Below, one piece after another: positions 1 to 64,000 of a stretch of DNA of 64,000 bases. The notes below the pieces were generated by a model. It was given only the letters and a program-made list of their open reading frames with translations, was not told where the DNA came from and did no database searches. How positions within the stretch are numbered: position 1 is the stretch's first letter; each line of letters opens with the position of its first letter. Position numbers and translations under genes: made by a program. Source of the stretch: Deltaproteobacteria bacterium HGW-Deltaproteobacteria-2 (lineage in GTDB: Bacteria > Desulfobacterota > Syntrophia > Syntrophales > Smithellaceae); the NCBI GenBank assembly GCA_002840505.1, contig PHBC01000004.1:1-64000 (forward strand). The letters run 5' to 3'.

Positions 1-85
<85 letters not shown>

Positions 86-420
86 TAATCCTAGAAGAAA
101 GATTTCTCTTTCTTTTTTCTCGCGTTATATCTCAAATAAAATTTGTTTGGACCCACAAATTCATTTTCCCACTATTCAATTTCCAAAGAGCCATATTTAA
201 AAAAGAGTCTGTACTTAAAATTTAAGCAGCTAGATTCTTTTGTCAATATCGATTTCAAAAAACTTTAATGTTCAACCCGTTATAATTGGAAGTATCCGAT
301 ACCTAAGAATTATACTACCGGTGAACCTATTGAAAATTTCAATTTAATTTCAAAAAACTTCAATCGAACAGAAGCGGACTTTTACTCCCTCTTTACGAAT
401 GTGTCAAGAAAAAAATTAAA
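86..420 (-). promoter_or_regulatory. rRNA operon leader with two candidate promoters and boxA-like site
   Basis: There is no gene between the 16S start and glpK. On the minus strand I see two sigma70-like promoters: TTGACA (402-407), 17 bp, TAAAAG (379-384); and TTGACA (241-246), 16 bp, TAAATT (219-224). A near-identical AAGTTTTTTGAAAT stretch occurs between the two promoters and again just downstream of the upstream one, as if a promoter module had been duplicated. Closer to 16S, GGCTCTTTGGAAATTG (192-177) resembles a boxA antitermination signal. A CT/GA-rich hairpin at about 92-118 may belong to the RNase III processing stem. The -10 matches are only 4 of 6 bases, so exact promoters are inferred. 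Confidence 0.55.
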
Positions 421-2195
<1,775 letters not shown>

Positions 2196-2256
2196 CAAAT
2201 GTTCAAAGTTCAATGTTCTACGTTCAATGTTTAAGGACAACGAAAAATAAATAAAA

Positions 2257-3759
2257 ATGATTAAAACGGATGTGATAATAATCGGTGGTGGAGCGACTGG
2301 ATGCGGGATCGCCAGAGATCTGGCATTGCGCGGCATTCCTCATTGTCTTGTGGAAAAGGGCGACTTTGCGGCGGGAGCCACAGGTGCCTGCCATGGTCTT
2401 CTTCACAGCGGAGGAAGATATGCGGTTACCGACCCGCAGGCTGCCCGCGAATGTTACGAAGAAAATATTATACTCGGGAAAATCGGTAAAAAATGCGTCG
2501 AACAAACAGGAGGACTTTTTGTTCGCCTGCCCGGCGATTCCAAACGTTTCCGGGAAGTATTTCTCAGAGGTTGTGAAAACGTCGGGATTCCCGCAGAATC
2601 TATCTCTTCAACCAAAGCTTTTGAACTAGTGCCCAACCTGAATCGGGAAATCGAAGAGGCTATTAAAGTACCAGATTGTTCTATTGATCCGTTCCGCCTT
2701 TGCCTGCTCAATATTCGAACTTCTCAGCTTCAGGGCGGTATTATTTTCACGCGACATAAGGTTACGGAAATTATCAAATCACACGGCCGTTGTATCGGCA
2801 TCAAAGCTATCGATCAGACCACAGGAACTATCAAAGAAATTCACGGCAATATTATCGTAAACGCAACCGGTGCATGGGCTAACATGGTTGCGTCTCTTGC
2901 CGGCTGTGAAGTGCCGATGACTCTGGTCAAAGGATCTCTGGTCATCACGAATCATCGTCTGACCAATATGGTAATTAACAGATTAAGACAACCGGCAGAC
3001 GGCGACATCGTAGTGCCCAATGAAGCTGTTTGTCTGGCCGGAACAACATCGCTTGCCGTGGAAGACCCGGACAAAATAGATACTGCATCCGATGAAGTGG
3101 ACACCATAATCGGCGAAGCAGGAAAAATGATTCCTCATTTCAATAATACCCGTATTATCCGGGCGTTTTCCGGCGTACGGCCCCTGCTCAAATCCGGTAA
3201 AACAGACAGCCATGAGATTTCCCGCGGCTTTCAGATTATCAATCACGAAAACGGCTTATACAGCATTGTGGGAGGAAAGCTTTCGACTTTCAGACTGATG
3301 GCAGAAAAGATGGTTGATACCATCATGGTTTCTTTTAATCTCAAAAAACATTGCGAAACTGCAGAAATACCACTTGACGGGCAGGAGGAATTGAGCGGCT
3401 ACCCTCTCTCCAAACGCCTCGCCGATATAAAAAATATAGTATGTGAATGTGAACTCGTTACCAGACAGGATGTAGAAAGAATAATCAAACAAACCTCAAC
3501 GCGCAATGTAGGCGATATTCAGCATCGGACGCGCCTGGGCATGGGACCGTGTCAGGGAGGTTTTTGTACTTTCCGCGCGCTCGGCATAATGAATGATATG
3601 AGCGTTATATCACCCGAACAATCCATGGAAATACTGCGCAGTTTTCTCCAACGCCGTTATAGAGGAATCAGGCATGCTCTCTGGGGTGATCAACTCCGCG
3701 AAGAACAACTGGTGGAATATATATATCTGGGAATTCTGGCCATGGAGAAATCCGAATGA
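2257..3759 (+). CDS. glpA: anaerobic glycerol-3-phosphate dehydrogenase, FAD subunit A
   Basis: Oxidises glycerol 3-phosphate to dihydroxyacetone phosphate as the FAD-bearing catalytic subunit of GlpABC, passing electrons to the quinone pool through GlpC. An N-terminal Rossmann motif GGGATGCG (residues 10-17) is followed by the DAO-fold segment HGLLHSGGRYA. The C-terminal ~110 residues form a BFD-like [2Fe-2S] domain, with Cys pairs in CECEL and in GMGPCQGGFC. At 500 residues it is slightly shorter than E. coli GlpA. A 60-bp gap after glpK contains degenerate GTTCAA repeats; the stop overlaps the glpB start (ATGA), which indicates translational coupling. Confidence 0.95.
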   Translation: MIKTDVIIIGGGATGCGIARDLALRGIPHCLVEKGDFAAGATGACHGLLHSGGRYAVTDPQAARECYEENIILGKIGKKCVEQTGGLFVRLPGDSKRFREVFLRGCENVGIPAESISSTKAFELVPNLNREIEEAIKVPDCSIDPFRLCLLNIRTSQLQGGIIFTRHKVTEIIKSHGRCIGIKAIDQTTGTIKEIHGNIIVNATGAWANMVASLAGCEVPMTLVKGSLVITNHRLTNMVINRLRQPADGDIVVPNEAVCLAGTTSLAVEDPDKIDTASDEVDTIIGEAGKMIPHFNNTRIIRAFSGVRPLLKSGKTDSHEISRGFQIINHENGLYSIVGGKLSTFRLMAEKMVDTIMVSFNLKKHCETAEIPLDGQEELSGYPLSKRLADIKNIVCECELVTRQDVERIIKQTSTRNVGDIQHRTRLGMGPCQGGFCTFRALGIMNDMSVISPEQSMEILRSFLQRRYRGIRHALWGDQLREEQLVEYIYLGILAMEKSE

Positions 3760-4961
3760 GCGTTATCGAATATGATGTTGTTATCATCGGAGCGGGTGTG
3801 GGTGGTCTTACCGCCGGAGCACTTCTTTCCGAACGCGGTTTCAAAGTTGCCCTGGTTACCACCGGAGAACCAACCGCCTGTCTTTCCACCGGCTGCGTTG
3901 ATGTCTGTTCCCGCACCGACAATCCCCTGCCGGGCATCAAAGAACTACCACCCGAACATCCTTTTCACCTTGTTGACGAAAAGATTATCAGGGAGTCTTT
4001 GAATTATTTCCAAACAGCAATGAAGGATATGGGTTTGCCATACACGGGTTCTATCGAAAAAAACCGTTTTGTTGTTTCCGCTCTGGGCACTTATAAAACT
4101 TCCTGCCTTGTACCCTCAACAATGGAAGCGGCGCCCCAGAATAACACAGACAGTGTTCATATCGTAACTTTCAAAGGGCTGAAAGATTTTTATCCCGGAT
4201 ATATTGTATCAAGACGCAAGAATACCAATTTCTCAGTATTCGATGCCGGTGTTTACTCCATCATGGGTATCGCCTCCCGTTTCGAGGATAAAAATTTCTT
4301 TGAAAGATTTATCGTATGGATGGACAAGCTTCATATTGATGAAGACAAAATCGGTTTGCCGGCCGTTATCGGTCTGGAATCGGCAAGTGAAATTGTTAAC
4401 GCTATAGCGACTCTCATGGCTAAGCCTGTCTTTGAAATCCCGACTATTCCTCCCTCTATGCCCGGAAGAAGACTTTTTAACGCTTTGAAAAAATATTTCC
4501 GTAAAAAAGGCGGCACTATTTACTGGGCATGGCCGGTAATTGGATCAGAAAAAACAGGGAATCTCATTGAAGCAGTGACTACATACTCTGAAGGAAGACC
4601 TAACAGCATTAATGCCAGAGCTTTTATTCTAAGCACAGGTTCTTTTGTCGGCGGCGGTTTAACTGCCATGCGTGATGGTATCGTGGAAAATGTGTTTAAT
4701 CTGCCTGTACACATTTCCGGCCCGCGCGAAACCTGGTTCGATAACGATTATTTTTCTTTGAATCATGGTATAGGCAGAGCAGGCATCATTGTTGATTCAT
4801 CTATGCGTCCGGTTGATTCTCCCTGGGAGAATATATTCCTTTGCGGTGGAATTCTCGCCAACACTCAAATACTGAAAAACGGCTGCGGTCATGGTCTGGC
4901 TCTGGCGACAGCCCATACAGCGGCAAAGTCCTGTGCGGAGTATTTGTCTCATGACCTATGA
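3756..4961 (+). CDS. glpB: anaerobic glycerol-3-phosphate dehydrogenase subunit B
   Basis: Second flavoprotein subunit of the GlpABC complex. The N-terminus YDVVIIGAGVGGLTAGALLSE is a dinucleotide-binding fold, and the C-terminus (GRAGIIVDSSMRP, then FLCGGILAN) is typical of GlpB. Its 401 residues are close to E. coli GlpB. It starts within the last codons of glpA and overlaps glpC by 11 bp, so the three subunits are translationally coupled. The role is known from the family; the direct partner relation is inferred from the gene order. Confidence 0.93.
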   Translation: MSVIEYDVVIIGAGVGGLTAGALLSERGFKVALVTTGEPTACLSTGCVDVCSRTDNPLPGIKELPPEHPFHLVDEKIIRESLNYFQTAMKDMGLPYTGSIEKNRFVVSALGTYKTSCLVPSTMEAAPQNNTDSVHIVTFKGLKDFYPGYIVSRRKNTNFSVFDAGVYSIMGIASRFEDKNFFERFIVWMDKLHIDEDKIGLPAVIGLESASEIVNAIATLMAKPVFEIPTIPPSMPGRRLFNALKKYFRKKGGTIYWAWPVIGSEKTGNLIEAVTTYSEGRPNSINARAFILSTGSFVGGGLTAMRDGIVENVFNLPVHISGPRETWFDNDYFSLNHGIGRAGIIVDSSMRPVDSPWENIFLCGGILANTQILKNGCGHGLALATAHTAAKSCAEYLSHDL

Positions 4962-6135
4962 ACATTGCATACGCTGCACAATTTGTGTGGAAAATTGTCC
5001 CGTCTTCAGGGTGAATCCTGATTTCCCGGGGCCGAAACAAGCCGGACCTGACGCTCAGCGTTTCCGGTCGGAAAAGGAAAAAGTCCAGGATGAATGGGTT
5101 TTCCTGTGCAGCCAATGCAAACGCTGTGAAATGGCCTGTCCGTGCGGTGTGGAACCGGCACAAATTATTCTCCGGGAGCAGCAGAGATACGGCAAGGAAC
5201 ATCCACAGACTGCGGCTTATTTGCTTTTTGCCAACAATTATTATTTAAGCACTCTCGGTTCTTTTACGGCTCCGATAGCAAACAAAGTTGCTTCTATGGA
5301 ACTGGGCAAGAATTTTATGCGTAAAATAGGAATATCAACATACCTGCCCTTCCCCAAATTCAGTTTCCGGACAATGAGCAAAGAGAAAAAGATTTTGAGT
5401 AAAAACATAAAAAAAGTCGCCTTTTTTTACGGATGTTTTATAAATTTCTACCGTCCTGATATTGGGAAAAAAATTGTCCGCCTTCTTGCCGCCATGAATG
5501 TGGATGTTGTCCTGCCGCCGCAGTGGTGTTGCGGACTACCCGCGTTGGGGAATGGAAATCTGGCGCTGGCCAGATACTTCGCGCAAAAAAATGCCTCTTC
5601 ATTATCCGACTACATAGATGCCGGCTATGATATTGTTTATACGTGCACTTCCTGCGGACTTTGCCTTCTTCATGATTACCCCGGTATTATGGAAATTCCG
5701 CAGGGTAAAAAAATAGCCGAAAGCAGCTATAATCTTCATGAATATGTTATCAAACTCATTGATGAAGGATACTCCAAACCTGAATTTGAAAAAGTAAAGC
5801 GTAAAGTAGCCTATCACATTCCCTGTCATCTCAGAGCACTAAGAATCGGTTATCCGGCCCAGAAACTTATGTCATTGATCCCAGGTTTGGAATGTGAAAT
5901 TTTTGATGACACCTGCTGCGGACTTTCCGGCAGTTACGGCTTTAAAGAAAAAAACGAGTTCACGGCCATAAAGATTGGTAACAGGGCTGTCTCTATAATC
6001 AAAAATTCCGGAGCTGAAAATATTGTTGCGGATTGCGGTTCCTGCCGGATGCAACTAAGTGGGCTCTCCGGTATAACCGCCCTGGATCCAGCGGAGATAC
6101 TTTGCGAATCTCTTGGTATTAAAGATCAGAAATAA
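4951..6135 (+). CDS. glpC: anaerobic glycerol-3-phosphate dehydrogenase, Fe-S subunit C
   Basis: Membrane-anchoring iron-sulfur subunit that moves electrons from GlpAB to menaquinone. I place the start at 4951 (MTYEHCIRC), inside the end of glpB. Two 4Fe-4S motifs are visible near the N-terminus: CIRCTICVENCP and CSQCKRCEMACP. Two CCG domains follow, represented by FYGCF, WCCGLP and CTSCGLC in the first and IPCHLR, CCGLSGSYG and DCGSCRMQ in the second. The 394 residues agree with E. coli GlpC. An upstream in-frame ATG at 4891 lies inside glpB and is not used here. Confidence 0.93.
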   Translation: MTYEHCIRCTICVENCPVFRVNPDFPGPKQAGPDAQRFRSEKEKVQDEWVFLCSQCKRCEMACPCGVEPAQIILREQQRYGKEHPQTAAYLLFANNYYLSTLGSFTAPIANKVASMELGKNFMRKIGISTYLPFPKFSFRTMSKEKKILSKNIKKVAFFYGCFINFYRPDIGKKIVRLLAAMNVDVVLPPQWCCGLPALGNGNLALARYFAQKNASSLSDYIDAGYDIVYTCTSCGLCLLHDYPGIMEIPQGKKIAESSYNLHEYVIKLIDEGYSKPEFEKVKRKVAYHIPCHLRALRIGYPAQKLMSLIPGLECEIFDDTCCGLSGSYGFKEKNEFTAIKIGNRAVSIIKNSGAENIVADCGSCRMQLSGLSGITALDPAEILCESLGIKDQK

Positions 6136-6171
6136 ACCTTACGGCAAAACAACGTTCAAAATCCATAAGCG

Positions 6172-6486
6172 CTATTCCAAATCTTTTTTCATCCGGTCGA
6201 ATTCCTCTTTGTTAATCTCGCCCTTGGCATATCGTTTTTTAAGAATATTCAGAGGCGTTTCCTGCTCCGAACCAACAACATTCTTAGCTTTCAAAGTCTG
6301 AATTATAAAATAAATCGCTATACCTAGAACGATTAAAAATATTAACCACATAAACATACCTCCGTATCCGTAACCATAGTTCATCATATATCCGTTTCCC
6401 CATTCGCGCATTGGCCCATAAGGACAACAACCTGCGACCAGGATTGGTAAGAACGACAAAAGAATAAAGAAAAATAATTTTTTCAT
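6172..6486 (-). CDS. small SHOCT-domain lipoprotein/membrane protein
   Basis: A 104-residue protein with a lipoprotein signal (hydrophobic run ending LVAGC, lipobox Cys about residue 20), a Gly/Tyr-rich stretch, one strong transmembrane segment (about 46-63) and a C-terminal SHOCT motif (LNILKKRYAKGEINKEEFDRM), the short amphipathic module often found at protein ends. A good RBS (aaggagt) precedes the ATG. It lies opposite to glpC and faces it tail to tail. SHOCT proteins are thought to oligomerise or bind nucleic acid or membranes, but no function can be given here. Confidence 0.8.
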   Translation of the reverse strand: MKKLFFFILLSFLPILVAGCCPYGPMREWGNGYMMNYGYGYGGMFMWLIFLIVLGIAIYFIIQTLKAKNVVGSEQETPLNILKKRYAKGEINKEEFDRMKKDLE

Positions 6487-6775
6487 TATCTTTGACTCCT
6501 TTCTACTTTATCTAAATATTCATCTCTTTAATTTTGATTCTACTTCTCGCAACAGGAAAAAGTTATTTACCATAGTTTAAACATCTATTTCCTAAAAGCA
6601 AGACCTGTTCAAACGCAATATTCCCGTAACGCCTGAGTATAATTTTATACTTTCTTGTCTGCCGACAAGATTCCTTCCTAAAGCAAAATTGACGAATTTT
6701 AAAAAATATGCAAGATTGCATCAAATAAGACAAAGACTAAACCAACTTCTTTAAGAAGAAAGGAGAGCACAAGAT
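6487..6775. promoter_or_regulatory. divergent intergenic region with palindromes before lsrF
   Basis: This 289-bp region separates the SHOCT gene from lsrF. It contains three symmetric sites: GTATAATTTTATAC (about 6637-6650), CTTGTC-TGCC-GACAAG (about 6653-6668) and ATGCAA-GA-TTGCAT (6708-6721). A possible -35, TTGACG, lies at about 6689-6694 with no clean -10. The last palindrome is well placed to be an operator for lsrF. Which regulator binds is unknown. Confidence 0.4.
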
Positions 6776-7660
6776 ATGCCGGATGCGGATGGAATCAAAG
6801 AAGCCAAAATGTTTCATTGCGATATGCCTCAGCAAACACAGGGATTTTTTCTCAAAGGATCGAACTCTCTGGATTGGGGAATGAAAAACAGACTGGCCAG
6901 GATATTTAATCCAGTCTCCGGCCGGACAGTTATGCTGGCAATAGATCATGGTTATTTCCAGGGACCAACGACCGGCCTGGAAAGGGTTGATATTAATATC
7001 CTTCCTTTAGCGCCTTATGCGGATACCCTCATGCTGACAAGGGGAATTCTCCGCAGTGTGATACCACCTTCCTCTTCTCAGGCTATCGTACTGCGGGTTT
7101 CCGGAGGTGCCAGCATTCTCAAGGAACTCTCTAATGAAGAAATCGCTGTTGATATCGAAGACTCCATCCGTTTAAATGTCTGCGCCATGGCTGTACAGGT
7201 GTTTATCGGCGGTGAATATGAAAGACAGTCTATCATCAACATGACCAAAATGGTTGATATCGGTAACCGTTATGGAATTCCCACTCTCGCGGTCACGGCT
7301 GTAGGAAAGGATATGGCCCGCGATGCGAAATATTTTCGTCTGGCTTGTAGAATTTGCGCGGAACTTGGCGCCCACTACATTAAGACATATTATATAGATG
7401 AAGGTTTCGAAACCGTAACAGCTTCCTGCCCTGTGCCGATTGTCATGGCCGGCGGCAAGAAGATACCGGAGTTGGAAGCCCTGACCATGGCCTATAATGC
7501 CGTTCAAAAAGGTGCCGCCGGTGTGGATATGGGACGTAATATTTTCCAGTCAGATGCGCCGATTGCCATGATTCAAGCCGTGCGTGCTATCGTTCACAAC
7601 AACGAGACTCCTAAAAAGGCTTTTGAGCTTTTCAAGACTTTGAAAAGATCAAAAGGATGA
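6776..7660 (+). CDS. lsrF: LsrF-type 3-hydroxy-5-phosphonooxypentane-2,4-dione thiolase (DhnA-family aldolase)
   Basis: A class I aldolase-fold protein of 294 residues that aligns by eye nearly end to end with E. coli LsrF. Shared blocks include [56 protein letters not shown] (containing the Schiff-base Lys) and [14 protein letters not shown]. In enterics LsrF completes breakdown of phospho-AI-2 by thiolysis with CoA. Here there are no lsrK, lsrR or lsr transporter genes nearby. The neighbours are glp genes and a zinc dehydrogenase, so the real substrate may be another phosphorylated sugar-like dione. A good RBS (aaggagag) precedes the start. Confidence 0.85.
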
Positions 7661-7712
7661 AATATTAATCCGAACCCCGCAGCGCTTGAAGCTTGCGGGA
7701 TAATTCGATCAA

Positions 7713-7744
7713 CAAACTTCAGCGCACTTTGTTTCTGAAGTTTG
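7713..7744 (+). repeat. perfect 10-bp inverted repeat between lsrF and the dehydrogenase gene
   Basis: CAAACTTCAG (7713-7722) and CTGAAGTTTG (7735-7744) form a perfect 10-bp stem with a 12-nt loop, ending 13 bp before the ATG of the zinc dehydrogenase. There is no T-tract, so a classic terminator is unlikely. It may be an operator or an mRNA structure that tunes expression of the second gene. Confidence 0.6.
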
Positions 7745-7757
7745 GGTCTCATTAAAA

Positions 7758-8774
7758 ATGAAAGTCGCTCTCTGGTATAATAATAAAGATATCCGTATCA
7801 AAAATGTGCCGACTCCAAAGCCGAAGCAAAAGGAGATGCTGGTCAAGGTTATTTCCTGCGGCATCTGCGGCAGCGATATTGTAGAATGGTATCGCCTTCC
7901 GCGAGCGCCGCTGGTGCAGGGACATGAAATAGGCGCTGAAGTTGTTGCTGTCGGTAAATCAGTAAAGAAATATCGACCGGGTGACCGTGTCTTTATCGCT
8001 CCCAAAGTGCCCTGCATGAAATGTTCTTATTGCCGGAATGGGCACTACCCTCAATGTTCAGAAGTTAAAGAACGCCTTCCCGGTGGCTTTGCCGAATATA
8101 TTCTTGTTCCGGAGATTTTAATAGAAAACGGAACTTATCTGCTTCCTCAAGACATTTCCTTTGATCAAAGCACCTTTATCGAGCCTCTGGCCTGCGTGGT
8201 GAGAGCGCAAAGGCTGGCCGGCGTAAAAAAGGGGCAAACCGTTTTGGTCATCGGTTGCGGAATGTCCGGTTTGCTTAACGTTAAACTGGCCCGAACAAAA
8301 GGATGCAGGATAATCGCCGCCGACATCAACCAAACAAAACTGGAAATTGCCAAACAAATGGGAGCCGATATTACCATCAATGCGGCGGATGATATTTCAA
8401 AGCAATTAGTAAAAGAAAGCTGTAAAAAAGCCGACGTCGTCTTTTTATGCGCCTCAGCTGATTCGGCGGTGGAGCAGGCATGGAAATGCGTGGATAAGGG
8501 CGGAGTTGTCGTGTTCTTTGCTGTTCCCGGACCGGATAAAAAAGTGGTTGTTCCGGTTAATGATTTCTGGATGAAGGAAATTACAATTCTCACTTCTTAT
8601 TATTGCGGGCCACCGGATATTGTCGAAGCAATGAAATTAATAGAATGGCGCCATATTGTCGTGGACGACATGATTACGCACCGGCTTCCTTTAGCAAAAA
8701 TTGTCAAAGGTTTTCAATTGGTTACAGATGGCAGAAAATCGATTAAGGTGATCATTAAGCCTAATGATGGTTAA
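7758..8774 (+). CDS. zinc-dependent MDR alcohol/polyol dehydrogenase
   Basis: A 338-residue medium-chain dehydrogenase of the threonine/sorbitol dehydrogenase type. Catalytic zinc ligands are in CGICGSDI and GHEIGAEV, and the structural zinc Cys cluster in CMKCSYCRNGHYPQC is intact. The nucleotide-binding motif is VIGCGMSGLL (about residues 164-173), followed by ADINQTKL, whose Asp suggests NAD rather than NADP. It follows lsrF by 97 bp on the same strand and probably works in the same carbohydrate pathway. The RBS is weak and the substrate cannot be told from sequence. Confidence 0.85.
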   Translation: MKVALWYNNKDIRIKNVPTPKPKQKEMLVKVISCGICGSDIVEWYRLPRAPLVQGHEIGAEVVAVGKSVKKYRPGDRVFIAPKVPCMKCSYCRNGHYPQCSEVKERLPGGFAEYILVPEILIENGTYLLPQDISFDQSTFIEPLACVVRAQRLAGVKKGQTVLVIGCGMSGLLNVKLARTKGCRIIAADINQTKLEIAKQMGADITINAADDISKQLVKESCKKADVVFLCASADSAVEQAWKCVDKGGVVVFFAVPGPDKKVVVPVNDFWMKEITILTSYYCGPPDIVEAMKLIEWRHIVVDDMITHRLPLAKIVKGFQLVTDGRKSIKVIIKPNDG

Positions 8775-8974
8775 TTCTTCTTTACATTAATAGATATTTT
8801 TGTTACTAATTTACAAGCGGTTTTTGCAGTTCAATATAAGATTTTGCGTTAATTCTGTTTTATCTCCTGTGAAAATTCATTTTACGTTTTGAGTACCGCA
8901 TTTAAAAAATTTTGAGAGAATACCCTGCAACAAAAAACAGGGGTATACTATAAAATATTTTTTTGGAGGATATT
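8775..8974. other. intergenic region with hairpin before the chalcone isomerase-like gene
   Basis: 200 bp without a gene. Near its right end, ATACCCTG and CAGGGGTAT (about 8921-8950) can pair with one bulged G, placing a hairpin about 15 nt upstream of the GGAGGA ribosome-binding site. Nothing else recognisable. Confidence 0.35.
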
Positions 8975-9544
8975 ATGAAAAAATTATTAATTACGCTACT
9001 ATTGACCTTATCTTTAGCCCTGCCCTGTTATGCCATTACCAGCAATGGTGTCGATTTCCCTGACACTTTAAAAGCCGGTAAAACGAACATAATATTCAAC
9101 GGCTCCGGCATTCGGACAAAGGCATTTTTAGATATGTACGTGGCAGCGCTGTATCTGACAAAAAAACAGAGCAACTATACCGCTATTTTGGAGGCCGATG
9201 AACCTATGGCCATAAGGATAAACATCGTTTCCCACCTCATCAGTTCCGGTACTTTTATCAGTGCAACCAGAGCCGGCTTTGAACGCACCACCAACGGAAA
9301 CACGGCCCCCATAAAGACCAAAATCGATATGCTGTGCGACGCGTTTAAGGACAAGATAAAAAAAGGAAGTATCTTCGATTTGATCTATGTACCCGGTGAG
9401 GGAACTTATATCTATCGTGACGGCACACTGAAAACAACAATTGAAGGCCTTGAGTTCAAAAAATATCTTTTCGGAATATGGATCATCGATAAGCCCTCGC
9501 ACGGATGCGAATCGCTCCGCCGAGGCATGCTGGGATTACAGTAA
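8975..9544 (+). CDS. chalcone isomerase-like secreted protein
   Basis: A 189-residue protein with a clear Sec signal peptide (MKKLLITLLLTLSLALPCYA, cleavage after about residue 20) and a body matching the bacterial chalcone isomerase-like family. Diagnostic stretches are GVDFPDTLKAGKTNIIFNGSGIRTK, DMYVAALYLTKK and, near the end, GIWIIDKPSHGCESLRRGMLG. I start at 8975 because of GGAGGA at 8965-8970; a further upstream ATG at 8963 overlaps that site. Members are periplasmic and their reaction is not established; plant-type flavonoid chemistry should not be assumed. A strong terminator follows. Confidence 0.8.
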   Translation: MKKLLITLLLTLSLALPCYAITSNGVDFPDTLKAGKTNIIFNGSGIRTKAFLDMYVAALYLTKKQSNYTAILEADEPMAIRINIVSHLISSGTFISATRAGFERTTNGNTAPIKTKIDMLCDAFKDKIKKGSIFDLIYVPGEGTYIYRDGTLKTTIEGLEFKKYLFGIWIIDKPSHGCESLRRGMLGLQ

Positions 9545-9559
9545 ACACCTTGTAAATAA

Positions 9560-9591
9560 AATACGTGAGGGGGCAAGCCCCCTCACGTATT
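9560..9591. terminator. bidirectional terminator hairpin
   Basis: AATACGTGAGGGGGC (9560-9574) and GCCCCCTCACGTATT (9577-9591) are perfect inverted repeats separated by 2 nt. The hairpin lies between the convergent chalcone isomerase-like gene and the lipoprotein gene, and AT-rich flanks on both sides fit a terminator that works in both directions. Confidence 0.85.
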
Positions 9592-9605
9592 GCTAGATTA
9601 TATTT

Positions 9606-10289
9606 CTAATGAGCAATAGCTTCTTTAAGCTTCTGTGCTACCATTTTTTCTGTAAATAATTTTTCAATGGCATCACCAAGAGCAATGCCTGCCTGTTCTC
9701 CCAGAACTTCTTCAGAAAATAGAGCATATTCCTTTGAATAATTGCTTTCCACTTTACCTTCATAAAATATTTTGCCCTTAGTCACATCGGCGAAAACAAA
9801 ATTTAATTTTATATTGGCTTTGCAGGAGTTTGTAGGAAATCCTTTAAGGCAGGAAATCTCCAACTCCTCTATATTGCCACCGATAAGTATATTGGCGATT
9901 CCCTGCGGCATGTTTTGTTCCTTTAAATTCCATTGTTCAATTTTATCGGGAACTTTATATCCAGCCTTTCTTAAATATTCTTTTATGCCATTGGCTACAG
10001 CCTTTGTTGCTTTGACATTCTTGGGCAATAGCAATACTTTTGTTCCGTCTGACTCCGTCACACGTCCAATTACAAGCCGGTCGTCCATCTGACGCGTATC
10101 GGTAAATTCAGCAACGGAAATAATGGCGCTAGAGGTTTTGTCGGCCTTTAAATATGCAGGGATAGCAGCCTGCTCCGCATCGTAGTATATATTAACGCTG
10201 TAGAGACTGGGACCGACGCAGCCCGTAAAAATGAAAATAGAAACCAGAAATATCCATTTCCATAAATAGTATAATTTGTTTACTTTCAT
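9606..10289 (-). CDS. uncharacterised lipoprotein
   Basis: A 227-residue protein with a lipoprotein signal peptide (hydrophobic segment ending IFTGC, Cys about residue 24). The mature part contains SVAEFTDTRQMDDRLVIGRV and ILIGGNIEELE, a pattern seen in envelope lipoproteins of the YajG/GNA1162 type that build beta-sandwich or ABC-like folds; I cannot name a family securely. A good RBS (aaggagt) precedes the ATG. It follows the potassium-channel gene by 14 bp on the same strand, so they are probably cotranscribed. Confidence 0.7.
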   Translation of the reverse strand: MKVNKLYYLWKWIFLVSIFIFTGCVGPSLYSVNIYYDAEQAAIPAYLKADKTSSAIISVAEFTDTRQMDDRLVIGRVTESDGTKVLLLPKNVKATKAVANGIKEYLRKAGYKVPDKIEQWNLKEQNMPQGIANILIGGNIEELEISCLKGFPTNSCKANIKLNFVFADVTKGKIFYEGKVESNYSKEYALFSEEVLGEQAGIALGDAIEKLFTEKMVAQKLKEAIAH

Positions 10290-10303
10290 GATTTACTCCT
10301 TTT

Positions 10304-11353
10304 TTATGCCAGACACTCTTCAGAAAACTGTTTTACATTTTCATCTTCACCCATTGCGATTAACCTGTCGCCTTCGGCAATAATATAATTGGCCATAGGA
10401 TTGAAAATCATCTTTCCGGAATCCTTTTTCACGGCAACAATTATCAGTCCATAACGCTTGCGTATTCCTGAATCTTCCAGTGATTTAGAAATAAACTGTG
10501 AGTTTTTACAGACAGAAACTTCTTCCATGCGCAATTCCAGACTTTGCTGGCGGGTGGTAATTTCAATGAAGTCCAGCATAGCCGGACGCAAAATAGCCAT
10601 AGCCATCCTGACACCGCCCAGTGTGTAGGGCGACATAACCCTATCCGCCCCCGCTCTAAGAAGCCTGTGCTCTGATTCTTCTTCCTCGGAGCGGGATATA
10701 ATATACACTTGTTGATTGAGTTCTTTTGCCGTCAAAATAACGTAAAGATTTTCCGCGTCCGAAGGTAAAACACAAACAACGCCTTTAGCTCGTTTGATCC
10801 CAGCTTTAATCAATATTTTATCCTGTGTCGCATCTCCTTTGAAGCAAATAAAACCCTCATCCTGAGCCTTTTGAATTACCTCCGGACTGTTATCAATGAC
10901 CACACACGGCATTTTCCCCGCCATTAATTCACGGCAAATCAAAAAACCTATACGACCGCCGCCGCATATTATATAATGATTATGCATTTTGTCGATTATT
11001 TTTTCCACTTTTCCCCTCCCCAATAGATTGCGCAGACGCCCTTCAATAAAAGTCTCCGCCAAAAGGACCAATGTATAAAACATCATGCCCACGCCAAAAA
11101 TAATTACGAAAACCGCAAATAATTTGCCTGCCGTTGTTTCCGGTGAGAAATCCCCATATCCCACCGTAGATAAAGTAGCAATTGTAGTATAAAATGAATC
11201 AACAAAACTCCATCCTTCGATAAAATGAAAACCGAAGGTGCCAATTATAAAAATGGTTAATAAAATTATGAGGGCGATTTTTATTTTACTGGTAAATATC
11301 AAAAGTTTGTTTTCTCCTTTATGCTTCTTTATAATTGATCCGGAAATTTTCAA
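10304..11353 (-). CDS. voltage-independent K+ channel with RCK (TrkA-N/TrkA-C) domains
   Basis: A Kch/MthK-type channel. One TM helix (about 25-45), a pore loop with selectivity filter TVGYGD (about 63-68) and a second TM helix lead into a TrkA-N Rossmann domain (IICGGGRIG, then VIDNSPE and GDAT) and a C-terminal TrkA-C domain. The length (~349 residues) is normal. There is no ATG in frame at the start: translation seems to use TTG at 11353, or TTG at 11302, which lies 11 nt after AAAGGAG. It is divergent from a Kef-type antiporter gene, which suggests a shared role in K+ homeostasis. Confidence 0.9.
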   Translation of the reverse strand: MKISGSIIKKHKGENKLLIFTSKIKIALIILLTIFIIGTFGFHFIEGWSFVDSFYTTIATLSTVGYGDFSPETTAGKLFAVFVIIFGVGMMFYTLVLLAETFIEGRLRNLLGRGKVEKIIDKMHNHYIICGGGRIGFLICRELMAGKMPCVVIDNSPEVIQKAQDEGFICFKGDATQDKILIKAGIKRAKGVVCVLPSDAENLYVILTAKELNQQVYIISRSEEEESEHRLLRAGADRVMSPYTLGGVRMAMAILRPAMLDFIEITTRQQSLELRMEEVSVCKNSQFISKSLEDSGIRKRYGLIIVAVKKDSGKMIFNPMANYIIAEGDRLIAMGEDENVKQFSEECLA

Positions 11354-11457
11354 ACATATTATTTATAAAACAATTAACAGCCGAAGAAAAATTATGGATA
11401 CTTATACAAGTAATGCATAATTAATTCAAGTATTCAATTCTTCTCAGCATTATTGCC

Positions 11458-11487
11458 TTGACACACAGGAATACCTTCACCTATACT
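11458..11487 (+). promoter_or_regulatory. sigma70-like promoter for the Kef-type antiporter gene
   Basis: TTGACA (11458-11463), 18-bp spacer, TATACT (11482-11487), about 60 bp upstream of the antiporter ATG. It has a perfect -35 and a -10 matching 5 of 6 bases. Confidence 0.6.
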
Positions 11488-11549
11488 TAAAAAAGTTTTT
11501 TAAATCTGTTGTATATTTTAATCTTTTCATAAAGTGTTGTATTTATCTT

Positions 11550-13232
11550 ATGGGCATTGCTGAAGACATTGTAATTATCGTTATGGCCGCGTTAGTAGGT
11601 GGTTTGATTGCCCGGACGCTGAAACAGCCTTTGATTCTTGGTTACATCCTGGCCGGAATTGTCGTGGGACCTTATACCGGAGGCATCACGATTTCGGATA
11701 TTAATAATATCGAAAAGCTGGCGGAAATCGGTATAGCTCTTTTGCTTTTCGCGCTGGGTCTTGAGTTTTCATTCAGAGAACTAAAACCAGTCAAAACGAT
11801 CGCATTATTCGGCACACCTCTGCAAATAATTCTGACAATGCTTTACGGGTTTGGCATCGGTCAACTGTTTGGCTGGACATGGACGCCTTCCGTATGGTTC
11901 GGAGCCTTGATTTCTCTATCCAGTACAATGATTATTTTGAAAACTCTGGAGAATCAAGGTTTGATGGGCACGCTTTCCAGCCGCGTGATGATCGGTGTAT
12001 TGATTATCCAGGATCTGGCCATTGTGCCGATGCTGATTATTCTGCCGCAGTTGAACAATATTCAATCCGGATTTTCTATTTTGCTAATTGCCGCCGTTAA
12101 AGCCGCTATATTTCTTCTGGCAATATTTTTTATCGGCACAAAAGTCATTCCACGCCTGATGAGATATATCGCGAATTGGAATTCGCGCGAACTTTTTCTG
12201 ATTGCCACGGCTGCTATAGGTTTGGGTATCGGATATGGCACTTACATTTTCGGCCTTTCTTTCGCCTTTGGTGCATTCGTGGCCGGCATTATTCTTAGCG
12301 AATCAGATTATGGTTATCAGGCGCTAAGCGACATTATCCCATTGCGTGATGTTTTCAGTTTGTTGTTTTTCACATCCATCGGCATGCTGCTGGATATTGG
12401 ATTTCTTTTTGCCCACTGGCAAATGATAGCACTTCTGGTGGTTCTTGTTATGCTGGGCAAAGCACTGATTTTTGTCGTGTTAAGCCGGGCGTTTGGTTAT
12501 CGCAATGTCATTCCTCTGGCAATGGGATTAGGACTGTCGCAGGTTGGAGAATTTTCTTTTATTCTTGGCAGGGTCGGTGTCGGAACAAAATCGATTTCCG
12601 CCGAATTCTATTCTTTAGTGTTGGCAATGACAATTGTTACTATGCTGTTGACACCTTTTATATCGGGTCTGACAGCGCCGCTTTATGCTTTTGCCAGACG
12701 TTTTATAAAACCGCTTAAGCTTATGCCTTTACATTTTCCGAAAAGCGGTCTGAAAGATCATATCGTTATCGCAGGCGGAGGAAGGGTCGGCATGCACGTT
12801 GCCAATGTTCTGCACCACTCCGGTATACCTTTTGTCATTCTGGAACAGAATTCCCGGCGTAGTCAGGAAGTAAAAGCATGCAGATACCCGATTATTTTCG
12901 GAGACGCCACCAAGAGAACAATTCTGGAAGCCGCAGCCCTGCGCAAAGCGAAACTTTTGTTGATTACGACTCCTGTGGCGGTTGTTTCGCTGGGAATTGT
13001 CGCGCAAGCTCAAAAACTAAATCCTGATATCCATATTATCGCCCGTGCGGAAGGCGTGGAACAAATGAAAGCCCTTTATCAAAAAGGTGTGACGTATGTT
13101 GTTCAGCCGGAATTTGAAGCCAGTCTGGAAATCATCAATCAAACATTTCTTAATCTTGGTATCCCCACCGAGCAATTGAAAACATTTACGGAGGAAGCGC
13201 GCCGGGAGCTCAACAACCCTTTATGCATTTAA
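11550..13232 (+). CDS. Kef/CPA2-type K+(Na+)/H+ antiporter with TrkA-N domain
   Basis: A monovalent cation:proton antiporter-2 protein of 560 residues. About 12 TM helices (residues 5-385) form the Na_H_Exchanger domain, with typical stretches [28 protein letters not shown] and VQDLAIVP-like [10 protein letters not shown] cytoplasmic TrkA-N domain follows ([14 protein letters not shown], about 405-418; GDAT at about 452). It lacks the long C-terminal tail of some Kef proteins. It is divergent from the K+ channel gene. RBS is not obvious. Ion preference cannot be decided from sequence. Confidence 0.9.
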
Positions 13233-13290
13233 GTCTTTCGAAGTGAAAATTTATAATTTTTTCAGTAAGAGAAAACGAGACAATGTTTAT

Positions 13291-15033
13291 TCAGCCGTTT
13301 TTTTCACCGGTGTATTTTCCCTCGGTGCGAAGCCGGTCAATTTCCCGTTTCTGCAATTCCGTATAGGCGATTTTCCCGACTCTGGTCTTCGGTAGTTCGT
13401 CGATAAACTCGACTTCTCTCGGACAACTCCATTTAATCAGGTCTTTGCGGCAGTGATTGATGAGTTCTTTGGCCATGTCCGGCCCGGCTTTGACGGTGAA
13501 TTCTTTTTTCAGCACAACGAACGCCTTGACGCGCTCGACCTGCTCCTCGTCGGGTATGCCGACAACACAACAATCAGCTACTGCTTCATGCTTGTAGAGA
13601 TGACCTTCGACCTGGGCAGGATAAACGTTCATTCCCGAAGATTTGATCATGCGTTTTTCGCGCAGTTTGAAATAAAAAAACCCGGCCTCGTCCATGGAAA
13701 CGATATCCCCGGTGTGCAGCCATACCATGCCGTCAGAATGTGATTTGAGCACTGCTGCCGTCTCCTCGGGCTGGTCGAGGTATCCCAGCATGACCGCCGG
13801 GCCGTGCAGGCAGAGCTCGCCTTCCTCTCCGGCCGGGACTTCTTCAGTCGTTCCTTTTTTCACAACTTTGCCCAGCATATTCGGGAAGGGAATGCCGATG
13901 CTGCCTTCGCGATATTCTCCTATGGGCATGGCCATGATTGCTGTTACCGCCTCAGTCAGGCCGTATCCCTCAAGGAGCTTGACGCCCTTTCCACCCTGCC
14001 GTTCCACGATGCTTTCGAAGCGTTCCTTGACCACCCTGGGCAGTGTGTCGGCGCCGCTGAAACAAGCATAGAGGCAAGAGAGATCACTCTTGTTGAACTT
14101 TTCGTTTTTAATTAGAGCATCATACAGTGTCGGGACACCGATAAGGACGTTGGGTTTCTTTTTTATCATTTTCGCGGCCAGGTTGGCATCGAACATCGGC
14201 ACCATGATGCACTTTCCTCCGTTGGACAGGGCGGTGTTCACGCACACCCCGAGGCCAAACCCATGAAAGATGGGCAGCATGGCGAGAATGTCGGAGTATT
14301 CCGGGTTCATCCCCACCCAGTTCGCGCACATGAGGCCTTCGGACACGAAGTTATAATTGGACAGCATAATGCCCTTGGGCGTTCCTGTGGTGCCACCGCT
14401 GTAGAGAATGACGGCCATATCTTCCGCGTTGACATTCGCCCTGAGAGCCGGAGGATGTTCGGTTTCCAGTACCCATTTTTTCCAGTCCACTATCATGGGG
14501 TCATTTGTTGGAATTGGGGGGTTCTTTCTTCCGGCTTTCAGCCAGTAAAGTTTCGACAAGTGCCACGGCAGATAGTCCTGCATTTTGCAGATCAGAAGCT
14601 TTTCCACGCCGGCCCGCCTGGCAGCGGGGGCGAAGGTATTGAGCCACATGTCCATGGTCAGGGCGAAGCGGCTTTTGCTCACCCGGCAGTAAAATTCGAT
14701 CTCGCTTTCCGTCGAAAGGGGGTGGATCATGCTGGCGACCGCACCCAGTTTGTTCACCGCGTAAAAGCAGACGACTCCAGGAGGTGATGTGGGCATGGAT
14801 ATGGTCACCCGATCTCCTTTCTTCAATCCCAGGGCGGCAAGCGCGTTGGCGCATTGATCGATCTGTTTTTTAAAATTGAGGTAGGTGACTTTTTTCCCCA
14901 TGAAATCGTAAGCCACCCGGTCGTAACAATCGGAGACGGCCAGGGCAACGGATTCATACATGCTGATTTTTGGGAAATTCAATTCATGGGGCACATTGCC
15001 GTAATATTTAAGCCATGGTTTTTTTTCATACAT
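13291..15033 (-). CDS. AMP-dependent acyl-CoA synthetase (medium/long-chain type)
   Basis: An ANL-superfamily ligase of 580 residues that activates a carboxylic acid to its CoA thioester via an acyl-adenylate. Visible motifs are the P-loop ILYSGGTTGTPKGIMLS (about 210-226), GYGLTEA (A5), YLDQPEET, the hinge TGDIVSMDEAGFFYF and the C-terminal catalytic Lys region PKTRVGKI. An RBS (gggaggc) precedes the start. The gene is clearly richer in GC than its neighbours and has several long antisense open frames as a result, which hints at a different origin. The substrate is unknown; the overall look is closest to fatty acid ligases. Confidence 0.88.
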   Translation of the reverse strand: MYEKKPWLKYYGNVPHELNFPKISMYESVALAVSDCYDRVAYDFMGKKVTYLNFKKQIDQCANALAALGLKKGDRVTISMPTSPPGVVCFYAVNKLGAVASMIHPLSTESEIEFYCRVSKSRFALTMDMWLNTFAPAARRAGVEKLLICKMQDYLPWHLSKLYWLKAGRKNPPIPTNDPMIVDWKKWVLETEHPPALRANVNAEDMAVILYSGGTTGTPKGIMLSNYNFVSEGLMCANWVGMNPEYSDILAMLPIFHGFGLGVCVNTALSNGGKCIMVPMFDANLAAKMIKKKPNVLIGVPTLYDALIKNEKFNKSDLSCLYACFSGADTLPRVVKERFESIVERQGGKGVKLLEGYGLTEAVTAIMAMPIGEYREGSIGIPFPNMLGKVVKKGTTEEVPAGEEGELCLHGPAVMLGYLDQPEETAAVLKSHSDGMVWLHTGDIVSMDEAGFFYFKLREKRMIKSSGMNVYPAQVEGHLYKHEAVADCCVVGIPDEEQVERVKAFVVLKKEFTVKAGPDMAKELINHCRKDLIKWSCPREVEFIDELPKTRVGKIAYTELQKREIDRLRTEGKYTGEKNG

Positions 15034-15130
15034 GCCGGTCTGCCTCCCTTGTTCGAAAAGCTTATTATTATTACTATAATAACGTATAATATTCTATTAT
15101 AAATTTGAAATAACGAGAAAATCATTTTTG

Positions 15131-15160
15131 TTGATTGAAGTATAGGAAGCGTCGTATAAT
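15131..15160 (+). promoter_or_regulatory. sigma70-like promoter before the 15205 membrane-protein gene
   Basis: TTGATT (15131-15136), 18-bp spacer and a perfect TATAAT (15155-15160), 45 bp upstream of the ATG of the downstream gene. Confidence 0.5.
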
Positions 15161-15204
15161 ACAGGAATAAGATATTGACTACACCTTAGACACAAGGAGG
15201 TCCT

Positions 15205-15858
15205 ATGACAGAAGCAACCCAACAAGCTTTATGCGGACTGAGGGATCTTTCCATGATCAAATGGTACATAATTCCACTTATGGCTATCGTCTTTTATATT
15301 TACACCCGGGAAATAAAAGAGGCGAAACAAACTAAAAACTGGGATGCTGTTCTGGCCGGTCTGACAATTTTCGGCGTGGATTTCTTTAACGAAACATGGA
15401 ACGGCTGGGTTATGTATCTCACCCAGCGTTCGGCTGTCTGGACAACGCCCGGCGACACAGCCCTACGCACACTGGTGGGCTGGAATATCGAAATCATGTT
15501 CATGTTTTTAATTATTGGAATTATTTACTATCACACCTTATCCGAGAGCAAAAAAGAGAAAATTTTAGGCCTGCCTGAGAAATGGTTCTGGGCCATAAGT
15601 TACAGCGCTTTTTGTGTTTTTGTCGAGTGCCTGCTCAACATCGGCGGACATCTTGTGTGGGAATACCCCTTCTGGTATTTATCCTTTAAAGGCGTCTGGC
15701 TCATTTTCGTTTTCGGCTATTTCCACTTCTTCTGCTTTACTATTTTAGTTATTAGCCTGAAATCAATGAAAGCCAAATTAACAACAGTTGGAATAATATA
15801 CGCCGTACCGATAATTATGAATACTCTTGCGTTCGGATTCTGGGGCTGGAATTACTAA
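15205..15858 (+). CDS. polytopic membrane protein, unknown function
   Basis: A 217-residue protein that I do not recognise. It has about six hydrophobic helices (near 18-35, 49-65, 92-112, 132-150, 163-188 and 193-212), a conserved-looking soluble loop with GVDFFNETWNGWV, and a WNIEIMFMF segment rich in aromatic residues. Good RBS (aaggagg) and upstream promoter. It ends 4 bp inside the convergent hemerythrin gene. No catalytic motif is evident. Confidence 0.7.
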   Translation: MTEATQQALCGLRDLSMIKWYIIPLMAIVFYIYTREIKEAKQTKNWDAVLAGLTIFGVDFFNETWNGWVMYLTQRSAVWTTPGDTALRTLVGWNIEIMFMFLIIGIIYYHTLSESKKEKILGLPEKWFWAISYSAFCVFVECLLNIGGHLVWEYPFWYLSFKGVWLIFVFGYFHFFCFTILVISLKSMKAKLTTVGIIYAVPIIMNTLAFGFWGWNY

Positions 15859-16397
15859 ATGCTTAGGCTTGAGTAATCGTCAAATATTTTATTATATTTT
15901 TCGTGAATCATTTTGCGGTCGAATTCCCAGAATTCGGCAAGCATTTTGGCTTGTTCATCTTTGTCAAAATATTCCTGACAGGGATAGAAGAAGTGCTTGT
16001 CTTCCTTCTCGATGTGTTTGGGATAAAAATTGCCTAACTGCCGCGCGAAATCTATTATGCGTGGTAATTCGTCTTTGTCGCCTTCTAAATATTTTACTTT
16101 GGCCGCAACCAGCGCTGCCGTCGTCTTTCTTCCCCAAACATGCTCGTCCAGCAGTTCCTGCATGATTTTTTTCAATTCCGGCGTAAGATCTTTCTTGGCC
16201 AGATCTCTGAAGAGAATTTCCTCTTCCTTACCATGATGAGTGCGGTCGGCGTAAGTGCGCACGAAGTCAACGGCTATATCTATGATGAGAGGATTAACTT
16301 TCTTGCTTTTTTCAATATTGTCAATATGAAGCATCATCGAAGAGAGCATTTTTTCAATCAATCTATGTTCCCACATTAACGGTCCGATAGGTTTCAT
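15855..16397 (-). CDS. hemerythrin HHE-domain protein
   Basis: A 181-residue four-helix-bundle protein of the HHE cation-binding family. Candidate diiron ligands are visible in order: WEHRLIEKM, RTHHGKEEEILF, LLDEHVWGRK, and YPKHIEKEDKHFFYP. Such proteins bind O2 or handle nitrosative or oxidative stress in anaerobes. I start at ATG 16397, which has AAGGAGG seven bases upstream; a TTG two codons earlier is less likely. It is divergent from the probable zur gene, sharing the 16398-16531 region. Confidence 0.88.
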   Translation of the reverse strand: MKPIGPLMWEHRLIEKMLSSMMLHIDNIEKSKKVNPLIIDIAVDFVRTYADRTHHGKEEEILFRDLAKKDLTPELKKIMQELLDEHVWGRKTTAALVAAKVKYLEGDKDELPRIIDFARQLGNFYPKHIEKEDKHFFYPCQEYFDKDEQAKMLAEFWEFDRKMIHEKYNKIFDDYSSLSI

Positions 16398-16488
16398 AAA
16401 CAATCCTCCTTATTAAAATGTAGTATTAATTTATAGCATGAATTTGATTAGTCAATGTTATTTTTATATTGTCTGTCATGACACTACT

Positions 16489-16512
16489 TATAATTGTTGC
16501 AACTCGGTTGCA
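16489..16512 (+). promoter_or_regulatory. -10 element and palindromic operator (candidate Zur box)
   Basis: TATAAT at 16489-16494 is followed directly by the perfect palindrome TGCAAC-TCG-GTTGCA (16498-16512), 20 bp before the regulator ATG. An operator here would cover the transcription start, as expected for repression. A second palindrome, TGTCATGACA (16475-16484), overlaps the spacer. Assignment to Zur is inferred from the Fur-family gene and znuACB immediately downstream. Confidence 0.6.
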
Positions 16513-16531
16513 TCTTTGATAATAGTTCGCC

Positions 16532-16996
16532 ATGGTTATAAATTCAAATCATAAAAATGCCCTGCTTACTTTGCAAAACGCCGGCCTTTCTAAAACTTCA
16601 CAGCGTATTGCTGTTTTGAATATTTTACTCAAAGCAACAAAACCGCTTAATGTAAGCACTATTCGCCAGTCGCTGGAAAACAAAGCCAACATTGATAAAG
16701 TAACAATTTATCGCATTTTATCTCTTTTCAGACAACGTGGTATCATCCGGGAAATTGCTTCCGCAGGCGGCGCTAATTATTTTGAAATGGTCAATTTAGA
16801 AAAACCATTGCATCCCCATTTCAGCTGTCGCAACTGTGGAGAATTTACCTGCCTGGAGCCATTATCTTTTACACGGGCATCGGAGCTGATTTTATATAAA
16901 GATGATTACAGCATTGATCATATCGAAATTAATATATCCGGCCTTTGCAGCGATTGCCGTACGTCAGCAAAAACAAAAATATCATTGTATAAATAG
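16532..16996 (+). CDS. zur: Fur-family transcriptional regulator, probable zinc uptake regulator
   Basis: A 154-residue Fur-family repressor. The N-terminal winged helix (about 12-85) includes ISxAGLSKTSQR-like NAGLSKTSQRIAVL and VTIYRILSLFRQRGI. The C-terminal half contains the structural zinc motif CRNCGEFTC and CSDCR near the end, and an HPHFSC His-rich segment. It lies 11 bp upstream of znuA, so a zinc-sensing role is more likely than iron or peroxide sensing; PerR or Fur remain possible from sequence alone. No good RBS is seen. Confidence 0.85.
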   Translation: MVINSNHKNALLTLQNAGLSKTSQRIAVLNILLKATKPLNVSTIRQSLENKANIDKVTIYRILSLFRQRGIIREIASAGGANYFEMVNLEKPLHPHFSCRNCGEFTCLEPLSFTRASELILYKDDYSIDHIEINISGLCSDCRTSAKTKISLYK

Positions 16997-17007
16997 GAAA
17001 TATTATC

Positions 17008-17955
17008 ATGTCTCTAAGAAAAATATCTCTTATCTTTCTCCTTTTGTTATCTTTACTTCTGTCCTCCTGCCAACCGGCAAAGGAATCAGACAGGGGAGAT
17101 AAAAAACTAAAGGTAATTGCCACAATTTTTCCCATCTACGATTTTGCATGCAATATCGGAGGAGATAAAATCAAAGTAACCATGCTTCTGCCACCGGGAA
17201 CAGACGCGCACCATTACGAATTAAAGCCCGAAGATATAAAAAAGGTCAGCAAAGCTGATATTTTCCTTTTCACCAACTTTGAAATGGAACAGTGGGCATA
17301 TAAAATCATCAACGCCGCCGAAAAAAATACCAATATGCTGGCCGTAGAGACCGGAGCCGGAGCTGTCTTGCTGCCGTTCAATGAAGAGGATGGAGTTCGT
17401 GGAGAGCATGGAAATCATATTTCCAAATTTGATCCGCATCTCTGGCTGGACCTGGATAACGCACAGAAAATGGTTGATAACATTGCCGCCACATTTATTA
17501 AAAAGGATTCTCGCAATAGTGATTATTACTTAAGAAATGCTCGTGATTACAAGCTTAAGCTAACCGCTCTGGACCAACGATATCGTACAGAATTAAACGG
17601 TTGCAAAACAAAAATAATTTTGCACGCCGGTCACTGGGCGTTCGCTTATCTGGCTAAAAGGTATAATATAAAATATGTTGCTGCTTATAACATATCGGCG
17701 GATGCCGAACCTTCGCCGCAAAAGACGATTGCTTTGATCGAACAAGTAAAGAGTCAGAAAGTTCCTTATATTTATTATGAAGACATGATTAGTCCCCGTC
17801 TGGCCCGAATGATTGCCGCAGAAACAGGAGCCGGTTTACTGAAACTCAATAACGGGCATGACCTAAGTAAAGAGGATATTAAAAACGGTGCATCTTTTAT
17901 TTCATTGATGGAAACAAATCTGACTAGTTTAAAAAAAGGAATGCGATGTCCATGA
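17008..17955 (+). CDS. znuA: zinc (or Mn) ABC transporter, substrate-binding lipoprotein
   Basis: A periplasmic cluster A-I metal-binding protein of 315 residues. The signal peptide ends in a lipobox (LLSSC, Cys about residue 21). Likely metal ligands are in DAHHYELKP, FDPHLWLDL, HAGHWAFAYLAKRY and the Asp/Glu pair near IYYEDMIS. The His-rich loop between the first two is short (GEHGNH). It is directly downstream of zur and overlaps the ATPase gene by 10 bp. Together with the next two genes it forms a complete ABC importer. Confidence 0.9.
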   Translation: MSLRKISLIFLLLLSLLLSSCQPAKESDRGDKKLKVIATIFPIYDFACNIGGDKIKVTMLLPPGTDAHHYELKPEDIKKVSKADIFLFTNFEMEQWAYKIINAAEKNTNMLAVETGAGAVLLPFNEEDGVRGEHGNHISKFDPHLWLDLDNAQKMVDNIAATFIKKDSRNSDYYLRNARDYKLKLTALDQRYRTELNGCKTKIILHAGHWAFAYLAKRYNIKYVAAYNISADAEPSPQKTIALIEQVKSQKVPYIYYEDMISPRLARMIAAETGAGLLKLNNGHDLSKEDIKNGASFISLMETNLTSLKKGMRCP

Positions 17956-18689
17956 ACGTCATCAACGTTGATAATTTGACCTTCTGCTACAACGGCCTGG
18001 AAGCTATCAGTAATATTTCCTTTACCGTAAAAAAAGGCGATTATCTGGGCATTGCCGGGCCCAACGGATCCGGCAAAAGTACGCTGATTAAAAATATTCT
18101 GGGCATCCTGAAGCCGCAAAAGGGGAATATTAATATTTTTGGTCAACCTTTAATTTTTTTCCACCAGTGGGATAGAATCGGTTATCTGCCTCAGCGAATA
18201 AGCTCCTTGAATAATCACTTCCCCAGTACTGTAGAAGAAATAGTTCAATTGGGCATGAAAAAAAGAAATACAATAGCTTTAAAGCGTACTCTGGGAATGA
18301 TGGGAATCGCGCATCTTGCCGACCGTCTGATCGGTGAACTCTCTTATGGCGAACAGCAGCGCACAATTTTAGCGCGAGCTTTAATCAGTCAACCGGATTT
18401 ACTCATTTTCGATGAACCAACAACAGCTCTTGATCCGGAAACAAGAGAAATTTTTTATTCATTGACCAGCGAAATGAACCGAACCTATGATACTACTATT
18501 ATTCTTGTTACTCACGACACAGGTATTATTGGAAAGTACGCCCGTAATCTTCTTTATCTTGACAAAAAAGTAATCTTTTACGGAACATTTGAAGATTTTT
18601 GTACTTCACCTGATATGGCCGGATTTTTTGGATCGACCAGTCAGCATATGATCTGTCATCAGCACGATAAAGCGGAGAGCAACGTTTGA
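17946..18689 (+). CDS. znuC: zinc ABC transporter ATP-binding protein
   Basis: An ABC ATPase of 247 residues: Walker A GPNGSGKST (about 39-47), Q-loop in GYLPQR, signature LSYGEQQR, Walker B LLIFDEPT, and the switch His in VTHD. It starts inside the end of znuA and its stop overlaps the permease start by 4 bp. It powers import by the downstream permease. Confidence 0.9.
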   Translation: MSMNVINVDNLTFCYNGLEAISNISFTVKKGDYLGIAGPNGSGKSTLIKNILGILKPQKGNINIFGQPLIFFHQWDRIGYLPQRISSLNNHFPSTVEEIVQLGMKKRNTIALKRTLGMMGIAHLADRLIGELSYGEQQRTILARALISQPDLLIFDEPTTALDPETREIFYSLTSEMNRTYDTTIILVTHDTGIIGKYARNLLYLDKKVIFYGTFEDFCTSPDMAGFFGSTSQHMICHQHDKAESNV

Positions 18690-19516
18690 TGGGCTTAGGC
18701 GATATACTTAATTATGAATTTGTTCAACGCGCCATTTTGGCGGGTATGCTGATCGCTGCCATTTCCTCCATACTGGGAGTTTTTCTTGTCTTACGTCGTT
18801 TCTCTCTGATTGGCGATGGACTTGCTCATATTACCTTTGGCAGTGTTGCAATTGTAATCCTGATCGGAGTCAGTCCTGCCTATATTACCTTGGCGGCCCT
18901 GCCCCTGGTGATGCTTTCATCGCTAGCTATTCTCAAACTGACTCATTCCCAGCGCATCCACGGAGACGCGGCCATCGGCATCGTCTCTTCACTCGGAATC
19001 GCTACAGGTATTATTCTGGCCGGATTATCCGGCGGTTACAATCTTGATTTATTCAGTTATCTTTTCGGCAATATTCTAACCGTAACACAAACAGAACTCT
19101 GGCTTTCATTTATTGTTTTTTTAATTACAGTAGCCACGGTAGTTATTTTTTATAATGATTTTTTGGCAATTACTTTTGACGAAGAGCTGGCCCAGACAAT
19201 GGGCATCAAAACAAAAAGAATCAATGTGCTTCTCTTTCTATTGACGGCAGTCGCAGCAGTTTTAGCTATGAAAGTAGCAGGCATTATGCTCGTTTCAGCT
19301 ATGCTGATTTTACCGCCTCTAACTGCTTTGCAGCTATCCATGAGCTTCAAAAAAACCATTATAGCCGCTGCTTGTTTTTCTATTTTATCAGTAATTTGCG
19401 GTATTATTCTCGCTTTTTTGTTGAATTTACCGGCGGGAGGAACTATAGTTATTTTTAACATCTGTTTTCTCTTGCTTATTTCCGGAGCTAAAATAATCTG
19501 GCATTTGCCCCGTTAG
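18686..19516 (+). CDS. znuB: zinc ABC transporter permease (ABC-3 family)
   Basis: A 276-residue inner-membrane permease with about eight TM helices. ABC-3 hallmarks are visible: GDGLAHITFGSVA, GIVSSLGIATGI, FDEELAQTMGI and VSAMLILPPLTALQLS. It completes the zur-znuA-znuC-znuB operon. The stop codon lies inside the left arm of a long-range inverted repeat (19508-19599). Confidence 0.9.
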   Translation: MMGLGDILNYEFVQRAILAGMLIAAISSILGVFLVLRRFSLIGDGLAHITFGSVAIVILIGVSPAYITLAALPLVMLSSLAILKLTHSQRIHGDAAIGIVSSLGIATGIILAGLSGGYNLDLFSYLFGNILTVTQTELWLSFIVFLITVATVVIFYNDFLAITFDEELAQTMGIKTKRINVLLFLLTAVAAVLAMKVAGIMLVSAMLILPPLTALQLSMSFKKTIIAAACFSILSVICGIILAFLLNLPAGGTIVIFNICFLLLISGAKIIWHLPR

Positions 19517-19599
19517 AAGGCTTCTGGCCATTTAGCGGGACGACTCCAAATAGAAGCAAGGCTTCTCACAAATGCAAGCAATGAGATTTTCTAACGGGG
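19501..19599 (+). repeat. long-range inverted repeat between znuB and the next gene
   Basis: CCCCGTTAGAA (19508-19518) pairs exactly with TTCTAACGGGG (19589-19599). In addition, GCATTTG (19501-19507) pairs with CAAATGC (19569-19575), in a crossing arrangement. The left arms lie at the 3' end of znuB and include its stop codon; the right arm ends 11 bp before the next ATG. It could be an RNA structure limiting read-through or masking the downstream ribosome-binding site. Confidence 0.5.
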
Positions 19600-19609
19600 T
19601 AAAAAATAA

Positions 19610-20539
19610 ATGGCTCTTTCTACTAATCTTTTTTACCGCTCCAACTTAATTTTTTTGCTGGCTCTGATTTGCGGTATAGCCCTGCCCCAGGGATTCCCCA
19701 TCGGTAAAACACTGATCTTTCCCGCACTGATTATAATTTTATCCATTACCCTGCTGAGATTTCCCCGCGGTTTCTTCCGCCACCCCGGCCCGCTTTTATC
19801 CGCTTCCATTCAAGGCAATATTATGAATTATCTTGTTTTGGGAAATTTTATAATTTTGACCAGTATTTTTTTGATCCAAAAACAGGAGTTTTGGATAGGC
19901 ATGATATTAATCGCCGCCATGCCGCCTTCGTTAGACATAATTCTTTTGGGCAATTTATCGCGCATTGAAAAGAATTCCGTCTTTACCAGCCTGGCCGGGG
20001 CTTATTTAGGCGCTCTGCTGATCATACCGTTAATAGGCTTGGGATTCCTAAAATATATAATTCCGAACTATTGGAACATAATTGTTATAGTACTGGGATT
20101 GATTTTACTGCCACTCATCCTATCCAGACTTGTTATTGATAAAGGATGGGATAAAATAATTGAACCATCCAAAGAAACAATTATAGATTACTGTTACTTT
20201 GTAGTATTTTACACTATAACGGCAAGTGGCAGAAATCTTCTTATGCGATGGTCTTCCGATCTTTTTGTTATCGCTTTCATTGCTCTTGTCAGCACTTTTA
20301 TCTTCTCCTTTGCGATCAGGAAAATTGGACTTTATTTCCATAGTAATGAAAATAAGATTATCTCTTTTCTTCTTATGGGCACATTGAAAGACTGCGGATT
20401 AGCCGGTGGCATTGCCCTTATTTTATTTAGCCGTGAAGTTGCTCTTCCATCATTGATTTTCGCTGTCTTTACCTTTATTCATATCAACTGGCTTAAATAT
20501 AAAATGAGTCATATTGATAAAGTTGCAAATATTAATTAA
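19610..20539 (+). CDS. bile acid:Na+ symporter/carboxylate transporter-like membrane protein
   Basis: A 309-residue integral membrane protein with about nine or ten TM helices. The MPPSLDIILLGNLSR and GTLKDCGLAGGIALILF segments resemble the crossed helices of BASS (SBF) family transporters. The substrate is unknown. It is on the same strand 93 bp after znuB, with a long inverted repeat between, so it may or may not belong to the zinc operon. Family assignment is by pattern and moderately secure. Confidence 0.6.
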   Translation: MALSTNLFYRSNLIFLLALICGIALPQGFPIGKTLIFPALIIILSITLLRFPRGFFRHPGPLLSASIQGNIMNYLVLGNFIILTSIFLIQKQEFWIGMILIAAMPPSLDIILLGNLSRIEKNSVFTSLAGAYLGALLIIPLIGLGFLKYIIPNYWNIIVIVLGLILLPLILSRLVIDKGWDKIIEPSKETIIDYCYFVVFYTITASGRNLLMRWSSDLFVIAFIALVSTFIFSFAIRKIGLYFHSNENKIISFLLMGTLKDCGLAGGIALILFSREVALPSLIFAVFTFIHINWLKYKMSHIDKVANIN

Positions 20540-20552
20540 AAAAGATGCAATC

Positions 20553-20585
20553 TAAGTTTGACAAACTTAAAAATCGACCTATTAT
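20553..20585 (+). promoter_or_regulatory. sodB promoter overlapped by a palindrome
   Basis: TTGACA (20558-20563), 16-bp spacer, TATTAT (20580-20585). The -35 is embedded in the perfect inverted repeat TAAGTTT-GAC-AAACTTA (20553-20569), which would make a good operator for a redox or metal regulator. A partial TGCAA-type half-site (gatgcaatc, 20544-20552) lies directly upstream. Confidence 0.65.
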
Positions 20586-20631
20586 AAAAAGAACAATCTG
20601 ACATTATAAAAACACAGAAAGGAGAATAACT

Positions 20632-21225
20632 ATGGCCATATCATTACCGGAACTCCCCTATGGGAAAGATGCATTAGCGCCTTTTATCAGTGCCAATACC
20701 CTGGATTTTCATTATGGTAAGCATCACAAAGCTTATGTGGATAATCTAAACAAATTAATCGCCGGCACTGATCTTGAACAAAAATCGTTGGAAGAAATTA
20801 TTAAGATTGCCGCTAAAGATCAGGCAAAAGCCGGCATCTTCAACAATGCTGCCCAGACATGGAACCATTCCTTTTACTGGCAATGTCTGAAGAAAGCAGG
20901 AGGAGGAGTTGCTACCGGAGCAATCGCGGCAAAGATTAACGCTGTATGGGGAAGTTACGATAAATTTGTTGAAGAGCTGAAAAATGCCGGCGCGACTCAG
21001 TTCGGCAGCGGCTGGGCATGGCTGGTTCTGGAGGGAGATCAGTTAAAAATAACAAAGACAGCAAATGCCGATACACCTCTTGCCCACGGTCAAAAAGCAC
21101 TCCTGACAATTGATGTATGGGAACACGCCTATTACCTGGATTATCAAAACCGGAGGCCTGATTATCTTGCCGCTGTGATTCAAAATTTGATTAACTGGGA
21201 CTTTGTCAATGCCAATTTAAGATAA
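20632..21225 (+). CDS. sodB: superoxide dismutase, Fe type
   Basis: Converts superoxide to O2 and H2O2 in the cytoplasm. The 197-residue protein has metal ligands His27 (DFHYGKHHKAY), the His of WNHSFYW, and the Asp/His of DVWEHAYYLDY. The second-sphere Gln in NNAAQTWNH is the Fe-SOD arrangement rather than the Gly/His pattern of Mn-SOD. RBS aaaggag precedes the start and a strong terminator follows the stop. The enzyme fits an anaerobe that meets occasional oxygen. Confidence 0.95.
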   Translation: MAISLPELPYGKDALAPFISANTLDFHYGKHHKAYVDNLNKLIAGTDLEQKSLEEIIKIAAKDQAKAGIFNNAAQTWNHSFYWQCLKKAGGGVATGAIAAKINAVWGSYDKFVEELKNAGATQFGSGWAWLVLEGDQLKITKTANADTPLAHGQKALLTIDVWEHAYYLDYQNRRPDYLAAVIQNLINWDFVNANLR

Positions 21226-21252
21226 TATAATTTAAAAGTAACAATCAATAAA

Positions 21253-21284
21253 AAAAGGGGGCTTAGATCAAGCCTCCTTTTTAT
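21253..21284. terminator. intrinsic terminator between sodB and the HU/IHF gene
   Basis: AAAAGGGGGCTT (21253-21264) and AAGCCTCCTTTT (21270-21281) form a 12-bp stem with one G-T pair and a 5-nt loop, followed by more T residues. A-rich sequence on the left side means it may also serve the convergent gene on the other strand. Confidence 0.9.
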
Positions 21285-21301
21285 TTATAAAAACAGGGGG
21301 G

Positions 21302-21583
21302 TTATTTCTTTTTATCAACGCGCACTTTAAGTTCTTTGCCTACTTTAAAGAAGGGTAATTTTTTAGGTTCAACCTGTATCTTAGTGCCGGTTTTAGGATT
21401 TCTTCCCGTGTACGATCCGTATTTTTTTACCACAAAGCTGCCAAAACCTCTGATCTCGATACGCCCATTTTTTTTCAATTCATCGGTGAAACCTTTAAAA
21501 ATAAGATTAACAACGTCAATTGCCTTTTTTTCCGTCAAGTTTAACTTACTGCTTAAAGTTTCAATAAGACCGGATTTATTCAT
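21302..21583 (-). CDS. HU/IHF-family DNA-bending protein
   Basis: A 93-residue histone-like protein. The N-terminal helices (MNKSGLIETLSSKLNL...) are followed by the beta-arm core IEIRGFGSFVVKKY and the GRNPKTGTKI motif whose Pro intercalates into DNA. The C-terminal PFFKVGKELKVRV resembles IHF beta more than HU. It bends and compacts DNA and may act as an architectural factor. Strong RBS (aaggagggt). A second HU-like gene lies at 25062-25334. Confidence 0.9.
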   Translation of the reverse strand: MNKSGLIETLSSKLNLTEKKAIDVVNLIFKGFTDELKKNGRIEIRGFGSFVVKKYGSYTGRNPKTGTKIQVEPKKLPFFKVGKELKVRVDKKK

Positions 21584-21693
21584 AGACCCTCCTTAATACT
21601 ATTTACAACAATGAATCGCTAATATGACAATATATGTTTATTTTCTCTATGTTAGACGTTATTATTTATTTTTTAGCGAATGTCAAGAAATTT

Positions 21694-22425
21694 TTACCTA
21701 TTTTCGTTTGATACATTATCCAGCAGTTGGTCTATTTCTTTTTTGGTCAAATGCCGCCAGTCGCCTTCTTTTAAATTGCCTAAATTAAGACCTCCGATGG
21801 CTTCCCGCACCAAAAGAGCTACACGATGGCCGGCAGTTTCAAATCCTCTCCTGATGATCCTATTTTTCCCCTCTCTCAGAGTAAGTCGCAACCAACAGCT
21901 TCGATCATTAATTTTTTCTACTTTTAAATTTTCCGGCTTAAAAACACCATCGGGTAACTTAATCCCTTTACCCAATAGTTTTAACTCCTCTCTGGACAAG
22001 TGTCCTTGAATTTTTACTCTATATACCTTTGGTTTCTGAAAACGGGGATGCTGCACTTTTTGAGCAAAATCACCGTCATTAGTCAAAAGTAAAAGTCCTT
22101 TCGAATCATAATCAAGCCTTCCTACCGGATAAACCCTTTCCTGCATATCACTTAGTAAATCCACAACTGTCGGTCGGTTCTGAGGATCATGAAGGGTGGT
22201 AACAAATCCGGCCGGTTTATTCAAAGCAATATAATATTTAGTTTTTCCTAAAGAGATTGTTTTGCCGTCAATTCGAATAATATCTTTTTCGGCATCAGCC
22301 TTCTCTCCAAGTTTGGTGATCACAACATTATTAACGCTGACACGACCTTCAGTTATCAGCTTTTCAGCATGGCGTCGCGAGTCAATACCGGCAGTCGCAA
22401 TAATTTTTTGTATACGTTCTTTCAT
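21694..22425 (-). CDS. rluB: rRNA pseudouridine synthase RluB-type
   Basis: Isomerises a uridine in 23S rRNA (E. coli RluB acts at U2605). The 243-residue protein has an N-terminal S4 RNA-binding domain (RIQKIIATAGIDSRRHAEKLI, about 3-60) and a catalytic domain with GRLDYDSKGLLLLTNDGDF, the RsuA-family signature containing the catalytic Asp. The C-terminal REGKNRIIRRGFE is also typical. Its ATG overlaps the scpB stop by 4 bp, giving a scpA-scpB-rluB operon, an arrangement common in bacteria. Confidence 0.93.
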   Translation of the reverse strand: MKERIQKIIATAGIDSRRHAEKLITEGRVSVNNVVITKLGEKADAEKDIIRIDGKTISLGKTKYYIALNKPAGFVTTLHDPQNRPTVVDLLSDMQERVYPVGRLDYDSKGLLLLTNDGDFAQKVQHPRFQKPKVYRVKIQGHLSREELKLLGKGIKLPDGVFKPENLKVEKINDRSCWLRLTLREGKNRIIRRGFETAGHRVALLVREAIGGLNLGNLKEGDWRHLTKKEIDQLLDNVSNENR

Positions 22426-23099
22426 AAATCAGGAATATCTTCGATATCGATTTCTATTTCTGCGATTTCCTGTTCCGCTATTTTCTGCTCTGTGACTTCA
22501 TGATTTACAATTCCCTCTTCCAAAATTTCCTGCTCTGTGATTTCCTGACCTTCGATTCCCTGATCTTCAATGTCCTGCTGCTGGTTGAGTTCTTTTAATT
22601 CCCGCAAATTCGGCAAATCAAGGAGATCTTTCAGATTGAACACTTCCAGAAATCTTCTGGTTGTCCCGTAGATAATGGGCTTGCCGGGCACGTCCTTGCG
22701 TCCGACAATGCGCACAAGCTTTTTATCCAAAAGGCTCTTGAGCGGACCTCCTACATCTACTCCGCGAATGCTTTCGATTTCGGATTTAACAATGGGCTGT
22801 TTATAAGCGACGATTGCGAGCGTTTCCATCGCCTGCGGAGATAAGGAATGAGGTTTTGAGCTTTTCAACTTTTTAATCCACTGGCCAAGTTCAGGATTGG
22901 TTCGGAACTGAAAACCGCCGGCAACTTCCTGCAAAAAAATACCCCCATCCCGTTCATTATATTCCAATACAAGCTGATCAATTATTTCTTTAATTTCCTT
23001 TTTTTCCACTTCCGGAAAAACAACACGAATTTTTTCAGGCGCCAACGGCGTATCGGAAGCGAAAATCAGAGATTCAATTATTGCTTTAATTTTTTCCAT
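22422..23099 (-). CDS. scpB: segregation and condensation protein B
   Basis: Kleisin-interacting winged-helix subunit of the SMC-ScpAB condensin. The core (about 1-170) includes IESLIFASDTPL, LGQWIKKLKSSKP, LSPQAMETLAIVAYKQPI and IRGVDVGGPLKSLL, all ScpB hallmarks. Beyond the core, residues ~183-225 form a tail of short repeats of the type (Q/E)-x-I-x-(E/D)-Q, very rich in Glu, Gln and Ile. The start follows the scpA stop directly (TAAATG). The tail is not part of the family fold and varies between species. Confidence 0.93.
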   Translation of the reverse strand: MEKIKAIIESLIFASDTPLAPEKIRVVFPEVEKKEIKEIIDQLVLEYNERDGGIFLQEVAGGFQFRTNPELGQWIKKLKSSKPHSLSPQAMETLAIVAYKQPIVKSEIESIRGVDVGGPLKSLLDKKLVRIVGRKDVPGKPIIYGTTRRFLEVFNLKDLLDLPNLRELKELNQQQDIEDQGIEGQEITEQEILEEGIVNHEVTEQKIAEQEIAEIEIDIEDIPDL

Positions 23100-23840
23100 T
23101 TATGACTCCACGGCCGGAAATATCCGGATAACCCCAAAAATTGAAGTTTGATAAGCTTTAATCATTCTCAACTTAATTAATTCCAGTATAGCCAAAAAAG
23201 TATAGATGATGCGCCGGCGATCTCTTTTCCCTTTGAGCAAATCTTCAAAAGTCGAGCTTTTTGTTACGGATAAATGATCCATTACTTCGTTGATTATATC
23301 AGTAAGAGACAGTTTTTCCAAATCAATTTCCAAAAGTTCCTTTCTATCCAGTTGCGAAACAACGCGATGAAAAGCCTCTATAAGCTCGAAAACGCTTACT
23401 TCGATGAGCTCTTCTTCCTCCGTGGTTGTCTTTTCAGCTTCTTCCGGCAGTAGCGCGGCCCGGGTAAACACGTCTCTCTCCAGGAGCGGTCTTTCTTTTA
23501 GATTTTCTGCTGCTTCCTTAAATGTCTTATGTTCAAGAAGCTGCCTGACCAGTTCGGCTCGGGGATCTTCCTCTTCTTCTTCCGGTTCATCAGGCGGAGG
23601 CAGGAGCATCCTGGATTTAATATGAATAAGCGTTGCAGCCATGACCAGATATTCTCCGGCCAGATCGAGATTAAGCTCTTTGATAATTTTCAGGTATTGG
23701 AGATATTGCTCGGTAACCAGCGCTATCGGGATATTATAGATATCGATTTCATTTTTCTTTATCAGATACAAAAGAAGGTCCAGCGGACCTTCAAAGATGT
23801 CCAGTTTAACAGCATAATTTGATATTTGTTCATTATCCAT
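23100..23840 (-). CDS. scpA: segregation and condensation protein A (kleisin)
   Basis: Kleisin of the SMC-ScpAB complex used in chromosome organisation and segregation. The start of the 246-residue protein, FEGPLDLLLYLIKKNEIDIYNIPI (about 16-39), is the ScpA signature that binds the SMC neck. AGEYLVMAATLIHIKSRMLLP follows, and the C-terminal winged helix contains FLAILELIKLRMIKAYQ. An acidic stretch sits around residues 84-91. It is immediately upstream of scpB. Confidence 0.94.
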   Translation of the reverse strand: MDNEQISNYAVKLDIFEGPLDLLLYLIKKNEIDIYNIPIALVTEQYLQYLKIIKELNLDLAGEYLVMAATLIHIKSRMLLPPPDEPEEEEEDPRAELVRQLLEHKTFKEAAENLKERPLLERDVFTRAALLPEEAEKTTTEEEELIEVSVFELIEAFHRVVSQLDRKELLEIDLEKLSLTDIINEVMDHLSVTKSSTFEDLLKGKRDRRRIIYTFLAILELIKLRMIKAYQTSIFGVIRIFPAVES

Positions 23841-23966
23841 AATGTTGATGATATAAGTCAGTTTATAGATACGGCAACGCCGTCTTAATCATTTAATTAA
23901 TCCGAGACTAAAATCTCTACATCCGGAAACGACTTTCAGTGGACAAAATTTTTCACCTTTAATCAA

Positions 23967-24956
23967 TTATATATTAACCGCGGCACGCACTTCATTCATT
24001 GTCTGACGTGCTATTTTTATCGCTTTTTTGTTTCCTTCTTCTATGATCGCGTTAATTTCATCCATATGACTTATGTAGTAATCCATACGTTCATGAACGG
24101 GATTAAGTTTTTCGGCTATCTGCTTGGCCAGTATCTTTTTGCAGTCCGTGCAACCAATTCCAGCTTTCCGGCATTCAACATCAATCTCTTTGACTTTGTC
24201 CGGCAAAGAATACAATCCGTGAAAAGTGAAAACATTGCATATTTCAGGATTTCCGGGATCACTCTTCCTCATCCGCTGAGGATCGGTAAACATGGAGCTA
24301 ATTTTATGCAGCAGCGTCTTTCCCCGGTCGCTGATGTAAATAGAATTATCGTAGGATTTGCTCATCTTTCTCCCGTCAATTCCCAGCAGTTTGGGCACGC
24401 TGGTTAAAAGCGGTTCCGGAACAGGAAATATTTCTTTATAGAGAAAATTAAAACGGCGGGCTATCTCGCGGGTAAGCTCAACATGGGGAAGCTGATCAAT
24501 ACCGACAGGCACACCATAGGCTTTATACATGATAATATCGGCGGCCTGCAGCACAGGATAACCCAGAAAACCGAAAGTGGATAAATCCTTGCTGGACAGT
24601 TCCGATTTCATTTCCTTGTAAGTTGGATTTCTTTCCAGCCAGGCCAGTGGAGTAATCATCGAAAGCAGCAAAAACAATTCGGCATGTTCCTTAACCGCTG
24701 ATTGAACAAAAAGCGTGCTCTTTTGCGGATCCAGACCGGCACTGAGCCAGTCTATCACCATATTGACGATGTTATCCTTGATGCCTTCAGTGGAACTGTA
24801 TTCACTGGTAATCGCATGCCAGTCAGCAACAAAATAAAAACAATCATATTTGCCGCTTTCCTGCAATTCAATCCAATTTTGCAAAGCTCCATGCAGATTG
24901 CCCAGATGCAGTTTGCCCGTCGGTCTCATTCCACTGAGAATTCTCTTTAATTCCAA
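23967..24956 (-). CDS. trpS: tryptophanyl-tRNA synthetase
   Basis: Charges tRNA-Trp; class Ic synthetase of 329 residues. The HIGH-type motif is in RPTGKLHLGNLHGAL (about 11-25) and the KMSKS motif in RKMSKSYDNSIY (about 194-205). GYPVLQAADIIMYKA and VGIDQLPHVELTREIARRFN are characteristic TrpRS blocks. A Cys-x2-Cys pair (GCTDC) is present near residue 274. The start codon appears to be TTG, with AAGGAG seven bases upstream. Located upstream of scpA on the same strand. Confidence 0.95.
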   Translation of the reverse strand: MELKRILSGMRPTGKLHLGNLHGALQNWIELQESGKYDCFYFVADWHAITSEYSSTEGIKDNIVNMVIDWLSAGLDPQKSTLFVQSAVKEHAELFLLLSMITPLAWLERNPTYKEMKSELSSKDLSTFGFLGYPVLQAADIIMYKAYGVPVGIDQLPHVELTREIARRFNFLYKEIFPVPEPLLTSVPKLLGIDGRKMSKSYDNSIYISDRGKTLLHKISSMFTDPQRMRKSDPGNPEICNVFTFHGLYSLPDKVKEIDVECRKAGIGCTDCKKILAKQIAEKLNPVHERMDYYISHMDEINAIIEEGNKKAIKIARQTMNEVRAAVNI

Positions 24957-24995
24957 AACAAAACTCCTTGTAAACTATTTTTTCATGGTAAATGC

Positions 24996-25039
24996 ACTAA
25001 GGCCTCCGGATATTACGCTGAAAATGCGGAGGCCTTAGT
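24996..25039. terminator. hairpin between the HU gene and trpS
   Basis: ACTAAGGCCTCCG (24996-25008) and CGGAGGCCTTAGT (25027-25039) form a perfect 13-bp stem with an 18-nt loop, downstream of the HU stop and upstream of trpS. The T-tract is poor on either strand, so it could be a terminator, an attenuator for trpS or an mRNA-stabilising hairpin. Confidence 0.6.
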
Positions 25040-25061
25040 TGTACTATAACTGAATAATTTA

Positions 25062-25334
25062 TTATTTTACTTTACTGGCCAGATCCTTGCCTGCCTTAAA
25101 TTTTACGACTTTCTTTGCGGGAATCTTGATAGCTTTTCCGGTCTGAGGATTCCTGCCCTCTCTCGCCTTCCTCTTCACTACCGAGAACGTACCAAATCCT
25201 ACAAGAATAAGTTTACCGCTTTTCTTAAGCTCTTTGGCAACGGCTACTTCGTATGCCTCCAGTGCTTTTGCCGCTTTGTCTTTGGTGACACCTGCCGATT
25301 TTGCTATAACCCCGACTAATTCTGCCTTCGTCAT
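25062..25334 (-). CDS. hup: HU family DNA-binding protein
   Basis: A 90-residue HU: MTKAELVGVIAKSAGVTKDKAAKALEAY-like N-terminal helices, GFGTFSVVKRKAREGRNPQTGKAIKIP as the DNA-binding arm, and the closing segment VVKFKAGKDLASKVK. It is an abundant nucleoid protein. The RBS (aaaggggga) is strong. It resembles classic HU more closely than the copy at 21302. Confidence 0.95.
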   Translation of the reverse strand: MTKAELVGVIAKSAGVTKDKAAKALEAYEVAVAKELKKSGKLILVGFGTFSVVKRKAREGRNPQTGKAIKIPAKKVVKFKAGKDLASKVK

Positions 25335-25760
25335 TTTCTAAAATCCCCCTTTCATAAAATCAAATTCCTGTTTTTATTATGAACCGTTTTTGCGGCCATC
25401 TCCAAAGCTTTTAACATTCAACCCGGCGAAACACCTTTATCAATTTCATTAAAGAAGCACAAACTTCTTGAGCGTCCATCGAAAGTAAATTTGATACTTC
25501 TACTGCTTGCTTATTTGTTTGGATAGCTGTCTTTCTTCTTAAATTAGCGCAAGAACTAGCACAACTAAAATTAACAATCAAGGGAAAAATGATTTTTTCC
25601 TGTTAATATTTCAATCGTTGAAGGGCTTTCTTAATTGATTATGCTCATTATAGCAATAACTTTTTTAACTGGAAGATTTACTGTATACGGATCGAATGCA
25701 CGCTTCTTTACAAAAAAGAACCTTTATGTTAAGACCCGTCGCAATGGATTCAGGTATGTT
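25335..25760. other. intergenic region with hairpin upstream of the UbiA gene
   Basis: About 425 bp separate hup from the most likely UbiA start. An open frame from 25635 is in phase with UbiA, but its first 42 residues look unlike the family. GGAAAAAT and ATTTTTTCC (25583-25600), extended by TTAACA (25571-25576) with TGTTAA (25601-25606), can form a hairpin with a 6-nt bulge. No clear promoter was found. Confidence 0.35.
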
Positions 25761-26681
25761 ATGCAAAGCTCCAATATAGAAAAAGTAAAGACATGGTTTG
25801 TCCTGTCCCGTCCGCCTTTCCACACTGTCGGTATACTTCCTTTTGTACTGGGAACACTTCTGGCATACAAAATCAATGCTACATTCAATATGGAGATTTT
25901 CCTGCTCGGGGTTATAGCGGTTATCCTGATTATGCTGTCAACTTATCACTTGGGAGAATATTTTGATTATAAGGAAGATGAAATATCCCAGCGTTTATAT
26001 AAAAGTAATTTTGCCGGTGGTTCAGGCGTCATTCCGGCTGGGACCATGCCCCGTTCTGTAGCTTTATGGACCGGTTTGATTTCTTTTCTCCTTGCTGGCG
26101 CCATTGGTGTTATTCTGCAATTTGTTTTAAAAACAGGCCCCTATACTTTGCTTTTAGGCTGCCTGGGCGCCTTCCCGGGCTTTTTTTATTCCACGAAACC
26201 GATCAGACTGGTGCAAAGAGGCTTTGGTGAAATATTCATCGGCTTCTGCTACGGCTGGCTTCCTGTCGCCTCGGCTTATTATATCCAGACAGGAGCAGTT
26301 CACCCCGTTATTCACTGGATGGCTATACCCATTGGCCTGACGATATTTAATGTAATTCTGCTTAATGAATTTCCGGACTACGAAGCGGATAAAGCTACGG
26401 ACAAAAAAAATCTGCTTTATCGTATCGGGAAGAGAAACGGAAATTTTCTATATATCGCCTTTTCCTTACTGGCCTCAGCGGCAGTGCTTGCCTCACCATT
26501 CTTCGGCATTGCTTCTAAGATTGTCTATCTCTATCTGCCTGTATTAAGTATTTCTTTATTTATTGTTGTGATGATGCTACGCGGCAAGTATGAAGACAAG
26601 AAAATGATGGAGAAATTATGCGGCTTGAATATAGCAGTCAATCTGGGAACGTCTCTTGTTTACATTCTGACATATATTTAA
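25761..26681 (+). CDS. UbiA-family prenyltransferase
   Basis: A membrane aromatic prenyltransferase with about eight TM helices. The first Asp-rich motif region is LGEYFDYKEDEISQ and the second is LNEFPDYEADKATDKKNLLYRIGK; both bind Mg-diphosphate in UbiA enzymes. It is related to MenA (dihydroxynaphthoate prenyltransferase) but no other menaquinone gene lies nearby. I start at 25761 (MQSSNIEKVKTWFVLSRPPF), where family similarity begins; a longer form from 25635 is possible. It is 7 bp upstream of a radical SAM gene, strongly suggesting a common pathway. Confidence 0.8.
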   Translation: MQSSNIEKVKTWFVLSRPPFHTVGILPFVLGTLLAYKINATFNMEIFLLGVIAVILIMLSTYHLGEYFDYKEDEISQRLYKSNFAGGSGVIPAGTMPRSVALWTGLISFLLAGAIGVILQFVLKTGPYTLLLGCLGAFPGFFYSTKPIRLVQRGFGEIFIGFCYGWLPVASAYYIQTGAVHPVIHWMAIPIGLTIFNVILLNEFPDYEADKATDKKNLLYRIGKRNGNFLYIAFSLLASAAVLASPFFGIASKIVYLYLPVLSISLFIVVMMLRGKYEDKKMMEKLCGLNIAVNLGTSLVYILTYI

Positions 26682-26688
26682 AATTCAA

Positions 26689-27912
26689 ATGAAGACTAAA
26701 AACAAAGTTAAAGCATTTTATAATCCACCCTCATTGTTGTTTAAACAACTGGGCAGTTCCATGCTCATGGGATATCTGAACCGCTGGCAGAATTTCCCCG
26801 GGTGGGTATTGAAATACGGTTTTCGATCCATACCTGTAGCCAACGGTTCCTGGGGTATGGGTTGTATCGGATATCCGGGACATCCTGTCTGGGAAGTAAC
26901 CGGAGCATGCAACCTAAGATGCATTCATTGCCACGCCATTAGCGGTAATGCCGATCCCGATGAACTTACCACTGATGAAGGAAAAAGACTCATTGACATG
27001 ATCGCCTCCGTCAGCGAATTCCGCACATTAATATATACAGGCGGCGAACCACTGGTGAGACCGGACATCTTTGAATTGCTCAGACACTCTCAAAAGGCGG
27101 GGCTTGCCAATATCGTCGCCACCAACGGAACATTAATCGATGAAGAAATGGCTTTTAAATTGAAAGATCACGGCGTCGTCTGCAATGCCATCAGTATTGA
27201 CGCAGCAAATCCTGATATTCACGACATGGTCCGCAACAAACCGGGAGCATTTGACCTGGCGCTTCGCGCTATTGAAGCCACTAAAAAAGCAGGTATTCTT
27301 TTACAAATAAACACTACAGCAATGGAATACAATATACCTAATTTACCTGAGCTCATCGATTTCGTTGACAACTGCGGTGCCGGAATCATGCTGATGTATC
27401 AGCTCGTTGCTGTCGGTCGCGGAGAAAAGATTGAAAAGGCCACATTAAAGAAAGCTGCCAATCAATACCTGAGTGAACTGATCGCGCTCAAACAAAAAAC
27501 AGCTCATACAATAATAGAACCGGTCGCCGGCCCTCAATACTGGCCTCATCTGCTGGAGAAAAACGGTATCCGCGATGGCCTCATGCTGAAACTTGCCGGC
27601 AAGGTTTTCCATGGCTGCGCGGCCGGGCGAGGCTTTGTTTACGTTAAAGCCAACGGCGATGTCTGGCCATGTCCATTTGTGGAAGTAAGCGCCGGCAATG
27701 TCAAAAAGATGGATTTCAAAGATATTTACTATGAATCAACTGTTTTTCGGAATTTACGTAACAGAGAAAAACTCTTAAAAGGCGTTTGCGGTGAATGCAA
27801 CTATAAAACGGTATGCGGCGGCTGTCGTGGACGAGCGTTGGCCTATAGCGGAGATTATCTGGCAGAAGATCCTCGCTGCTTTATACATGAAACAACAAAA
27901 CACCACCCGTAA
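26689..27912 (+). CDS. radical SAM/SPASM domain protein
   Basis: A 407-residue radical SAM enzyme. The cluster motif CNLRCIHC (CxxxCxxC, about residues 75-82) follows WEVTGA, and GGEP lies at about 119-122. The C-terminal SPASM-type Cys set is visible in HGCAAGRGFVYVKANGDVWPCPF and CGECNYKTVCGGCRG, which should hold auxiliary Fe-S clusters. It resembles heme d1/AhbD-type and peptide-modifying SPASM proteins. Separated by 7 bp from the UbiA gene. The start has no strong RBS, consistent with coupling. The reaction is unknown. Confidence 0.85.
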   Translation: MKTKNKVKAFYNPPSLLFKQLGSSMLMGYLNRWQNFPGWVLKYGFRSIPVANGSWGMGCIGYPGHPVWEVTGACNLRCIHCHAISGNADPDELTTDEGKRLIDMIASVSEFRTLIYTGGEPLVRPDIFELLRHSQKAGLANIVATNGTLIDEEMAFKLKDHGVVCNAISIDAANPDIHDMVRNKPGAFDLALRAIEATKKAGILLQINTTAMEYNIPNLPELIDFVDNCGAGIMLMYQLVAVGRGEKIEKATLKKAANQYLSELIALKQKTAHTIIEPVAGPQYWPHLLEKNGIRDGLMLKLAGKVFHGCAAGRGFVYVKANGDVWPCPFVEVSAGNVKKMDFKDIYYESTVFRNLRNREKLLKGVCGECNYKTVCGGCRGRALAYSGDYLAEDPRCFIHETTKHHP

Positions 27913-27941
27913 AGTAAGTTCATCCTGGTAAGAGAGGTAAT

Positions 27942-28105
27942 ATGAATACGATAGAAATCAATAAGGATCAGTTCATAGAATTGCTGAAAAATCACAACGA
28001 CAAACCTTTCGTTATGTTGAACCTCCTGAAGTTTAAAAAGATGGCGGCAGGAATTCATACGTTCGTTATATCAAAGAAGCATCAAGATTTGTGGAAGAAG
28101 AATAA
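27942..28105 (+). pseudogene. frameshifted remnant of a DUF1330-like small protein
   Basis: An ATG with RBS (agaggtaa) opens MNTIEINKDQFIELLKNH, then PFVMLNLLKFKK, the start of a DUF1330/Dabb-like protein. The family-like continuation GGRNSYVRYIKEASRFVEEE is found in a different frame from 28043, ending at TAA 28103-28105, so a frameshift lies around 28035-28043. Intact relatives are about 95-130 residues, so the remnant is also truncated. Read in its own frame, the ORF gives 55 residues whose second half looks unlike any protein. Sequencing error at the shift is possible, but the early stop argues for a real remnant. Confidence 0.6.
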
Positions 28106-28147
28106 ATAAACAAGCATTTTGAAGTAATAAGGCATTTTGAAAAAAAA

Positions 28148-29302
28148 TTATTTCTTCAATAATAAATACAATTCTCCATCTTCCTTGAGAGTGCCGGCTG
28201 TATTTTCTGCTTTCGTGCCAAATCCGCAGAAAATATCCACCCTACCCGGACCTTTTATTGCCGAACCTTTATCCTGACTGAGCACAAAACGCGAAAAGTT
28301 TACCCGTTCTTTAATATTGCCATCTGCATCGAAAACCGGTTTGCGCAAACTGATAAAGGCCAGTGCTCCTTCCGGAAAATAATCCGGATCGGTCGCTATT
28401 GTTCTGTCCGGGGTTACTGATTCTCCTAAAGAACCGACAGGGTCTTTTTCCAAAAAGCGAAAGAATGTATATCTTTCATTATGACTCAAAACATCATAAA
28501 TTTCCTGCTCACTCTTACCTTTTAAGAATTCGTGGCGATAAGAAGCTTCAAAGCTTTGTATCCTGCCACCTTCCAGCATATATTTGGTTACACTGCGGAA
28601 AGGTCTGCCATTGGTCTGCGCAAAACCAACTGTCAAAATAGTACCATCTTCCAGTTTAATTTTACCGGAACCCTGTATGTGCAGAGAAAACAACTCCACC
28701 GGATCTGATACCCAGACAAGTTCCAGGTTTTTTTCCTGTAAAACCCTCTCAACGTCAATTTCGCGGCGGCTGTAATAGGGAACGAATTTACCGTTATTCA
28801 TCCGGCCGATCTGGCTTTCTTTTTTAACTAAATCAGGCGGTACACGATAAAGCGGATACCTGTATTTCTCGGTGCGTTTAAGAGAACCTTCGAGCAAAGG
28901 CTCGTAATAACCGGTAAAAAGCACACCGTTGGTGGTGGAACCGGCAACACGATACACATTAAATTCTGCGACAATTATTTTGTTTAAATCGGCTTTATTG
29001 CCCGTCTTGCGCACAATTGCGTGAAATGTTTTAAGTGTTTCCTTTAATTGTTGCGCGCTGATCAACCTGTCTGCGACACGGTAAACTTTGTTGCGTCCGG
29101 CATTTTCATAATAATTAATACTGCGTTCAATCGCCAATTCCAGCGAATCCGTATCAAGATCATCGGCAAAATCAATGTCTTTGGCGGCAATGGGAATAAA
29201 AACATCGGAAGGCTTTACCGGATATTTCGGAACGCCGCGTAAACAACCGCTAAGCGACAAGACAAATATTAATAACAAAATGACATTGAGCCAGCGTTTC
29301 AT
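28148..29302 (-). CDS. mltA: membrane-bound lytic murein transglycosylase A
   Basis: A lipoprotein that cleaves peptidoglycan glycan strands. The signal peptide ends LSLSGC (lipobox, Cys about residue 20). MltA features include VLFTGYYEPLLEGS, LVWVSDPVELFSLHIQGSGKIKLEDG and the C-terminal 3D domain with GPGRVDIFCGFG, containing the catalytic Asp region. The length is about 384 residues. I start at 29302 (MKRWLN). An open frame continues upstream to 29446, but that part is translation of an intergenic repeat element, and the start codon lies at its edge. Confidence 0.92.
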   Translation of the reverse strand: MKRWLNVILLLIFVLSLSGCLRGVPKYPVKPSDVFIPIAAKDIDFADDLDTDSLELAIERSINYYENAGRNKVYRVADRLISAQQLKETLKTFHAIVRKTGNKADLNKIIVAEFNVYRVAGSTTNGVLFTGYYEPLLEGSLKRTEKYRYPLYRVPPDLVKKESQIGRMNNGKFVPYYSRREIDVERVLQEKNLELVWVSDPVELFSLHIQGSGKIKLEDGTILTVGFAQTNGRPFRSVTKYMLEGGRIQSFEASYRHEFLKGKSEQEIYDVLSHNERYTFFRFLEKDPVGSLGESVTPDRTIATDPDYFPEGALAFISLRKPVFDADGNIKERVNFSRFVLSQDKGSAIKGPGRVDIFCGFGTKAENTAGTLKEDGELYLLLKK

Positions 29303-29445
29303 ACCATTTCGTTTTCGAAGGATAACGAGGCGGCAAGGAGGAGGCGACGAGGCGTATTGTACATACGTTGAGGAAGCCGAAAGATCCCGCATTCGCGGGA
29401 CAGGCTCCGCCAACAAAGTTAGCCGAATAAAACGAGATGGTATCA
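29299..29445 (-). repeat. dispersed intergenic element, copy 1 (between GNAT gene and mltA)
   Basis: A ~147-bp element with terminal inverted repeats: TCATACCATTTCGTTTT (29299-29315) and the complement of 29429-29445, TGATACCATCTCGTTTT, match at 15 of 17 positions. Inside are core blocks shared with copies 2 and 3: AGGAGGAGGC, the hairpin CGTATTGTACATACG, TTGAGGAAGCCG and CAACAAAGTTAGC. An extra hairpin GATCCCGC-ATTC-GCGGGA sits within. The right end contributes the TGA stop codon of the GNAT gene and the left end reaches the mltA ATG, so it fills the whole gap. Confidence 0.85.
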
Positions 29446-29901
29446 TAGTTCCACAATCATCGCCACTTCATCGCAGTAGTCGGGATATTTGGAACAGCGG
29501 AAACAATCCGCCCAGATCTTTTCCGGCAGCAAATTCTTGTCAATCTCCTTAAACCCTAATCTAATAAAAAAATCCCTTTTGTAAGTAAGTGTGAATACTT
29601 TAAAAAGACCCAAAGTAATGGCTTCGGAAATACATGCTTCCACGAGTTCTCGGCCAATACCTCTTTTGCGATAATTTTCATCTACATAGAGTGAACGTAT
29701 TTCCGCAAGATTTTCCCATATGATATTCATTGCGCAAATACCGGTCACCTGTGATTTGTCTTCATCATAATAAACAAAAAAATCTCTCAAAGAATTATAA
29801 ATATCCATTAGAGAACGGGGCAGCATTTCGCCTTTTCCGGACGACAAATTTATCAGGCGGTGAATAGTTTTCACATCATCAATGCGCGCTTTTCTCAGCA
29901 T
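29443..29901 (-). CDS. GNAT N-acetyltransferase, ArgA-like stand-alone domain
   Basis: A 152-residue GNAT acetyltransferase. The acetyl-CoA site is in IRSLYVDENYRKRGIGRELVEACI (pyrophosphate-binding RKRGIG, about 78-83). The ending KNLLPEKIWADCFRCSKYPDYCDEVAM is typical of short N-acetylglutamate synthase-like proteins used in arginine synthesis in deltaproteobacteria. The RBS (taggagat) is good. It follows recN by 15 bp. Its stop codon is part of the repeat element downstream. The glutamate substrate is inferred from family resemblance. Confidence 0.8.
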   Translation of the reverse strand: MLRKARIDDVKTIHRLINLSSGKGEMLPRSLMDIYNSLRDFFVYYDEDKSQVTGICAMNIIWENLAEIRSLYVDENYRKRGIGRELVEACISEAITLGLFKVFTLTYKRDFFIRLGFKEIDKNLLPEKIWADCFRCSKYPDYCDEVAMIVEL

Positions 29902-29916
29902 TTTTTATCTCCTAAA

Positions 29917-31608
29917 TTAAAATCCAGATGCTTTAGATCCTTTTATCATTTCCCGGGCATGCTCCCGTGTTGTTTCGGTTACATTCACACCACCAAGCAT
30001 GCGACTGATTTCTTCAACTTTCTGTTCACCATCAAGTTCTTTTATAAATGTTATCGTCCTACCCTTAGTAACCTTTTTGGAAACATGCAGATGATTATCT
30101 CCAAAACAGGCAATTTGGGGTAAATGTGTTATACAGATAACCTGATGATTGGCGGAGACAGCTTTCAATTTCCGGCCGACAATCTCAGCCACGGCTCCTC
30201 CGATTCCATTATCCACTTCGTCAAAAACAATTGATGCCACGGAACCGGTGCGCGACAAAACATTTTTCAAAGCCAGAATTATCCGCGATAATTCACCACC
30301 AGACGCAATACTGTTTAGTGGTTTTGACTCTTCGCCTTTATTCGCTGTGAGGTAAAATTCAATCTCGTCTCCTCCCGTTTGCTCGAATGATTCAACGTTT
30401 TTATCAGCGGCACATTTATTAAAATTAACATGGAAAGAAGCATAAGGCATATTCAATTCGTGTATTTCTTTATCCACCGCCTCCTGCAATTTATTCGCCG
30501 TCTGTTTTCTGATTCGGGAAAGTTCGAGCGCCTTTTGGCGTAGATTCTTTTTTATTATTTCTTCTTCCCTGTTTAGCTTTTCCAGCTCTTCCTCCACCGA
30601 AGAAACCTTGTTCAAATCTTCTTCTATTTCCTGCTTCCGGCGCAGAACATTTTCCAGAGAGCCGCCGTGTTTGCGTTTAAGCCGGTTCAGAACTTCAAGG
30701 CGCTCATCGATAAGTGCCAGCCGCTCTGAATCAAAAAAGAGAGCTTTACCGTAATCACGCAACGCCAGAGCTGTTTCCTGCAAAGTGATAAAGCTTTCAT
30801 CAATATCCTTGTCGGCAAGCTGGAAACTGACGTCTATTTTCTTAATTTCTTTTATCTGACTCTGCACTTCCTTCAATTTAACAATGGCGGAATCCGTTTC
30901 TCCATAGAGCAAATCATAGGCATGATTAGCCCAACCGGACAATTTCTGAAAATTAGCGATAACTTTTTTTTCATCGGCCAGCGCTGCGTCTTCCGCCGGT
31001 TGGGGATTAATATCCTGAATCTCTTTTAGCTGAAATTTAAACAGATCAGTTTTTTCTTCCCGGCTTTTGCTCAAATCCTGTAATTTTTCTATCTGCGCCC
31101 TGATCTGCCGATACTGATTATAAATTTCTTCGTAGGCTGATCTGTCAGGCAGGCACCGGCCGAACTCATCCAGAATGTTAATATGATTTTCGGCGTTGAG
31201 AATTATCTGATGTTCACGCTGACCGCAAATATTAATCAACCATTCACTGACGGAAGCCAGATTACTCAGCGTCGCCATTTGTCCGTTGATGAACGCTTTG
31301 TTCTTACCTGTGTGCGAAATAATCCGACGAATGATCAACCCTTCTTCGTCAGGAAAACCCATGGTCGCAATTTTATCCCGCAATGGCTTATTGGTGGAGA
31401 TATCAAAGACTGCTTCAACAGTAGCCGTGTCAGCCTGAGTTCTGATTATTTCCGTCGTCGCTCTGTCGCCCAGAAGAAGACTTACCGCACCGATAATTAT
31501 TGATTTACCGGCGCCGGTTTCGCCGGAAATAATATTCAATCCCTTGCCAAAAGAAACTTGGAGTTCATCAATGATGGCAAAATTTTTAATGCTCAATTCA
31601 TTAAGCAT
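29917..31608 (-). CDS. recN: DNA repair protein RecN
   Basis: SMC-like ATPase acting early in double-strand break repair. The protein has about 563 residues from the start I choose at 31608 (MLNELSIKNFAIID). Walker A GETGAGKS is at residues 29-36, a long coiled-coil centre lies between ~155 and 365, and the C-terminal lobe carries LNSIASGGELSRIILALK (signature) and IVFDEVDNGIGG (Walker B). An ORF extension upstream overlaps nadK and is not conserved. Its first codons overlap the nadK stop by 8 bp, so the two are coupled. Confidence 0.95.
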   Translation of the reverse strand: MLNELSIKNFAIIDELQVSFGKGLNIISGETGAGKSIIIGAVSLLLGDRATTEIIRTQADTATVEAVFDISTNKPLRDKIATMGFPDEEGLIIRRIISHTGKNKAFINGQMATLSNLASVSEWLINICGQREHQIILNAENHINILDEFGRCLPDRSAYEEIYNQYRQIRAQIEKLQDLSKSREEKTDLFKFQLKEIQDINPQPAEDAALADEKKVIANFQKLSGWANHAYDLLYGETDSAIVKLKEVQSQIKEIKKIDVSFQLADKDIDESFITLQETALALRDYGKALFFDSERLALIDERLEVLNRLKRKHGGSLENVLRRKQEIEEDLNKVSSVEEELEKLNREEEIIKKNLRQKALELSRIRKQTANKLQEAVDKEIHELNMPYASFHVNFNKCAADKNVESFEQTGGDEIEFYLTANKGEESKPLNSIASGGELSRIILALKNVLSRTGSVASIVFDEVDNGIGGAVAEIVGRKLKAVSANHQVICITHLPQIACFGDNHLHVSKKVTKGRTITFIKELDGEQKVEEISRMLGGVNVTETTREHAREMIKGSKASGF

Positions 31609-32491
31609 TCTTCTTTTTTCTAGCTCCCGGAGGTAAGTCACCCCAACCGAGCTTGGAACGCAGAATTTCACCGTAGCTGCGGTAGGGAGAAAGAACCAGC
31701 ATTGTCGCATGCCTGGATCTTTTAACAGTTACGACATCGCCGGACACAATTTTGTAAGCTTCCTGTCCGTCCAATGTCAATATAGCACCTTTATCCTTGG
31801 ACCAGAGAGTTATTTTCAGAATAGAATCTTCCGAAAAAATGATGGGACGATTAGTCAGAGTATGGGGGCAGATGGGATTAATAATAATCAAGTCTTTTCC
31901 GGGAAAAACAATGGGACCACCGGCGGAAAGCGAATAAGCAGTGGAACCGGTGGGAGTGGAAACAATCAGACCGTCTCCTTTATAAGTTGTCAGATACTTG
32001 CCGTTAACCTCCAGTTCCAGTTCATTCATACGGGAAAGACTGCCGCGATTAATTACTACATCGTTTAAAACACTGCCGACATCGGTAACGGTTTTACCGT
32101 GCCTGATGCTCACATCAAGCATCATCCTTTTTTCCGTTTCGAATTTCCCTCCGATAATCAACTCCAGAGCCGAGTGGGTTTCGTTTAAATTTACTTCGGT
32201 AAGGTAGCCGAAACTGCCCATATTTATTCCCAGAATAGGAACTTTATGTCCGGCCACATAACGAGCCGCGCGCAACATAGTGCCGTCTCCACCCAAAACA
32301 ACAATAAGCTCCGATTTTTTTGCTAAATCAGTTCTATTCAGTCCTCCATTAAGAGCAACTTTTCTGGAAATTTCCATTTCCAGAAATACTTTCACGCCCT
32401 TTTCTTCCAGCCATTTTTTCAACGATTTAACGTGGTCGGCAATCTTTTCTTTTTCAAGGTTGGCGATAATGCCAATTTTTTTAATTTTCAT
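31601..32491 (-). CDS. nadK: NAD kinase
   Basis: Makes NADP from NAD and ATP or polyphosphate. The 296-residue protein has the GGDGT motif at about 67-71 (VVLGGDGTMLRAAR), the NE-type region VLNDVVINRG, and the Gly-rich GDGLIVSTPTGSTAYSLSAGGPIV. All are family hallmarks. First gene of nadK-recN-GNAT-mltA on the minus strand. Confidence 0.95.
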   Translation of the reverse strand: MKIKKIGIIANLEKEKIADHVKSLKKWLEEKGVKVFLEMEISRKVALNGGLNRTDLAKKSELIVVLGGDGTMLRAARYVAGHKVPILGINMGSFGYLTEVNLNETHSALELIIGGKFETEKRMMLDVSIRHGKTVTDVGSVLNDVVINRGSLSRMNELELEVNGKYLTTYKGDGLIVSTPTGSTAYSLSAGGPIVFPGKDLIIINPICPHTLTNRPIIFSEDSILKITLWSKDKGAILTLDGQEAYKIVSGDVVTVKRSRHATMLVLSPYRSYGEILRSKLGWGDLPPGARKKKNA

Positions 32492-32664
32492 TTACTTAGA
32501 CCTCGGAATATGGAGCTCACTAACACAAAATAAAAACTCTGTCTATGGATAATATTTCACAAATATGTTCATAAAATATTTGATGTTTTAGGACAATTAC
32601 GAACATAAATTCTTGACATATTAGGATTGAATAATATACGGTGCACCCCGTCGAGGTGTTAATT

Positions 32665-33735
32665 ATGGGATTACTTAAAGGAAGTTTTACTTTCGCGCGT
32701 TTTCATGTAGAAGGCCAGTTGCCGCAGGCATTTTTAAATTTCGTCAACAGCCGTATTAAAGCCAACGCGTATAGGGACGCATCCAAATCAACCGAAGAAA
32801 AAAGGCTGGGCTGGGTTTCTCTTACCGACGTATTGGATACCGATTTCGAAAAAGCCAATTACGCGCTGGGCGATTACCTTATTTTCTCTTTGCGCATTGA
32901 CCGTAAACTTATTTCACCCAAGCTGATGAAAATCAAACTGATGGAAGAAGAAAGGCGATTTCTTGCCCAAAATGGTAAAAACAGAATCAACAAAGCAATG
33001 GCCGCGGGAATTAAAGACAAAGTAAAGCTGGAACTTCTGACCAGACTCGACGCTATACCATCCTTTTACGATGTTTGCTGGGGTGTGGGGCAAAAAACAA
33101 TTTATTTTTCTTCACTTGCCGAAAAGGTAGTTGACGATTTTGCTGATATGTTTAAAAAAACATTTGCGCTGAATCTTAGACCTTTCTCTCCGCAGGAAAA
33201 TAATCTGATAACAAAAAATCCCGAATCGGCAGATACGGCTTCTTTGACCGGCCGGGAATTTCTGACTTGGCTCTGGTTCAAATCGGAAGAACGAAACGGC
33301 AGGATAAAAATTTCGGAAACAAAAGAAGTTGAACTTAATTTTTTAAAAAAAATAGTTTTAGAAGCAGGAGAAGGCGAATATTCACAGGGAGTCGTCTGCC
33401 ATGGAATTCACGCTGAACACAAAGAAGGCAAGGAAGCAATACGCCAGGGGAAAAAAGTTAAAGAAGCGGGAATCAAACTAATTCATGATAAAAATGAATG
33501 GGAATTTATTCTTAAAGCGGACTCTTTCCATTTTCAATCTTTGAAACTACCCGTGACAGACCGGCAGGATAACGAGGAAGACCAGTCGGGAATACTTCTG
33601 GAGCGTATTTACCTTATTGAAGAAGCTGTCAAAACAATTGACAATCTCTACGATTCCTTTTTACAAATCCGTTATTCTCCGCAATGGGAAGGGAAAGAAA
33701 AAAAGCTGTTGGCTAAGTGGCTTGAACACCACTAA
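32665..33735 (+). CDS. rdgC: RdgC-like recombination-associated protein
   Basis: A 356-residue protein resembling RdgC, the ring-shaped DNA-binding protein that modulates RecA. Matching stretches include LGWVSLTDVLD (RdgC: GWVPP type), YLIFSLRIDRKLISPKLMKIKL, INKAMAAGIKDKVKLELLTRLDAIPSFYDVCWGVGQKTIYFSS, and EFLTWLWFKSEE in the middle. Similarity to E. coli RdgC is in layout rather than identity, so the call is moderately secure. I choose ATG 32665, preceded by GAGGTG, over an earlier GTG at 32641. It is convergent with the DUF374 gene; the gap is filled by repeat copy 2. Confidence 0.65.
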   Translation: MGLLKGSFTFARFHVEGQLPQAFLNFVNSRIKANAYRDASKSTEEKRLGWVSLTDVLDTDFEKANYALGDYLIFSLRIDRKLISPKLMKIKLMEEERRFLAQNGKNRINKAMAAGIKDKVKLELLTRLDAIPSFYDVCWGVGQKTIYFSSLAEKVVDDFADMFKKTFALNLRPFSPQENNLITKNPESADTASLTGREFLTWLWFKSEERNGRIKISETKEVELNFLKKIVLEAGEGEYSQGVVCHGIHAEHKEGKEAIRQGKKVKEAGIKLIHDKNEWEFILKADSFHFQSLKLPVTDRQDNEEDQSGILLERIYLIEEAVKTIDNLYDSFLQIRYSPQWEGKEKKLLAKWLEHH

Positions 33736-33939
33736 TCCTGCTTCTAAATCAAAGATGATATCGAGACGGTAGTGAAACTCGAATTACAGGAATGAAATGA
33801 ACTGTAATTCGTCAGTTGAACTATCCCGCTTCAGCGGGGCTAGGAGGGGGCAACGAGACGTATTGAACATACGTTGAGGAAACCAACGATCCCGATGAAT
33901 CAGGACCAACAAAGATAGCGCTTTGATTTAGAAGTGGGA
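33736..33939. repeat. dispersed intergenic element, copy 2 (between rdgC and DUF374 gene)
   Basis: A ~204-bp version of the element filling the gap between two convergent stop codons. Its ends are TCCTGCTTCTAAATCAAAG (33736-33754) and the complement of 33921-33939, TCCCACTTCTAAATCAAAG; 17 of 19 positions agree. Core blocks shared with the other copies are AGGAGGGGGC, CGTATTGAACATACG, TTGAGGAAACC and CAACAAAGATAGC. It carries an extra segment with its own 10-bp hairpin (CGAATTACAG at 33780-33789, CTGTAATTCG at 33802-33811) and ATCCCGCTTCAGCGGGGC (about 33823-33840). Confidence 0.85.
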
Positions 33940-33940
33940 C

Positions 33941-34591
33941 TTAAAGATGCAGATAGGGTCTCATAATATCTTCCAGTTTTTTTCTGATATTTTCAAATTC
34001 GGTTTTATCCATTTTTCGTGGTAATTCTATTTTAGGAAGAAATTTTACAGTAACGCAGGAAAAAGGTTTAGGAATCATAAATTTGTCCCAACTGCCCATG
34101 TACCAGGCACGATCGGCAATTACAACTGAAGGAATAATCACGGCTTTAGCGCCGTGGGCGATAGCAATTGCCCCGGGCTTGACTTCTCCCGCTGGACCAC
34201 GCGGTCCATCAAGGAGATGCACCGCCAGACGATAATCCCTTAACCTGCGGATCATTCCTTTAAGAGCTGCAGCGGCACTTCGGGAAGAAGAACCCCATAC
34301 CGTATAAAACCCCGCCCACCGGGCAATACCAGCGGCAATCTGCCCGTCCAGACTTTTGGAAGACATTAAAGCGGGTCGATATTTTCTATATCTTTTAGCG
34401 AAACGAATCCCCGCAAAAAACTGTTGATGCCACCCGCAGAGAAGAACTTTTCCTCCCTGCTCCAGATAATTGAACCATTCTTCTTCATTTTCTATTTTTA
34501 TTCGCAGAGTCGCGCAATAAAGACGGATTATCCCGTAAATAATTATTCCGGCAGGTTTTGTTTTGGCTATCTTCCGCAATTCTTTAAACAT
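33941..34591 (-). CDS. DUF374 lysophospholipid acyltransferase-family protein
   Basis: A 216-residue protein of the DUF374 family, related to lipid A/lauroyl acyltransferases. It has the start MFKELRKIAKTKPAG, LCGWHQQFFAG (His in place of the HxxxxD/E-type site), ALMSSKSLDGQIAAGIA, LLDGPRGPAGEVKPGAIAIAHGA and AWYMGSWDKFMIPKPF. It probably acts at the inner membrane on lipid A or phospholipid precursors. GGAG precedes the ATG. It faces rdgC, with the repeat element abutting its stop. Confidence 0.85.
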   Translation of the reverse strand: MFKELRKIAKTKPAGIIIYGIIRLYCATLRIKIENEEEWFNYLEQGGKVLLCGWHQQFFAGIRFAKRYRKYRPALMSSKSLDGQIAAGIARWAGFYTVWGSSSRSAAAALKGMIRRLRDYRLAVHLLDGPRGPAGEVKPGAIAIAHGAKAVIIPSVVIADRAWYMGSWDKFMIPKPFSCVTVKFLPKIELPRKMDKTEFENIRKKLEDIMRPYLHL

Positions 34592-34886
34592 CTATGTTTC
34601 TCCATTTTTTTACATTCTTAAAATAATCACGAATGGTTTTTTAGCGCAAGTAAGATTTTTTGACTTGATTATCAATAGATGATTGGTTTAGTGTAGTACC
34701 TCATAAATATTCATACAATCTGTCATTTCGAAGTGCCGCATGCGCGGGACTATACTCCGCGAGAACTCTTAATAAAAAATAAAAGAGATCTCCCCCTGGT
34801 CGATATGACAATGTTCTATTGAGAAACTAAACCTGATATTTTAAAGGCACGTCGTTTGCCGGGAAGAATATTTACGGGGAAATTTT
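34592..34886. repeat. intergenic region containing a TGTCAT-family repeat
   Basis: A 295-bp gap. At 34721-34810 lies an element with ends TGTCATTTCGA and TCGATATGACA in inverse orientation (10 of 11 complementary), internal CGCATGCGCGGGA, and the inner hairpin GAGAACTCTT / AAGAGATCTC. It belongs to the same loose family as the repeats at 39098, 44642, 50252 and 51893. No gene or clear promoter otherwise. Confidence 0.65.
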
Positions 34887-36458
34887 ATGACTCATTCTCT
34901 GTTAATTGAAGCCATGAAAAAAACTGATTTTTATTCCCACCGTCCGGCAGAGGTTAAGTTTATCGAAACGCATATTTCTTATGTTTTTATTGCCGGAGAC
35001 CTCGTCTATAAAGTCAAAAAGCCGGTTAAATTTGATTTTCTCGATTTCACCACTCAGGAAAAAAGAAAATTTTACTGCGAAGAAGAGTTGAGATTGAATA
35101 AACGTCTTGCCTCCGGCACATATCTGGATGTCATAGCCATATCTCTGGACGCCAGGGGAAATATCACGCTCAACCAAGGAGTTGAAATTGTTGATTATGC
35201 CGTACGAATGAAAAAACTTCCCGCTGATAGAATGCTCAAGACACTGCTTTTCCAAGGGCTGGCCGATGAAAAAGATATGGATAATCTGGCTAAAAAAATT
35301 GCTGCCTTTCATCAAGAAGCTCAAACCGGCGGCCATATTGACGAAATGGGAAATATTGAAAACATTCGTCACAACAGTGAGGAAAATTTCGCAGAAACAT
35401 TAAACTATATCAATGTAACAATTCCTGAATATCAGTACAAATTCATCAAAGATTATACGGAAAAATTTTTAGCCGAAAACAAAGCTCTTTTTGAAAAAAG
35501 AGTCACCGATCATAAAATCAGGGATTGCCACGGCGATTTGCATCTGGACCATATCTGTATTGCCAATGAAATAATCATTTTTGACTGCATCGAATTTAAC
35601 GAACGTTTCCGGTGCGGCGACGTCGTGGAAGATGTGGCTTTTTTAACTATGGATATTGATTTCAACGGTTATTCCCACTACGCCGACGCTTTTATAGAAT
35701 CCTATATCAGATATTCCGGCGATACCGATCTGTCCGTATTGTTAAATTTTTATCGCTGTTATTATGCCTACGTGCGCGGAAAAGTAACCAGTTTTCGTCT
35801 GGATCAGGAGGAACTTCAAGAAAATGAACGCGAACAGATTACAAAAACCGCGACACAATATTTTGATCTTGCTTATACTTACGCCGCCCGCCTGGATAAA
35901 CCAGTAATGATTTTAACCGCGGGATTAATGGGTTCAGGAAAAAGCTACCAGGCAAGAAAACTGGCCGCCCGCCTGGGCGCGGAAATCATACGCACCGATA
36001 TATTGCGCAAAGAATTATTCGACATGAAACCAACCGAACGGCGTTACGAAAATTTCGGAAAAGGAATTTATTCCGAAGACGTCTCCCGCTTTATTTATGA
36101 CAAGACATACGAACTGGCCGAACAAAAAATTAAACAGGGCAAATCCGTAATCATTGACGCTTCTTTCAAGAAACGGGCTGAGCGACAAAAAGCTATAGAG
36201 ATGGCCAAGAATCGCAGCACTCTCTTTTATATCCTGGAGTGCATCTGCCCTGATGAAATTACCAGAAAAAGACTGGAGAAGAGGATGCAGGAAAACGACA
36301 ATGCTTCGGACGGCCGATGGGAATTGTTTCAGGAGCAAAAAAAAGATTTCGACGAAATTAACGAAATACCGGCGGATTGCTACTTTAAGATTGACACTTC
36401 CGCCAACCCGGAAATTGCCCGGCAGAAAATTATCAGAAAAATTAAGATGGAAAACTAA
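34887..36458 (+). CDS. APH-like phosphotransferase/P-loop kinase fusion
   Basis: A 523-residue two-domain protein. The N-terminal ~330 residues are an aminoglycoside phosphotransferase/choline kinase-like fold: DLVYKVKKPVKF carries the ATP Lys, RDCHGDLHLDHIC the catalytic Asp, and IIFDCIEFNERFR the metal Asp. The C-terminal part is an AAA_33-type P-loop domain with LMGSGKS (about 350-356) and IIDASFKKRAER. Such fusions are widespread but their substrates are not known. It may phosphorylate a small metabolite. Convergent with bamD, 16 bp apart. Confidence 0.85.
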   Translation: MTHSLLIEAMKKTDFYSHRPAEVKFIETHISYVFIAGDLVYKVKKPVKFDFLDFTTQEKRKFYCEEELRLNKRLASGTYLDVIAISLDARGNITLNQGVEIVDYAVRMKKLPADRMLKTLLFQGLADEKDMDNLAKKIAAFHQEAQTGGHIDEMGNIENIRHNSEENFAETLNYINVTIPEYQYKFIKDYTEKFLAENKALFEKRVTDHKIRDCHGDLHLDHICIANEIIIFDCIEFNERFRCGDVVEDVAFLTMDIDFNGYSHYADAFIESYIRYSGDTDLSVLLNFYRCYYAYVRGKVTSFRLDQEELQENEREQITKTATQYFDLAYTYAARLDKPVMILTAGLMGSGKSYQARKLAARLGAEIIRTDILRKELFDMKPTERRYENFGKGIYSEDVSRFIYDKTYELAEQKIKQGKSVIIDASFKKRAERQKAIEMAKNRSTLFYILECICPDEITRKRLEKRMQENDNASDGRWELFQEQKKDFDEINEIPADCYFKIDTSANPEIARQKIIRKIKMEN

Positions 36459-36474
36459 TTTTCAGAGAGTCTCA

Positions 36475-37254
36475 CTATTTTTTTGAAGCTTTCTTTTCTT
36501 CTTCTTTCTTTCTTCTTTCTTCTTTACGTTTTAGTTTCTCTATCTTCTTTAGTCTTAATTGTTCTTCTTCGGCAATTTTAGCCTTGGTTTCACTGATGAA
36601 ATATTCTACCTTATAATCAAGGCCGACATTAGGATACTCACGTGCCAACTCTTCAAAACGCGAGAGGGCAGCCTGATATTTTTTCTGTCTCATATAAAAT
36701 TTAGCTACGTAAAATTCATGCTCCGCCAGCTTTTGTTTGCATTCCCGAATGAGTTTTTCAGCCATAGCGGAAAATTTACTTTCCGGAAAACGCGCAACAA
36801 GTTTTTCCCATTCTTTTTTAGCTTGAATTGTTTCCGTCTGGTCGCGATCAATATCTCCTATCTGATTATAATGGCACATTCCCAACTGATAAAGCGCATA
36901 AGGTACATTTTCATTTACAGGATGAAGAGCGATAAAGTCGCCGTAAGCGTTTTCTGCTTCCGCATATTCTTTATCGCTGTACAAGGAATCAGCGATACCT
37001 ATTTCCGCTAAAATCGCCAGATCGTGCAACGGATATTCTTCTTTGAGCCGCAGGAAATATTCCTGTGCTTTTTTATAATGACCGCCATTAAACTCGACGG
37101 AAGCTCGCGAGTACAGTCCTTCTGGAGTCGCCTTAGTCGGTTCATGTTTGCCGAAAATATTAACAAACGAGCAACCGCTGCAAAACAAAGTCAGCAATAA
37201 AATTAATAAAACTGTATTTGATCCCACTGTCTTTCGGAATATTTTAAAATTCAT
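36475..37254 (-). CDS. bamD: outer membrane assembly lipoprotein BamD
   Basis: A BAM-complex lipoprotein of about 259 residues. The signal peptide ends LFCSGC (lipobox Cys about 28). TPR-like repeats follow: EGLYSRASVEFNGGHYKKAQEYFLRL, DLAILAEIGIADSLYSDKEYAEAENAYGDFI and NVPYALYQLGMCHYNQ. A long basic/acidic coiled tail (KIEKLKRKEERRKKEEEKK-type) ends the protein. I start at ATG 37254; the longer frame begins with TTG. It follows trxA by 32 bp on the same strand. Confidence 0.9.
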   Translation of the reverse strand: MNFKIFRKTVGSNTVLLILLLTLFCSGCSFVNIFGKHEPTKATPEGLYSRASVEFNGGHYKKAQEYFLRLKEEYPLHDLAILAEIGIADSLYSDKEYAEAENAYGDFIALHPVNENVPYALYQLGMCHYNQIGDIDRDQTETIQAKKEWEKLVARFPESKFSAMAEKLIRECKQKLAEHEFYVAKFYMRQKKYQAALSRFEELAREYPNVGLDYKVEYFISETKAKIAEEEQLRLKKIEKLKRKEERRKKEEEKKASKK

Positions 37255-37286
37255 ACATCTCAACCTTTTCGCGGCAAGTTCGCGAT

Positions 37287-37616
37287 TTATAAACTTTTTT
37301 TAACAAAACTTTCCAGTCTTTCTTTAGGGACAAGACCGATGAGCGTGTCCAGGACTTTGCCGTCTTTAAAGAGAATAAGAGTTGGTATACTGCGAACGCC
37401 GTAATTAATTGCTGTTTTCTGATTTTCATCAACATTTAACTTCATGATTTTAACACTATCTTTTAATTGTTCAGCAAGTTCCTCAACAATAGGACCTATG
37501 GCTTTACAAGGCCCGCACCATGGTGCCCAAAAATCAATTAGTACCGGTTTGTCGCTTTTAAGAACTTCACCTTCAAAATTATCGTCGGTGGCAACACCTA
37601 AGAATTGACTGGTCAT
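37287..37616 (-). CDS. trxA: thioredoxin
   Basis: A 109-residue cytoplasmic thioredoxin with the redox-active motif WCGPC at residues 33-37, preceded by PVLIDFWAP and followed by the cis-Pro region RSIPTLILFKDG. It reduces disulfides in target enzymes. Strong RBS (tggaggac). Likely cotranscribed with bamD. It may also reduce the selenoperoxiredoxin encoded at 51419, though that is only an inference. Confidence 0.96.
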   Translation of the reverse strand: MTSQFLGVATDDNFEGEVLKSDKPVLIDFWAPWCGPCKAIGPIVEELAEQLKDSVKIMKLNVDENQKTAINYGVRSIPTLILFKDGKVLDTLIGLVPKERLESFVKKSL

Positions 37617-37767
37617 GAATTACGTCCTCCATAACTTTTTTATCGCTGGTTTATATGTCATAATAGAACTCAGAAAGTCAAATGCTATCTGATAGCATAA
37701 AAACAGCTGCGTCTTTGACTACTTTTAATTAATTTGCTATAAAAGCATAAGTAGCAAAGGAGATATT

Positions 37768-38475
37768 ATGGGTCTTTTGGGAGTTATTTCCAACAAATTA
37801 GTCATAGAAAGAAGCGATTTATTAAGAAATAGCGTAACCAGATCGATGAGAAATGAATATGGCCGGGCATCAGTTCTACTCAAAGACAGAATGGCATGGA
37901 TTATCAGACATGGCAACACCCCAAATGACTATGTTTTACCGCATTTGATTAATTATCGTGCTAATTTACAAGCGCTGAAAGATCTGGGCGTAACCGAAAT
38001 AGTCAGTATTAATTCCACGGGTTCATTAAAAAAAGATTTATATCCGGGAATGATAGTTATTCCCGATGATTTTATTGCGTTGACACCTACCCCGACTATT
38101 CATAAAAACAGAGCCGTTCATATCACTCCGTCACTAAACGAAAATGTGCGGCAAAAGCTTATTAAAGCTGCAATAAGCAATAAAATTAAAGTTGTTAAGA
38201 AGGGAACTTACTGGCAAATGCAGGGTCCCCGGCTGGAAACAAAAGCGGAAATTAAAATGATAGCCAATTATGCCGATATAGTAGGTATGACTATGGCCAA
38301 TGAAGCGGTAATCGCGCTGGAATTGGATTTACCTTACGCTGCCGCCTGCTCAATAGATAATTTCGGCAACGGACTTTTGAAGAAACCTTTAACTATGGAA
38401 GAAATCATTGCCGGTACCCGTAAAAATGCCGACCTGATGATTAAATTACTTCATGGTTATTTGAAACTATTTTAA
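37768..38475 (+). CDS. MTAP/PNP-family nucleoside phosphorylase
   Basis: A 235-residue trimeric-type purine nucleoside phosphorylase relative. Blocks seen are IIRHGNTPNDYVLPHLINYRANLQALKDLGV (substrate His region), INSTGSLKKDLYPGMIVIPDDFI, GTYWQMQGPRLETKAEIKM and VGMTMANEAVIALELDL. The typical methylthioadenosine phosphorylase motifs are present with some changes (GTYWQMQGPR where GTYVCTEGPR is common), so the substrate may be methylthioadenosine or another 6-oxopurine nucleoside. The RBS (aaaggagat) is good. Convergent with the 38629 gene; repeat copy 3 lies between. Confidence 0.8.
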   Translation: MGLLGVISNKLVIERSDLLRNSVTRSMRNEYGRASVLLKDRMAWIIRHGNTPNDYVLPHLINYRANLQALKDLGVTEIVSINSTGSLKKDLYPGMIVIPDDFIALTPTPTIHKNRAVHITPSLNENVRQKLIKAAISNKIKVVKKGTYWQMQGPRLETKAEIKMIANYADIVGMTMANEAVIALELDLPYAAACSIDNFGNGLLKKPLTMEEIIAGTRKNADLMIKLLHGYLKLF

Positions 38476-38501
38476 TAGAAAACAAATAATTTTTTAGAAA
38501 C

Positions 38502-38631
38502 TGATATTCCATGTTGCATTTAAAGGATAACGAGGCGGCAAGGAGGAGGCTCCGCAGGCATATATTATAATACGTCGAGGAAACCGACGATGAAGCCAAC
38601 AAAGTTAGCAGAAAAATGCGACTTGGTATCA
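38502..38631. repeat. dispersed intergenic element, copy 3
   Basis: A ~130-bp copy between two convergent genes. Its left end TGATATTCCATGTTGCATTT (38502-38521) pairs with the right end, complement of 38614-38631 (TGATACCAAGTCGCATTT), with a 2-nt bulge and two mismatches. The core includes GGATAACGAGGCGGCAAGG (also in copy 1), AGGAGGAGGC, TACGTCGAGGAAACCGACGA and CAACAAAGTTAGC. The right end overlaps the TGA stop of the minus-strand gene, just as copy 1 does. Confidence 0.85.
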
Positions 38632-39063
38632 GAAGGCGCCCAACTGACACGGCTTAACCTTTATTTCCAAAGCTTCGCAATCTGCACAAACTTTCATGCG
38701 TGGGATATTTAATTCTGAAGCAATTTTCCAGGCAGCTGCACAGGAAAGGTTTCCGTCTTTCAATGATGATGTAATCTTTTCTTTCACATCTTGCGTAACT
38801 TCTTTTGACGGTTGAACGATTTTTTTGGTCTCACCATAACCAAAGAGCCCGAGCTGACATTTGGTGATTTTAATATTAAGAATATCAATTGTCCGGCCAG
38901 TTTCTTCCAATGAACACCCTAGTTCACCGGCTATTTCTTCCGCTTTCTTGCATGAAATACTTTTATTCTTTGCCTGCTCTATTATTTCGTTCTTCAGGTC
39001 TTCGTCTACTTCAATACTCTGATCATGTTTTTTAAAATACTTTCCTTTATCTGTATGCGCCAT
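38629..39063 (-). CDS. small protein with an internal duplication, unknown function
   Basis: A 144-residue soluble protein made of two homologous halves. The first contains ISCKKAEEIAGELGCSLEE and ends NIKITKCQLGLFGYG. The second contains LSCAAAWKIASELNIPRMK and ends EIKVKPCQLGAF. Both have the SC-x-x-A pattern and a CQLG motif. I start at 39063, preceded by AAGGGGGAA; an upstream ATG at 39081 is weaker. The repeat of a Cys in CQLG could suggest metal or cofactor binding, but I do not recognise the family. Confidence 0.75.
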   Translation of the reverse strand: MAHTDKGKYFKKHDQSIEVDEDLKNEIIEQAKNKSISCKKAEEIAGELGCSLEETGRTIDILNIKITKCQLGLFGYGETKKIVQPSKEVTQDVKEKITSSLKDGNLSCAAAWKIASELNIPRMKVCADCEALEIKVKPCQLGAF

Positions 39064-39097
39064 AAATTCCCCCTTGCTCATAAATATATTATAAAAA

Positions 39098-39179
39098 TGT
39101 CATCCCGAATCCCGATTTCTCGCGATGAGGAATCTTAACAAACCATAAATCAAGACTTCTTCCTCCAGTCGAAGTGACA
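39098..39179. repeat. TGTCAT-family intergenic repeat
   Basis: Ends TGTCATCCCGA and TCGAAGTGACA are imperfect inverted repeats. The inner part contains GGAATCTT and AAGACTTC, which pair imperfectly. It lies between the ACT-domain gene and the duplicated-domain gene. Confidence 0.6.
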
Positions 39180-39190
39180 AGGAAGGGTGT

Positions 39191-39622
39191 TTACATGGAA
39201 GATAGAGCTTCTATATTCAGAGTCTTGAAACCCTTCTGTTCCAGTATTTTTTCCGTCTTTTGCATCTGATCGACATCAACCACAAACACCGCTTTTTTCG
39301 AACTCTCCAGTAAAAAACCATAAGCGTTATTGATATTGATACCTTCCTGATAAAGCAGCTGCATCAAATTATCCAATCCACCGGGAACATCGGGAATCAA
39401 AACAGCCAGTATTTCACGCAAATGCACGGTCATTCCCGCTGCAGAAAGAGCCGCTTCGGCACGCTTGGGATCATCAACAATTAGATTGATAATGCCGAAG
39501 GTATCAGCTGTCGCTATCGTCGTCGCTCGAATGTTGATTTTTTCCTTGGCCAGAACACCGGTTATCTGAGCAAGCTTTCCGGACTTATTTTCCGCGAAAA
39601 TAGAAAGCTGATAAGCAAACAT
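39191..39622 (-). CDS. tandem ACT-domain protein
   Basis: A 143-residue protein made of two ACT domains. The first is QLSIFAENKSGKLAQITGVLAKEKINIRATTIA; the second starts VLIPDVPGGLDNLMQLLYQEGININNAYGF. ACT domains bind amino acids to regulate enzymes. RBS aaaaaggag. It follows the acyl-CoA ligase gene by 17 bp, a pairing often seen with phenylacetate-CoA ligase-type enzymes in anaerobes, so it may regulate aromatic or branched-acid activation. Confidence 0.85.
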   Translation of the reverse strand: MFAYQLSIFAENKSGKLAQITGVLAKEKINIRATTIATADTFGIINLIVDDPKRAEAALSAAGMTVHLREILAVLIPDVPGGLDNLMQLLYQEGININNAYGFLLESSKKAVFVVDVDQMQKTEKILEQKGFKTLNIEALSSM

Positions 39623-39639
39623 TCTTTTCTCCTTTTTGT

Positions 39640-41274
39640 TTAATTACTCTCTGTCTGTGCTTCCACAAGGCTCCCGCCGTAATACTTTTCACGGAGCTTC
39701 GGCTTTTCGATTTTCCCGGTGGGATTGCGCGGCACCTTTTCAAAAATTATTTTATGCGGACGCTTGTAACGGGGCAGTGCGTTGCAGAACTCTGCAATTT
39801 CGGCCTCAGAAGATGAAGCACCCGGCTTTAACTCAACTATCGCGGCAACGATTTCGCCCAGACGGTGATCGGGAAGACCGATCACGGCGACATCTTTAAT
39901 TGCGTTGTGTGTACGCAGAAAATCCTCGATCTGTACAGGATAAATGTTTTCGCCGCCTGTTATAATTACGTCTTTCTTGCGATCCACAAGATAGATAAAC
40001 CCGTCTTCATCCAGACGCGCCATATCGCCGGTATAGAGCCAGCCGTTTTTGAGCACCTCGGCGGTGGCTTCCGGATTTTTGTAATAGCATTTCATAACGC
40101 CCGGGCCTTTTACACAAAGCTCGCCCACCTCGCCTTGCTTCACAGGACAACCATTTTCATCCGCTATCTGCAATTCCCAACTGTAACCGGCTTTTCCGAT
40201 AGCGCCGACTTTATGGATGTTTTCTATGCCGAGATGGACGCAACCCGGCCCGATAGATTCCGAAAGACCGTAATTGGTATCATATTCGTGGTTGGGAAAA
40301 TATTTTTTCCAGCGTTTAATCAGACTGGGCGGAACCGGCTGAGCGCCGATGTGCATCAGCCTCCACTGCTGCAATTTGTAATTCTCCAATTTTATATCGC
40401 CGCGTTCGATGGCATCCAGAATGTCCTGTGCCCACGGAACCAACAGCCAGACAATTGTTATCTGTTCTTCGGATATCACTTTGAATATCCATTCCGGTTT
40501 GACGCCACGCAGCAGAACCGCTTTGCTGCCGGAGAGAAGACTGCCGAACCAGTGCATTTTCGCTCCGGTATGATAGAGCGGTGGTATGCAAAGAAAATTG
40601 TCTTTGCGCGTCTGCTTGTGGTGAGCCATTTCCACTTCGCACGATATCATCAGGGCGCGGTGTGTGTGGAGAATCGCCTTGGGAAAACCGGTAGTGCCTG
40701 ATGAAAAATATATGGCCGCATCGTCATCGTCGGAAAGCTTGATTTTCGGAGCCGTGGAGGAACAGCACGCGGTGAGTGCATAATAACTCTCTGCAAAAGC
40801 AGGTCGGCCTACTCCCAAAAATAGCTTTATTTTTATTTTCGGAATATTGTCTCGAATCGCTACGACTCTTTCCGTAAATTCCGGCCCGAAAATCAAAACG
40901 TCACAGTCGGCCAGATCGAGACAGTATTTGATTTCATCTTCCGTATAGCGGTAGTTGAGTGGCACAGCAAGAGCGCCGGTTTTCAGAATACCAAAATAGA
41001 TCGGTAGCCACTCCAGGCAGTTCATCAGCAGAATACCGACCTTATGGCCTTTCGTCAGACCTCTTCCCAATAAAAAGTTGGCAAAGCGATTGGCTTTGTC
41101 GTCGAACTCGCGCCAGGTCATCTCCCGCCGGTAGCGATTTTCCGGATTGGTTTCTACAAGATCGTAATCCTTCCAGCTTGCGTTTATTTCTTTGATTTGA
41201 GGATTTATTTCAATAAGGCATATTTCTTCGCCGTACAGAGTGGCGTTGCTTGCAAGAATTTCTGTGATTGGCAT
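39640..41274 (-). CDS. AMP-dependent acyl-CoA synthetase
   Basis: An ANL-family ligase of 544 residues: IYFSSGTTGFPKAILHTH (P-loop, about 188-205), NYGLSESIGPG (A5 motif), YTGDMARLDEDGFIYLVDRKKDVIITGGENIYP (hinge) and the C-terminal PRNPTGKIEKPKL with the catalytic Lys. It makes acyl-CoA from a carboxylate; the substrate is not evident. It precedes the ACT-domain gene on the minus strand and probably forms a transcription unit with it. Confidence 0.9.
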   Translation of the reverse strand: MPITEILASNATLYGEEICLIEINPQIKEINASWKDYDLVETNPENRYRREMTWREFDDKANRFANFLLGRGLTKGHKVGILLMNCLEWLPIYFGILKTGALAVPLNYRYTEDEIKYCLDLADCDVLIFGPEFTERVVAIRDNIPKIKIKLFLGVGRPAFAESYYALTACCSSTAPKIKLSDDDDAAIYFSSGTTGFPKAILHTHRALMISCEVEMAHHKQTRKDNFLCIPPLYHTGAKMHWFGSLLSGSKAVLLRGVKPEWIFKVISEEQITIVWLLVPWAQDILDAIERGDIKLENYKLQQWRLMHIGAQPVPPSLIKRWKKYFPNHEYDTNYGLSESIGPGCVHLGIENIHKVGAIGKAGYSWELQIADENGCPVKQGEVGELCVKGPGVMKCYYKNPEATAEVLKNGWLYTGDMARLDEDGFIYLVDRKKDVIITGGENIYPVQIEDFLRTHNAIKDVAVIGLPDHRLGEIVAAIVELKPGASSSEAEIAEFCNALPRYKRPHKIIFEKVPRNPTGKIEKPKLREKYYGGSLVEAQTESN

Positions 41275-41425
41275 TTTTTATTCCTTCTACTCTTTACTCC
41301 CTGCGCCATCATTATGCGCATCATATAAGTGACAAGTTCGACAAAAAATTGCTTTTTACGGGTAACAAGATACGGATTTCGGACTTTTATGTCAAGACTG
41401 TTTTAGCCGGAAGATATGAATCAAT

Positions 41426-43381
41426 CTATTTATTTCCAACTATCAAGTCGTAGAAGTCCATTTTTCTACCGACTAGTGCCGAACCACTTTGAGAAAAATG
41501 TGTTTTATCTACAAAAATATATGTATTATCGATGTACGCTTTACACATGCCATTGGAACAAATACCATCATCAAGAAAAACAACTTTATTATTCTTTGAG
41601 ATATTTTTCAGGAATTCGTGTATTTTTTTCGATGTTTCAGTTTTTTCATCAATTTTAAAACCGCAAGTATTTAAATCACCGCCAAAGAATTCCATCCGAA
41701 CAAGGCATTCACCGATATTTTTGCCATTTTGAGGAATAGGAGAAAATATTACAGGTGTTATTCCCATATTCTTTAATTCGTCCAGTGTTTTAACAAAATA
41801 CTCGGTGAATAATTTTTTATTTACATCATAAACCTTGTCTTTGATCAATAATTGATTTTTATTATTTCCCAAGTATCCTGATAAAGCAGCCGAAATGGCG
41901 GCATATTTAACCGTATTATTTGATTTAAGCCAGTCACGTACACTGTTATTGAAATCCACGCAATCCTTAGCCTCATTAACCGTATTTCTATAGGAGACTG
42001 GCGCGATATCAAAGAACGGTCCACACGAACTTTTGGTCATTTGGATAATTTTAGCTTGCGGATTGGATGCTAAAATACCTTGAACCAGATGCGAAGCGTA
42101 AGAATCACCCCACACTAATATTTCCGGTTCGTCATTTGTCCTGCAATTCTTCGATAATGTAAATTTTTCATCACAATCATGACTGAGCCCGTGATTGATG
42201 GTTATTTTTTTGGACAAGTCAGCTAATACTATCCCTCTGCCATTCGTTCTTTTATTAAATCCATTGTTAATCTCACCAGTAATGCCAATAGCGATAAAAA
42301 CCACCGAACCGGCAACAGCAAATTTAAAGACTGTTTTTCTGCTGATGGCATTTTTATTTCTAAACGGTTTTTCAACAAAGCGCCAGCTGCAATAAGCAAG
42401 CACAAATGATAGAACCGTCAAAACAAGAAGCAGAACTGTGCCCGGTTCGGTTAAACTTCTATGACGCGCAAACACGAAAAGTGGATGATGCCATAAATAA
42501 GCGCTGTAACTTATCAATCCGAGGCCAACCAATATCCTTGTAGAAAGAAAACGGCCCGCAATAGTAGCGGATGTCGAAAATGCGATGATTAATGCCGTGC
42601 CGATAGTTGGAACAAGCGCATAAAGACCGGGAAAAGGAGTAGATTTATCAAACGCGAAGACGGAATAACAAATGAGAACTAACCCGAACAAGCCAAGCGC
42701 TTCGCTCGCAACTTTGTTCGATGATATAAACTCACCCTGCTCTTTCTTATACAAAAAGTAAAAAGCAATAAGTGCTCCTATGGCTAACTCCCAACCACGC
42801 GTGAGCAGAGAGTAGAAAGTTTCCCACGGTTTATGATAAGTGCCCCATTGCGCTGCAATTAAGCTGACAACGGCAATAGCCAGCAGCGATCCGAAGATCC
42901 ATCGTTTGCGTAATTTCCATAGTGCAATTAAAAAAAGAGGGAATAATATATAATACTGTTCTTCAACGGATAAACTCCAGGCATGAAGCAATGGTTTCAA
43001 TTCCGCTTGGGTTGCGAAATAACCGCTTTCTTTCATGAACAGTATGTTTGATGAAAAAGTTGAAATAGAGGTAAGACTTTTACAAAAGTCTTTAAAATGA
43101 TTTGGCAGGAGCCACAACCAGGCAAATGGCAGGCAACAGAGCATCACTAAAAATAATGCCGGTAAAATGCGCCTCGCTCTTCTTTCGTAAAATTTAGCAA
43201 TTGAAAACTTTCCTTCATTCATATCGGCAAGAATAATCGTCGTTATCAAATAACCACTGATAACGAAAAACACATCGACGCCGACAAAACCGCCTTCAAA
43301 CACTTTAAACCCGGCATGAAAGAAAATTACTGCAAGAACCGCAATAGCTCTTAGACCATCAATTTCTCCACGATATCCCAT
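41426..43381 (-). CDS. AT3/SGNH fusion O-acyltransferase (OafA/YrhL type)
   Basis: A 651-residue membrane protein. Residues ~1-370 are an acyltransferase-3 domain with about ten TM helices (YRGEIDGLRAIAVLAVIFFHAG; GVDVFFVISGYLIT). Residues ~400-651 form a periplasmic SGNH-hydrolase-like domain, with ILVWGDSYASHLVQGI (GDS motif) and FVDKTHFSQSGSALVG (catalytic Asp/His block). It acetylates or acylates surface polysaccharide such as LPS O-antigen or peptidoglycan-linked glycans. It is divergent from the solute-binding protein gene. Confidence 0.9.
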   Translation of the reverse strand: MGYRGEIDGLRAIAVLAVIFFHAGFKVFEGGFVGVDVFFVISGYLITTIILADMNEGKFSIAKFYERRARRILPALFLVMLCCLPFAWLWLLPNHFKDFCKSLTSISTFSSNILFMKESGYFATQAELKPLLHAWSLSVEEQYYILFPLFLIALWKLRKRWIFGSLLAIAVVSLIAAQWGTYHKPWETFYSLLTRGWELAIGALIAFYFLYKKEQGEFISSNKVASEALGLFGLVLICYSVFAFDKSTPFPGLYALVPTIGTALIIAFSTSATIAGRFLSTRILVGLGLISYSAYLWHHPLFVFARHRSLTEPGTVLLLVLTVLSFVLAYCSWRFVEKPFRNKNAISRKTVFKFAVAGSVVFIAIGITGEINNGFNKRTNGRGIVLADLSKKITINHGLSHDCDEKFTLSKNCRTNDEPEILVWGDSYASHLVQGILASNPQAKIIQMTKSSCGPFFDIAPVSYRNTVNEAKDCVDFNNSVRDWLKSNNTVKYAAISAALSGYLGNNKNQLLIKDKVYDVNKKLFTEYFVKTLDELKNMGITPVIFSPIPQNGKNIGECLVRMEFFGGDLNTCGFKIDEKTETSKKIHEFLKNISKNNKVVFLDDGICSNGMCKAYIDNTYIFVDKTHFSQSGSALVGRKMDFYDLIVGNK

Positions 43382-43492
43382 TAGTCACCCATAAAATTTC
43401 CGCCAGACATATACTAAAATGGCGGCGCAATTTTTTATAACTGTACCACCATTTTATCAAGTTAAATGATTATTTTAATAACAATATTAAGG

Positions 43493-43520
43493 TTGACTTT
43501 AAGTAATTTCGTAGTAAAAT
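43493..43520 (+). promoter_or_regulatory. promoter for the solute-binding/sensor operon (twin of the one at 54275)
   Basis: TTGACT (43493-43498), 16-bp spacer, TAAAAT (43515-43520). The surrounding block AAGGTTGACTTTAA (43489-43502) and the pattern around the -10 recur almost unchanged at 54271-54302. Confidence 0.6.
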
Positions 43521-43603
43521 TAATATGAAAGGAAGGAGATCAAGAGTCAACTACCAAATATCATATTAACTGACCACCAAATTTTCAATAAGGGGTAAAG
43601 AAT

Positions 43604-44617
43604 ATGATCCATTTCCAGAAAGACTTACATTTTGCCGCTCTTTTTCTTAGCACACTTCTATTTATCGTATTTACCATGAATGGCTGTCAGCCGCAGAAAC
43701 AATCCGGACCCCCGGAAAAAATTACCATAGCTTATTCAACTGCCGGCAACGCAATTCTCATTAACGTTGCCTTCGCGAAGGATTACCTTCGGGAAGAAGG
43801 TCTGGATGCAACGCCGCAGCCTCATGCCTTCGGGAAACCGGCTCTCCTGTCTGTGATTGATGGCAAGGCGGATATCGCTACAGTGGGAGATACACCAATA
43901 GTGTTCGCCGTCATGGGCGGCAAGAAAATCACTACCCTGGCAGTAATCCAGACTTCCAACAGAAATGAAACCATCGTGGCCAGAAGGGACAAAGGAATTG
44001 CCAAACCTTCCGACCTAAAAGGGAAAAAAATCGGCCTTACACTGGAAACAACGGGGCATTTCTTTGCGGATGCTTTTCTGCAACTCCACAATATCGGCAG
44101 AAAGCAGGTCAAAATTGTTGACCTGAAGCCCGACGAAATGGCCCATGCTCTCGACACTGGAAAGGTGGATGCCGTCTCCACATGGAATCCTACCGTGATG
44201 CAACTGAAGAATAAATTGGGAAGCAATGGGATAATGTTTTTCGGTGAATCACTCTACACCGAGAACTTCTGCGTTGTGGCCGGACAGGAGTATGTAAAGA
44301 ATAATCCCACGGCGATAAAAAAAGTTCTGCGGGCACTGATTAAGGCCGAAGCATTTGTGCATGAGCATCCCGAAGAATCGCGCCGACTCGTAGTCGAATC
44401 TCTCAAGGTTGATAAAGTAATTCTTGATGAAATATGGGACATTTTCACATTCAGGGTCGCGCTGGATCAGGCATTGCTGGTGGACTTTGAAGACCAGACG
44501 CGATGGGCAATAAAAAATAGATTAGCAGCATGCCGCGATATGCCCAACTATCTTGATTTCATTTATATCGATGGGCTTTTGGCAGTCAAGCCGGATGCGG
44601 TGAGGATCATTCGTTGA
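43604..44617 (+). CDS. ABC-type solute-binding lipoprotein (SsuA/NMT1-like)
   Basis: A 337-residue periplasmic binding protein of the taurine/nitrate/sulfonate class. A signal peptide ends in a probable lipobox (MNGC, about residue 28). Blocks such as ITIAYSTAGNAILINVAFAKDYLREEGLD, GKADIATVGDTPIVFAVMGG, DLKGKKIGLTLETTGHFFADAFL and TGKVDAVSTWNPTVMQL are characteristic. There is no permease or ATPase gene beside it; sensor and kinase genes follow instead. It may therefore feed ligand information to a sensor rather than to a transporter, which is inference. RBS aagggg. Confidence 0.85.
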   Translation: MIHFQKDLHFAALFLSTLLFIVFTMNGCQPQKQSGPPEKITIAYSTAGNAILINVAFAKDYLREEGLDATPQPHAFGKPALLSVIDGKADIATVGDTPIVFAVMGGKKITTLAVIQTSNRNETIVARRDKGIAKPSDLKGKKIGLTLETTGHFFADAFLQLHNIGRKQVKIVDLKPDEMAHALDTGKVDAVSTWNPTVMQLKNKLGSNGIMFFGESLYTENFCVVAGQEYVKNNPTAIKKVLRALIKAEAFVHEHPEESRRLVVESLKVDKVILDEIWDIFTFRVALDQALLVDFEDQTRWAIKNRLAACRDMPNYLDFIYIDGLLAVKPDAVRIIR

Positions 44618-44641
44618 TGGTCGCGTAAAAAGTCCAACATT

Positions 44642-44722
44642 CGTCATACCGGCGAACGCCGGTATCCAGAACATTTAATATTTACTGGATTCTGTGTCGC
44701 GCTCCGCTTGCACGGAATGACA
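44642..44722. repeat. TGTCAT-family intergenic repeat
   Basis: CGTCATACCGGC-GAAC-GCCGGTATCCAGAA at the left (read in two parts) and TGGATTCTG ... CGGAATGACA at the right; the GCCGG arms form an inner hairpin and the ends are inversely related. It ends 13 bp before the sensor gene ATG. Confidence 0.65.
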
Positions 44723-44735
44723 ATAGGAAAAAAAC

Positions 44736-46067
44736 ATGCAGATCAAAAAAAGACTGAGTATCAATAACTGGATTTCCCTGATTGTTGCTGTGCTTATAGC
44801 AATTTCCCTGTCCTGGTCGTTCTGGAATATTTACAGAGCCGACCGGAATGAGAAGCTCGTTGATGAAATGATAAAAACGGCCTTTGAACGCATCGCCTTG
44901 CGGGACGATTATCTTCTTAATCGGGAAGAACGGGCGGGCATCCAGTGGCACTTAAAGTCCGAAGCTCTCCGGAAATTACTGGAAACAGCGTCTGAAAGTT
45001 TTTCGAGCGCGGAAGACAAACTCCTGTTACAGGAAGCGCAAAAAAACTTTGATGCAACCTTTTCTTCATTCTCCTCGATAATCGAGAGAAGTAAGCGGGA
45101 GGCACGCCGTGCGAATAGCAGACTTATTTTTGATGAAGCGGGAACGCGGCAGATCGGCCAGGTATTTCTCAAGGCCTACGCCTTGATGGATATTATCAAT
45201 AGACTGCATGAATCAACCGTGAGGGAAAAGACCAAAGCACAAAACTGGGCTCTTTTGCTGATCATCATTTTGTTTGCGGGCAGCGGCATAGCGATTATCG
45301 TCAATTCAACTTCGCTCAACAGAATGGTGGCAAAACGCCTGACAGCGCTTGATCAAGGGATCGAAATCATCGGTAATGGCAATCTGAATTATCAAATACC
45401 TGTAACAGGCAATGATGAACTGGCTGATTTGGCCAAGGCCGTGAATGAAACGGTGGCTAAATTAAAGCAATCTTATACCTCCGTGGAAAATCTCCAAAGA
45501 GAAATCTCCGAGCGCAAAAAGTTGGAGGAGGATTTAAAAAAGCTTTACCTGCATCAGCAGACGCTCCTTGATGCTATTCCAGACATTATTATGGAAGTAG
45601 ATAAAAATAAAATTTATACATGGGCTAATCAGCCCGGCATCAAATTTTTCGGAAAGGATGTGCTCGGCAAGGCCGCTGATTTTTATTTTGTCCGGGAACA
45701 AGGAACGTTCGATAAGGTCCAACCCCTTTTCAACGGCAGTAATGATCTTATTTATTTAGAAAGCTGGCAGAAACGTAAAGACGGACAAGAGAGACTGCTG
45801 GCCTGGTGGTGCCGGGTTCTCAAAGATACGCAGGGGAATGTATCAGGAGCACTTTCTTCCGCCCGCGACATCACTGAAATCAGGCAGGCAGAGGAGGAAA
45901 TAAAAAAACTAAATGAAGAACTTGAACAGCGTGTCGCCCAACGCACCGCCGAATTATCAACCAAGACCGCTGATCTGGAACGGATAAATAAAGTATTCGT
46001 AGATCGGGAGTTGAGGATGCGGGAGCTGAAGAAACGGATAGCGGAGTTGGAGAAGCATAAAGGGTGA
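44736..46067 (+). CDS. membrane sensor: HAMP-PAS protein without kinase domain
   Basis: A 443-residue protein with an N-terminal TM helix (about 13-32), a helical periplasmic sensor region (DRNEKLVDEMIKTAFERIALRDDYLLNREER and following), a second TM (about 170-187), HAMP (about 190-240), and a PAS domain (about 265-390) leading into a long coiled coil that ends EELEQRVAQRTAELS and LRMRELKKRIAELEKHKG. No HisKA or HATPase domain follows, so it cannot phosphorylate by itself. A full kinase is encoded 100 bp downstream, probably as its partner. The four-helix periplasmic part could receive a signal from the preceding binding protein. Confidence 0.8.
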   Translation: MQIKKRLSINNWISLIVAVLIAISLSWSFWNIYRADRNEKLVDEMIKTAFERIALRDDYLLNREERAGIQWHLKSEALRKLLETASESFSSAEDKLLLQEAQKNFDATFSSFSSIIERSKREARRANSRLIFDEAGTRQIGQVFLKAYALMDIINRLHESTVREKTKAQNWALLLIIILFAGSGIAIIVNSTSLNRMVAKRLTALDQGIEIIGNGNLNYQIPVTGNDELADLAKAVNETVAKLKQSYTSVENLQREISERKKLEEDLKKLYLHQQTLLDAIPDIIMEVDKNKIYTWANQPGIKFFGKDVLGKAADFYFVREQGTFDKVQPLFNGSNDLIYLESWQKRKDGQERLLAWWCRVLKDTQGNVSGALSSARDITEIRQAEEEIKKLNEELEQRVAQRTAELSTKTADLERINKVFVDRELRMRELKKRIAELEKHKG

Positions 46068-46071
46068 AAAG

Positions 46072-46160
46072 TGAATAGTGAAGAGAACGAAGTGAATGGT
46101 GAGGGGAACCCTTTTTCAACTCTTCTCATTTCGCGCTTCACACTTCACGAGTAATGAAGG
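46072..46160. repeat. degenerate GTGAA repeats forming imperfect inverted repeat
   Basis: The gap between sensor and kinase genes consists of GTGAATAGTGAAGAG-type units on the left and their rough complements (CACTTCACGA, CTCTTCTCATT) on the right. A similar, more regular pair lies at 48357-48441 after the kinase. Confidence 0.5.
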
Positions 46161-46167
46161 TTAAACC

Positions 46168-48348
46168 ATGATCAACTCAACGATAACAAGTAATACTCAT
46201 GAACTCAAACAGATACCTGTGTGGAAGAATGCATCTTTCTGGCATATTACTGCCCTCATGGCGGCCTTTTCAGTATTTTACTACATGGATGTCATCATAG
46301 ATTCTGAAGGCTGGGTGAATCTGCGTTATGATATTTTTTATACGGTTCATGATTTGCATCGGGCTTTTTTTCTTATACCAGTCATGTATGCGGCTTATGC
46401 ATTCCGTATAAAGGGCATTGCAGTAACCAGCTTACTTTCATTACTCATCTTTCTTCCCCGCGCCCTTTTCGTGTCGCCTTATCCTAATCCCTTACTTCGA
46501 GCCTTAATCTTCATCATCAGTATGATTATCATGGGTGTGTTTCTGTCTTTACTCCTAAATAATATATCCGCACGCAAGAAGCTGGAGGAAGACTTATCGC
46601 AAGCTCAAAATGATTTGCTTAGCAAGCAGGCGGAAGACAAGCTCGCGTTGAACTCTCAACGCATGCAGGCGCTGCTTAAACTGAACCGAATGACGGAGGC
46701 GACGCTGAAGGAGATTACGGATTTCGCCCTGGAGGAAGCCGTAAGTTTGACCCAAAGCAAAATCGGTTATCTGGCGTTTGTCAATGAAGATGAGAGCGTT
46801 CTCACTATGCACTCATGGTCAAAATCTGCCATGGCGGAATGTGCCATTGACGAGAAACCGATCACATATCCTGTTGTCTCAACCGGGCTCTGGGGTGAAG
46901 CGGTAAGGCAGCGTAAACCTATCGTCACCAACAATTACGCTGCCGCCAACCCGTTGAAAAAAGGCTATCCGCAAGGCCATGTAATTTTGAAACGGCATAT
47001 GAACATTCCCATATTCGTCGGCACCCGGATAGTCATTGTAGCGGGTGTAGGCAACAAAGATGAAGATTACGATCATGGCGACATCGAGCAGTTGACCCTG
47101 CTGATGGAAGGCATGTGGAGGATAATCGAGCGCCAACGGATAGAGCATGACCTTCACAAAAGCGAAGAGAGATACCGGCGCATCACAGACAATATGAGCG
47201 ACTTCGTAAGCGAAATAGATCCTCAAGGGATTTTCAGATATAACAGCCCTTCCATACGCAGAATCCTGGGGTACGATCCGGAAGAACTTATCGGCAGTTG
47301 TGCCTTTGACCTCGTTCATCCCGAAGACCGCGAATACGTCATAGCAAGATACATGGAAGGAATTAATACTTTATCGGACAGAGATGTAGAGCAACGTTAT
47401 CGATGTAAAGATGGTAATTATATCTGGCTGCGTTCATCAGGCCACCCCTTATACGAATCTACCGGAGAGCATATCGGAATGATCGTCAACAGTAATGATA
47501 TCACGGAGCGCAAGCTGGCTGAAGAAAAAATACATCAGCTGAATGTAGAACTGGAACAAAAAGTAGCCGAACGGACAAGGGCATTGCATGATAGCCAACT
47601 GGCTCTTCTGAATCTGGTGGATGACCTGAATCAAAGCGCAAAAAACACTGCTTTAGCCACCCGGAAACTGGAGGAAACCAATAATGAGCTTAAGGCGTTT
47701 AGCTATTCTGTTTCCCACGATTTACGCGCACCGCTCAGGAGCATTGACGGATTCAGTCTGGCGCTCATGGAAGACTATCAGGAAACGCTTGATGATACTG
47801 GTAAGAATTACCTCAATAAGATCCGTGCGGCAACACAGCATATGGGATTGCTCATCGAAGACATGCTGAAATTATCCAGGATATCTCATGCCGAATTCCA
47901 ACATGAATCAATTGATTTGAGTAATTTAGTTCAGTCAATTGCACAGACAATTCAGCATAACAATCCTGATAAAGACATAAAAATGATTATCCAGAAAGAC
48001 ATCATTATCAAGGGTGATCGCAACTCTATGGAGATCGCCCTGACAAACCTGATCGAAAATGCATGGAAGTTCACCGGCAAACAAAAACAACCTTTAATTG
48101 AATTCGGTATGACTCTCACGGAAGATAAGAAAGTCTTTTTCATTCGAGACAACGGTGTGGGCTTTAATATGGCTTATACGAATAAGCTGTTTGGGGCTTT
48201 CCAGCGCTTGCATTCAACAGATGAATTTCCCGGCACGGGAATTGGATTGGCAACAGTAAAAAGAATTATCACCCGCCACGGAGGTCAAATCTGGGCGGAA
48301 GGAGAAGTAGGCAAAGGAGCAACTTTTTTCTTCACAATACCAGAGTGA
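46168..48348 (+). CDS. GAF-PAS sensor histidine kinase, membrane bound
   Basis: A 726-residue kinase. About five TM helices occupy residues 20-130 (no large extracellular part). A GAF domain spans ~175-320 (SLTQSKIGYLAFVNEDES, ANPLKKGYPQGHV), and a PAS domain ~335-455 (YRRITDNMSDFVSEIDPQG, IGMIVNSNDITERK). The HisKA dimer domain has the phospho-acceptor in SVSHDLRAPLRSIDGF (His517), and HATPase carries DNGVGFNM and GTGIGLATVKRI. It is phytochrome-type in its HisKA region. A single-domain response regulator follows, likely its phosphorylation target. Confidence 0.92.
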   Translation: MINSTITSNTHELKQIPVWKNASFWHITALMAAFSVFYYMDVIIDSEGWVNLRYDIFYTVHDLHRAFFLIPVMYAAYAFRIKGIAVTSLLSLLIFLPRALFVSPYPNPLLRALIFIISMIIMGVFLSLLLNNISARKKLEEDLSQAQNDLLSKQAEDKLALNSQRMQALLKLNRMTEATLKEITDFALEEAVSLTQSKIGYLAFVNEDESVLTMHSWSKSAMAECAIDEKPITYPVVSTGLWGEAVRQRKPIVTNNYAAANPLKKGYPQGHVILKRHMNIPIFVGTRIVIVAGVGNKDEDYDHGDIEQLTLLMEGMWRIIERQRIEHDLHKSEERYRRITDNMSDFVSEIDPQGIFRYNSPSIRRILGYDPEELIGSCAFDLVHPEDREYVIARYMEGINTLSDRDVEQRYRCKDGNYIWLRSSGHPLYESTGEHIGMIVNSNDITERKLAEEKIHQLNVELEQKVAERTRALHDSQLALLNLVDDLNQSAKNTALATRKLEETNNELKAFSYSVSHDLRAPLRSIDGFSLALMEDYQETLDDTGKNYLNKIRAATQHMGLLIEDMLKLSRISHAEFQHESIDLSNLVQSIAQTIQHNNPDKDIKMIIQKDIIIKGDRNSMEIALTNLIENAWKFTGKQKQPLIEFGMTLTEDKKVFFIRDNGVGFNMAYTNKLFGAFQRLHSTDEFPGTGIGLATVKRIITRHGGQIWAEGEVGKGATFFFTIPE

Positions 48349-48356
48349 AGAATAGT

Positions 48357-48441
48357 GAAGAGTGAAACGTAAAAGGTGAAAAGAAAGAACCGGTGAAACT
48401 TGAAATACTAAATACTTTTCACCATTCACTTTTCACTCTTC
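48357..48441. repeat. 27-bp inverted repeat after the kinase gene
   Basis: Positions 48357-48383 and the complement of 48415-48441 agree at 24 of 27 positions and are built of GTGAA-type units (GAAGAGTGAAA at one end, GGTGAAAAG at the other). The hairpin has a 31-nt loop and stands between the kinase and response-regulator genes. It might attenuate or process the message. Confidence 0.7.
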
Positions 48442-48460
48442 GTTTTACAAGGAGTTTACG

Positions 48461-48925
48461 ATGGAAGAAAAAATTATTCTACTGGTAGAGGATAATCCCG
48501 ATGATGTCGAATTGACTATACGGGCATTCAATAAAAATCATATCTCCAACAAGATGATCGTCGCCAATAACGGTGTGGAAGCCCTGGATTATCTGTTTGG
48601 AAATGGAATGTATGCAGAACGGGAGATAAAGGATTTGCCCATTCTTATTATTCTGGATTTAAACCTCCCCAAAATTAACGGATTGGAAGTACTCAAGGCC
48701 ATCCGCCAAAACGAGCTCACCAAACTATTGCCGGTAGTCATTCTCACTTCTTCCAATCAGGAGGATGAAGTGATCGCTTGTTACAAACTGGGCGCCAATA
48801 GTTATCTTCCCAAACCGGTTGACTTTATAGAATTCATGGAAACTGTTAAATTGCTAGGCCTTTACTGGCTTTTAAGGAATGAACCGCCTCCTTTGGCAAA
48901 ATATGCTGACGTGAAGGATTCTTAA
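48461..48925 (+). CDS. single-domain response regulator (Rcp1-like)
   Basis: A 154-residue CheY-like receiver without output domain. The acidic pocket is VEDNPDD at the N-terminus, the phospho-acceptor is Asp66 (LIILDLNLPKING), and the switch and Lys positions are in VVILTSS and YLPKPVDF. This Rcp1-type sequence is usually paired with phytochrome-like kinases such as the one just upstream. RBS acaaggag. The stop overlaps the convergent ogt gene by 4 bp. Confidence 0.92.
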   Translation: MEEKIILLVEDNPDDVELTIRAFNKNHISNKMIVANNGVEALDYLFGNGMYAEREIKDLPILIILDLNLPKINGLEVLKAIRQNELTKLLPVVILTSSNQEDEVIACYKLGANSYLPKPVDFIEFMETVKLLGLYWLLRNEPPPLAKYADVKDS

Positions 48926-49494
48926 AAGTGAAATCGAGAACATCTCACGCGCCCCAACTGATCAAAACTTATTCCTTCCTTCTCCAGTAAAGCCCGCTTC
49001 ATTTCAGATCCACTCTGAAAACCTCCAAGGTGAAAATTGGAAAGGATTGTCCGGTGACAAGGCACGATCAAAGGGAAAGGATTGCCAGCCAAAACGTTGC
49101 CCACCGCCCGTGCTCCACCAAGTGCACCTGCATGCGCAGCGACGAGTCCGTAAGTACTGACAGAACCGCGCGGAATTGCGTGTTGCGCGCGAAGAACTGA
49201 CTGCTGAAATTTTGAACACTGAGATAAATCGACGAGATTCAGAGAAAACTTGATGTTCTCTCCTTCAAGATAAGCCTTAATGGAAGAAGCTATCGTGTCA
49301 ATTTCAGTGCAAGAGGATATTCTGGAATCAGAAAAACGCATTGCCACCCGATTTTCAGCCGCAAACTCCGGTCTGGAAAGTAGAATATGGAAAATCCGTG
49401 GGATTTTTCTTGATACATGCCAGATGACACAAACAGTTCCGAACGGGGTTGGTTTTATAATCTTTTTATTCATTTGGCAAACGATTACGTTCAT
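48922..49494 (-). CDS. ogt: methylated-DNA-[protein]-cysteine S-methyltransferase
   Basis: Repairs O6-alkylguanine by transferring the alkyl group to its own Cys. The 190-residue protein contains RGSVSTYGLVAAHAGALGGARAVGNVLAGNPFPLIVPCHRTI; the PCHR motif holds the acceptor Cys and the preceding helix-turn-helix binds DNA. The N-terminal ~90 residues are divergent, as usual. The start is uncertain (49494 or ATG at 49473); neither has a good RBS. Convergent with the response-regulator gene. Confidence 0.9.
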   Translation of the reverse strand: MNVIVCQMNKKIIKPTPFGTVCVIWHVSRKIPRIFHILLSRPEFAAENRVAMRFSDSRISSCTEIDTIASSIKAYLEGENIKFSLNLVDLSQCSKFQQSVLRAQHAIPRGSVSTYGLVAAHAGALGGARAVGNVLAGNPFPLIVPCHRTILSNFHLGGFQSGSEMKRALLEKEGISFDQLGRVRCSRFHF

Positions 49495-49504
49495 AGATTT
49501 GGCC

Positions 49505-50224
49505 TCACTGTGTTGCGCCAGATGTTGGGTTGGAATGCTGGCTAACGATCGTCTTATCCTTCTGCCGTTTTTTAGGAATTAAATAAAAAATGCCAATTAG
49601 CAGAACAATTGTCAACTGCTGATACGCACCTTTGAAAAAAGCCCACGTAAGCATCATTAAAAACGGCAAAGCAAGAGTCATCAAATGAATGCGAACTATT
49701 TCGTTGGATTTGAAAGGAAGTACTATTCTTTGCCACGCGTTTTTTTGCATAAAATCCTCCGCGTTGGTGATAAGCACTATCAGTATCATCGGCCAGTATA
49801 TCTGTGCAAGATAAGTTACCGGTGTGAAAAAATCAGAATTGATAAAACCGTTCCTGCCGAAAAGATTTAAAGGCTGCATTTCGGCAAATACTGAAAGAAA
49901 AAGTCCGTAAAAAGAGAATATCCAACAGTAAATATAAAGCGCGACAAAGCCAATAAGCAAAGTCACCGGAATAATTCCCAGAGTAAACATCTCTGGAGAA
50001 ATATTTTTAATGAAGGGAACTTTTTCGTCATAATAATTCTTGTTCGCTCTGGAGTTCAGCATGATTTGAAAGACCGCTGTAATGACGCATGTCCACGAAT
50101 AAAAAAAACCAGCCAGCCAAACACACCAGCAAAATTCCTGCACCGCCCATTTCTGAACAATGGCTAAATAAGAAGTCAGACCAAAGGCAATTAGACTAAC
50201 TGCAAAATTAAGAAATGATTTCAT
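49505..50224 (-). CDS. polytopic membrane protein, unknown
   Basis: A 239-residue protein with about six TM helices (near 5-22, 34-52, 82-105, 132-155, 190-212 and 213-225). The loop NAEDFMQKNAWQRIVLPFKSNEIVRIHLMTLALPF is the most conserved-looking part. The C-terminus is hydrophilic. I cannot assign a function. It sits 10 bp upstream of ogt on the minus strand and may be cotranscribed with it. Confidence 0.65.
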   Translation of the reverse strand: MKSFLNFAVSLIAFGLTSYLAIVQKWAVQEFCWCVWLAGFFYSWTCVITAVFQIMLNSRANKNYYDEKVPFIKNISPEMFTLGIIPVTLLIGFVALYIYCWIFSFYGLFLSVFAEMQPLNLFGRNGFINSDFFTPVTYLAQIYWPMILIVLITNAEDFMQKNAWQRIVLPFKSNEIVRIHLMTLALPFLMMLTWAFFKGAYQQLTIVLLIGIFYLIPKKRQKDKTIVSQHSNPTSGATQ

Positions 50225-50251
50225 GGTTGACTATTATCTTTATAAAAGCAT

Positions 50252-50300
50252 TGTCATTCCCGTCCCGCATGCGCGGGATTTTACTCCGTCGGAAATCCAG
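50252..50300. repeat. TGTCAT-family intergenic repeat (partial)
   Basis: TGTCATTCCCGTCCCGCATGC followed by GCGGGATTTTACTCCGTCGGAAATCCAG: the left half resembles the repeats at 34721 and 44642, with the CGCATGCGCGGG hairpin. The right half is not recognisable. Confidence 0.5.
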
Positions 50301-50365
50301 TAATAACTAGGAGTTAAAATTAAGATGTCGGAGATTGTGCTTCATTATTTAAAGTTGAATGTGTA

Positions 50366-50803
50366 TTAAATGATGGTTTCCAGTATTTCCACTACGCTCT
50401 TCACACATTGTTTGCATACTTTATTAAGATAATCGTTTTCTTTGAATATCTTCTGCCCTTCTTCCGTTGTCAACTCGCAACCATTTAACAATTGACGGCA
50501 AATATAGGTGCCGTGCCTTTGGGAAAACTGATTCATAAGTTCTCTTATCTTTATATAAGCATTATCGGTTACTTTCCGGTCTTCGTTTTCTCCCCGGCCG
50601 TATTTGGCGCTTATGACCATTATCCCCCCGCTCACCGCGCCGCAGACTTCCTCTTTTCTTCCCATGCCCGCACCGAACCCGCAGGCAATCTTGAGGGCTT
50701 TATCCTTATCTAAATTGAGATCGTCACAAAAAGAAAAAAGAACTGCCTGCGCGCAGTTATAACCGCCAACAAATTTGGCAATCGCTTGTTCACTTCTATC
50801 CAT
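50366..50803 (-). CDS. C_GCAxxG_C_C family redox protein
   Basis: A 145-residue protein of the C_GCAxxG_C_C family: Cys in GGYNCAQAVL, then GFGAGMGRKEEVCGAVSGG, and the Cys residues of TYICRQLLNGCEL and LNKVCKQCVKSV. These Cys residues are thought to bind a metal or Fe-S centre and serve in redox chemistry. I start at ATG 50803, preceded by a GGAG; a longer frame reaches 50944 but overlaps the neighbouring gene and is not conserved. Confidence 0.85.
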   Translation of the reverse strand: MDRSEQAIAKFVGGYNCAQAVLFSFCDDLNLDKDKALKIACGFGAGMGRKEEVCGAVSGGIMVISAKYGRGENEDRKVTDNAYIKIRELMNQFSQRHGTYICRQLLNGCELTTEEGQKIFKENDYLNKVCKQCVKSVVEILETII

Positions 50804-50879
50804 GACTACTCCACATTCGTTATTAAGCATATTACGTTTTATTTCAGCGGTTCCGTTAGGTGTCCGCTGAAATGTTCCG

Positions 50880-51263
50880 TTATTCATTCTCTTTGCCCAA
50901 TAACCAAAGCTTGGCTTCCTCAACACTTGAAAATATTCCACCATTTACCAAACCGCGATTTTTTATGACAACAGTTTCAACGAATTCGATTCCCTTGGCG
51001 GTTTCCTTCACCTGATTTACCCATGCAATACGATGCTTTAATGTCAGTCCCACCAACTCTAATATCTTGATGTGATTGAAAGCATCCATTGTGGACAATT
51101 CATCAGTGGTATAGTTCTCCCCAAGAATATTGAAGCAGTTATATTGATCGCACATCGCCTTTACACGCCGCCACAAATCAAGGGAGATATCATAATTGTT
51201 CTTACCGTAGTGCCGCACATGAATGTAATTGTCTTTGTATTCAATGATTATCTCATCGCGCAT
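50880..51263 (-). CDS. STAS/SpoIIAA-like small protein, unknown
   Basis: A 127-residue soluble protein with start MRDEIIIEYKDNYIHVRHYGKNNYD and an alpha/beta alternation (FNILGENYTTDELSTMDAFNHIKILELVG; RIAWVNQVKETAKGIEFVETVV) that fits the STAS/SEC14-like DUF fold found in regulators of membrane anion transport. The family call is tentative. RBS aggagg. It is immediately upstream of the C_GCAxxG gene on the minus strand. Confidence 0.6.
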   Translation of the reverse strand: MRDEIIIEYKDNYIHVRHYGKNNYDISLDLWRRVKAMCDQYNCFNILGENYTTDELSTMDAFNHIKILELVGLTLKHRIAWVNQVKETAKGIEFVETVVIKNRGLVNGGIFSSVEEAKLWLLGKENE

Positions 51264-51361
51264 CTTACGTCCTCCTTCTTTATTCCGACAGCGAGCTATC
51301 CGTCTTAATTGAAACCATTTTTACGTTATTCAACAATAAATTTCAATACTTCTTTTGCATC

Positions 51362-51389
51362 TTGAAATTAAGACAAATGCGAGTATATT
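51362..51389 (+). promoter_or_regulatory. promoter for the selenoprotein gene
   Basis: TTGAAA (51362-51367), 16-bp spacer, TATATT (51384-51389), 30 bp upstream of the start codon. Confidence 0.5.
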
Positions 51390-51418
51390 TAGCATAAAGA
51401 CTAAGGAGGGCAGACATT

Positions 51419-51889
51419 ATGGCTAGAGTCGAGCTAAATGTTCAGGCGCCGGATTTTATGCTGGACAATTTCAATGGTAAGAGCGTCTCTCTTTCCGGCT
51501 TTAAAAACAAAAAAAATGTCATGGTGGTTTTCAACCGCGGATTCTTTTGACCTTTCTGCCGCGCGCACATGGCGCAGTTGCGCCAGGATTATGATAAATT
51601 TGTGAAGCTGGATACGGAAATTCTCGTTGCCGGACCGGAAAATGCCGAGGCTTTTAAAAATTATTGGGAAAAAGAAAAACTACCTTTTATCGGTTTGCCC
51701 GATCCCGAACACAAAGTTTTGAAATTGTACGGTCAGGAGGTTAAGATATTCAAATTGGGCAGAATGCCCGCGCAGGTGATGATTGATAAATCCGGCAAGG
51801 TTCGGTTTGTTCATTACGGCCATTCGATGTCGGACATTCCAGCTAATGAAGAAATTATTAATCTGATTGAAACACAATTGTTAAAATGA
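51419..51889 (+). CDS. peroxiredoxin-like selenoprotein (Sec at residue 44, TGA 51548-51550)
   Basis: Translated through the in-frame TGA, the 156-residue product is a continuous thioredoxin-fold AhpC/TSA-like protein: APDFMLDNFNGKSVSLSGF, VMVVFNRGFF-U-PFCRAHMAQLRQDY, and C-terminal PAQVMIDKSGKVRFVHYGHS. Relatives carry WCPFC at this place, so TGA stands exactly at the first Cys of the redox motif, giving UPFC. Strong RBS (aaggaggg) and a promoter precede the ATG. The GGCGCA-GT-TGCGCC hairpin 21 nt beyond the TGA fits a bacterial SECIS. Reading only from 51569 would wrongly give a truncated protein. It requires selA/B/C/D elsewhere in the genome. Confidence 0.9.
51571..51584 (+). promoter_or_regulatory. 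candidate bacterial SECIS hairpin
   Basis: GGCGCA (51571-51576), loop GT (or AGTT), TGCGCC (51579-51584): a tight 5-6 bp stem whose apical loop begins about 26 nt after the TGA, with a G in the loop. This spacing and loop composition fit the SelB-recognised bacterial SECIS consensus, although the stem also codes for protein. Confidence 0.55.
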
Positions 51890-51892
51890 AAG

Positions 51893-51936
51893 TTCTGGAT
51901 ACAGGCCTGTGCCGGTATGACGATGGTGACTGGATT
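51893..51936 (-). repeat. TGTCAT-family intergenic repeat, minus orientation
   Basis: TTCTGGATAC ... GCCGGTATGACG (51893-51922) is the reverse complement of the left end of the repeat at 44642 (CGTCATACCGGC ... GTATCCAGAA). Positioned directly after the selenoprotein stop. Confidence 0.6.
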
Positions 51937-52005
51937 TACACTTGAAACGTTTCGGACTATTCGGTGCACAATCCTTGCAATTTCCACCTCCATCACTGCG
52001 TGACA

Positions 52006-52030
52006 CCTCCGCCAGCGGAGGACAGTCTTT
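52006..52030. terminator. intrinsic terminator after the selenoprotein gene
   Basis: CCTCCGC-CA-GCGGAGG (52006-52021), a perfect 7-bp stem followed by ACAGTCTTTT, between the selenoprotein gene and the convergent AOR stop. Confidence 0.6.
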
Positions 52031-52031
52031 T

Positions 52032-54215
52032 CTATTCATTCATCGCGTTTACTTTTGCTTTGGCTTCGTCGCTTAAGAAATTCCACAGGCCTATTTTTTG
52101 GAGTGTCTCTACTTTAGGAATGCCCGTCTCGCTCCAGCCGCGCTGCGTATAATAGACACCGATTAATTTCTTGAGTTCTTTTTTGCGATGGTTCATCAGG
52201 ATTTCGCGCTTTTCGGCAGTTGGCATTTTCTGAATTTCATCAAGAGGCTTGTTCAAGATGGATTTGAGTTGCCCGTCGTTGTAATCTTTTTCATTCTCGT
52301 AAAGAACATCCTCCGTGGGGCCAATTGCCCTGTCGGGAATCCAGTCATGTTCGCCTGTTGTTTTCTCAAAAGCCATCATATTCATTATACGCTGCAAATT
52401 AATATCGCGGTCGGTCTGCTCAAATATCTGCTCCCAAGTCATATTAGTGCCCAGCATGCCGTTATAGAAATCGGCGTAGATTTCTTGCGAGGCGGGATTG
52501 ATGTAGATATCGGTATCCTTGCGATTACTGGAGTCGGGATTGAAGACATCCACCCACGGCAGTTTGCACAAACCCAGATTGTCGTTGCCCAAACGTACAC
52601 GCGGATAAGTAATTAAAGCATTCGCCTTTGCTTCAAAAGTGGGAAACGCTCCCAGCAAATCAACCTTGATGAGCCAGGCAGCGGCATGATGCGCACCGAT
52701 ATCGCTCGCCGCTGCATAAGAGCCCTGCATGGACAGCGACCGGTGCGTTCTGTAAAGTGAAAAAGGCAGGCCTTTGACCTGCATGGCAAATTGTTCCAGT
52801 TCTTTGCGGGGATTTGGTTTGCCGGTTCGGGCGGAATATCTTTCGCCAATCCAACTGATGAGTTCCAACATGCCTAAGCCCGCAATACTCGTCAGCGCTG
52901 TCTTGCGGTACGCTGTATCATGGATAAACTGCAGTGCGGCCTGTTCATCGCCCCATTTCAATTCAAAGCCATCCGTATCTTCTTTAGTCAGATAACCGCG
53001 CTGGTAGCATTCCATGACAAAAGCCATGATCACTGCGGTAGTGATTGTATCGATACCGTAATTATCGCAGTGCCAGTTGGCCTCCATGATGAATTCGGGA
53101 TTCCACATGCCCAGGTTGGAGCCGAAACCGGCCGCAGTTTCGTATTCGGGGCCGTCAACCCAAACTTTTTTGCCTTTGTGCTCACCGGAAGCCAGAGTTA
53201 CCCAGCCACCCTTGGTGCATCTCAGATTACAACCGGGGAAACAGCCGTCCATACCCCGGTGATCAAAAAGATGTTCGGCATAATTTTTCCCGCAGATTTG
53301 TCCCGCCCGCGGATCTGAACCATACTGGTAATTATTAACAGGCAGAGATTGATAATCGTCCTTATTCATAAAAGCAATGAGTCCGGCCGATCCCTTGCGG
53401 TACATCTTAAGCGATTGCGGATCGACCTCTTTAACAATCTTGTGCAGCTTGGAACCGGATTGCTTAACCTTTTCCCAATCCGCCGCGCCGTAAGGATTTT
53501 CTCCATGCGGATAACCGGAGAGCACTACAATCGACCTGATATTTTTATTAATCATTACCGTGCCCAGTCCGGTGCGCCCTGCCTGTTTTGTTCTGAACAA
53601 GCCCTTGGTTCCGTCCACAGGTTTTACCGCATCATAGTAATGGCTATTGATGCAGCCGTACGATGTATTGGCGGCGCCAAGACCTGTCGTCAGAAAAACC
53701 ATGTCTTTCTTCTCATAACCTTCCTGAAAAAATTTCTCCACAATTGCTTTTTCCAGATCGAAGACCTGATCAATCGCCGGAGTTTCGGTTATGTATATTT
53801 CGCTTTTAAAATCATCGATGACAATCATGGCATTTTTTGCGCTGATGCCCGTAATCTCGAGGGCATCAAAACCGGCGTATTTTAGATAAGCGCCGAAATG
53901 GCCGCCGAAATTGGAAACACCCGGAATATGGGTGAGCGGAGACAACGAAATTGCCATGCATTTACTTGTTCCCGGAAACTGCGGAATACCACCCAGCGGC
54001 CCCGGAGAAAAAATCAGCGGATTTGCCGCATCGTCGGCCTTTGTTTTCGCATTAATTATTTTATGCAGAAGATAAAGCCCCAATCCCCTGCCGCCAATGA
54101 AAAAATCGCGAACGTGTTCATCAAGCGACCGCGGTTCGATTTTGCCGGTTCCCAAATCTATGGTCAGGACTTGGTTGGCATAACCGTGGGAAAGCGACTT
54201 TTTTGTATATTTCAT
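52032..54215 (-). CDS. tungsten-dependent aldehyde:ferredoxin oxidoreductase family protein
   Basis: A large AOR-family enzyme (~727 residues, longer than the ~600 of classical AORs). The N-terminal half has DLGTGKIEPRSLDEHV, FIGGRGLGLYLLHKI, NPLIFSPGPLGG and GVSNFGGHFGAYLKYAGFD, which hold the bis-pterin W cofactor. The 4Fe-4S ligands are likely in GCFPGCNLRCTKGG and the distal Cys in NLGLCKLPW. It oxidises an aldehyde to an acid with ferredoxin, or in the BamB branch participates in benzoyl-CoA reduction; its length and layout are closer to the latter type than to classical AOR. I start at 54215; AGGGG lies eight bases upstream. Confidence 0.88.
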   Translation of the reverse strand: MKYTKKSLSHGYANQVLTIDLGTGKIEPRSLDEHVRDFFIGGRGLGLYLLHKIINAKTKADDAANPLIFSPGPLGGIPQFPGTSKCMAISLSPLTHIPGVSNFGGHFGAYLKYAGFDALEITGISAKNAMIVIDDFKSEIYITETPAIDQVFDLEKAIVEKFFQEGYEKKDMVFLTTGLGAANTSYGCINSHYYDAVKPVDGTKGLFRTKQAGRTGLGTVMINKNIRSIVVLSGYPHGENPYGAADWEKVKQSGSKLHKIVKEVDPQSLKMYRKGSAGLIAFMNKDDYQSLPVNNYQYGSDPRAGQICGKNYAEHLFDHRGMDGCFPGCNLRCTKGGWVTLASGEHKGKKVWVDGPEYETAAGFGSNLGMWNPEFIMEANWHCDNYGIDTITTAVIMAFVMECYQRGYLTKEDTDGFELKWGDEQAALQFIHDTAYRKTALTSIAGLGMLELISWIGERYSARTGKPNPRKELEQFAMQVKGLPFSLYRTHRSLSMQGSYAAASDIGAHHAAAWLIKVDLLGAFPTFEAKANALITYPRVRLGNDNLGLCKLPWVDVFNPDSSNRKDTDIYINPASQEIYADFYNGMLGTNMTWEQIFEQTDRDINLQRIMNMMAFEKTTGEHDWIPDRAIGPTEDVLYENEKDYNDGQLKSILNKPLDEIQKMPTAEKREILMNHRKKELKKLIGVYYTQRGWSETGIPKVETLQKIGLWNFLSDEAKAKVNAMNE

Positions 54216-54274
54216 TTTTAAACCCCTGAAAAATAATTGTCGCACATTAGAGTAATATTAATAAAAAATCAAGG

Positions 54275-54302
54275 TTGACTTTAAATAATTCATGGGTAAA
54301 GT
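54275..54302 (+). promoter_or_regulatory. promoter before the HD-GYP gene (twin of the one at 43493)
   Basis: TTGACT (54275-54280), 16-bp spacer, TAAAGT (54297-54302), with AAGGTTGACTTTAA (54271-54284) identical to the copy at 43489-43502. The two promoters share spacing and flanking A/T-rich upstream sequence (TAATATTAAT-like). Confidence 0.6.
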
Positions 54303-54422
54303 TAAAACAAAAGTAAATAAAATCATGTTTTTTATAGAATATCGTATTTATTAACTTTAAGGATTAAACAGCAGCTTTAGCAGTTCTTATTTCGCTCTTC
54401 ACCGAAGGAAAGGATTTTGACT

Positions 54423-56609
54423 GTGGCAGGAAATGTGGAATCTAAAATAAACCATCATCCATCACTCCGTGTGTTAATTGTGGAGGATTCGGAAAACGAC
54501 TTGTTACTGATGATCCGTGAGCTGAAAAAAGGCGGATTCAATCCGGTTTATGAACGGGTGGAAACCTCCGTCACAATGAGAAAAGCACTCAAAGAGAAGC
54601 AATGGGACATTATTCTTTGTGATTATAAACTGCCGCAATTCAGTGCGCCTTCAGCCATTGCCTTATTACAAGAACTAAACATCGACATTCCAATTCTTAT
54701 AATATCAGGCAAGATCGGAGAAGACACTGCCGCGGAATGCATGCTCCTAGGCGCTCAGGATTATATCATGAAGAACAATATGTCCCGTCTCTGTCCAGCC
54801 ATAGCCAGAGAATTAGACGAAGCCTATTCAAGACGCAAACGAATGCAGATGGAACAAGCGCTGCTCCATAGTCAGGAGAAATACCAAAACATCCTGGAAA
54901 ATATCGAAGACGGTTATTACGAAGTTGATCTTGCCGGCAATTTTACCTTTTTCAACGGTTCATTATGCCGAATCATGGGGTATTCCAGTGAAGAAATGAT
55001 GGGCATGAATAACCGGCAATATACGGATAAAGAAGGAGCAAAAAAACTTTTTGAGACTTTTAATCAAGTTTATAAAACAGGGGAACCCACCAAAGAGTTC
55101 GATTGGCAGATTATCAGAAAAGACGGCACCAAAAGACACATTGAAGCATCTGTTTCGTTACTTAAAGATTTTTCAGGCAAGCCAACAGGATTTAGAGGAA
55201 TTGTACGCGATATTACCGAACGTAAGCTGGCGGATCAGTCACTGCGGGAGAGTGAAAAATATTTCAAGGAGATTACAGAAAACTCTTCAGACATAATTGT
55301 CATCACTGATAAAAACGGAAACATAAAATATTGCAGTCGTTCTATCGAGCGTTTTTCCGGATACAAACCTGAGGAACTAATCGGTAAAAGCGGGTTCATA
55401 TTTATTCATCCGGATGAAGTTGAGCGTGCCATCCAGGATTTTAGTGAGGCTATTCAGATAAAAGATTCCCCGATCCCCCCCAATGCCTTCCGCATAGTGC
55501 ATAAGGATGGCTCGGTGCGTTATTTTGAAGGAATGGGGAAAAATCTTTTAGACAATCCATCAGTTGCAGGTATCGTCATGAATATCCATGATGTAACCGA
55601 CCGTAAGCAGGCTGAAGAGGCACTGCGAAAAAGTGAAACAAAATATCGACACCTTGTAGAAGATGCGCACGAGGGAATCTTCCAATCAACCGTGGAAGGT
55701 CGCCATATTACCGTAAACCAGGCCTTTGCGAATATACTTGGATATGAATCACCGGAAGACGTCGTAAAAAATATTAACGACATTGCTCATCAAGTCTACG
55801 TAAACCCGGAAGACCGCGCAAAAATACTTCAGGCTATTGACAAAGAAGGTTCGGTAAAAGGTTATGAGGCGGAGTTCTACCGAAAAGACGGCAGCAAAAC
55901 ATGGGTATCTATCAACATGCACGCTATACGGGACGATCAGGGACATCTACTTTACTATCAGGGTATTGATCAAGACGTTACAGATAGAAAAAAGATGGAA
56001 AAGGAACGTCATGAAAATATCGAACGCCTGCGTAGATCTCTGGGTGCTACTATTAACGCTATGGCTGTAACCGTGGAAACACGGGATCCATACACGGCAG
56101 GTCATCAACGGAGAGTAGCTGATCTGGCGAGAGCCATTGCATCGGAAATGAAACTTACCAGCGAACAAATCGATGGCATTCGTATGGCCAGTATGATTCA
56201 TGACATCGGCAAGATATCTATTCCTTCCGAAATTCTTGCCAAACCGACAAAATTGACCGAGCTGGAATTTAGTTTAATTAAAACACATTCTCAATCAGGT
56301 TATAATATTCTGAAAGATATTGATTTCCTCTGGCCTGTCGCCCAAATTATCCTGCAACATCACGAACGCATAAATGGATCGGGTTATCCAAACGGGTTAA
56401 TGGGAAAGCAAATTCTTCTGGAATCTCAGATTTTAGCCGTAGCCGATGTAGTGGAAGCTATCTCTTCACACAGGCCTTACCGCCCTGCCTTTGGCATTAA
56501 CATAGCGTTGAATGAAATTACTAAAAACAGAGGAATTCTTTATAACCCGGATATAGTAGATGCTTGTCTGCGGCTTTTCGGCGAGAAATTCTTCAAATTC
56601 GCCGTTTGA
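54423..56609 (+). CDS. REC-PAS-PAS-PAS-HD-GYP regulator (c-di-GMP phosphodiesterase type)
   Basis: A 728-residue (730 from TTG 54417) cytoplasmic regulator. An N-terminal receiver (RVLIVEDSENDLL, phospho-Asp in ILCDYKLP) is followed by three PAS domains (about 145-270, 275-395, 400-525), then an HD-GYP domain: HDIGKISIPSEIL, HHERINGSGYPNGL. The HD and GYP motifs are intact, so it probably degrades cyclic di-GMP. No membrane segment. The start is GTG 54423, with AAGGA nine bases before, or TTG at 54417. It shares a promoter type with the sensor operon at 43.5 kb and is divergent from the AOR gene. Confidence 0.9.
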   Translation: MAGNVESKINHHPSLRVLIVEDSENDLLLMIRELKKGGFNPVYERVETSVTMRKALKEKQWDIILCDYKLPQFSAPSAIALLQELNIDIPILIISGKIGEDTAAECMLLGAQDYIMKNNMSRLCPAIARELDEAYSRRKRMQMEQALLHSQEKYQNILENIEDGYYEVDLAGNFTFFNGSLCRIMGYSSEEMMGMNNRQYTDKEGAKKLFETFNQVYKTGEPTKEFDWQIIRKDGTKRHIEASVSLLKDFSGKPTGFRGIVRDITERKLADQSLRESEKYFKEITENSSDIIVITDKNGNIKYCSRSIERFSGYKPEELIGKSGFIFIHPDEVERAIQDFSEAIQIKDSPIPPNAFRIVHKDGSVRYFEGMGKNLLDNPSVAGIVMNIHDVTDRKQAEEALRKSETKYRHLVEDAHEGIFQSTVEGRHITVNQAFANILGYESPEDVVKNINDIAHQVYVNPEDRAKILQAIDKEGSVKGYEAEFYRKDGSKTWVSINMHAIRDDQGHLLYYQGIDQDVTDRKKMEKERHENIERLRRSLGATINAMAVTVETRDPYTAGHQRRVADLARAIASEMKLTSEQIDGIRMASMIHDIGKISIPSEILAKPTKLTELEFSLIKTHSQSGYNILKDIDFLWPVAQIILQHHERINGSGYPNGLMGKQILLESQILAVADVVEAISSHRPYRPAFGINIALNEITKNRGILYNPDIVDACLRLFGEKFFKFAV

Positions 56610-56658
56610 TAATGTTCTGTTAAGTACTGCTTTAAAGCAATTCAGTGGTTAATATTTC

Positions 56659-56687
56659 TTGACATACAAGATTGAAATTCCTATGCT
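56659..56687 (+). promoter_or_regulatory. promoter before the nucleotidyl cyclase gene
   Basis: TTGACA (56659-56664), 17-bp spacer, TATGCT (56682-56687), about 65 bp before the ATG. Confidence 0.45.
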
Positions 56688-56750
56688 TCAAACGCCGACA
56701 AGCAACGTCTTATCAAATAAATATATTAAATGTCATCAAGGGAGAAATGA

Positions 56751-57458
56751 ATGACGAACGATTTAACCGTTTACGCAAAATATATATTCCTGGATATTGT
56801 TAAATACTCAACTCGTTCTGTAGAGGGCCAAACAGCCGTTATTAAAGCTTTGAATAAGATAGTCGAACAGGTTGCTAATGAATACAAGATAGATGCCGAT
56901 CATGCGATTTATATTCCCACCGGTGACGGTATGTGTATCGGACTTATAAATGTGACCAATCCATATGATATTCATATCCGTATCTCCCTGGATATTTTGA
57001 AATTGATCAAAGAATATAATAAAAAAGAAAAAGACCCAATGCGTAAGTTTGACATCAGAATCGGAATAAATGAAAATGACGATAATTTAGTTATCGATAT
57101 AAATGGCAAAAGAAATTTTGCCGGCAGCGGCATCAATATCGCCCAAAGAATAATGAATTGCGGCGATGCGAACATGATCCTCGTTTCTTCATCTGTCAAA
57201 GACCGGCTATCGGCAAGAGATGCCTATTTAAATAAATTTAAGGGTTATAAAGTTACTATTAAACATGGTGAAAAAATAACCGTATACCAATTTATTGATA
57301 GCATTCGTTACCTTTCTGTTGACACTCCCTCAGCTATTTTGAAAGAAGAAAAAAGAAGAAAAAACAAGATGTACACAAAACCTCTTGGCCTTCTATTTGG
57401 TTACATCTCGGATAAGTTATCGGATAAGTTAAAAAATAAAGACACAAAAACTAATTGA
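56751..57458 (+). CDS. class III nucleotidyl cyclase domain protein
   Basis: A 235-residue stand-alone cyclase homology domain. The first metal Asp is in YIFLDIVKYS (about 15), the second in PTGDGMCIGL. The pair that stabilises the transition state is visible in FAGSGINIAQRIM (Asn and Arg). It may make cAMP or cGMP; the base-selecting residues are unusual and I cannot decide. The C-terminus has a tandem 12-bp repeat at the DNA level giving SDKLSDKLKNK. No sensory domain is fused. It follows the HD-GYP gene, so second-messenger enzymes are adjacent. Confidence 0.75.
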   Translation: MTNDLTVYAKYIFLDIVKYSTRSVEGQTAVIKALNKIVEQVANEYKIDADHAIYIPTGDGMCIGLINVTNPYDIHIRISLDILKLIKEYNKKEKDPMRKFDIRIGINENDDNLVIDINGKRNFAGSGINIAQRIMNCGDANMILVSSSVKDRLSARDAYLNKFKGYKVTIKHGEKITVYQFIDSIRYLSVDTPSAILKEEKRRKNKMYTKPLGLLFGYISDKLSDKLKNKDTKTN

Positions 57459-57476
57459 TTTGATGCCAATAGATCA

Positions 57477-57498
57477 TTATCCGCTCGACAGCGGATAA
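57477..57498 (+). terminator. hairpin after the cyclase gene
   Basis: TTATCCGCT (57477-57485), loop CGAC, AGCGGATAA (57490-57498): a perfect 9-bp stem followed by CGTGTTTTAG. It probably ends the cyclase transcript. Confidence 0.65.
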
Positions 57499-57691
57499 CG
57501 TGTTTTAGAAATCTACCTGCACTACCTTTTTTATTTACCCCCCGTTAATATTTTATTTTGTTCATATTATGAAAAATATTTCATTTTATGAGCAATATTT
57601 CATTGACATAGAAGACCTGTTTTATTATTCTCCCTTCACAAATAATAAATGCTTTATCCAAACAATCCAAGCTGAAGAGAGGAGACCAACC

Positions 57692-58915
57692 ATGACAATT
57701 TCCAATGGACCACTTCACGGAATTCGAATACTGGATTTGACACAGGCCCATGCCGGACCATTTGGCACCATGCTTCTGGGAGACTTGGGAGCTGAAATCA
57801 TCCGGATCGAACCGCCAACGGGCGACATGACACGGATGGGCGAAACCAGGATGAATATACTTTTATACTATCCTATGGCACTGGGACGAAACAAGAAAAG
57901 CATTGTGCTGGATATGAGTTCAGAAGTTGGAAAGCAGGCGTTTTACGATCTGGTCAAAGTTTCCGACGTGGTAGTCTCCAATTACCGTCCCGGTGTTTCA
58001 GAGCGTTTAGGAATAGACTACGAAACGCTTAAGAAAATCAATCCCAAGATCATTCGCAGCAACATCAGCGGATATGGTGAAACAGGACCCTCAGCGTTAC
58101 TACCTTCTTACGACATAATCGCCTGCGGACAAAGCGGAGTTTTGAGTCTTTCAGGTGAACCTGGAAGGTCTCCGGTGATTCCCGGCGGTATCGCTCTTGC
58201 AGACATGCTCGGCGGCACCATGGCGGCTTTCAATATTCTGGCCGCCCTTGTCAAAAGAAACAAGGATGGCATTGGAATGCCGGTGCAAACCAATCTGTTG
58301 GATTGTCTGCTCACCTTTCAGCAGGTGATGTTCCAGATGTACTTTTCCTTAAACAAAGTGCCCGGTCTTCAGGGAAACCGGCATCCGATCATGACTCCCT
58401 ACGGAATCTATCCGACAAAAGACGGACACATTACTTTCGGGCCTTCGGATTCGGACAAGATTATCAGTCTCACCGGTCTGGAATGGATGCTGGAGGATGA
58501 ACGGTTTAAAAACACGATGTCCCGCATCATGAACCGCGGTGAATTCGAAAAATACTTCGAAGAGGCCCTGCTCCAGAAGACCACTCAGGAATGGCTTGCC
58601 CTGCTCCGGGACGCAAACGATATTGCTTGTGGCGCTGTTGTAGATTATCCCCAGGTTCTCGAGGACCCTCAGGTCAAGCATAACCAGATGATTTTGGAAA
58701 TGGAGCTCAACGGTGAAAAATATAAAACTATTGCTTCGATGTTTAAGATGCCCGGAATTCTCGAAGGAACACCGGACCCTCCAGCCGATCTGGGACAACA
58801 TACTGAAACTGTTTTAAAGAATCTTTTAGGTTACTCCGAAAGTCAGGTGGAAGCAATTCAAAAGCAAAATGAGGCGGCTGTGCCGGAATTGAAAAAACGC
58901 CTGAAGAAGCTCTGA
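57692..58915 (+). CDS. class III (CaiB/BaiF) CoA-transferase
   Basis: A 407-residue CoA-transferase moving CoA between carboxylic acids. GIRILDLTQAHAGPFGTMLLGDLGAEIIRIEPP is the family N-terminus, with GDMTRMGE, YRPGVSERLGIDYE and the catalytic Asp in ALADMLGGTMAAFNI (about residue 170). I start at 57692, where GAGAGGAG lies eight bases before; an upstream frame from 57569 is not conserved. Substrates in this family include formate/oxalate, carnitine, bile acids and aromatic acids; here it is unknown, but it fits a syntrophic acid degrader. Confidence 0.9.
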   Translation: MTISNGPLHGIRILDLTQAHAGPFGTMLLGDLGAEIIRIEPPTGDMTRMGETRMNILLYYPMALGRNKKSIVLDMSSEVGKQAFYDLVKVSDVVVSNYRPGVSERLGIDYETLKKINPKIIRSNISGYGETGPSALLPSYDIIACGQSGVLSLSGEPGRSPVIPGGIALADMLGGTMAAFNILAALVKRNKDGIGMPVQTNLLDCLLTFQQVMFQMYFSLNKVPGLQGNRHPIMTPYGIYPTKDGHITFGPSDSDKIISLTGLEWMLEDERFKNTMSRIMNRGEFEKYFEEALLQKTTQEWLALLRDANDIACGAVVDYPQVLEDPQVKHNQMILEMELNGEKYKTIASMFKMPGILEGTPDPPADLGQHTETVLKNLLGYSESQVEAIQKQNEAAVPELKKRLKKL

Positions 58916-59036
58916 TTGCGAGTAATGAAAAGATCAAGATGGTCTCGGGTACAAATTTAAATATACGACCAGTGAAGCCTTTATTGATTTTGCCCGGTAT
59001 CTGAAGACGGCAGGGCATTCTTGATGGAGTAAAAAC
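58916..59036. other. gap with a short coding-like fragment
   Basis: About 120 bp. One frame with no start codon (58929-59024) reads KDQDGLGYKFKYTTSEAF then FARYLKTAGHS, followed by TGA. It looks protein-like but has no start, and I could not place it; it may be the debris of a gene end or coincidence. Confidence 0.25.
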
Positions 59037-60215
59037 ATGATAGCAACACCTGTATATCTTGATTGCAATGCCACATCTCCACTTGACCCTGAAGTGCGTG
59101 AAATGTTTTTTAGATTTCTTACCGAAGAACATGGGAATGAAGGCAGTAGTACCCATGTATTCGGGACTCAATCCAAACAGGCGGTAAGAAAGGCTAGAGA
59201 GCAAATTGCAGCGGTTGTATCTGCAAAGCATGATGATGTTATTTTTACAAGTGGCGCCACCGAGAGCAATAACCTCGCTATCCTTGGGTTACGTTCCTTT
59301 GGTCAAGAACAGGGTAAGCGGCATATTATAACAACACAAATCGAGCATAAAGCAGTCTTAGAACCATGCCGGGCTTTAGAGAATGATGGCTTCGAGATCA
59401 CGTATCTGCCTGTCGCCAGGAGTGGAGCCGTCGATCTGGATGCGATCTGTGCAGCCCTGCGATCAGATACTCTTTTGATATCGGTCATGCATGTTAATAA
59501 CGAGACCGGAATACGTCAGCCGCTCGACGAAATTGCAGAAGTTCTCAATGGTCACGACGCATTTTTTCATACTGATGCAGCGCAAGGCTTTGGCAAAGAT
59601 CTAGAGCCGCTGCATAATCCCAGGATCGATCTCATCAGTATCAGCGGCCACAAGATATATGCTCCTATGGGAATTGGAGCACTGATCACTCGCCGACGTA
59701 AGTATAACCGTCCACCGACAAATCCCTTGTTATATCCACAAATCACTCCCCTGGTCTATGGCGGAGGGCAGGAACGCGGTCTAAGATCAGGAACTTTACC
59801 CGTGGCTTTAATCGTGGCGCTTGGTGCAGCCGCTGAGATAGCGGTGCGCGATCATGAAAAACGCCTTCAAGCATGTAAAGAATTCAGGAGAAAGGCACTC
59901 GAGGCATTAGCCCCACTTGATGTTACGCTGACAGGCCAACAATCATTGGTAATGGACCATGTACTAAATATATCTTTTCCAGGCCTGGATGCTGATGTTC
60001 TGCTTGTCGCCTTGAAAGATCTTATTGCCATCTCCGACGGATCAGCTTGTACCTCCAGCCGTCATGGTCATGCGCCCCGCTCCACCTCGCACGTCCTTAA
60101 AGCCATGGGCATGAATGATGATGAAGCAAATGCTTGTATCCGACTCAGCTGCTGCCACTTGACGCCAGAGGTTGACTGGTCAGCCGTAGTAAACAGGATA
60201 CGTGCTCTACAATAA
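59037..60215 (+). CDS. cysteine desulfurase (NifS/IscS type)
   Basis: A PLP enzyme that takes sulfur from cysteine for Fe-S clusters, thio-modified tRNA or selenium delivery. It has 392 residues: LDCNATSPLDPEV at the start, FTSGATESNNLAI, HVNNETGIRQPL, HTDAAQGFGKD, the PLP Lys in ISGHKIYAPMGIG and the catalytic Cys in SDGSACTSSRHGHAPRS. It is not next to iscU or suf genes. An alternative partner could be the tRNA-thiolation pathway, but that is only inferred from the glnS neighbourhood. RBS atggagt. Confidence 0.93.
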   Translation: MIATPVYLDCNATSPLDPEVREMFFRFLTEEHGNEGSSTHVFGTQSKQAVRKAREQIAAVVSAKHDDVIFTSGATESNNLAILGLRSFGQEQGKRHIITTQIEHKAVLEPCRALENDGFEITYLPVARSGAVDLDAICAALRSDTLLISVMHVNNETGIRQPLDEIAEVLNGHDAFFHTDAAQGFGKDLEPLHNPRIDLISISGHKIYAPMGIGALITRRRKYNRPPTNPLLYPQITPLVYGGGQERGLRSGTLPVALIVALGAAAEIAVRDHEKRLQACKEFRRKALEALAPLDVTLTGQQSLVMDHVLNISFPGLDADVLLVALKDLIAISDGSACTSSRHGHAPRSTSHVLKAMGMNDDEANACIRLSCCHLTPEVDWSAVVNRIRALQ

Positions 60216-60401
60216 ACCTATTACTTCATCTATGAAAATTAGATTTACTGCGCAATCGAATCCTGTCTTTTATACACACCTTTGGCAATATTTTGTTTGT
60301 AGGCATCACTGAATTAAGTTTCTCCCTTGATATATTTCCATAAATATTATAGCGTTTACCGTGTATTTTTTTTATGGAATTGAAGGAGTTTTAATTTACT
60401 A

Positions 60402-62093
60402 ATGACGGAAGTTGCAAGCTCAAATCCCTCTGATTTTATCCGCGATATCATCGACAACGATTTAAAAACCAACAAAAATGATGGAAAAATTGCTACCCGT
60501 TTCCCGCCGGAACCCAACGGTTATATCCATATTGGACACGCCAAGTCCGTATGCCTCAATTTCGGTCTTGCCCGGCAGTATCAGGGCACCTGCAATCTCA
60601 GGTTGGATGACACTGATCCCGCCGGAGAATCCATGGAATTCGTCGAATCGATCATCCGTGATATCCGCTGGCTGGGATTCGACTGGGATGATCGTCTTTT
60701 TTATTCCTCCGATTATTTCGAAAAGCTTTATCAGTTTGCCGTTGAACTCATCAAATCCGGCAATGCTTATGTCTGCAGCCTGAGCCCCGACGAAATCAGA
60801 GAACATCGCGGAACTTTCACCGAACCGGGAAAAGATAGCCCTTACCGCAACCGCTCCGTGGAAGAAAATCTTGATTTTTTTCAAAGAATGCGGGCGGGTG
60901 AATTCGCCGACGGAGCCCACGTACTGCGCGCCAAAATCGACATGGCCTCGCCGAATATTGTCATGCGCGATCCCGTAATCTTCCGCATCAAACGCGAGCC
61001 CCATTACCGCACTGGAACAGAATGGGTCATCTACCCCATGTACGACTTCGCGCACTGTCTTTCCGACGCTTTGGAAGGTATTACTCACTCTATATGTACG
61101 CTGGAATTTGAAAACAACCGACCTCTCTACGACTGGATAGTGGAGCGACTCATCACCGGAAACCGTCCGCAGCAAATTGAATTTGCACGCCTTAGTTTGA
61201 GCTATACGGTTCTGAGCAAACGCAGGCTGATTGAACTGGTGGAAAAGAACTATGTAAAAGGATGGGATGATCCGCGCATGCCCACCGTTTCAGGAATGCG
61301 CCGCCGGGGCTACACACCGGAGGCTATCCGGAATTTTTGCGCTCAGATCGGCGTAGCCAAAAACGATAACCTGATTGATGTGGCCCTGCTGGAGCATTGT
61401 GTCCGTGAAGACCTCAACGAGCACGCACCCAGAGTGATGTGTGTTTTACGCCCCCTTCGCGTCGTCATCGACAACTATCCCGAAAATCAAGTGGAGCAAA
61501 TAGAGTGCGCCAACCATCCGCAAATACCAGAAATGAGTACGCGAAAGATTTCCTTTTCAAAAATAATTTATGTAGAGCGCGACGACTTCATGGAAAATCC
61601 GCCGAAAAAATATCATCGGCTGGGTCCGGGACGTAAAGTCCGCCTCCGAAATGCATACGTTATAAAATTCGAGAGCATGGTGAAAGACGATAAAACCGGC
61701 GAAATTATGGAACTGCACTGCAGTTATGATCCGGCAACTCTCAACGGTCCGCCGGCTGACGGACACAAAGTACCAGGCGTTATCCACTGGGTATCGGCCG
61801 AACATTGTGTTCCCGCCGAGGTACGCTTGTACGACCGTTTGTTCAATATTGAAAATCCGGGAAGCGAAGAAGACTTCATCGAATATCTGAATTCAAATTC
61901 TTTAGAAACTCTGATGACCTGCTATGCTGAGCAGAACCTGAAAAGCGCCGCACCAGGAAGTCAGTTTCAATTCGAAAGACTGGGGTATTTTTGCATGGAC
62001 ACGAAGGATTCAAAAAAAGGAAAACCTGTTTTCAACAGAATTGTACCGCTTAGGGATTCGTGGGCTAAGATTGCCGGAGGTGGAAAAAAATAA
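60402..62093 (+). CDS. glnS: glutaminyl-tRNA synthetase
   Basis: Charges tRNA-Gln directly with glutamine. The 563-residue class Ib enzyme has the HIGH-like motif [15 protein letters not shown] (about 32-46), DDTDP in the active site, and VLSKRRL as the KMSKS loop. The C-terminal beta-barrel domains ([26 protein letters not shown]) are complete. Many bacteria lack this enzyme and use GatCAB; its presence implies direct charging here. The cognate tRNA gene lies directly after it on the other strand. Confidence 0.96.
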
Positions 62094-62095
62094 AA

Positions 62096-62169
62096 TGGCT
62101 GGGGAATAAGGATTCGAACCTTAATAAACGGAGTCAGAGTCCGTTGTCCTACCATTGAACGATTCCCCA
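62096..62169 (-). tRNA. tRNA-Gln (anticodon CTG), CCA encoded
   Basis: On the minus strand a complete cloverleaf is seen. Acceptor arms TGGGGAA (62169-62163) and TTCCCCA (62106-62100) are paired. The D-arm stretch TTCAATGGTAGGAC, anticodon stem ACGGA/TCCGT with loop CTCTGAC (anticodon CTG), T-arm with GGTTCGAATCC, discriminator G and an encoded CCA (62098-62096) follow. Its 3' end is 2 bp from the glnS stop codon, tail to tail. Confidence 0.95.
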
Positions 62170-62234
62170 GCAGAAAATGTTAAGAAACACCGCCTGTACG
62201 GCTCTTTTTTAGGAACCAGTTTTCAGGCGGCGTG

Positions 62235-62263
62235 AATATAATGCTAATGATTTCTTATGTCAA
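62235..62263 (-). promoter_or_regulatory. strong promoter for tRNA-Gln
   Basis: Read on the minus strand: TTGACA (62263-62258), 17-bp spacer, TATATT (62240-62235), about 65 bp upstream of the tRNA 5' end. The leader between contains CCGCCTG/CAGGCGG arms that can fold into a hairpin. Confidence 0.75.
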
Positions 62264-62302
62264 CAAATTTTCTTCACAAGTATCTGTTAAGGAGATTGTA
62301 CT

Positions 62303-63037
62303 ATGAAATCAATATACAAGATAATATGTGTTACATGGCTTGGTCTTTGGGCAGCACTTGCAACAGTTATCCTTTGTATTTTCATTATACCCGCAGGAAT
62401 GCTAAGCCGTACCGGTAATCTGGCTTTCTCTCTGTCAAAGCTCTGGGCATACACAATGCTTGCCGTTTCCTTCGTTCGCACAGGAATAAAAAACAAGGAT
62501 AAGATCCAAAAAGGAACTTCATACATCATTATTTCCAATCACCAGTCGCATTATGATATCATTACATTGGTTACTAGGTTGGATATTCAATTCCGTTGGA
62601 TCATTAAAAAGGAAATTCTCAAAATCCCTATTTTCGGATACGGATTGAATGCTTCGCGAAACATCTTCATTGAACGCACCAATACTACCAGCGCAATTGA
62701 TAGCATCAACAAAGGATTTGATCGTTTACCCAATGGTGTGAGCGTGATGGTGTTTGCCGAAGGAACCAGGTCGCCCGATGGTCAAATTCACGAATTCAAA
62801 AAGGGCGGATTCGTAGCAGCCGTCCAGCGGAAGATTCCCATCCTGCCGGTTACAGTCAATGGAAGCAGGCGCGTCATGCGTAAGGGAAGTTTTATCTTGA
62901 AGCCGGGAAAAATCCAGGTCGTCGTAGGTGACCCTATAGATACCAGCAGTTACACCTCCGAAACAATCCCGGAACTTATAAACAAAACACGTCAGGTGAT
63001 CATAGCGAATTTTAATCCCGAATACACGGGTAAATAA
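62303..63037 (+). CDS. plsC: 1-acyl-sn-glycerol-3-phosphate acyltransferase
   Basis: A PlsC-family acyltransferase of 244 residues. An N-terminal TM helix (about 5-30) is followed by the catalytic NHQSHYD motif (HxxxxD, about 76), then FIERTNTTSAIDSIN, the FAEGTRSPDG motif (about 151-160) and PVTVNGSRRV. It makes phosphatidate from lysophosphatidate at the inner membrane. RBS aaggaga. Confidence 0.92.
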   Translation: MKSIYKIICVTWLGLWAALATVILCIFIIPAGMLSRTGNLAFSLSKLWAYTMLAVSFVRTGIKNKDKIQKGTSYIIISNHQSHYDIITLVTRLDIQFRWIIKKEILKIPIFGYGLNASRNIFIERTNTTSAIDSINKGFDRLPNGVSVMVFAEGTRSPDGQIHEFKKGGFVAAVQRKIPILPVTVNGSRRVMRKGSFILKPGKIQVVVGDPIDTSSYTSETIPELINKTRQVIIANFNPEYTGK

Positions 63038-63099
63038 AACAGGCTCTTGTTTGTAATAAGGCGTTGTGCCTGATATTATTTTTTAAAGGAGGTAAAACA

Positions 63100-63516
63100 A
63101 TGCTGTTATCCAAGAATTTTTATCGACTGATGTTTTTCTTCGGTGCACTCTGGAATTTTTCTTTTGCCCTTCCGGGACTTCTTTTCCCCGAATTCAGCAT
63201 TAAACTCACTTTCGGAACAGAAATGGATCAATCCCTGTTGCTGGGGAACTACTATGCCCACAGTATGTATTTATTTTGGTGGGGTATAGTACTTATTTAC
63301 GGTATCGGATATTATCTGGTATCACGTGATGTAAATAAAAACAGAGGAATCGTATGGATGGGAGTAATCGGGAAACTCTGCTTCTTCTTTTTCCTGACCT
63401 ATTCCTATCTAACCGGAAAGTCAACTATTCTGTCTTTTCTTGGCGGCATGGGTGATTTTATTTTCACTATATTATTTTTGAATTTCCTGTGGCAAACACG
63501 AAACGAAGCGATTTAG
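63100..63516 (+). CDS. small polytopic membrane protein
   Basis: A 138-residue protein with four TM helices (about 10-27, 48-68, 81-102, 108-131). Aromatic-rich loops (FYRLMFFFGALWNFSFALPGLLFP; HSMYLFWWGIVLIYGIGYY) occur. I start at 63100 with AGGAGG upstream; an earlier ATG at 63064 overlaps that site. It resembles small conserved inner-membrane proteins of unknown function. It follows plsC by 62 bp. Confidence 0.75.
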   Translation: MLLSKNFYRLMFFFGALWNFSFALPGLLFPEFSIKLTFGTEMDQSLLLGNYYAHSMYLFWWGIVLIYGIGYYLVSRDVNKNRGIVWMGVIGKLCFFFFLTYSYLTGKSTILSFLGGMGDFIFTILFLNFLWQTRNEAI

Positions 63517-63659
63517 TTTAGTGATCACCCTTCGTCAAGGATAATAGAACTGAATTTAAAAGCACAAATCAGATTGTTGTTATAAAGTACTTTGATGCAT
63601 AAAATTCTGGCGTATTTTTTTATCTTATTATCTGCAAACAGGCAAGAAAGGTAGTCATA

Positions 63660-64000
63660 GTGGCATATTTTGTAATAATGGGCAACGCTACCGAATATTG
63701 CGATGTGATGTGCAATGAAATCATCGGTAGAGAAAATGTCTTGTTCATAAATAAAGCGAACAATTTTAAATCGGACCTCTTCAAATCACTTGATCTCCTG
63801 ATGCAAAAAATAAGTACAAAAACAAATCTCCCCCTTTTCTCATCCGTCCGTTTTAAAAATTATTTTTGTGGCGTTCTCTTACCCGAGAGAAAAGATATTT
63901 GTCTCATAATCTTCGATTCTAATGCTCATGCCAGAGATAAAATGTTCTTAAAACACATCAAAAAAAAATATAATGCGAAGCTCGTTTTATACGTGATGAA
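63660..64000 (+). CDS. hypothetical protein, cut by window edge
   Basis: An open frame from GTG 63660 (RBS aagaaagg) continues to the last base without a stop: AYFVIMGNATEYCDVMCNEI, VLFINKANNFKSDLFKS, FKNYFCGVLLPERKDIC and ends HIKKKYNAKLVLYVM. At least 113 codons. The short hydrophobic start is not a signal peptide. I do not recognise it; it could belong to a glycan or cell-surface locus continuing to the right. Confidence 0.6.
   Translation, partial: MAYFVIMGNATEYCDVMCNEIIGRENVLFINKANNFKSDLFKSLDLLMQKISTKTNLPLFSSVRFKNYFCGVLLPERKDICLIIFDSNAHARDKMFLKHIKKKYNAKLVLYVM

Follow-up and report, generated by a model that had tools for sequence, protein, structure and literature searches.

The window, i.e., the whole stretch of 64,000 nucleotides analysed here (contig PHBC01000004.1 of Deltaproteobacteria bacterium HGW-Deltaproteobacteria-2; genome completeness 98%), carries a gene for a peroxiredoxin-like (Prx-like) protein whose reading frame is crossed by a single TGA (Table 1). 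The surroundings of this codon read RGFFUPFCRAHMAQLR, where U stands for selenocysteine (Sec). The open frame described in the initial annotation, with its ATG, ribosome binding site, one in-frame TGA and normal stop, was recovered at exactly the same coordinates. The terminal TGA can be taken as a real stop because homologues end at about the equivalent position with TAA, TAG or TGA. Under translation table 11, the same frame yields only a 106-residue ORF from 51569, which is the truncation that a gene caller had been expected to produce.

Table 1. Features of the Prx-like gene in the window
Feature	Position	Strand	Remarks
Gene for the predicted Prx-like selenoprotein	51419..51889	+	156 residues including Sec44; ATG at 51419; stop TGA at 51887-51889
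Shine-Dalgarno sequence AAGGAGG	51403..51409	+	Similar GGAGG in many of the listed homologues
In-frame TGA, predicted codon of selenocysteine 44	51548..51550	+	Frame reading, homologue codons
TGC codon of Cys47 (UPFC), proposed resolving residue	51557..51559	+	Ala or Thr instead in some relatives that keep Sec
SECIS-like hairpin TGGCGCA-GT-TGCGCCA	51570..51585	+	TGA-to-loop spacing 26 nt
Weak sigma-70-like promoter match TTGAAA-16-TATATT	51362..51389	+	Promoter scan

A promoter scan of the region returned seven sigma-70-like sites, compared with a shuffle mean of 1.7. As a control for chance, a loose scan of the window gave 15 TGA-read-through frames, including that at 51419-51889; ten of the other 14 were run through Pfam, of which nine gave no match and the tenth proved to be an ordinary FAD enzyme with its domains lying ahead of the TGA. 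Elsewhere, the window holds a partial 16S rRNA gene cut by its edge (1-85, minus strand) and, at 50369-50944 (minus strand), a C_GCAxxG_C_C redox protein (Pfam, 115 bits) encoded by an ORF without an in-frame TGA; Sec forms of this family are among those listed in PMC13188914. The presence of Fe-SOD and hemerythrin, also claimed initially, is plausible as far as motif-like stretches picked by eye from a regex scan can tell: an Fe/Mn-SOD motif (DVWEHAYY) lies at 21112 (plus strand) and a hemerythrin-like stretch near 16238 (minus strand).

The in-frame TGA is shared by relatives at several taxonomic depths. At the order level, 83 of 149 genomes gave a match at E<=1e-8, and a hand list drawn from these matches places the TGA gene proper in 50 genomes. 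Codon-by-codon reading of 50 site-intact loci from 49 of these 50 genomes revealed TGA at the site in every one (50/50), followed at position +3 by Cys in 36 and Ala in 14; one of these loci (L069, genome G084) diverges from the family past about residue 117. Five broken or partial copies were set apart from this count, i.e., L070 (G119), with TAA at the Sec position, an earlier TAA and a lost frame; L071 (G053), in which the TGA is retained and a frameshift lies behind it; and L072, L073 and L074, which are fragments without the Sec site. In G123, the copy is a fragment. Because such broken, partial or divergent copies exist in G119, G053, G123 and G084, the gene is dispensable in some relatives. 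Nine of the weaker matches (L075-L083) were read as well; four are ResA-like proteins in which both positions are Cys, and five are Bcp-like proteins with Thr and Cys there. Among named genomes, the best 80 of 304 relatives, a set overlapping with the order-level one, all have TGA with Cys at +3 (80/80), and Cys forms may occur among the 224 more distant relatives. The titles of these 80 records include Syntrophaceae, other deltaproteobacteria, Chloroflexi/Anaerolineae, Actinobacteria, Spirochaetes and KSB1, and the closest are Smithella/Syntrophaceae MAGs with up to 90% identity, which suggests a host within or near the Smithellaceae. At the phylum level, 22 of 395 genomes gave a match at E<=1e-25, and the only Cys forms were four diverged paralogues from genome G231 (RGFACKQSQWHL type), in which +3 is never Cys. 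These paralogues (L186, L188, L189 and L190) share their genome with a UxxA copy (L179), and a TGA sister of the Cys forms (L185) is found in genome G159. Thus, the view that close relatives carry the first Cys of a CPFC motif at this site must be abandoned: they have Sec (TGA), and the four Cys forms belong to a sister clade. A deletion at this point in homologues, which had been proposed as the mark of a pseudogene, was not encountered, the frame being intact and the TGA conserved across phyla.

Mobile elements and gene neighbourhoods were also searched. A Sec homologue (RGLRUPYCRRHL) with the same hairpin as the window gene lies on the Thermomicrobium roseum plasmid NC_011961.1 (L084:1501-1965), where the annotation stops at the TGA and shows only a hypothetical protein of 43 residues, overlapping an alpha/beta hydrolase. 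Altogether, 39 plasmid records gave a match; among the 20 listed, T. roseum reaches 38% identity and the other 19 no more than 33%. Seven pattern matches in viral contigs included no relative, and a phage collection gave two weak matches with <30% identity. Within 80 loci, no general operon partner emerged, the largest neighbour cluster, acyl-CoA-synthetase-like by eye, being present in 13. Since neighbours are not generally conserved, gene context yields no clue to the substrate.

The hairpin behind the TGA is conserved beyond what codon choice would produce. A perfect 7-bp stem is found in 84 of 94 UxxC rows, and its inner 6 bp in 88 of 94, whereas resampling synonymous codons within the same genes (200 trials) gave a mean of 3.9 and a maximum of 10 of 94 rows; over all motif types, the perfect stem is present in 86 of 120 unique rows. 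Leu54 is encoded by TTG in all 89 unique UxxC rows, whereas at their other Leu positions TTG accounts for 147 of 711 codons, and in the same set Gln53 is CAG in 85/85 rows and Ala52 is GCG in 85/86. It should be noted that these rows share kinship and hence are not independent events, although they span several phyla; compensated base pairs were seen in two rows (L115 and L120). The hairpin by itself (24 nt) folds at -10.8 kcal/mol (z -2.84). In a 35-nt fold the same hairpin is the minimum-energy structure (z -0.10, not significant), and a 48-nt fold from the TGA prefers a different structure (z -0.15, not significant). Folding energy would not prove the hairpin, and its reality is therefore argued from conservation. 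With a stem-loop shortly behind the TGA and a G in the small apical loop (GU), the element agrees with the wording used for bacterial SECIS elements in PMC1088965, and its initial identification as such is borne out by the conserved stem and the frozen codons. In UxxA rows the hairpin appears to be re-sited: CATCTG-nnn-CAGATG pairs occur in 16 of 20 (L057-L069, L176, L177 and L181), L051 retains the UxxC-type hairpin, and a GCACCT-GG-AGGTGC hairpin is possible, by eye, in L178-L180. Within this context, the idea of a pseudogene or sequencing error, in which the protein simply ends at the TGA, is exceedingly improbable, since, despite the genuinely decayed copies in relatives (G119, G053 and G123), the TGA is conserved in the site-intact copies read, frozen hairpin codons stand behind it, and the protein is conserved on both sides (column identity averaging 71% in 44 sequences).

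The genome has all four genes that the initial annotation had proposed to look for (selA, selB, selC and selD), and the absence of selB or selC that would have spoken against Sec did not occur. A canonical tRNA-Sec lies at C3:236670 (73.8 bits; ARAGORN anticodon TCA), and SelA, SelB and SelD matched with 628, 377 and 383 bits, respectively, SelB being the sole match above its cut-off. SelD has its own in-frame TGA, in AGUACK, which fits the Sec motif UxxK listed for SelD in PMC13188914 and thus provides independent evidence that this genome uses UGA for Sec. A candidate second SelB (L011) was rejected, as its ORF looks by eye like CysN/CysC with CysD alongside. Among the 50 genomes having the gene, SelA was unmatched in two, with completeness of 82 and 88%; because SelA is present in 133 of 149 genomes, its co-occurrence with the gene is uninformative. 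In the proposed mechanism, SelB would recognise the hairpin and deliver Sec-tRNA.

A second tRNA in this genome raises the question of whether UGA 44 might be read as cysteine instead. This tRNA (G000:C1:453455) was found by both ARAGORN and Rfam (54.9 bits), and by eye it and its aligned relatives have U73, the tRNA-Cys identity element; a selC* tRNA-Cys(UCA) has been described in the review PMC7609411, and the second TCA tRNA is probably of this kind. Nonetheless, decoding of codon 44 as cysteine by such a selC*-like tRNA is very unlikely. Twelve genomes of the TGA-gene family have a single tRNA-Sec match (>=70 bits) at E<=1e-8, several of them being incomplete MAGs in which weaker tRNAs may be missed; the gene and its hairpin are retained in records titled Chloroflexi and Actinomycetota; and this genome has one SelB only above the cut-off, unlike the Syntrophobacterales selC* case as presented in PMC7609411. 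The second tRNA lies between LysR-like and YeeE/YedE-like genes (L002:1500-1593; C1:453455-453545 in its own genome), and by eye it and its aligned relatives have an 8-bp acceptor arm and U73, the CCA not being encoded. ARAGORN calls tRNA-SeC in 16 of 20 candidate loci of this family, and genes flanking its copies in L220, L230 and L236 belong, according to Pfam, to Sulf_transp, LysR, Se_S_carrier and TusA/DsrE. A similar RNA with a different acceptor stem, and with UCA and U73 by eye, is found at L223:262-357 and L225:2000-2096; both copies score 59.3 bits to Rfam tRNA-Sec without an ARAGORN call.

As judged from sequence comparison, UGA codon 44 is strongly selected for retention, with a SECIS hairpin directly behind it, in a genome with complete bacterial Sec machinery. 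Because the TGA is conserved, the hairpin is conserved beyond codon choice and the machinery is present, the product of the window gene is almost certainly a selenoprotein rather than the remnant of a pseudogene.

That the Prx-like class of selenoproteins was already known, so that any novelty lies with the particular member, was stated at the outset and agrees with the literature. Prx-like UxxC selenoproteins were reported from the Sargasso Sea (PMC1088965), one Prx-like thiol:disulfide oxidoreductase was listed in 2006 among the selenoproteins of Syntrophus aciditrophicus (PMC1794560), and the UxxC/UxxU family, with a predicted activity, also appears in the reviews PMC9312934 and PMC13188914. 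On the basis of its PF00578 domain and its UxxC motif (UPFC), the window gene is a further member of this published Prx-like thiol:disulfide oxidoreductase family, the activity of which is a predicted one. With PF00578, UxxC and SECIS in common, nothing essential sets the window member apart from the published proteins, and L053, 54% identical to the window protein, is probably the listed S. aciditrophicus member and its orthologue. In contrast, the GOS family 'Prx-like 1', as counted in PMC2398784, consists mostly of Cys forms (225 Sec and 2,740 Cys members), and no close Cys form was found in the branch of the window gene. Within NCBIfam, the best match of the window protein was the SelL-related redox protein NF040769, which was rejected at 75 bits against a cut-off of 120; in 59 genomes, this model gave four matches, all below the cut-off. 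SelL has the motif UxxU, and the window protein has UxxC instead.

The fold resembles peroxiredoxins most and ResA almost as much. With Sec entered as Cys, Pfam assigns residues 8-137 to AhpC-TSA (PF00578; 80.9 bits, gathering threshold 26) and Redoxin (73.8 bits); these were the only Pfam families returned, glutathione peroxidase (PF00255) not being matched at E<=0.001, although its fold may be compatible. The AF2 model (pLDDT 92.8, Sec modelled as Cys) places residue 44 just ahead of a helix at 45-56, and its top PDB matches are two tied peroxiredoxins, Bcp1 (Z 20.0, 2.4 A over 147 residues) and AhpE (Z 19.7, 2.5 A over 146), followed by ResA (Z 18.6, 2.0 A over 136). The protein thus has a fold in common with typical Sec/Cys peroxiredoxins of the TxxU/TxxC type (PrxU, Bcp and AhpE; Z up to 20.0), but its active site is displaced. 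In typical peroxiredoxins the peroxidatic Cys/Sec is preceded by Thr at a distance of three residues, whereas in an alignment with L078-L082 the window Sec itself occupies the Thr position, three residues earlier than in PrxU, Bcp and AhpE, and some relatives no longer have the Cys at the Prx position. In keeping with this, Sec44 aligns both with the first Cys of the ResA-like CxxC and with the Thr of the Bcp-like TPVC (L075-L083). At the position of the peroxiredoxin Pro, the window protein has Arg; both departures, at Thr and at Pro, count against a peroxidase of the peroxiredoxin kind.

The distribution of the two redox residues was followed on a maximum-likelihood tree. After removal of identical rows, and without fragments, L069 or the repeats L165-L168, it comprises 134 rows (129 different), of which 130 have Sec and four have Cys. 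In this tree, the bootstrap of which is not settled and which is midpoint rooted, 108 of 109 UxxC rows fall into one clade together with one UxxA row (L051) and one UxxT row (L182, which has a long branch). T. roseum (L084) stands outside this clade, also on a long branch, and the remaining UxxA rows are split between a clade of 15 rows and one of three. Cys47 has therefore been lost with Sec44 kept at least twice within the UxxC clade, and also in sister clades. Because Cys47 was lost several times and Sec44 rarely, Sec44 is the likely nucleophile, and Cys47 would be a resolving residue that can be dispensed with. The initial suggestion had left open whether Sec replaces the peroxidatic or the resolving Cys; the attacking role is the one favoured by the loss of Cys47, and the resolving role is disfavoured. 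Seven of 14 UxxA loci (L057, L060, L062, L063, L064, L065 and L067) have a strongly hydrophobic, signal-peptide-like N-terminus, with a 12-residue hydropathy of at least 1.7, compared with a maximum of 0.9 among 36 UxxC loci; start codons for this comparison were chosen by script, and further hydrophobic N-termini may be hidden.

Taken together, the window protein is probably best explained as a selenoenzyme with a peroxiredoxin fold, in which no export signal is recognisable. Its Sec44, at the N-terminus of helix 1, would make the nucleophilic attack, and the most likely targets are hydroperoxides, not protein disulfides. A selenenic acid would be formed, Cys47 would resolve it as an Se-S bond, and a thioredoxin-type reductant would regenerate the enzyme; in relatives without Cys47, an external thiol may take over resolution, as in glutathione peroxidase. 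Since ResA matches nearly as well as the peroxiredoxins in both sequence and structure, the hydroperoxide substrate is put forward as a prediction, one that has somewhat better than even prospects. The competing explanation, a thioredoxin/ResA-like thiol-disulfide oxidoreductase that is no peroxidase and whose Sec-Cys pair would exchange electrons with protein disulfides, seems rather doubtful, although it deserves serious weight. The published family carries this very name, with UxxC (PMC1794560 and PMC13188914), ResA structures match with Z up to 18.6, and the NCBIfam ResA model matches 27/27 members at E<=0.001, the window protein reaching 48 bits against a cut-off of 170. However, the best structural matches are peroxiredoxins, and an enzyme that requires a Sec-Cys pair would hardly be expected to lose its second residue, as L051, L182 and the UxxA clades have done.

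For the peroxiredoxin-fold selenoenzyme, the persistence of Sec44 despite the loss of Cys47 (UxxA and UxxT) seems to be a new point. Among the full-text papers searched, none has 'UxxA', in that wording, together with 'selenoprotein', and none pairs 'selenoprotein' with 'Smithella'; the main text of PMC13188914 likewise has no 'UxxA'. The lone helix-N-terminal Sec of the UxxA relatives would work in a manner similar to that of the Sec glutathione peroxidases (UxxT). Tentatively, and with somewhat less than even chances, the family might represent a third design of Sec peroxidase beside GPx (UxxT) and PrxU (TxxU), i.e., a nearly obligate-selenium branch of the Prx fold in which the only redox residue that cannot be dispensed with is a lone Sec at the thioredoxin-like position, repeated losses have removed the resolving Cys (UxxA and UxxT), and one UxxA lineage has a re-sited SECIS and often a hydrophobic N-terminus.

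Standard annotation misses or shortens this gene, as in the T. roseum plasmid record, and since the window protein falls below every NCBIfam cut-off, many genomes may lack the protein on paper. Moreover, since Sec is present nearly always and Cys47 only in part of the family, which of the two residues is catalytic can be tested directly.
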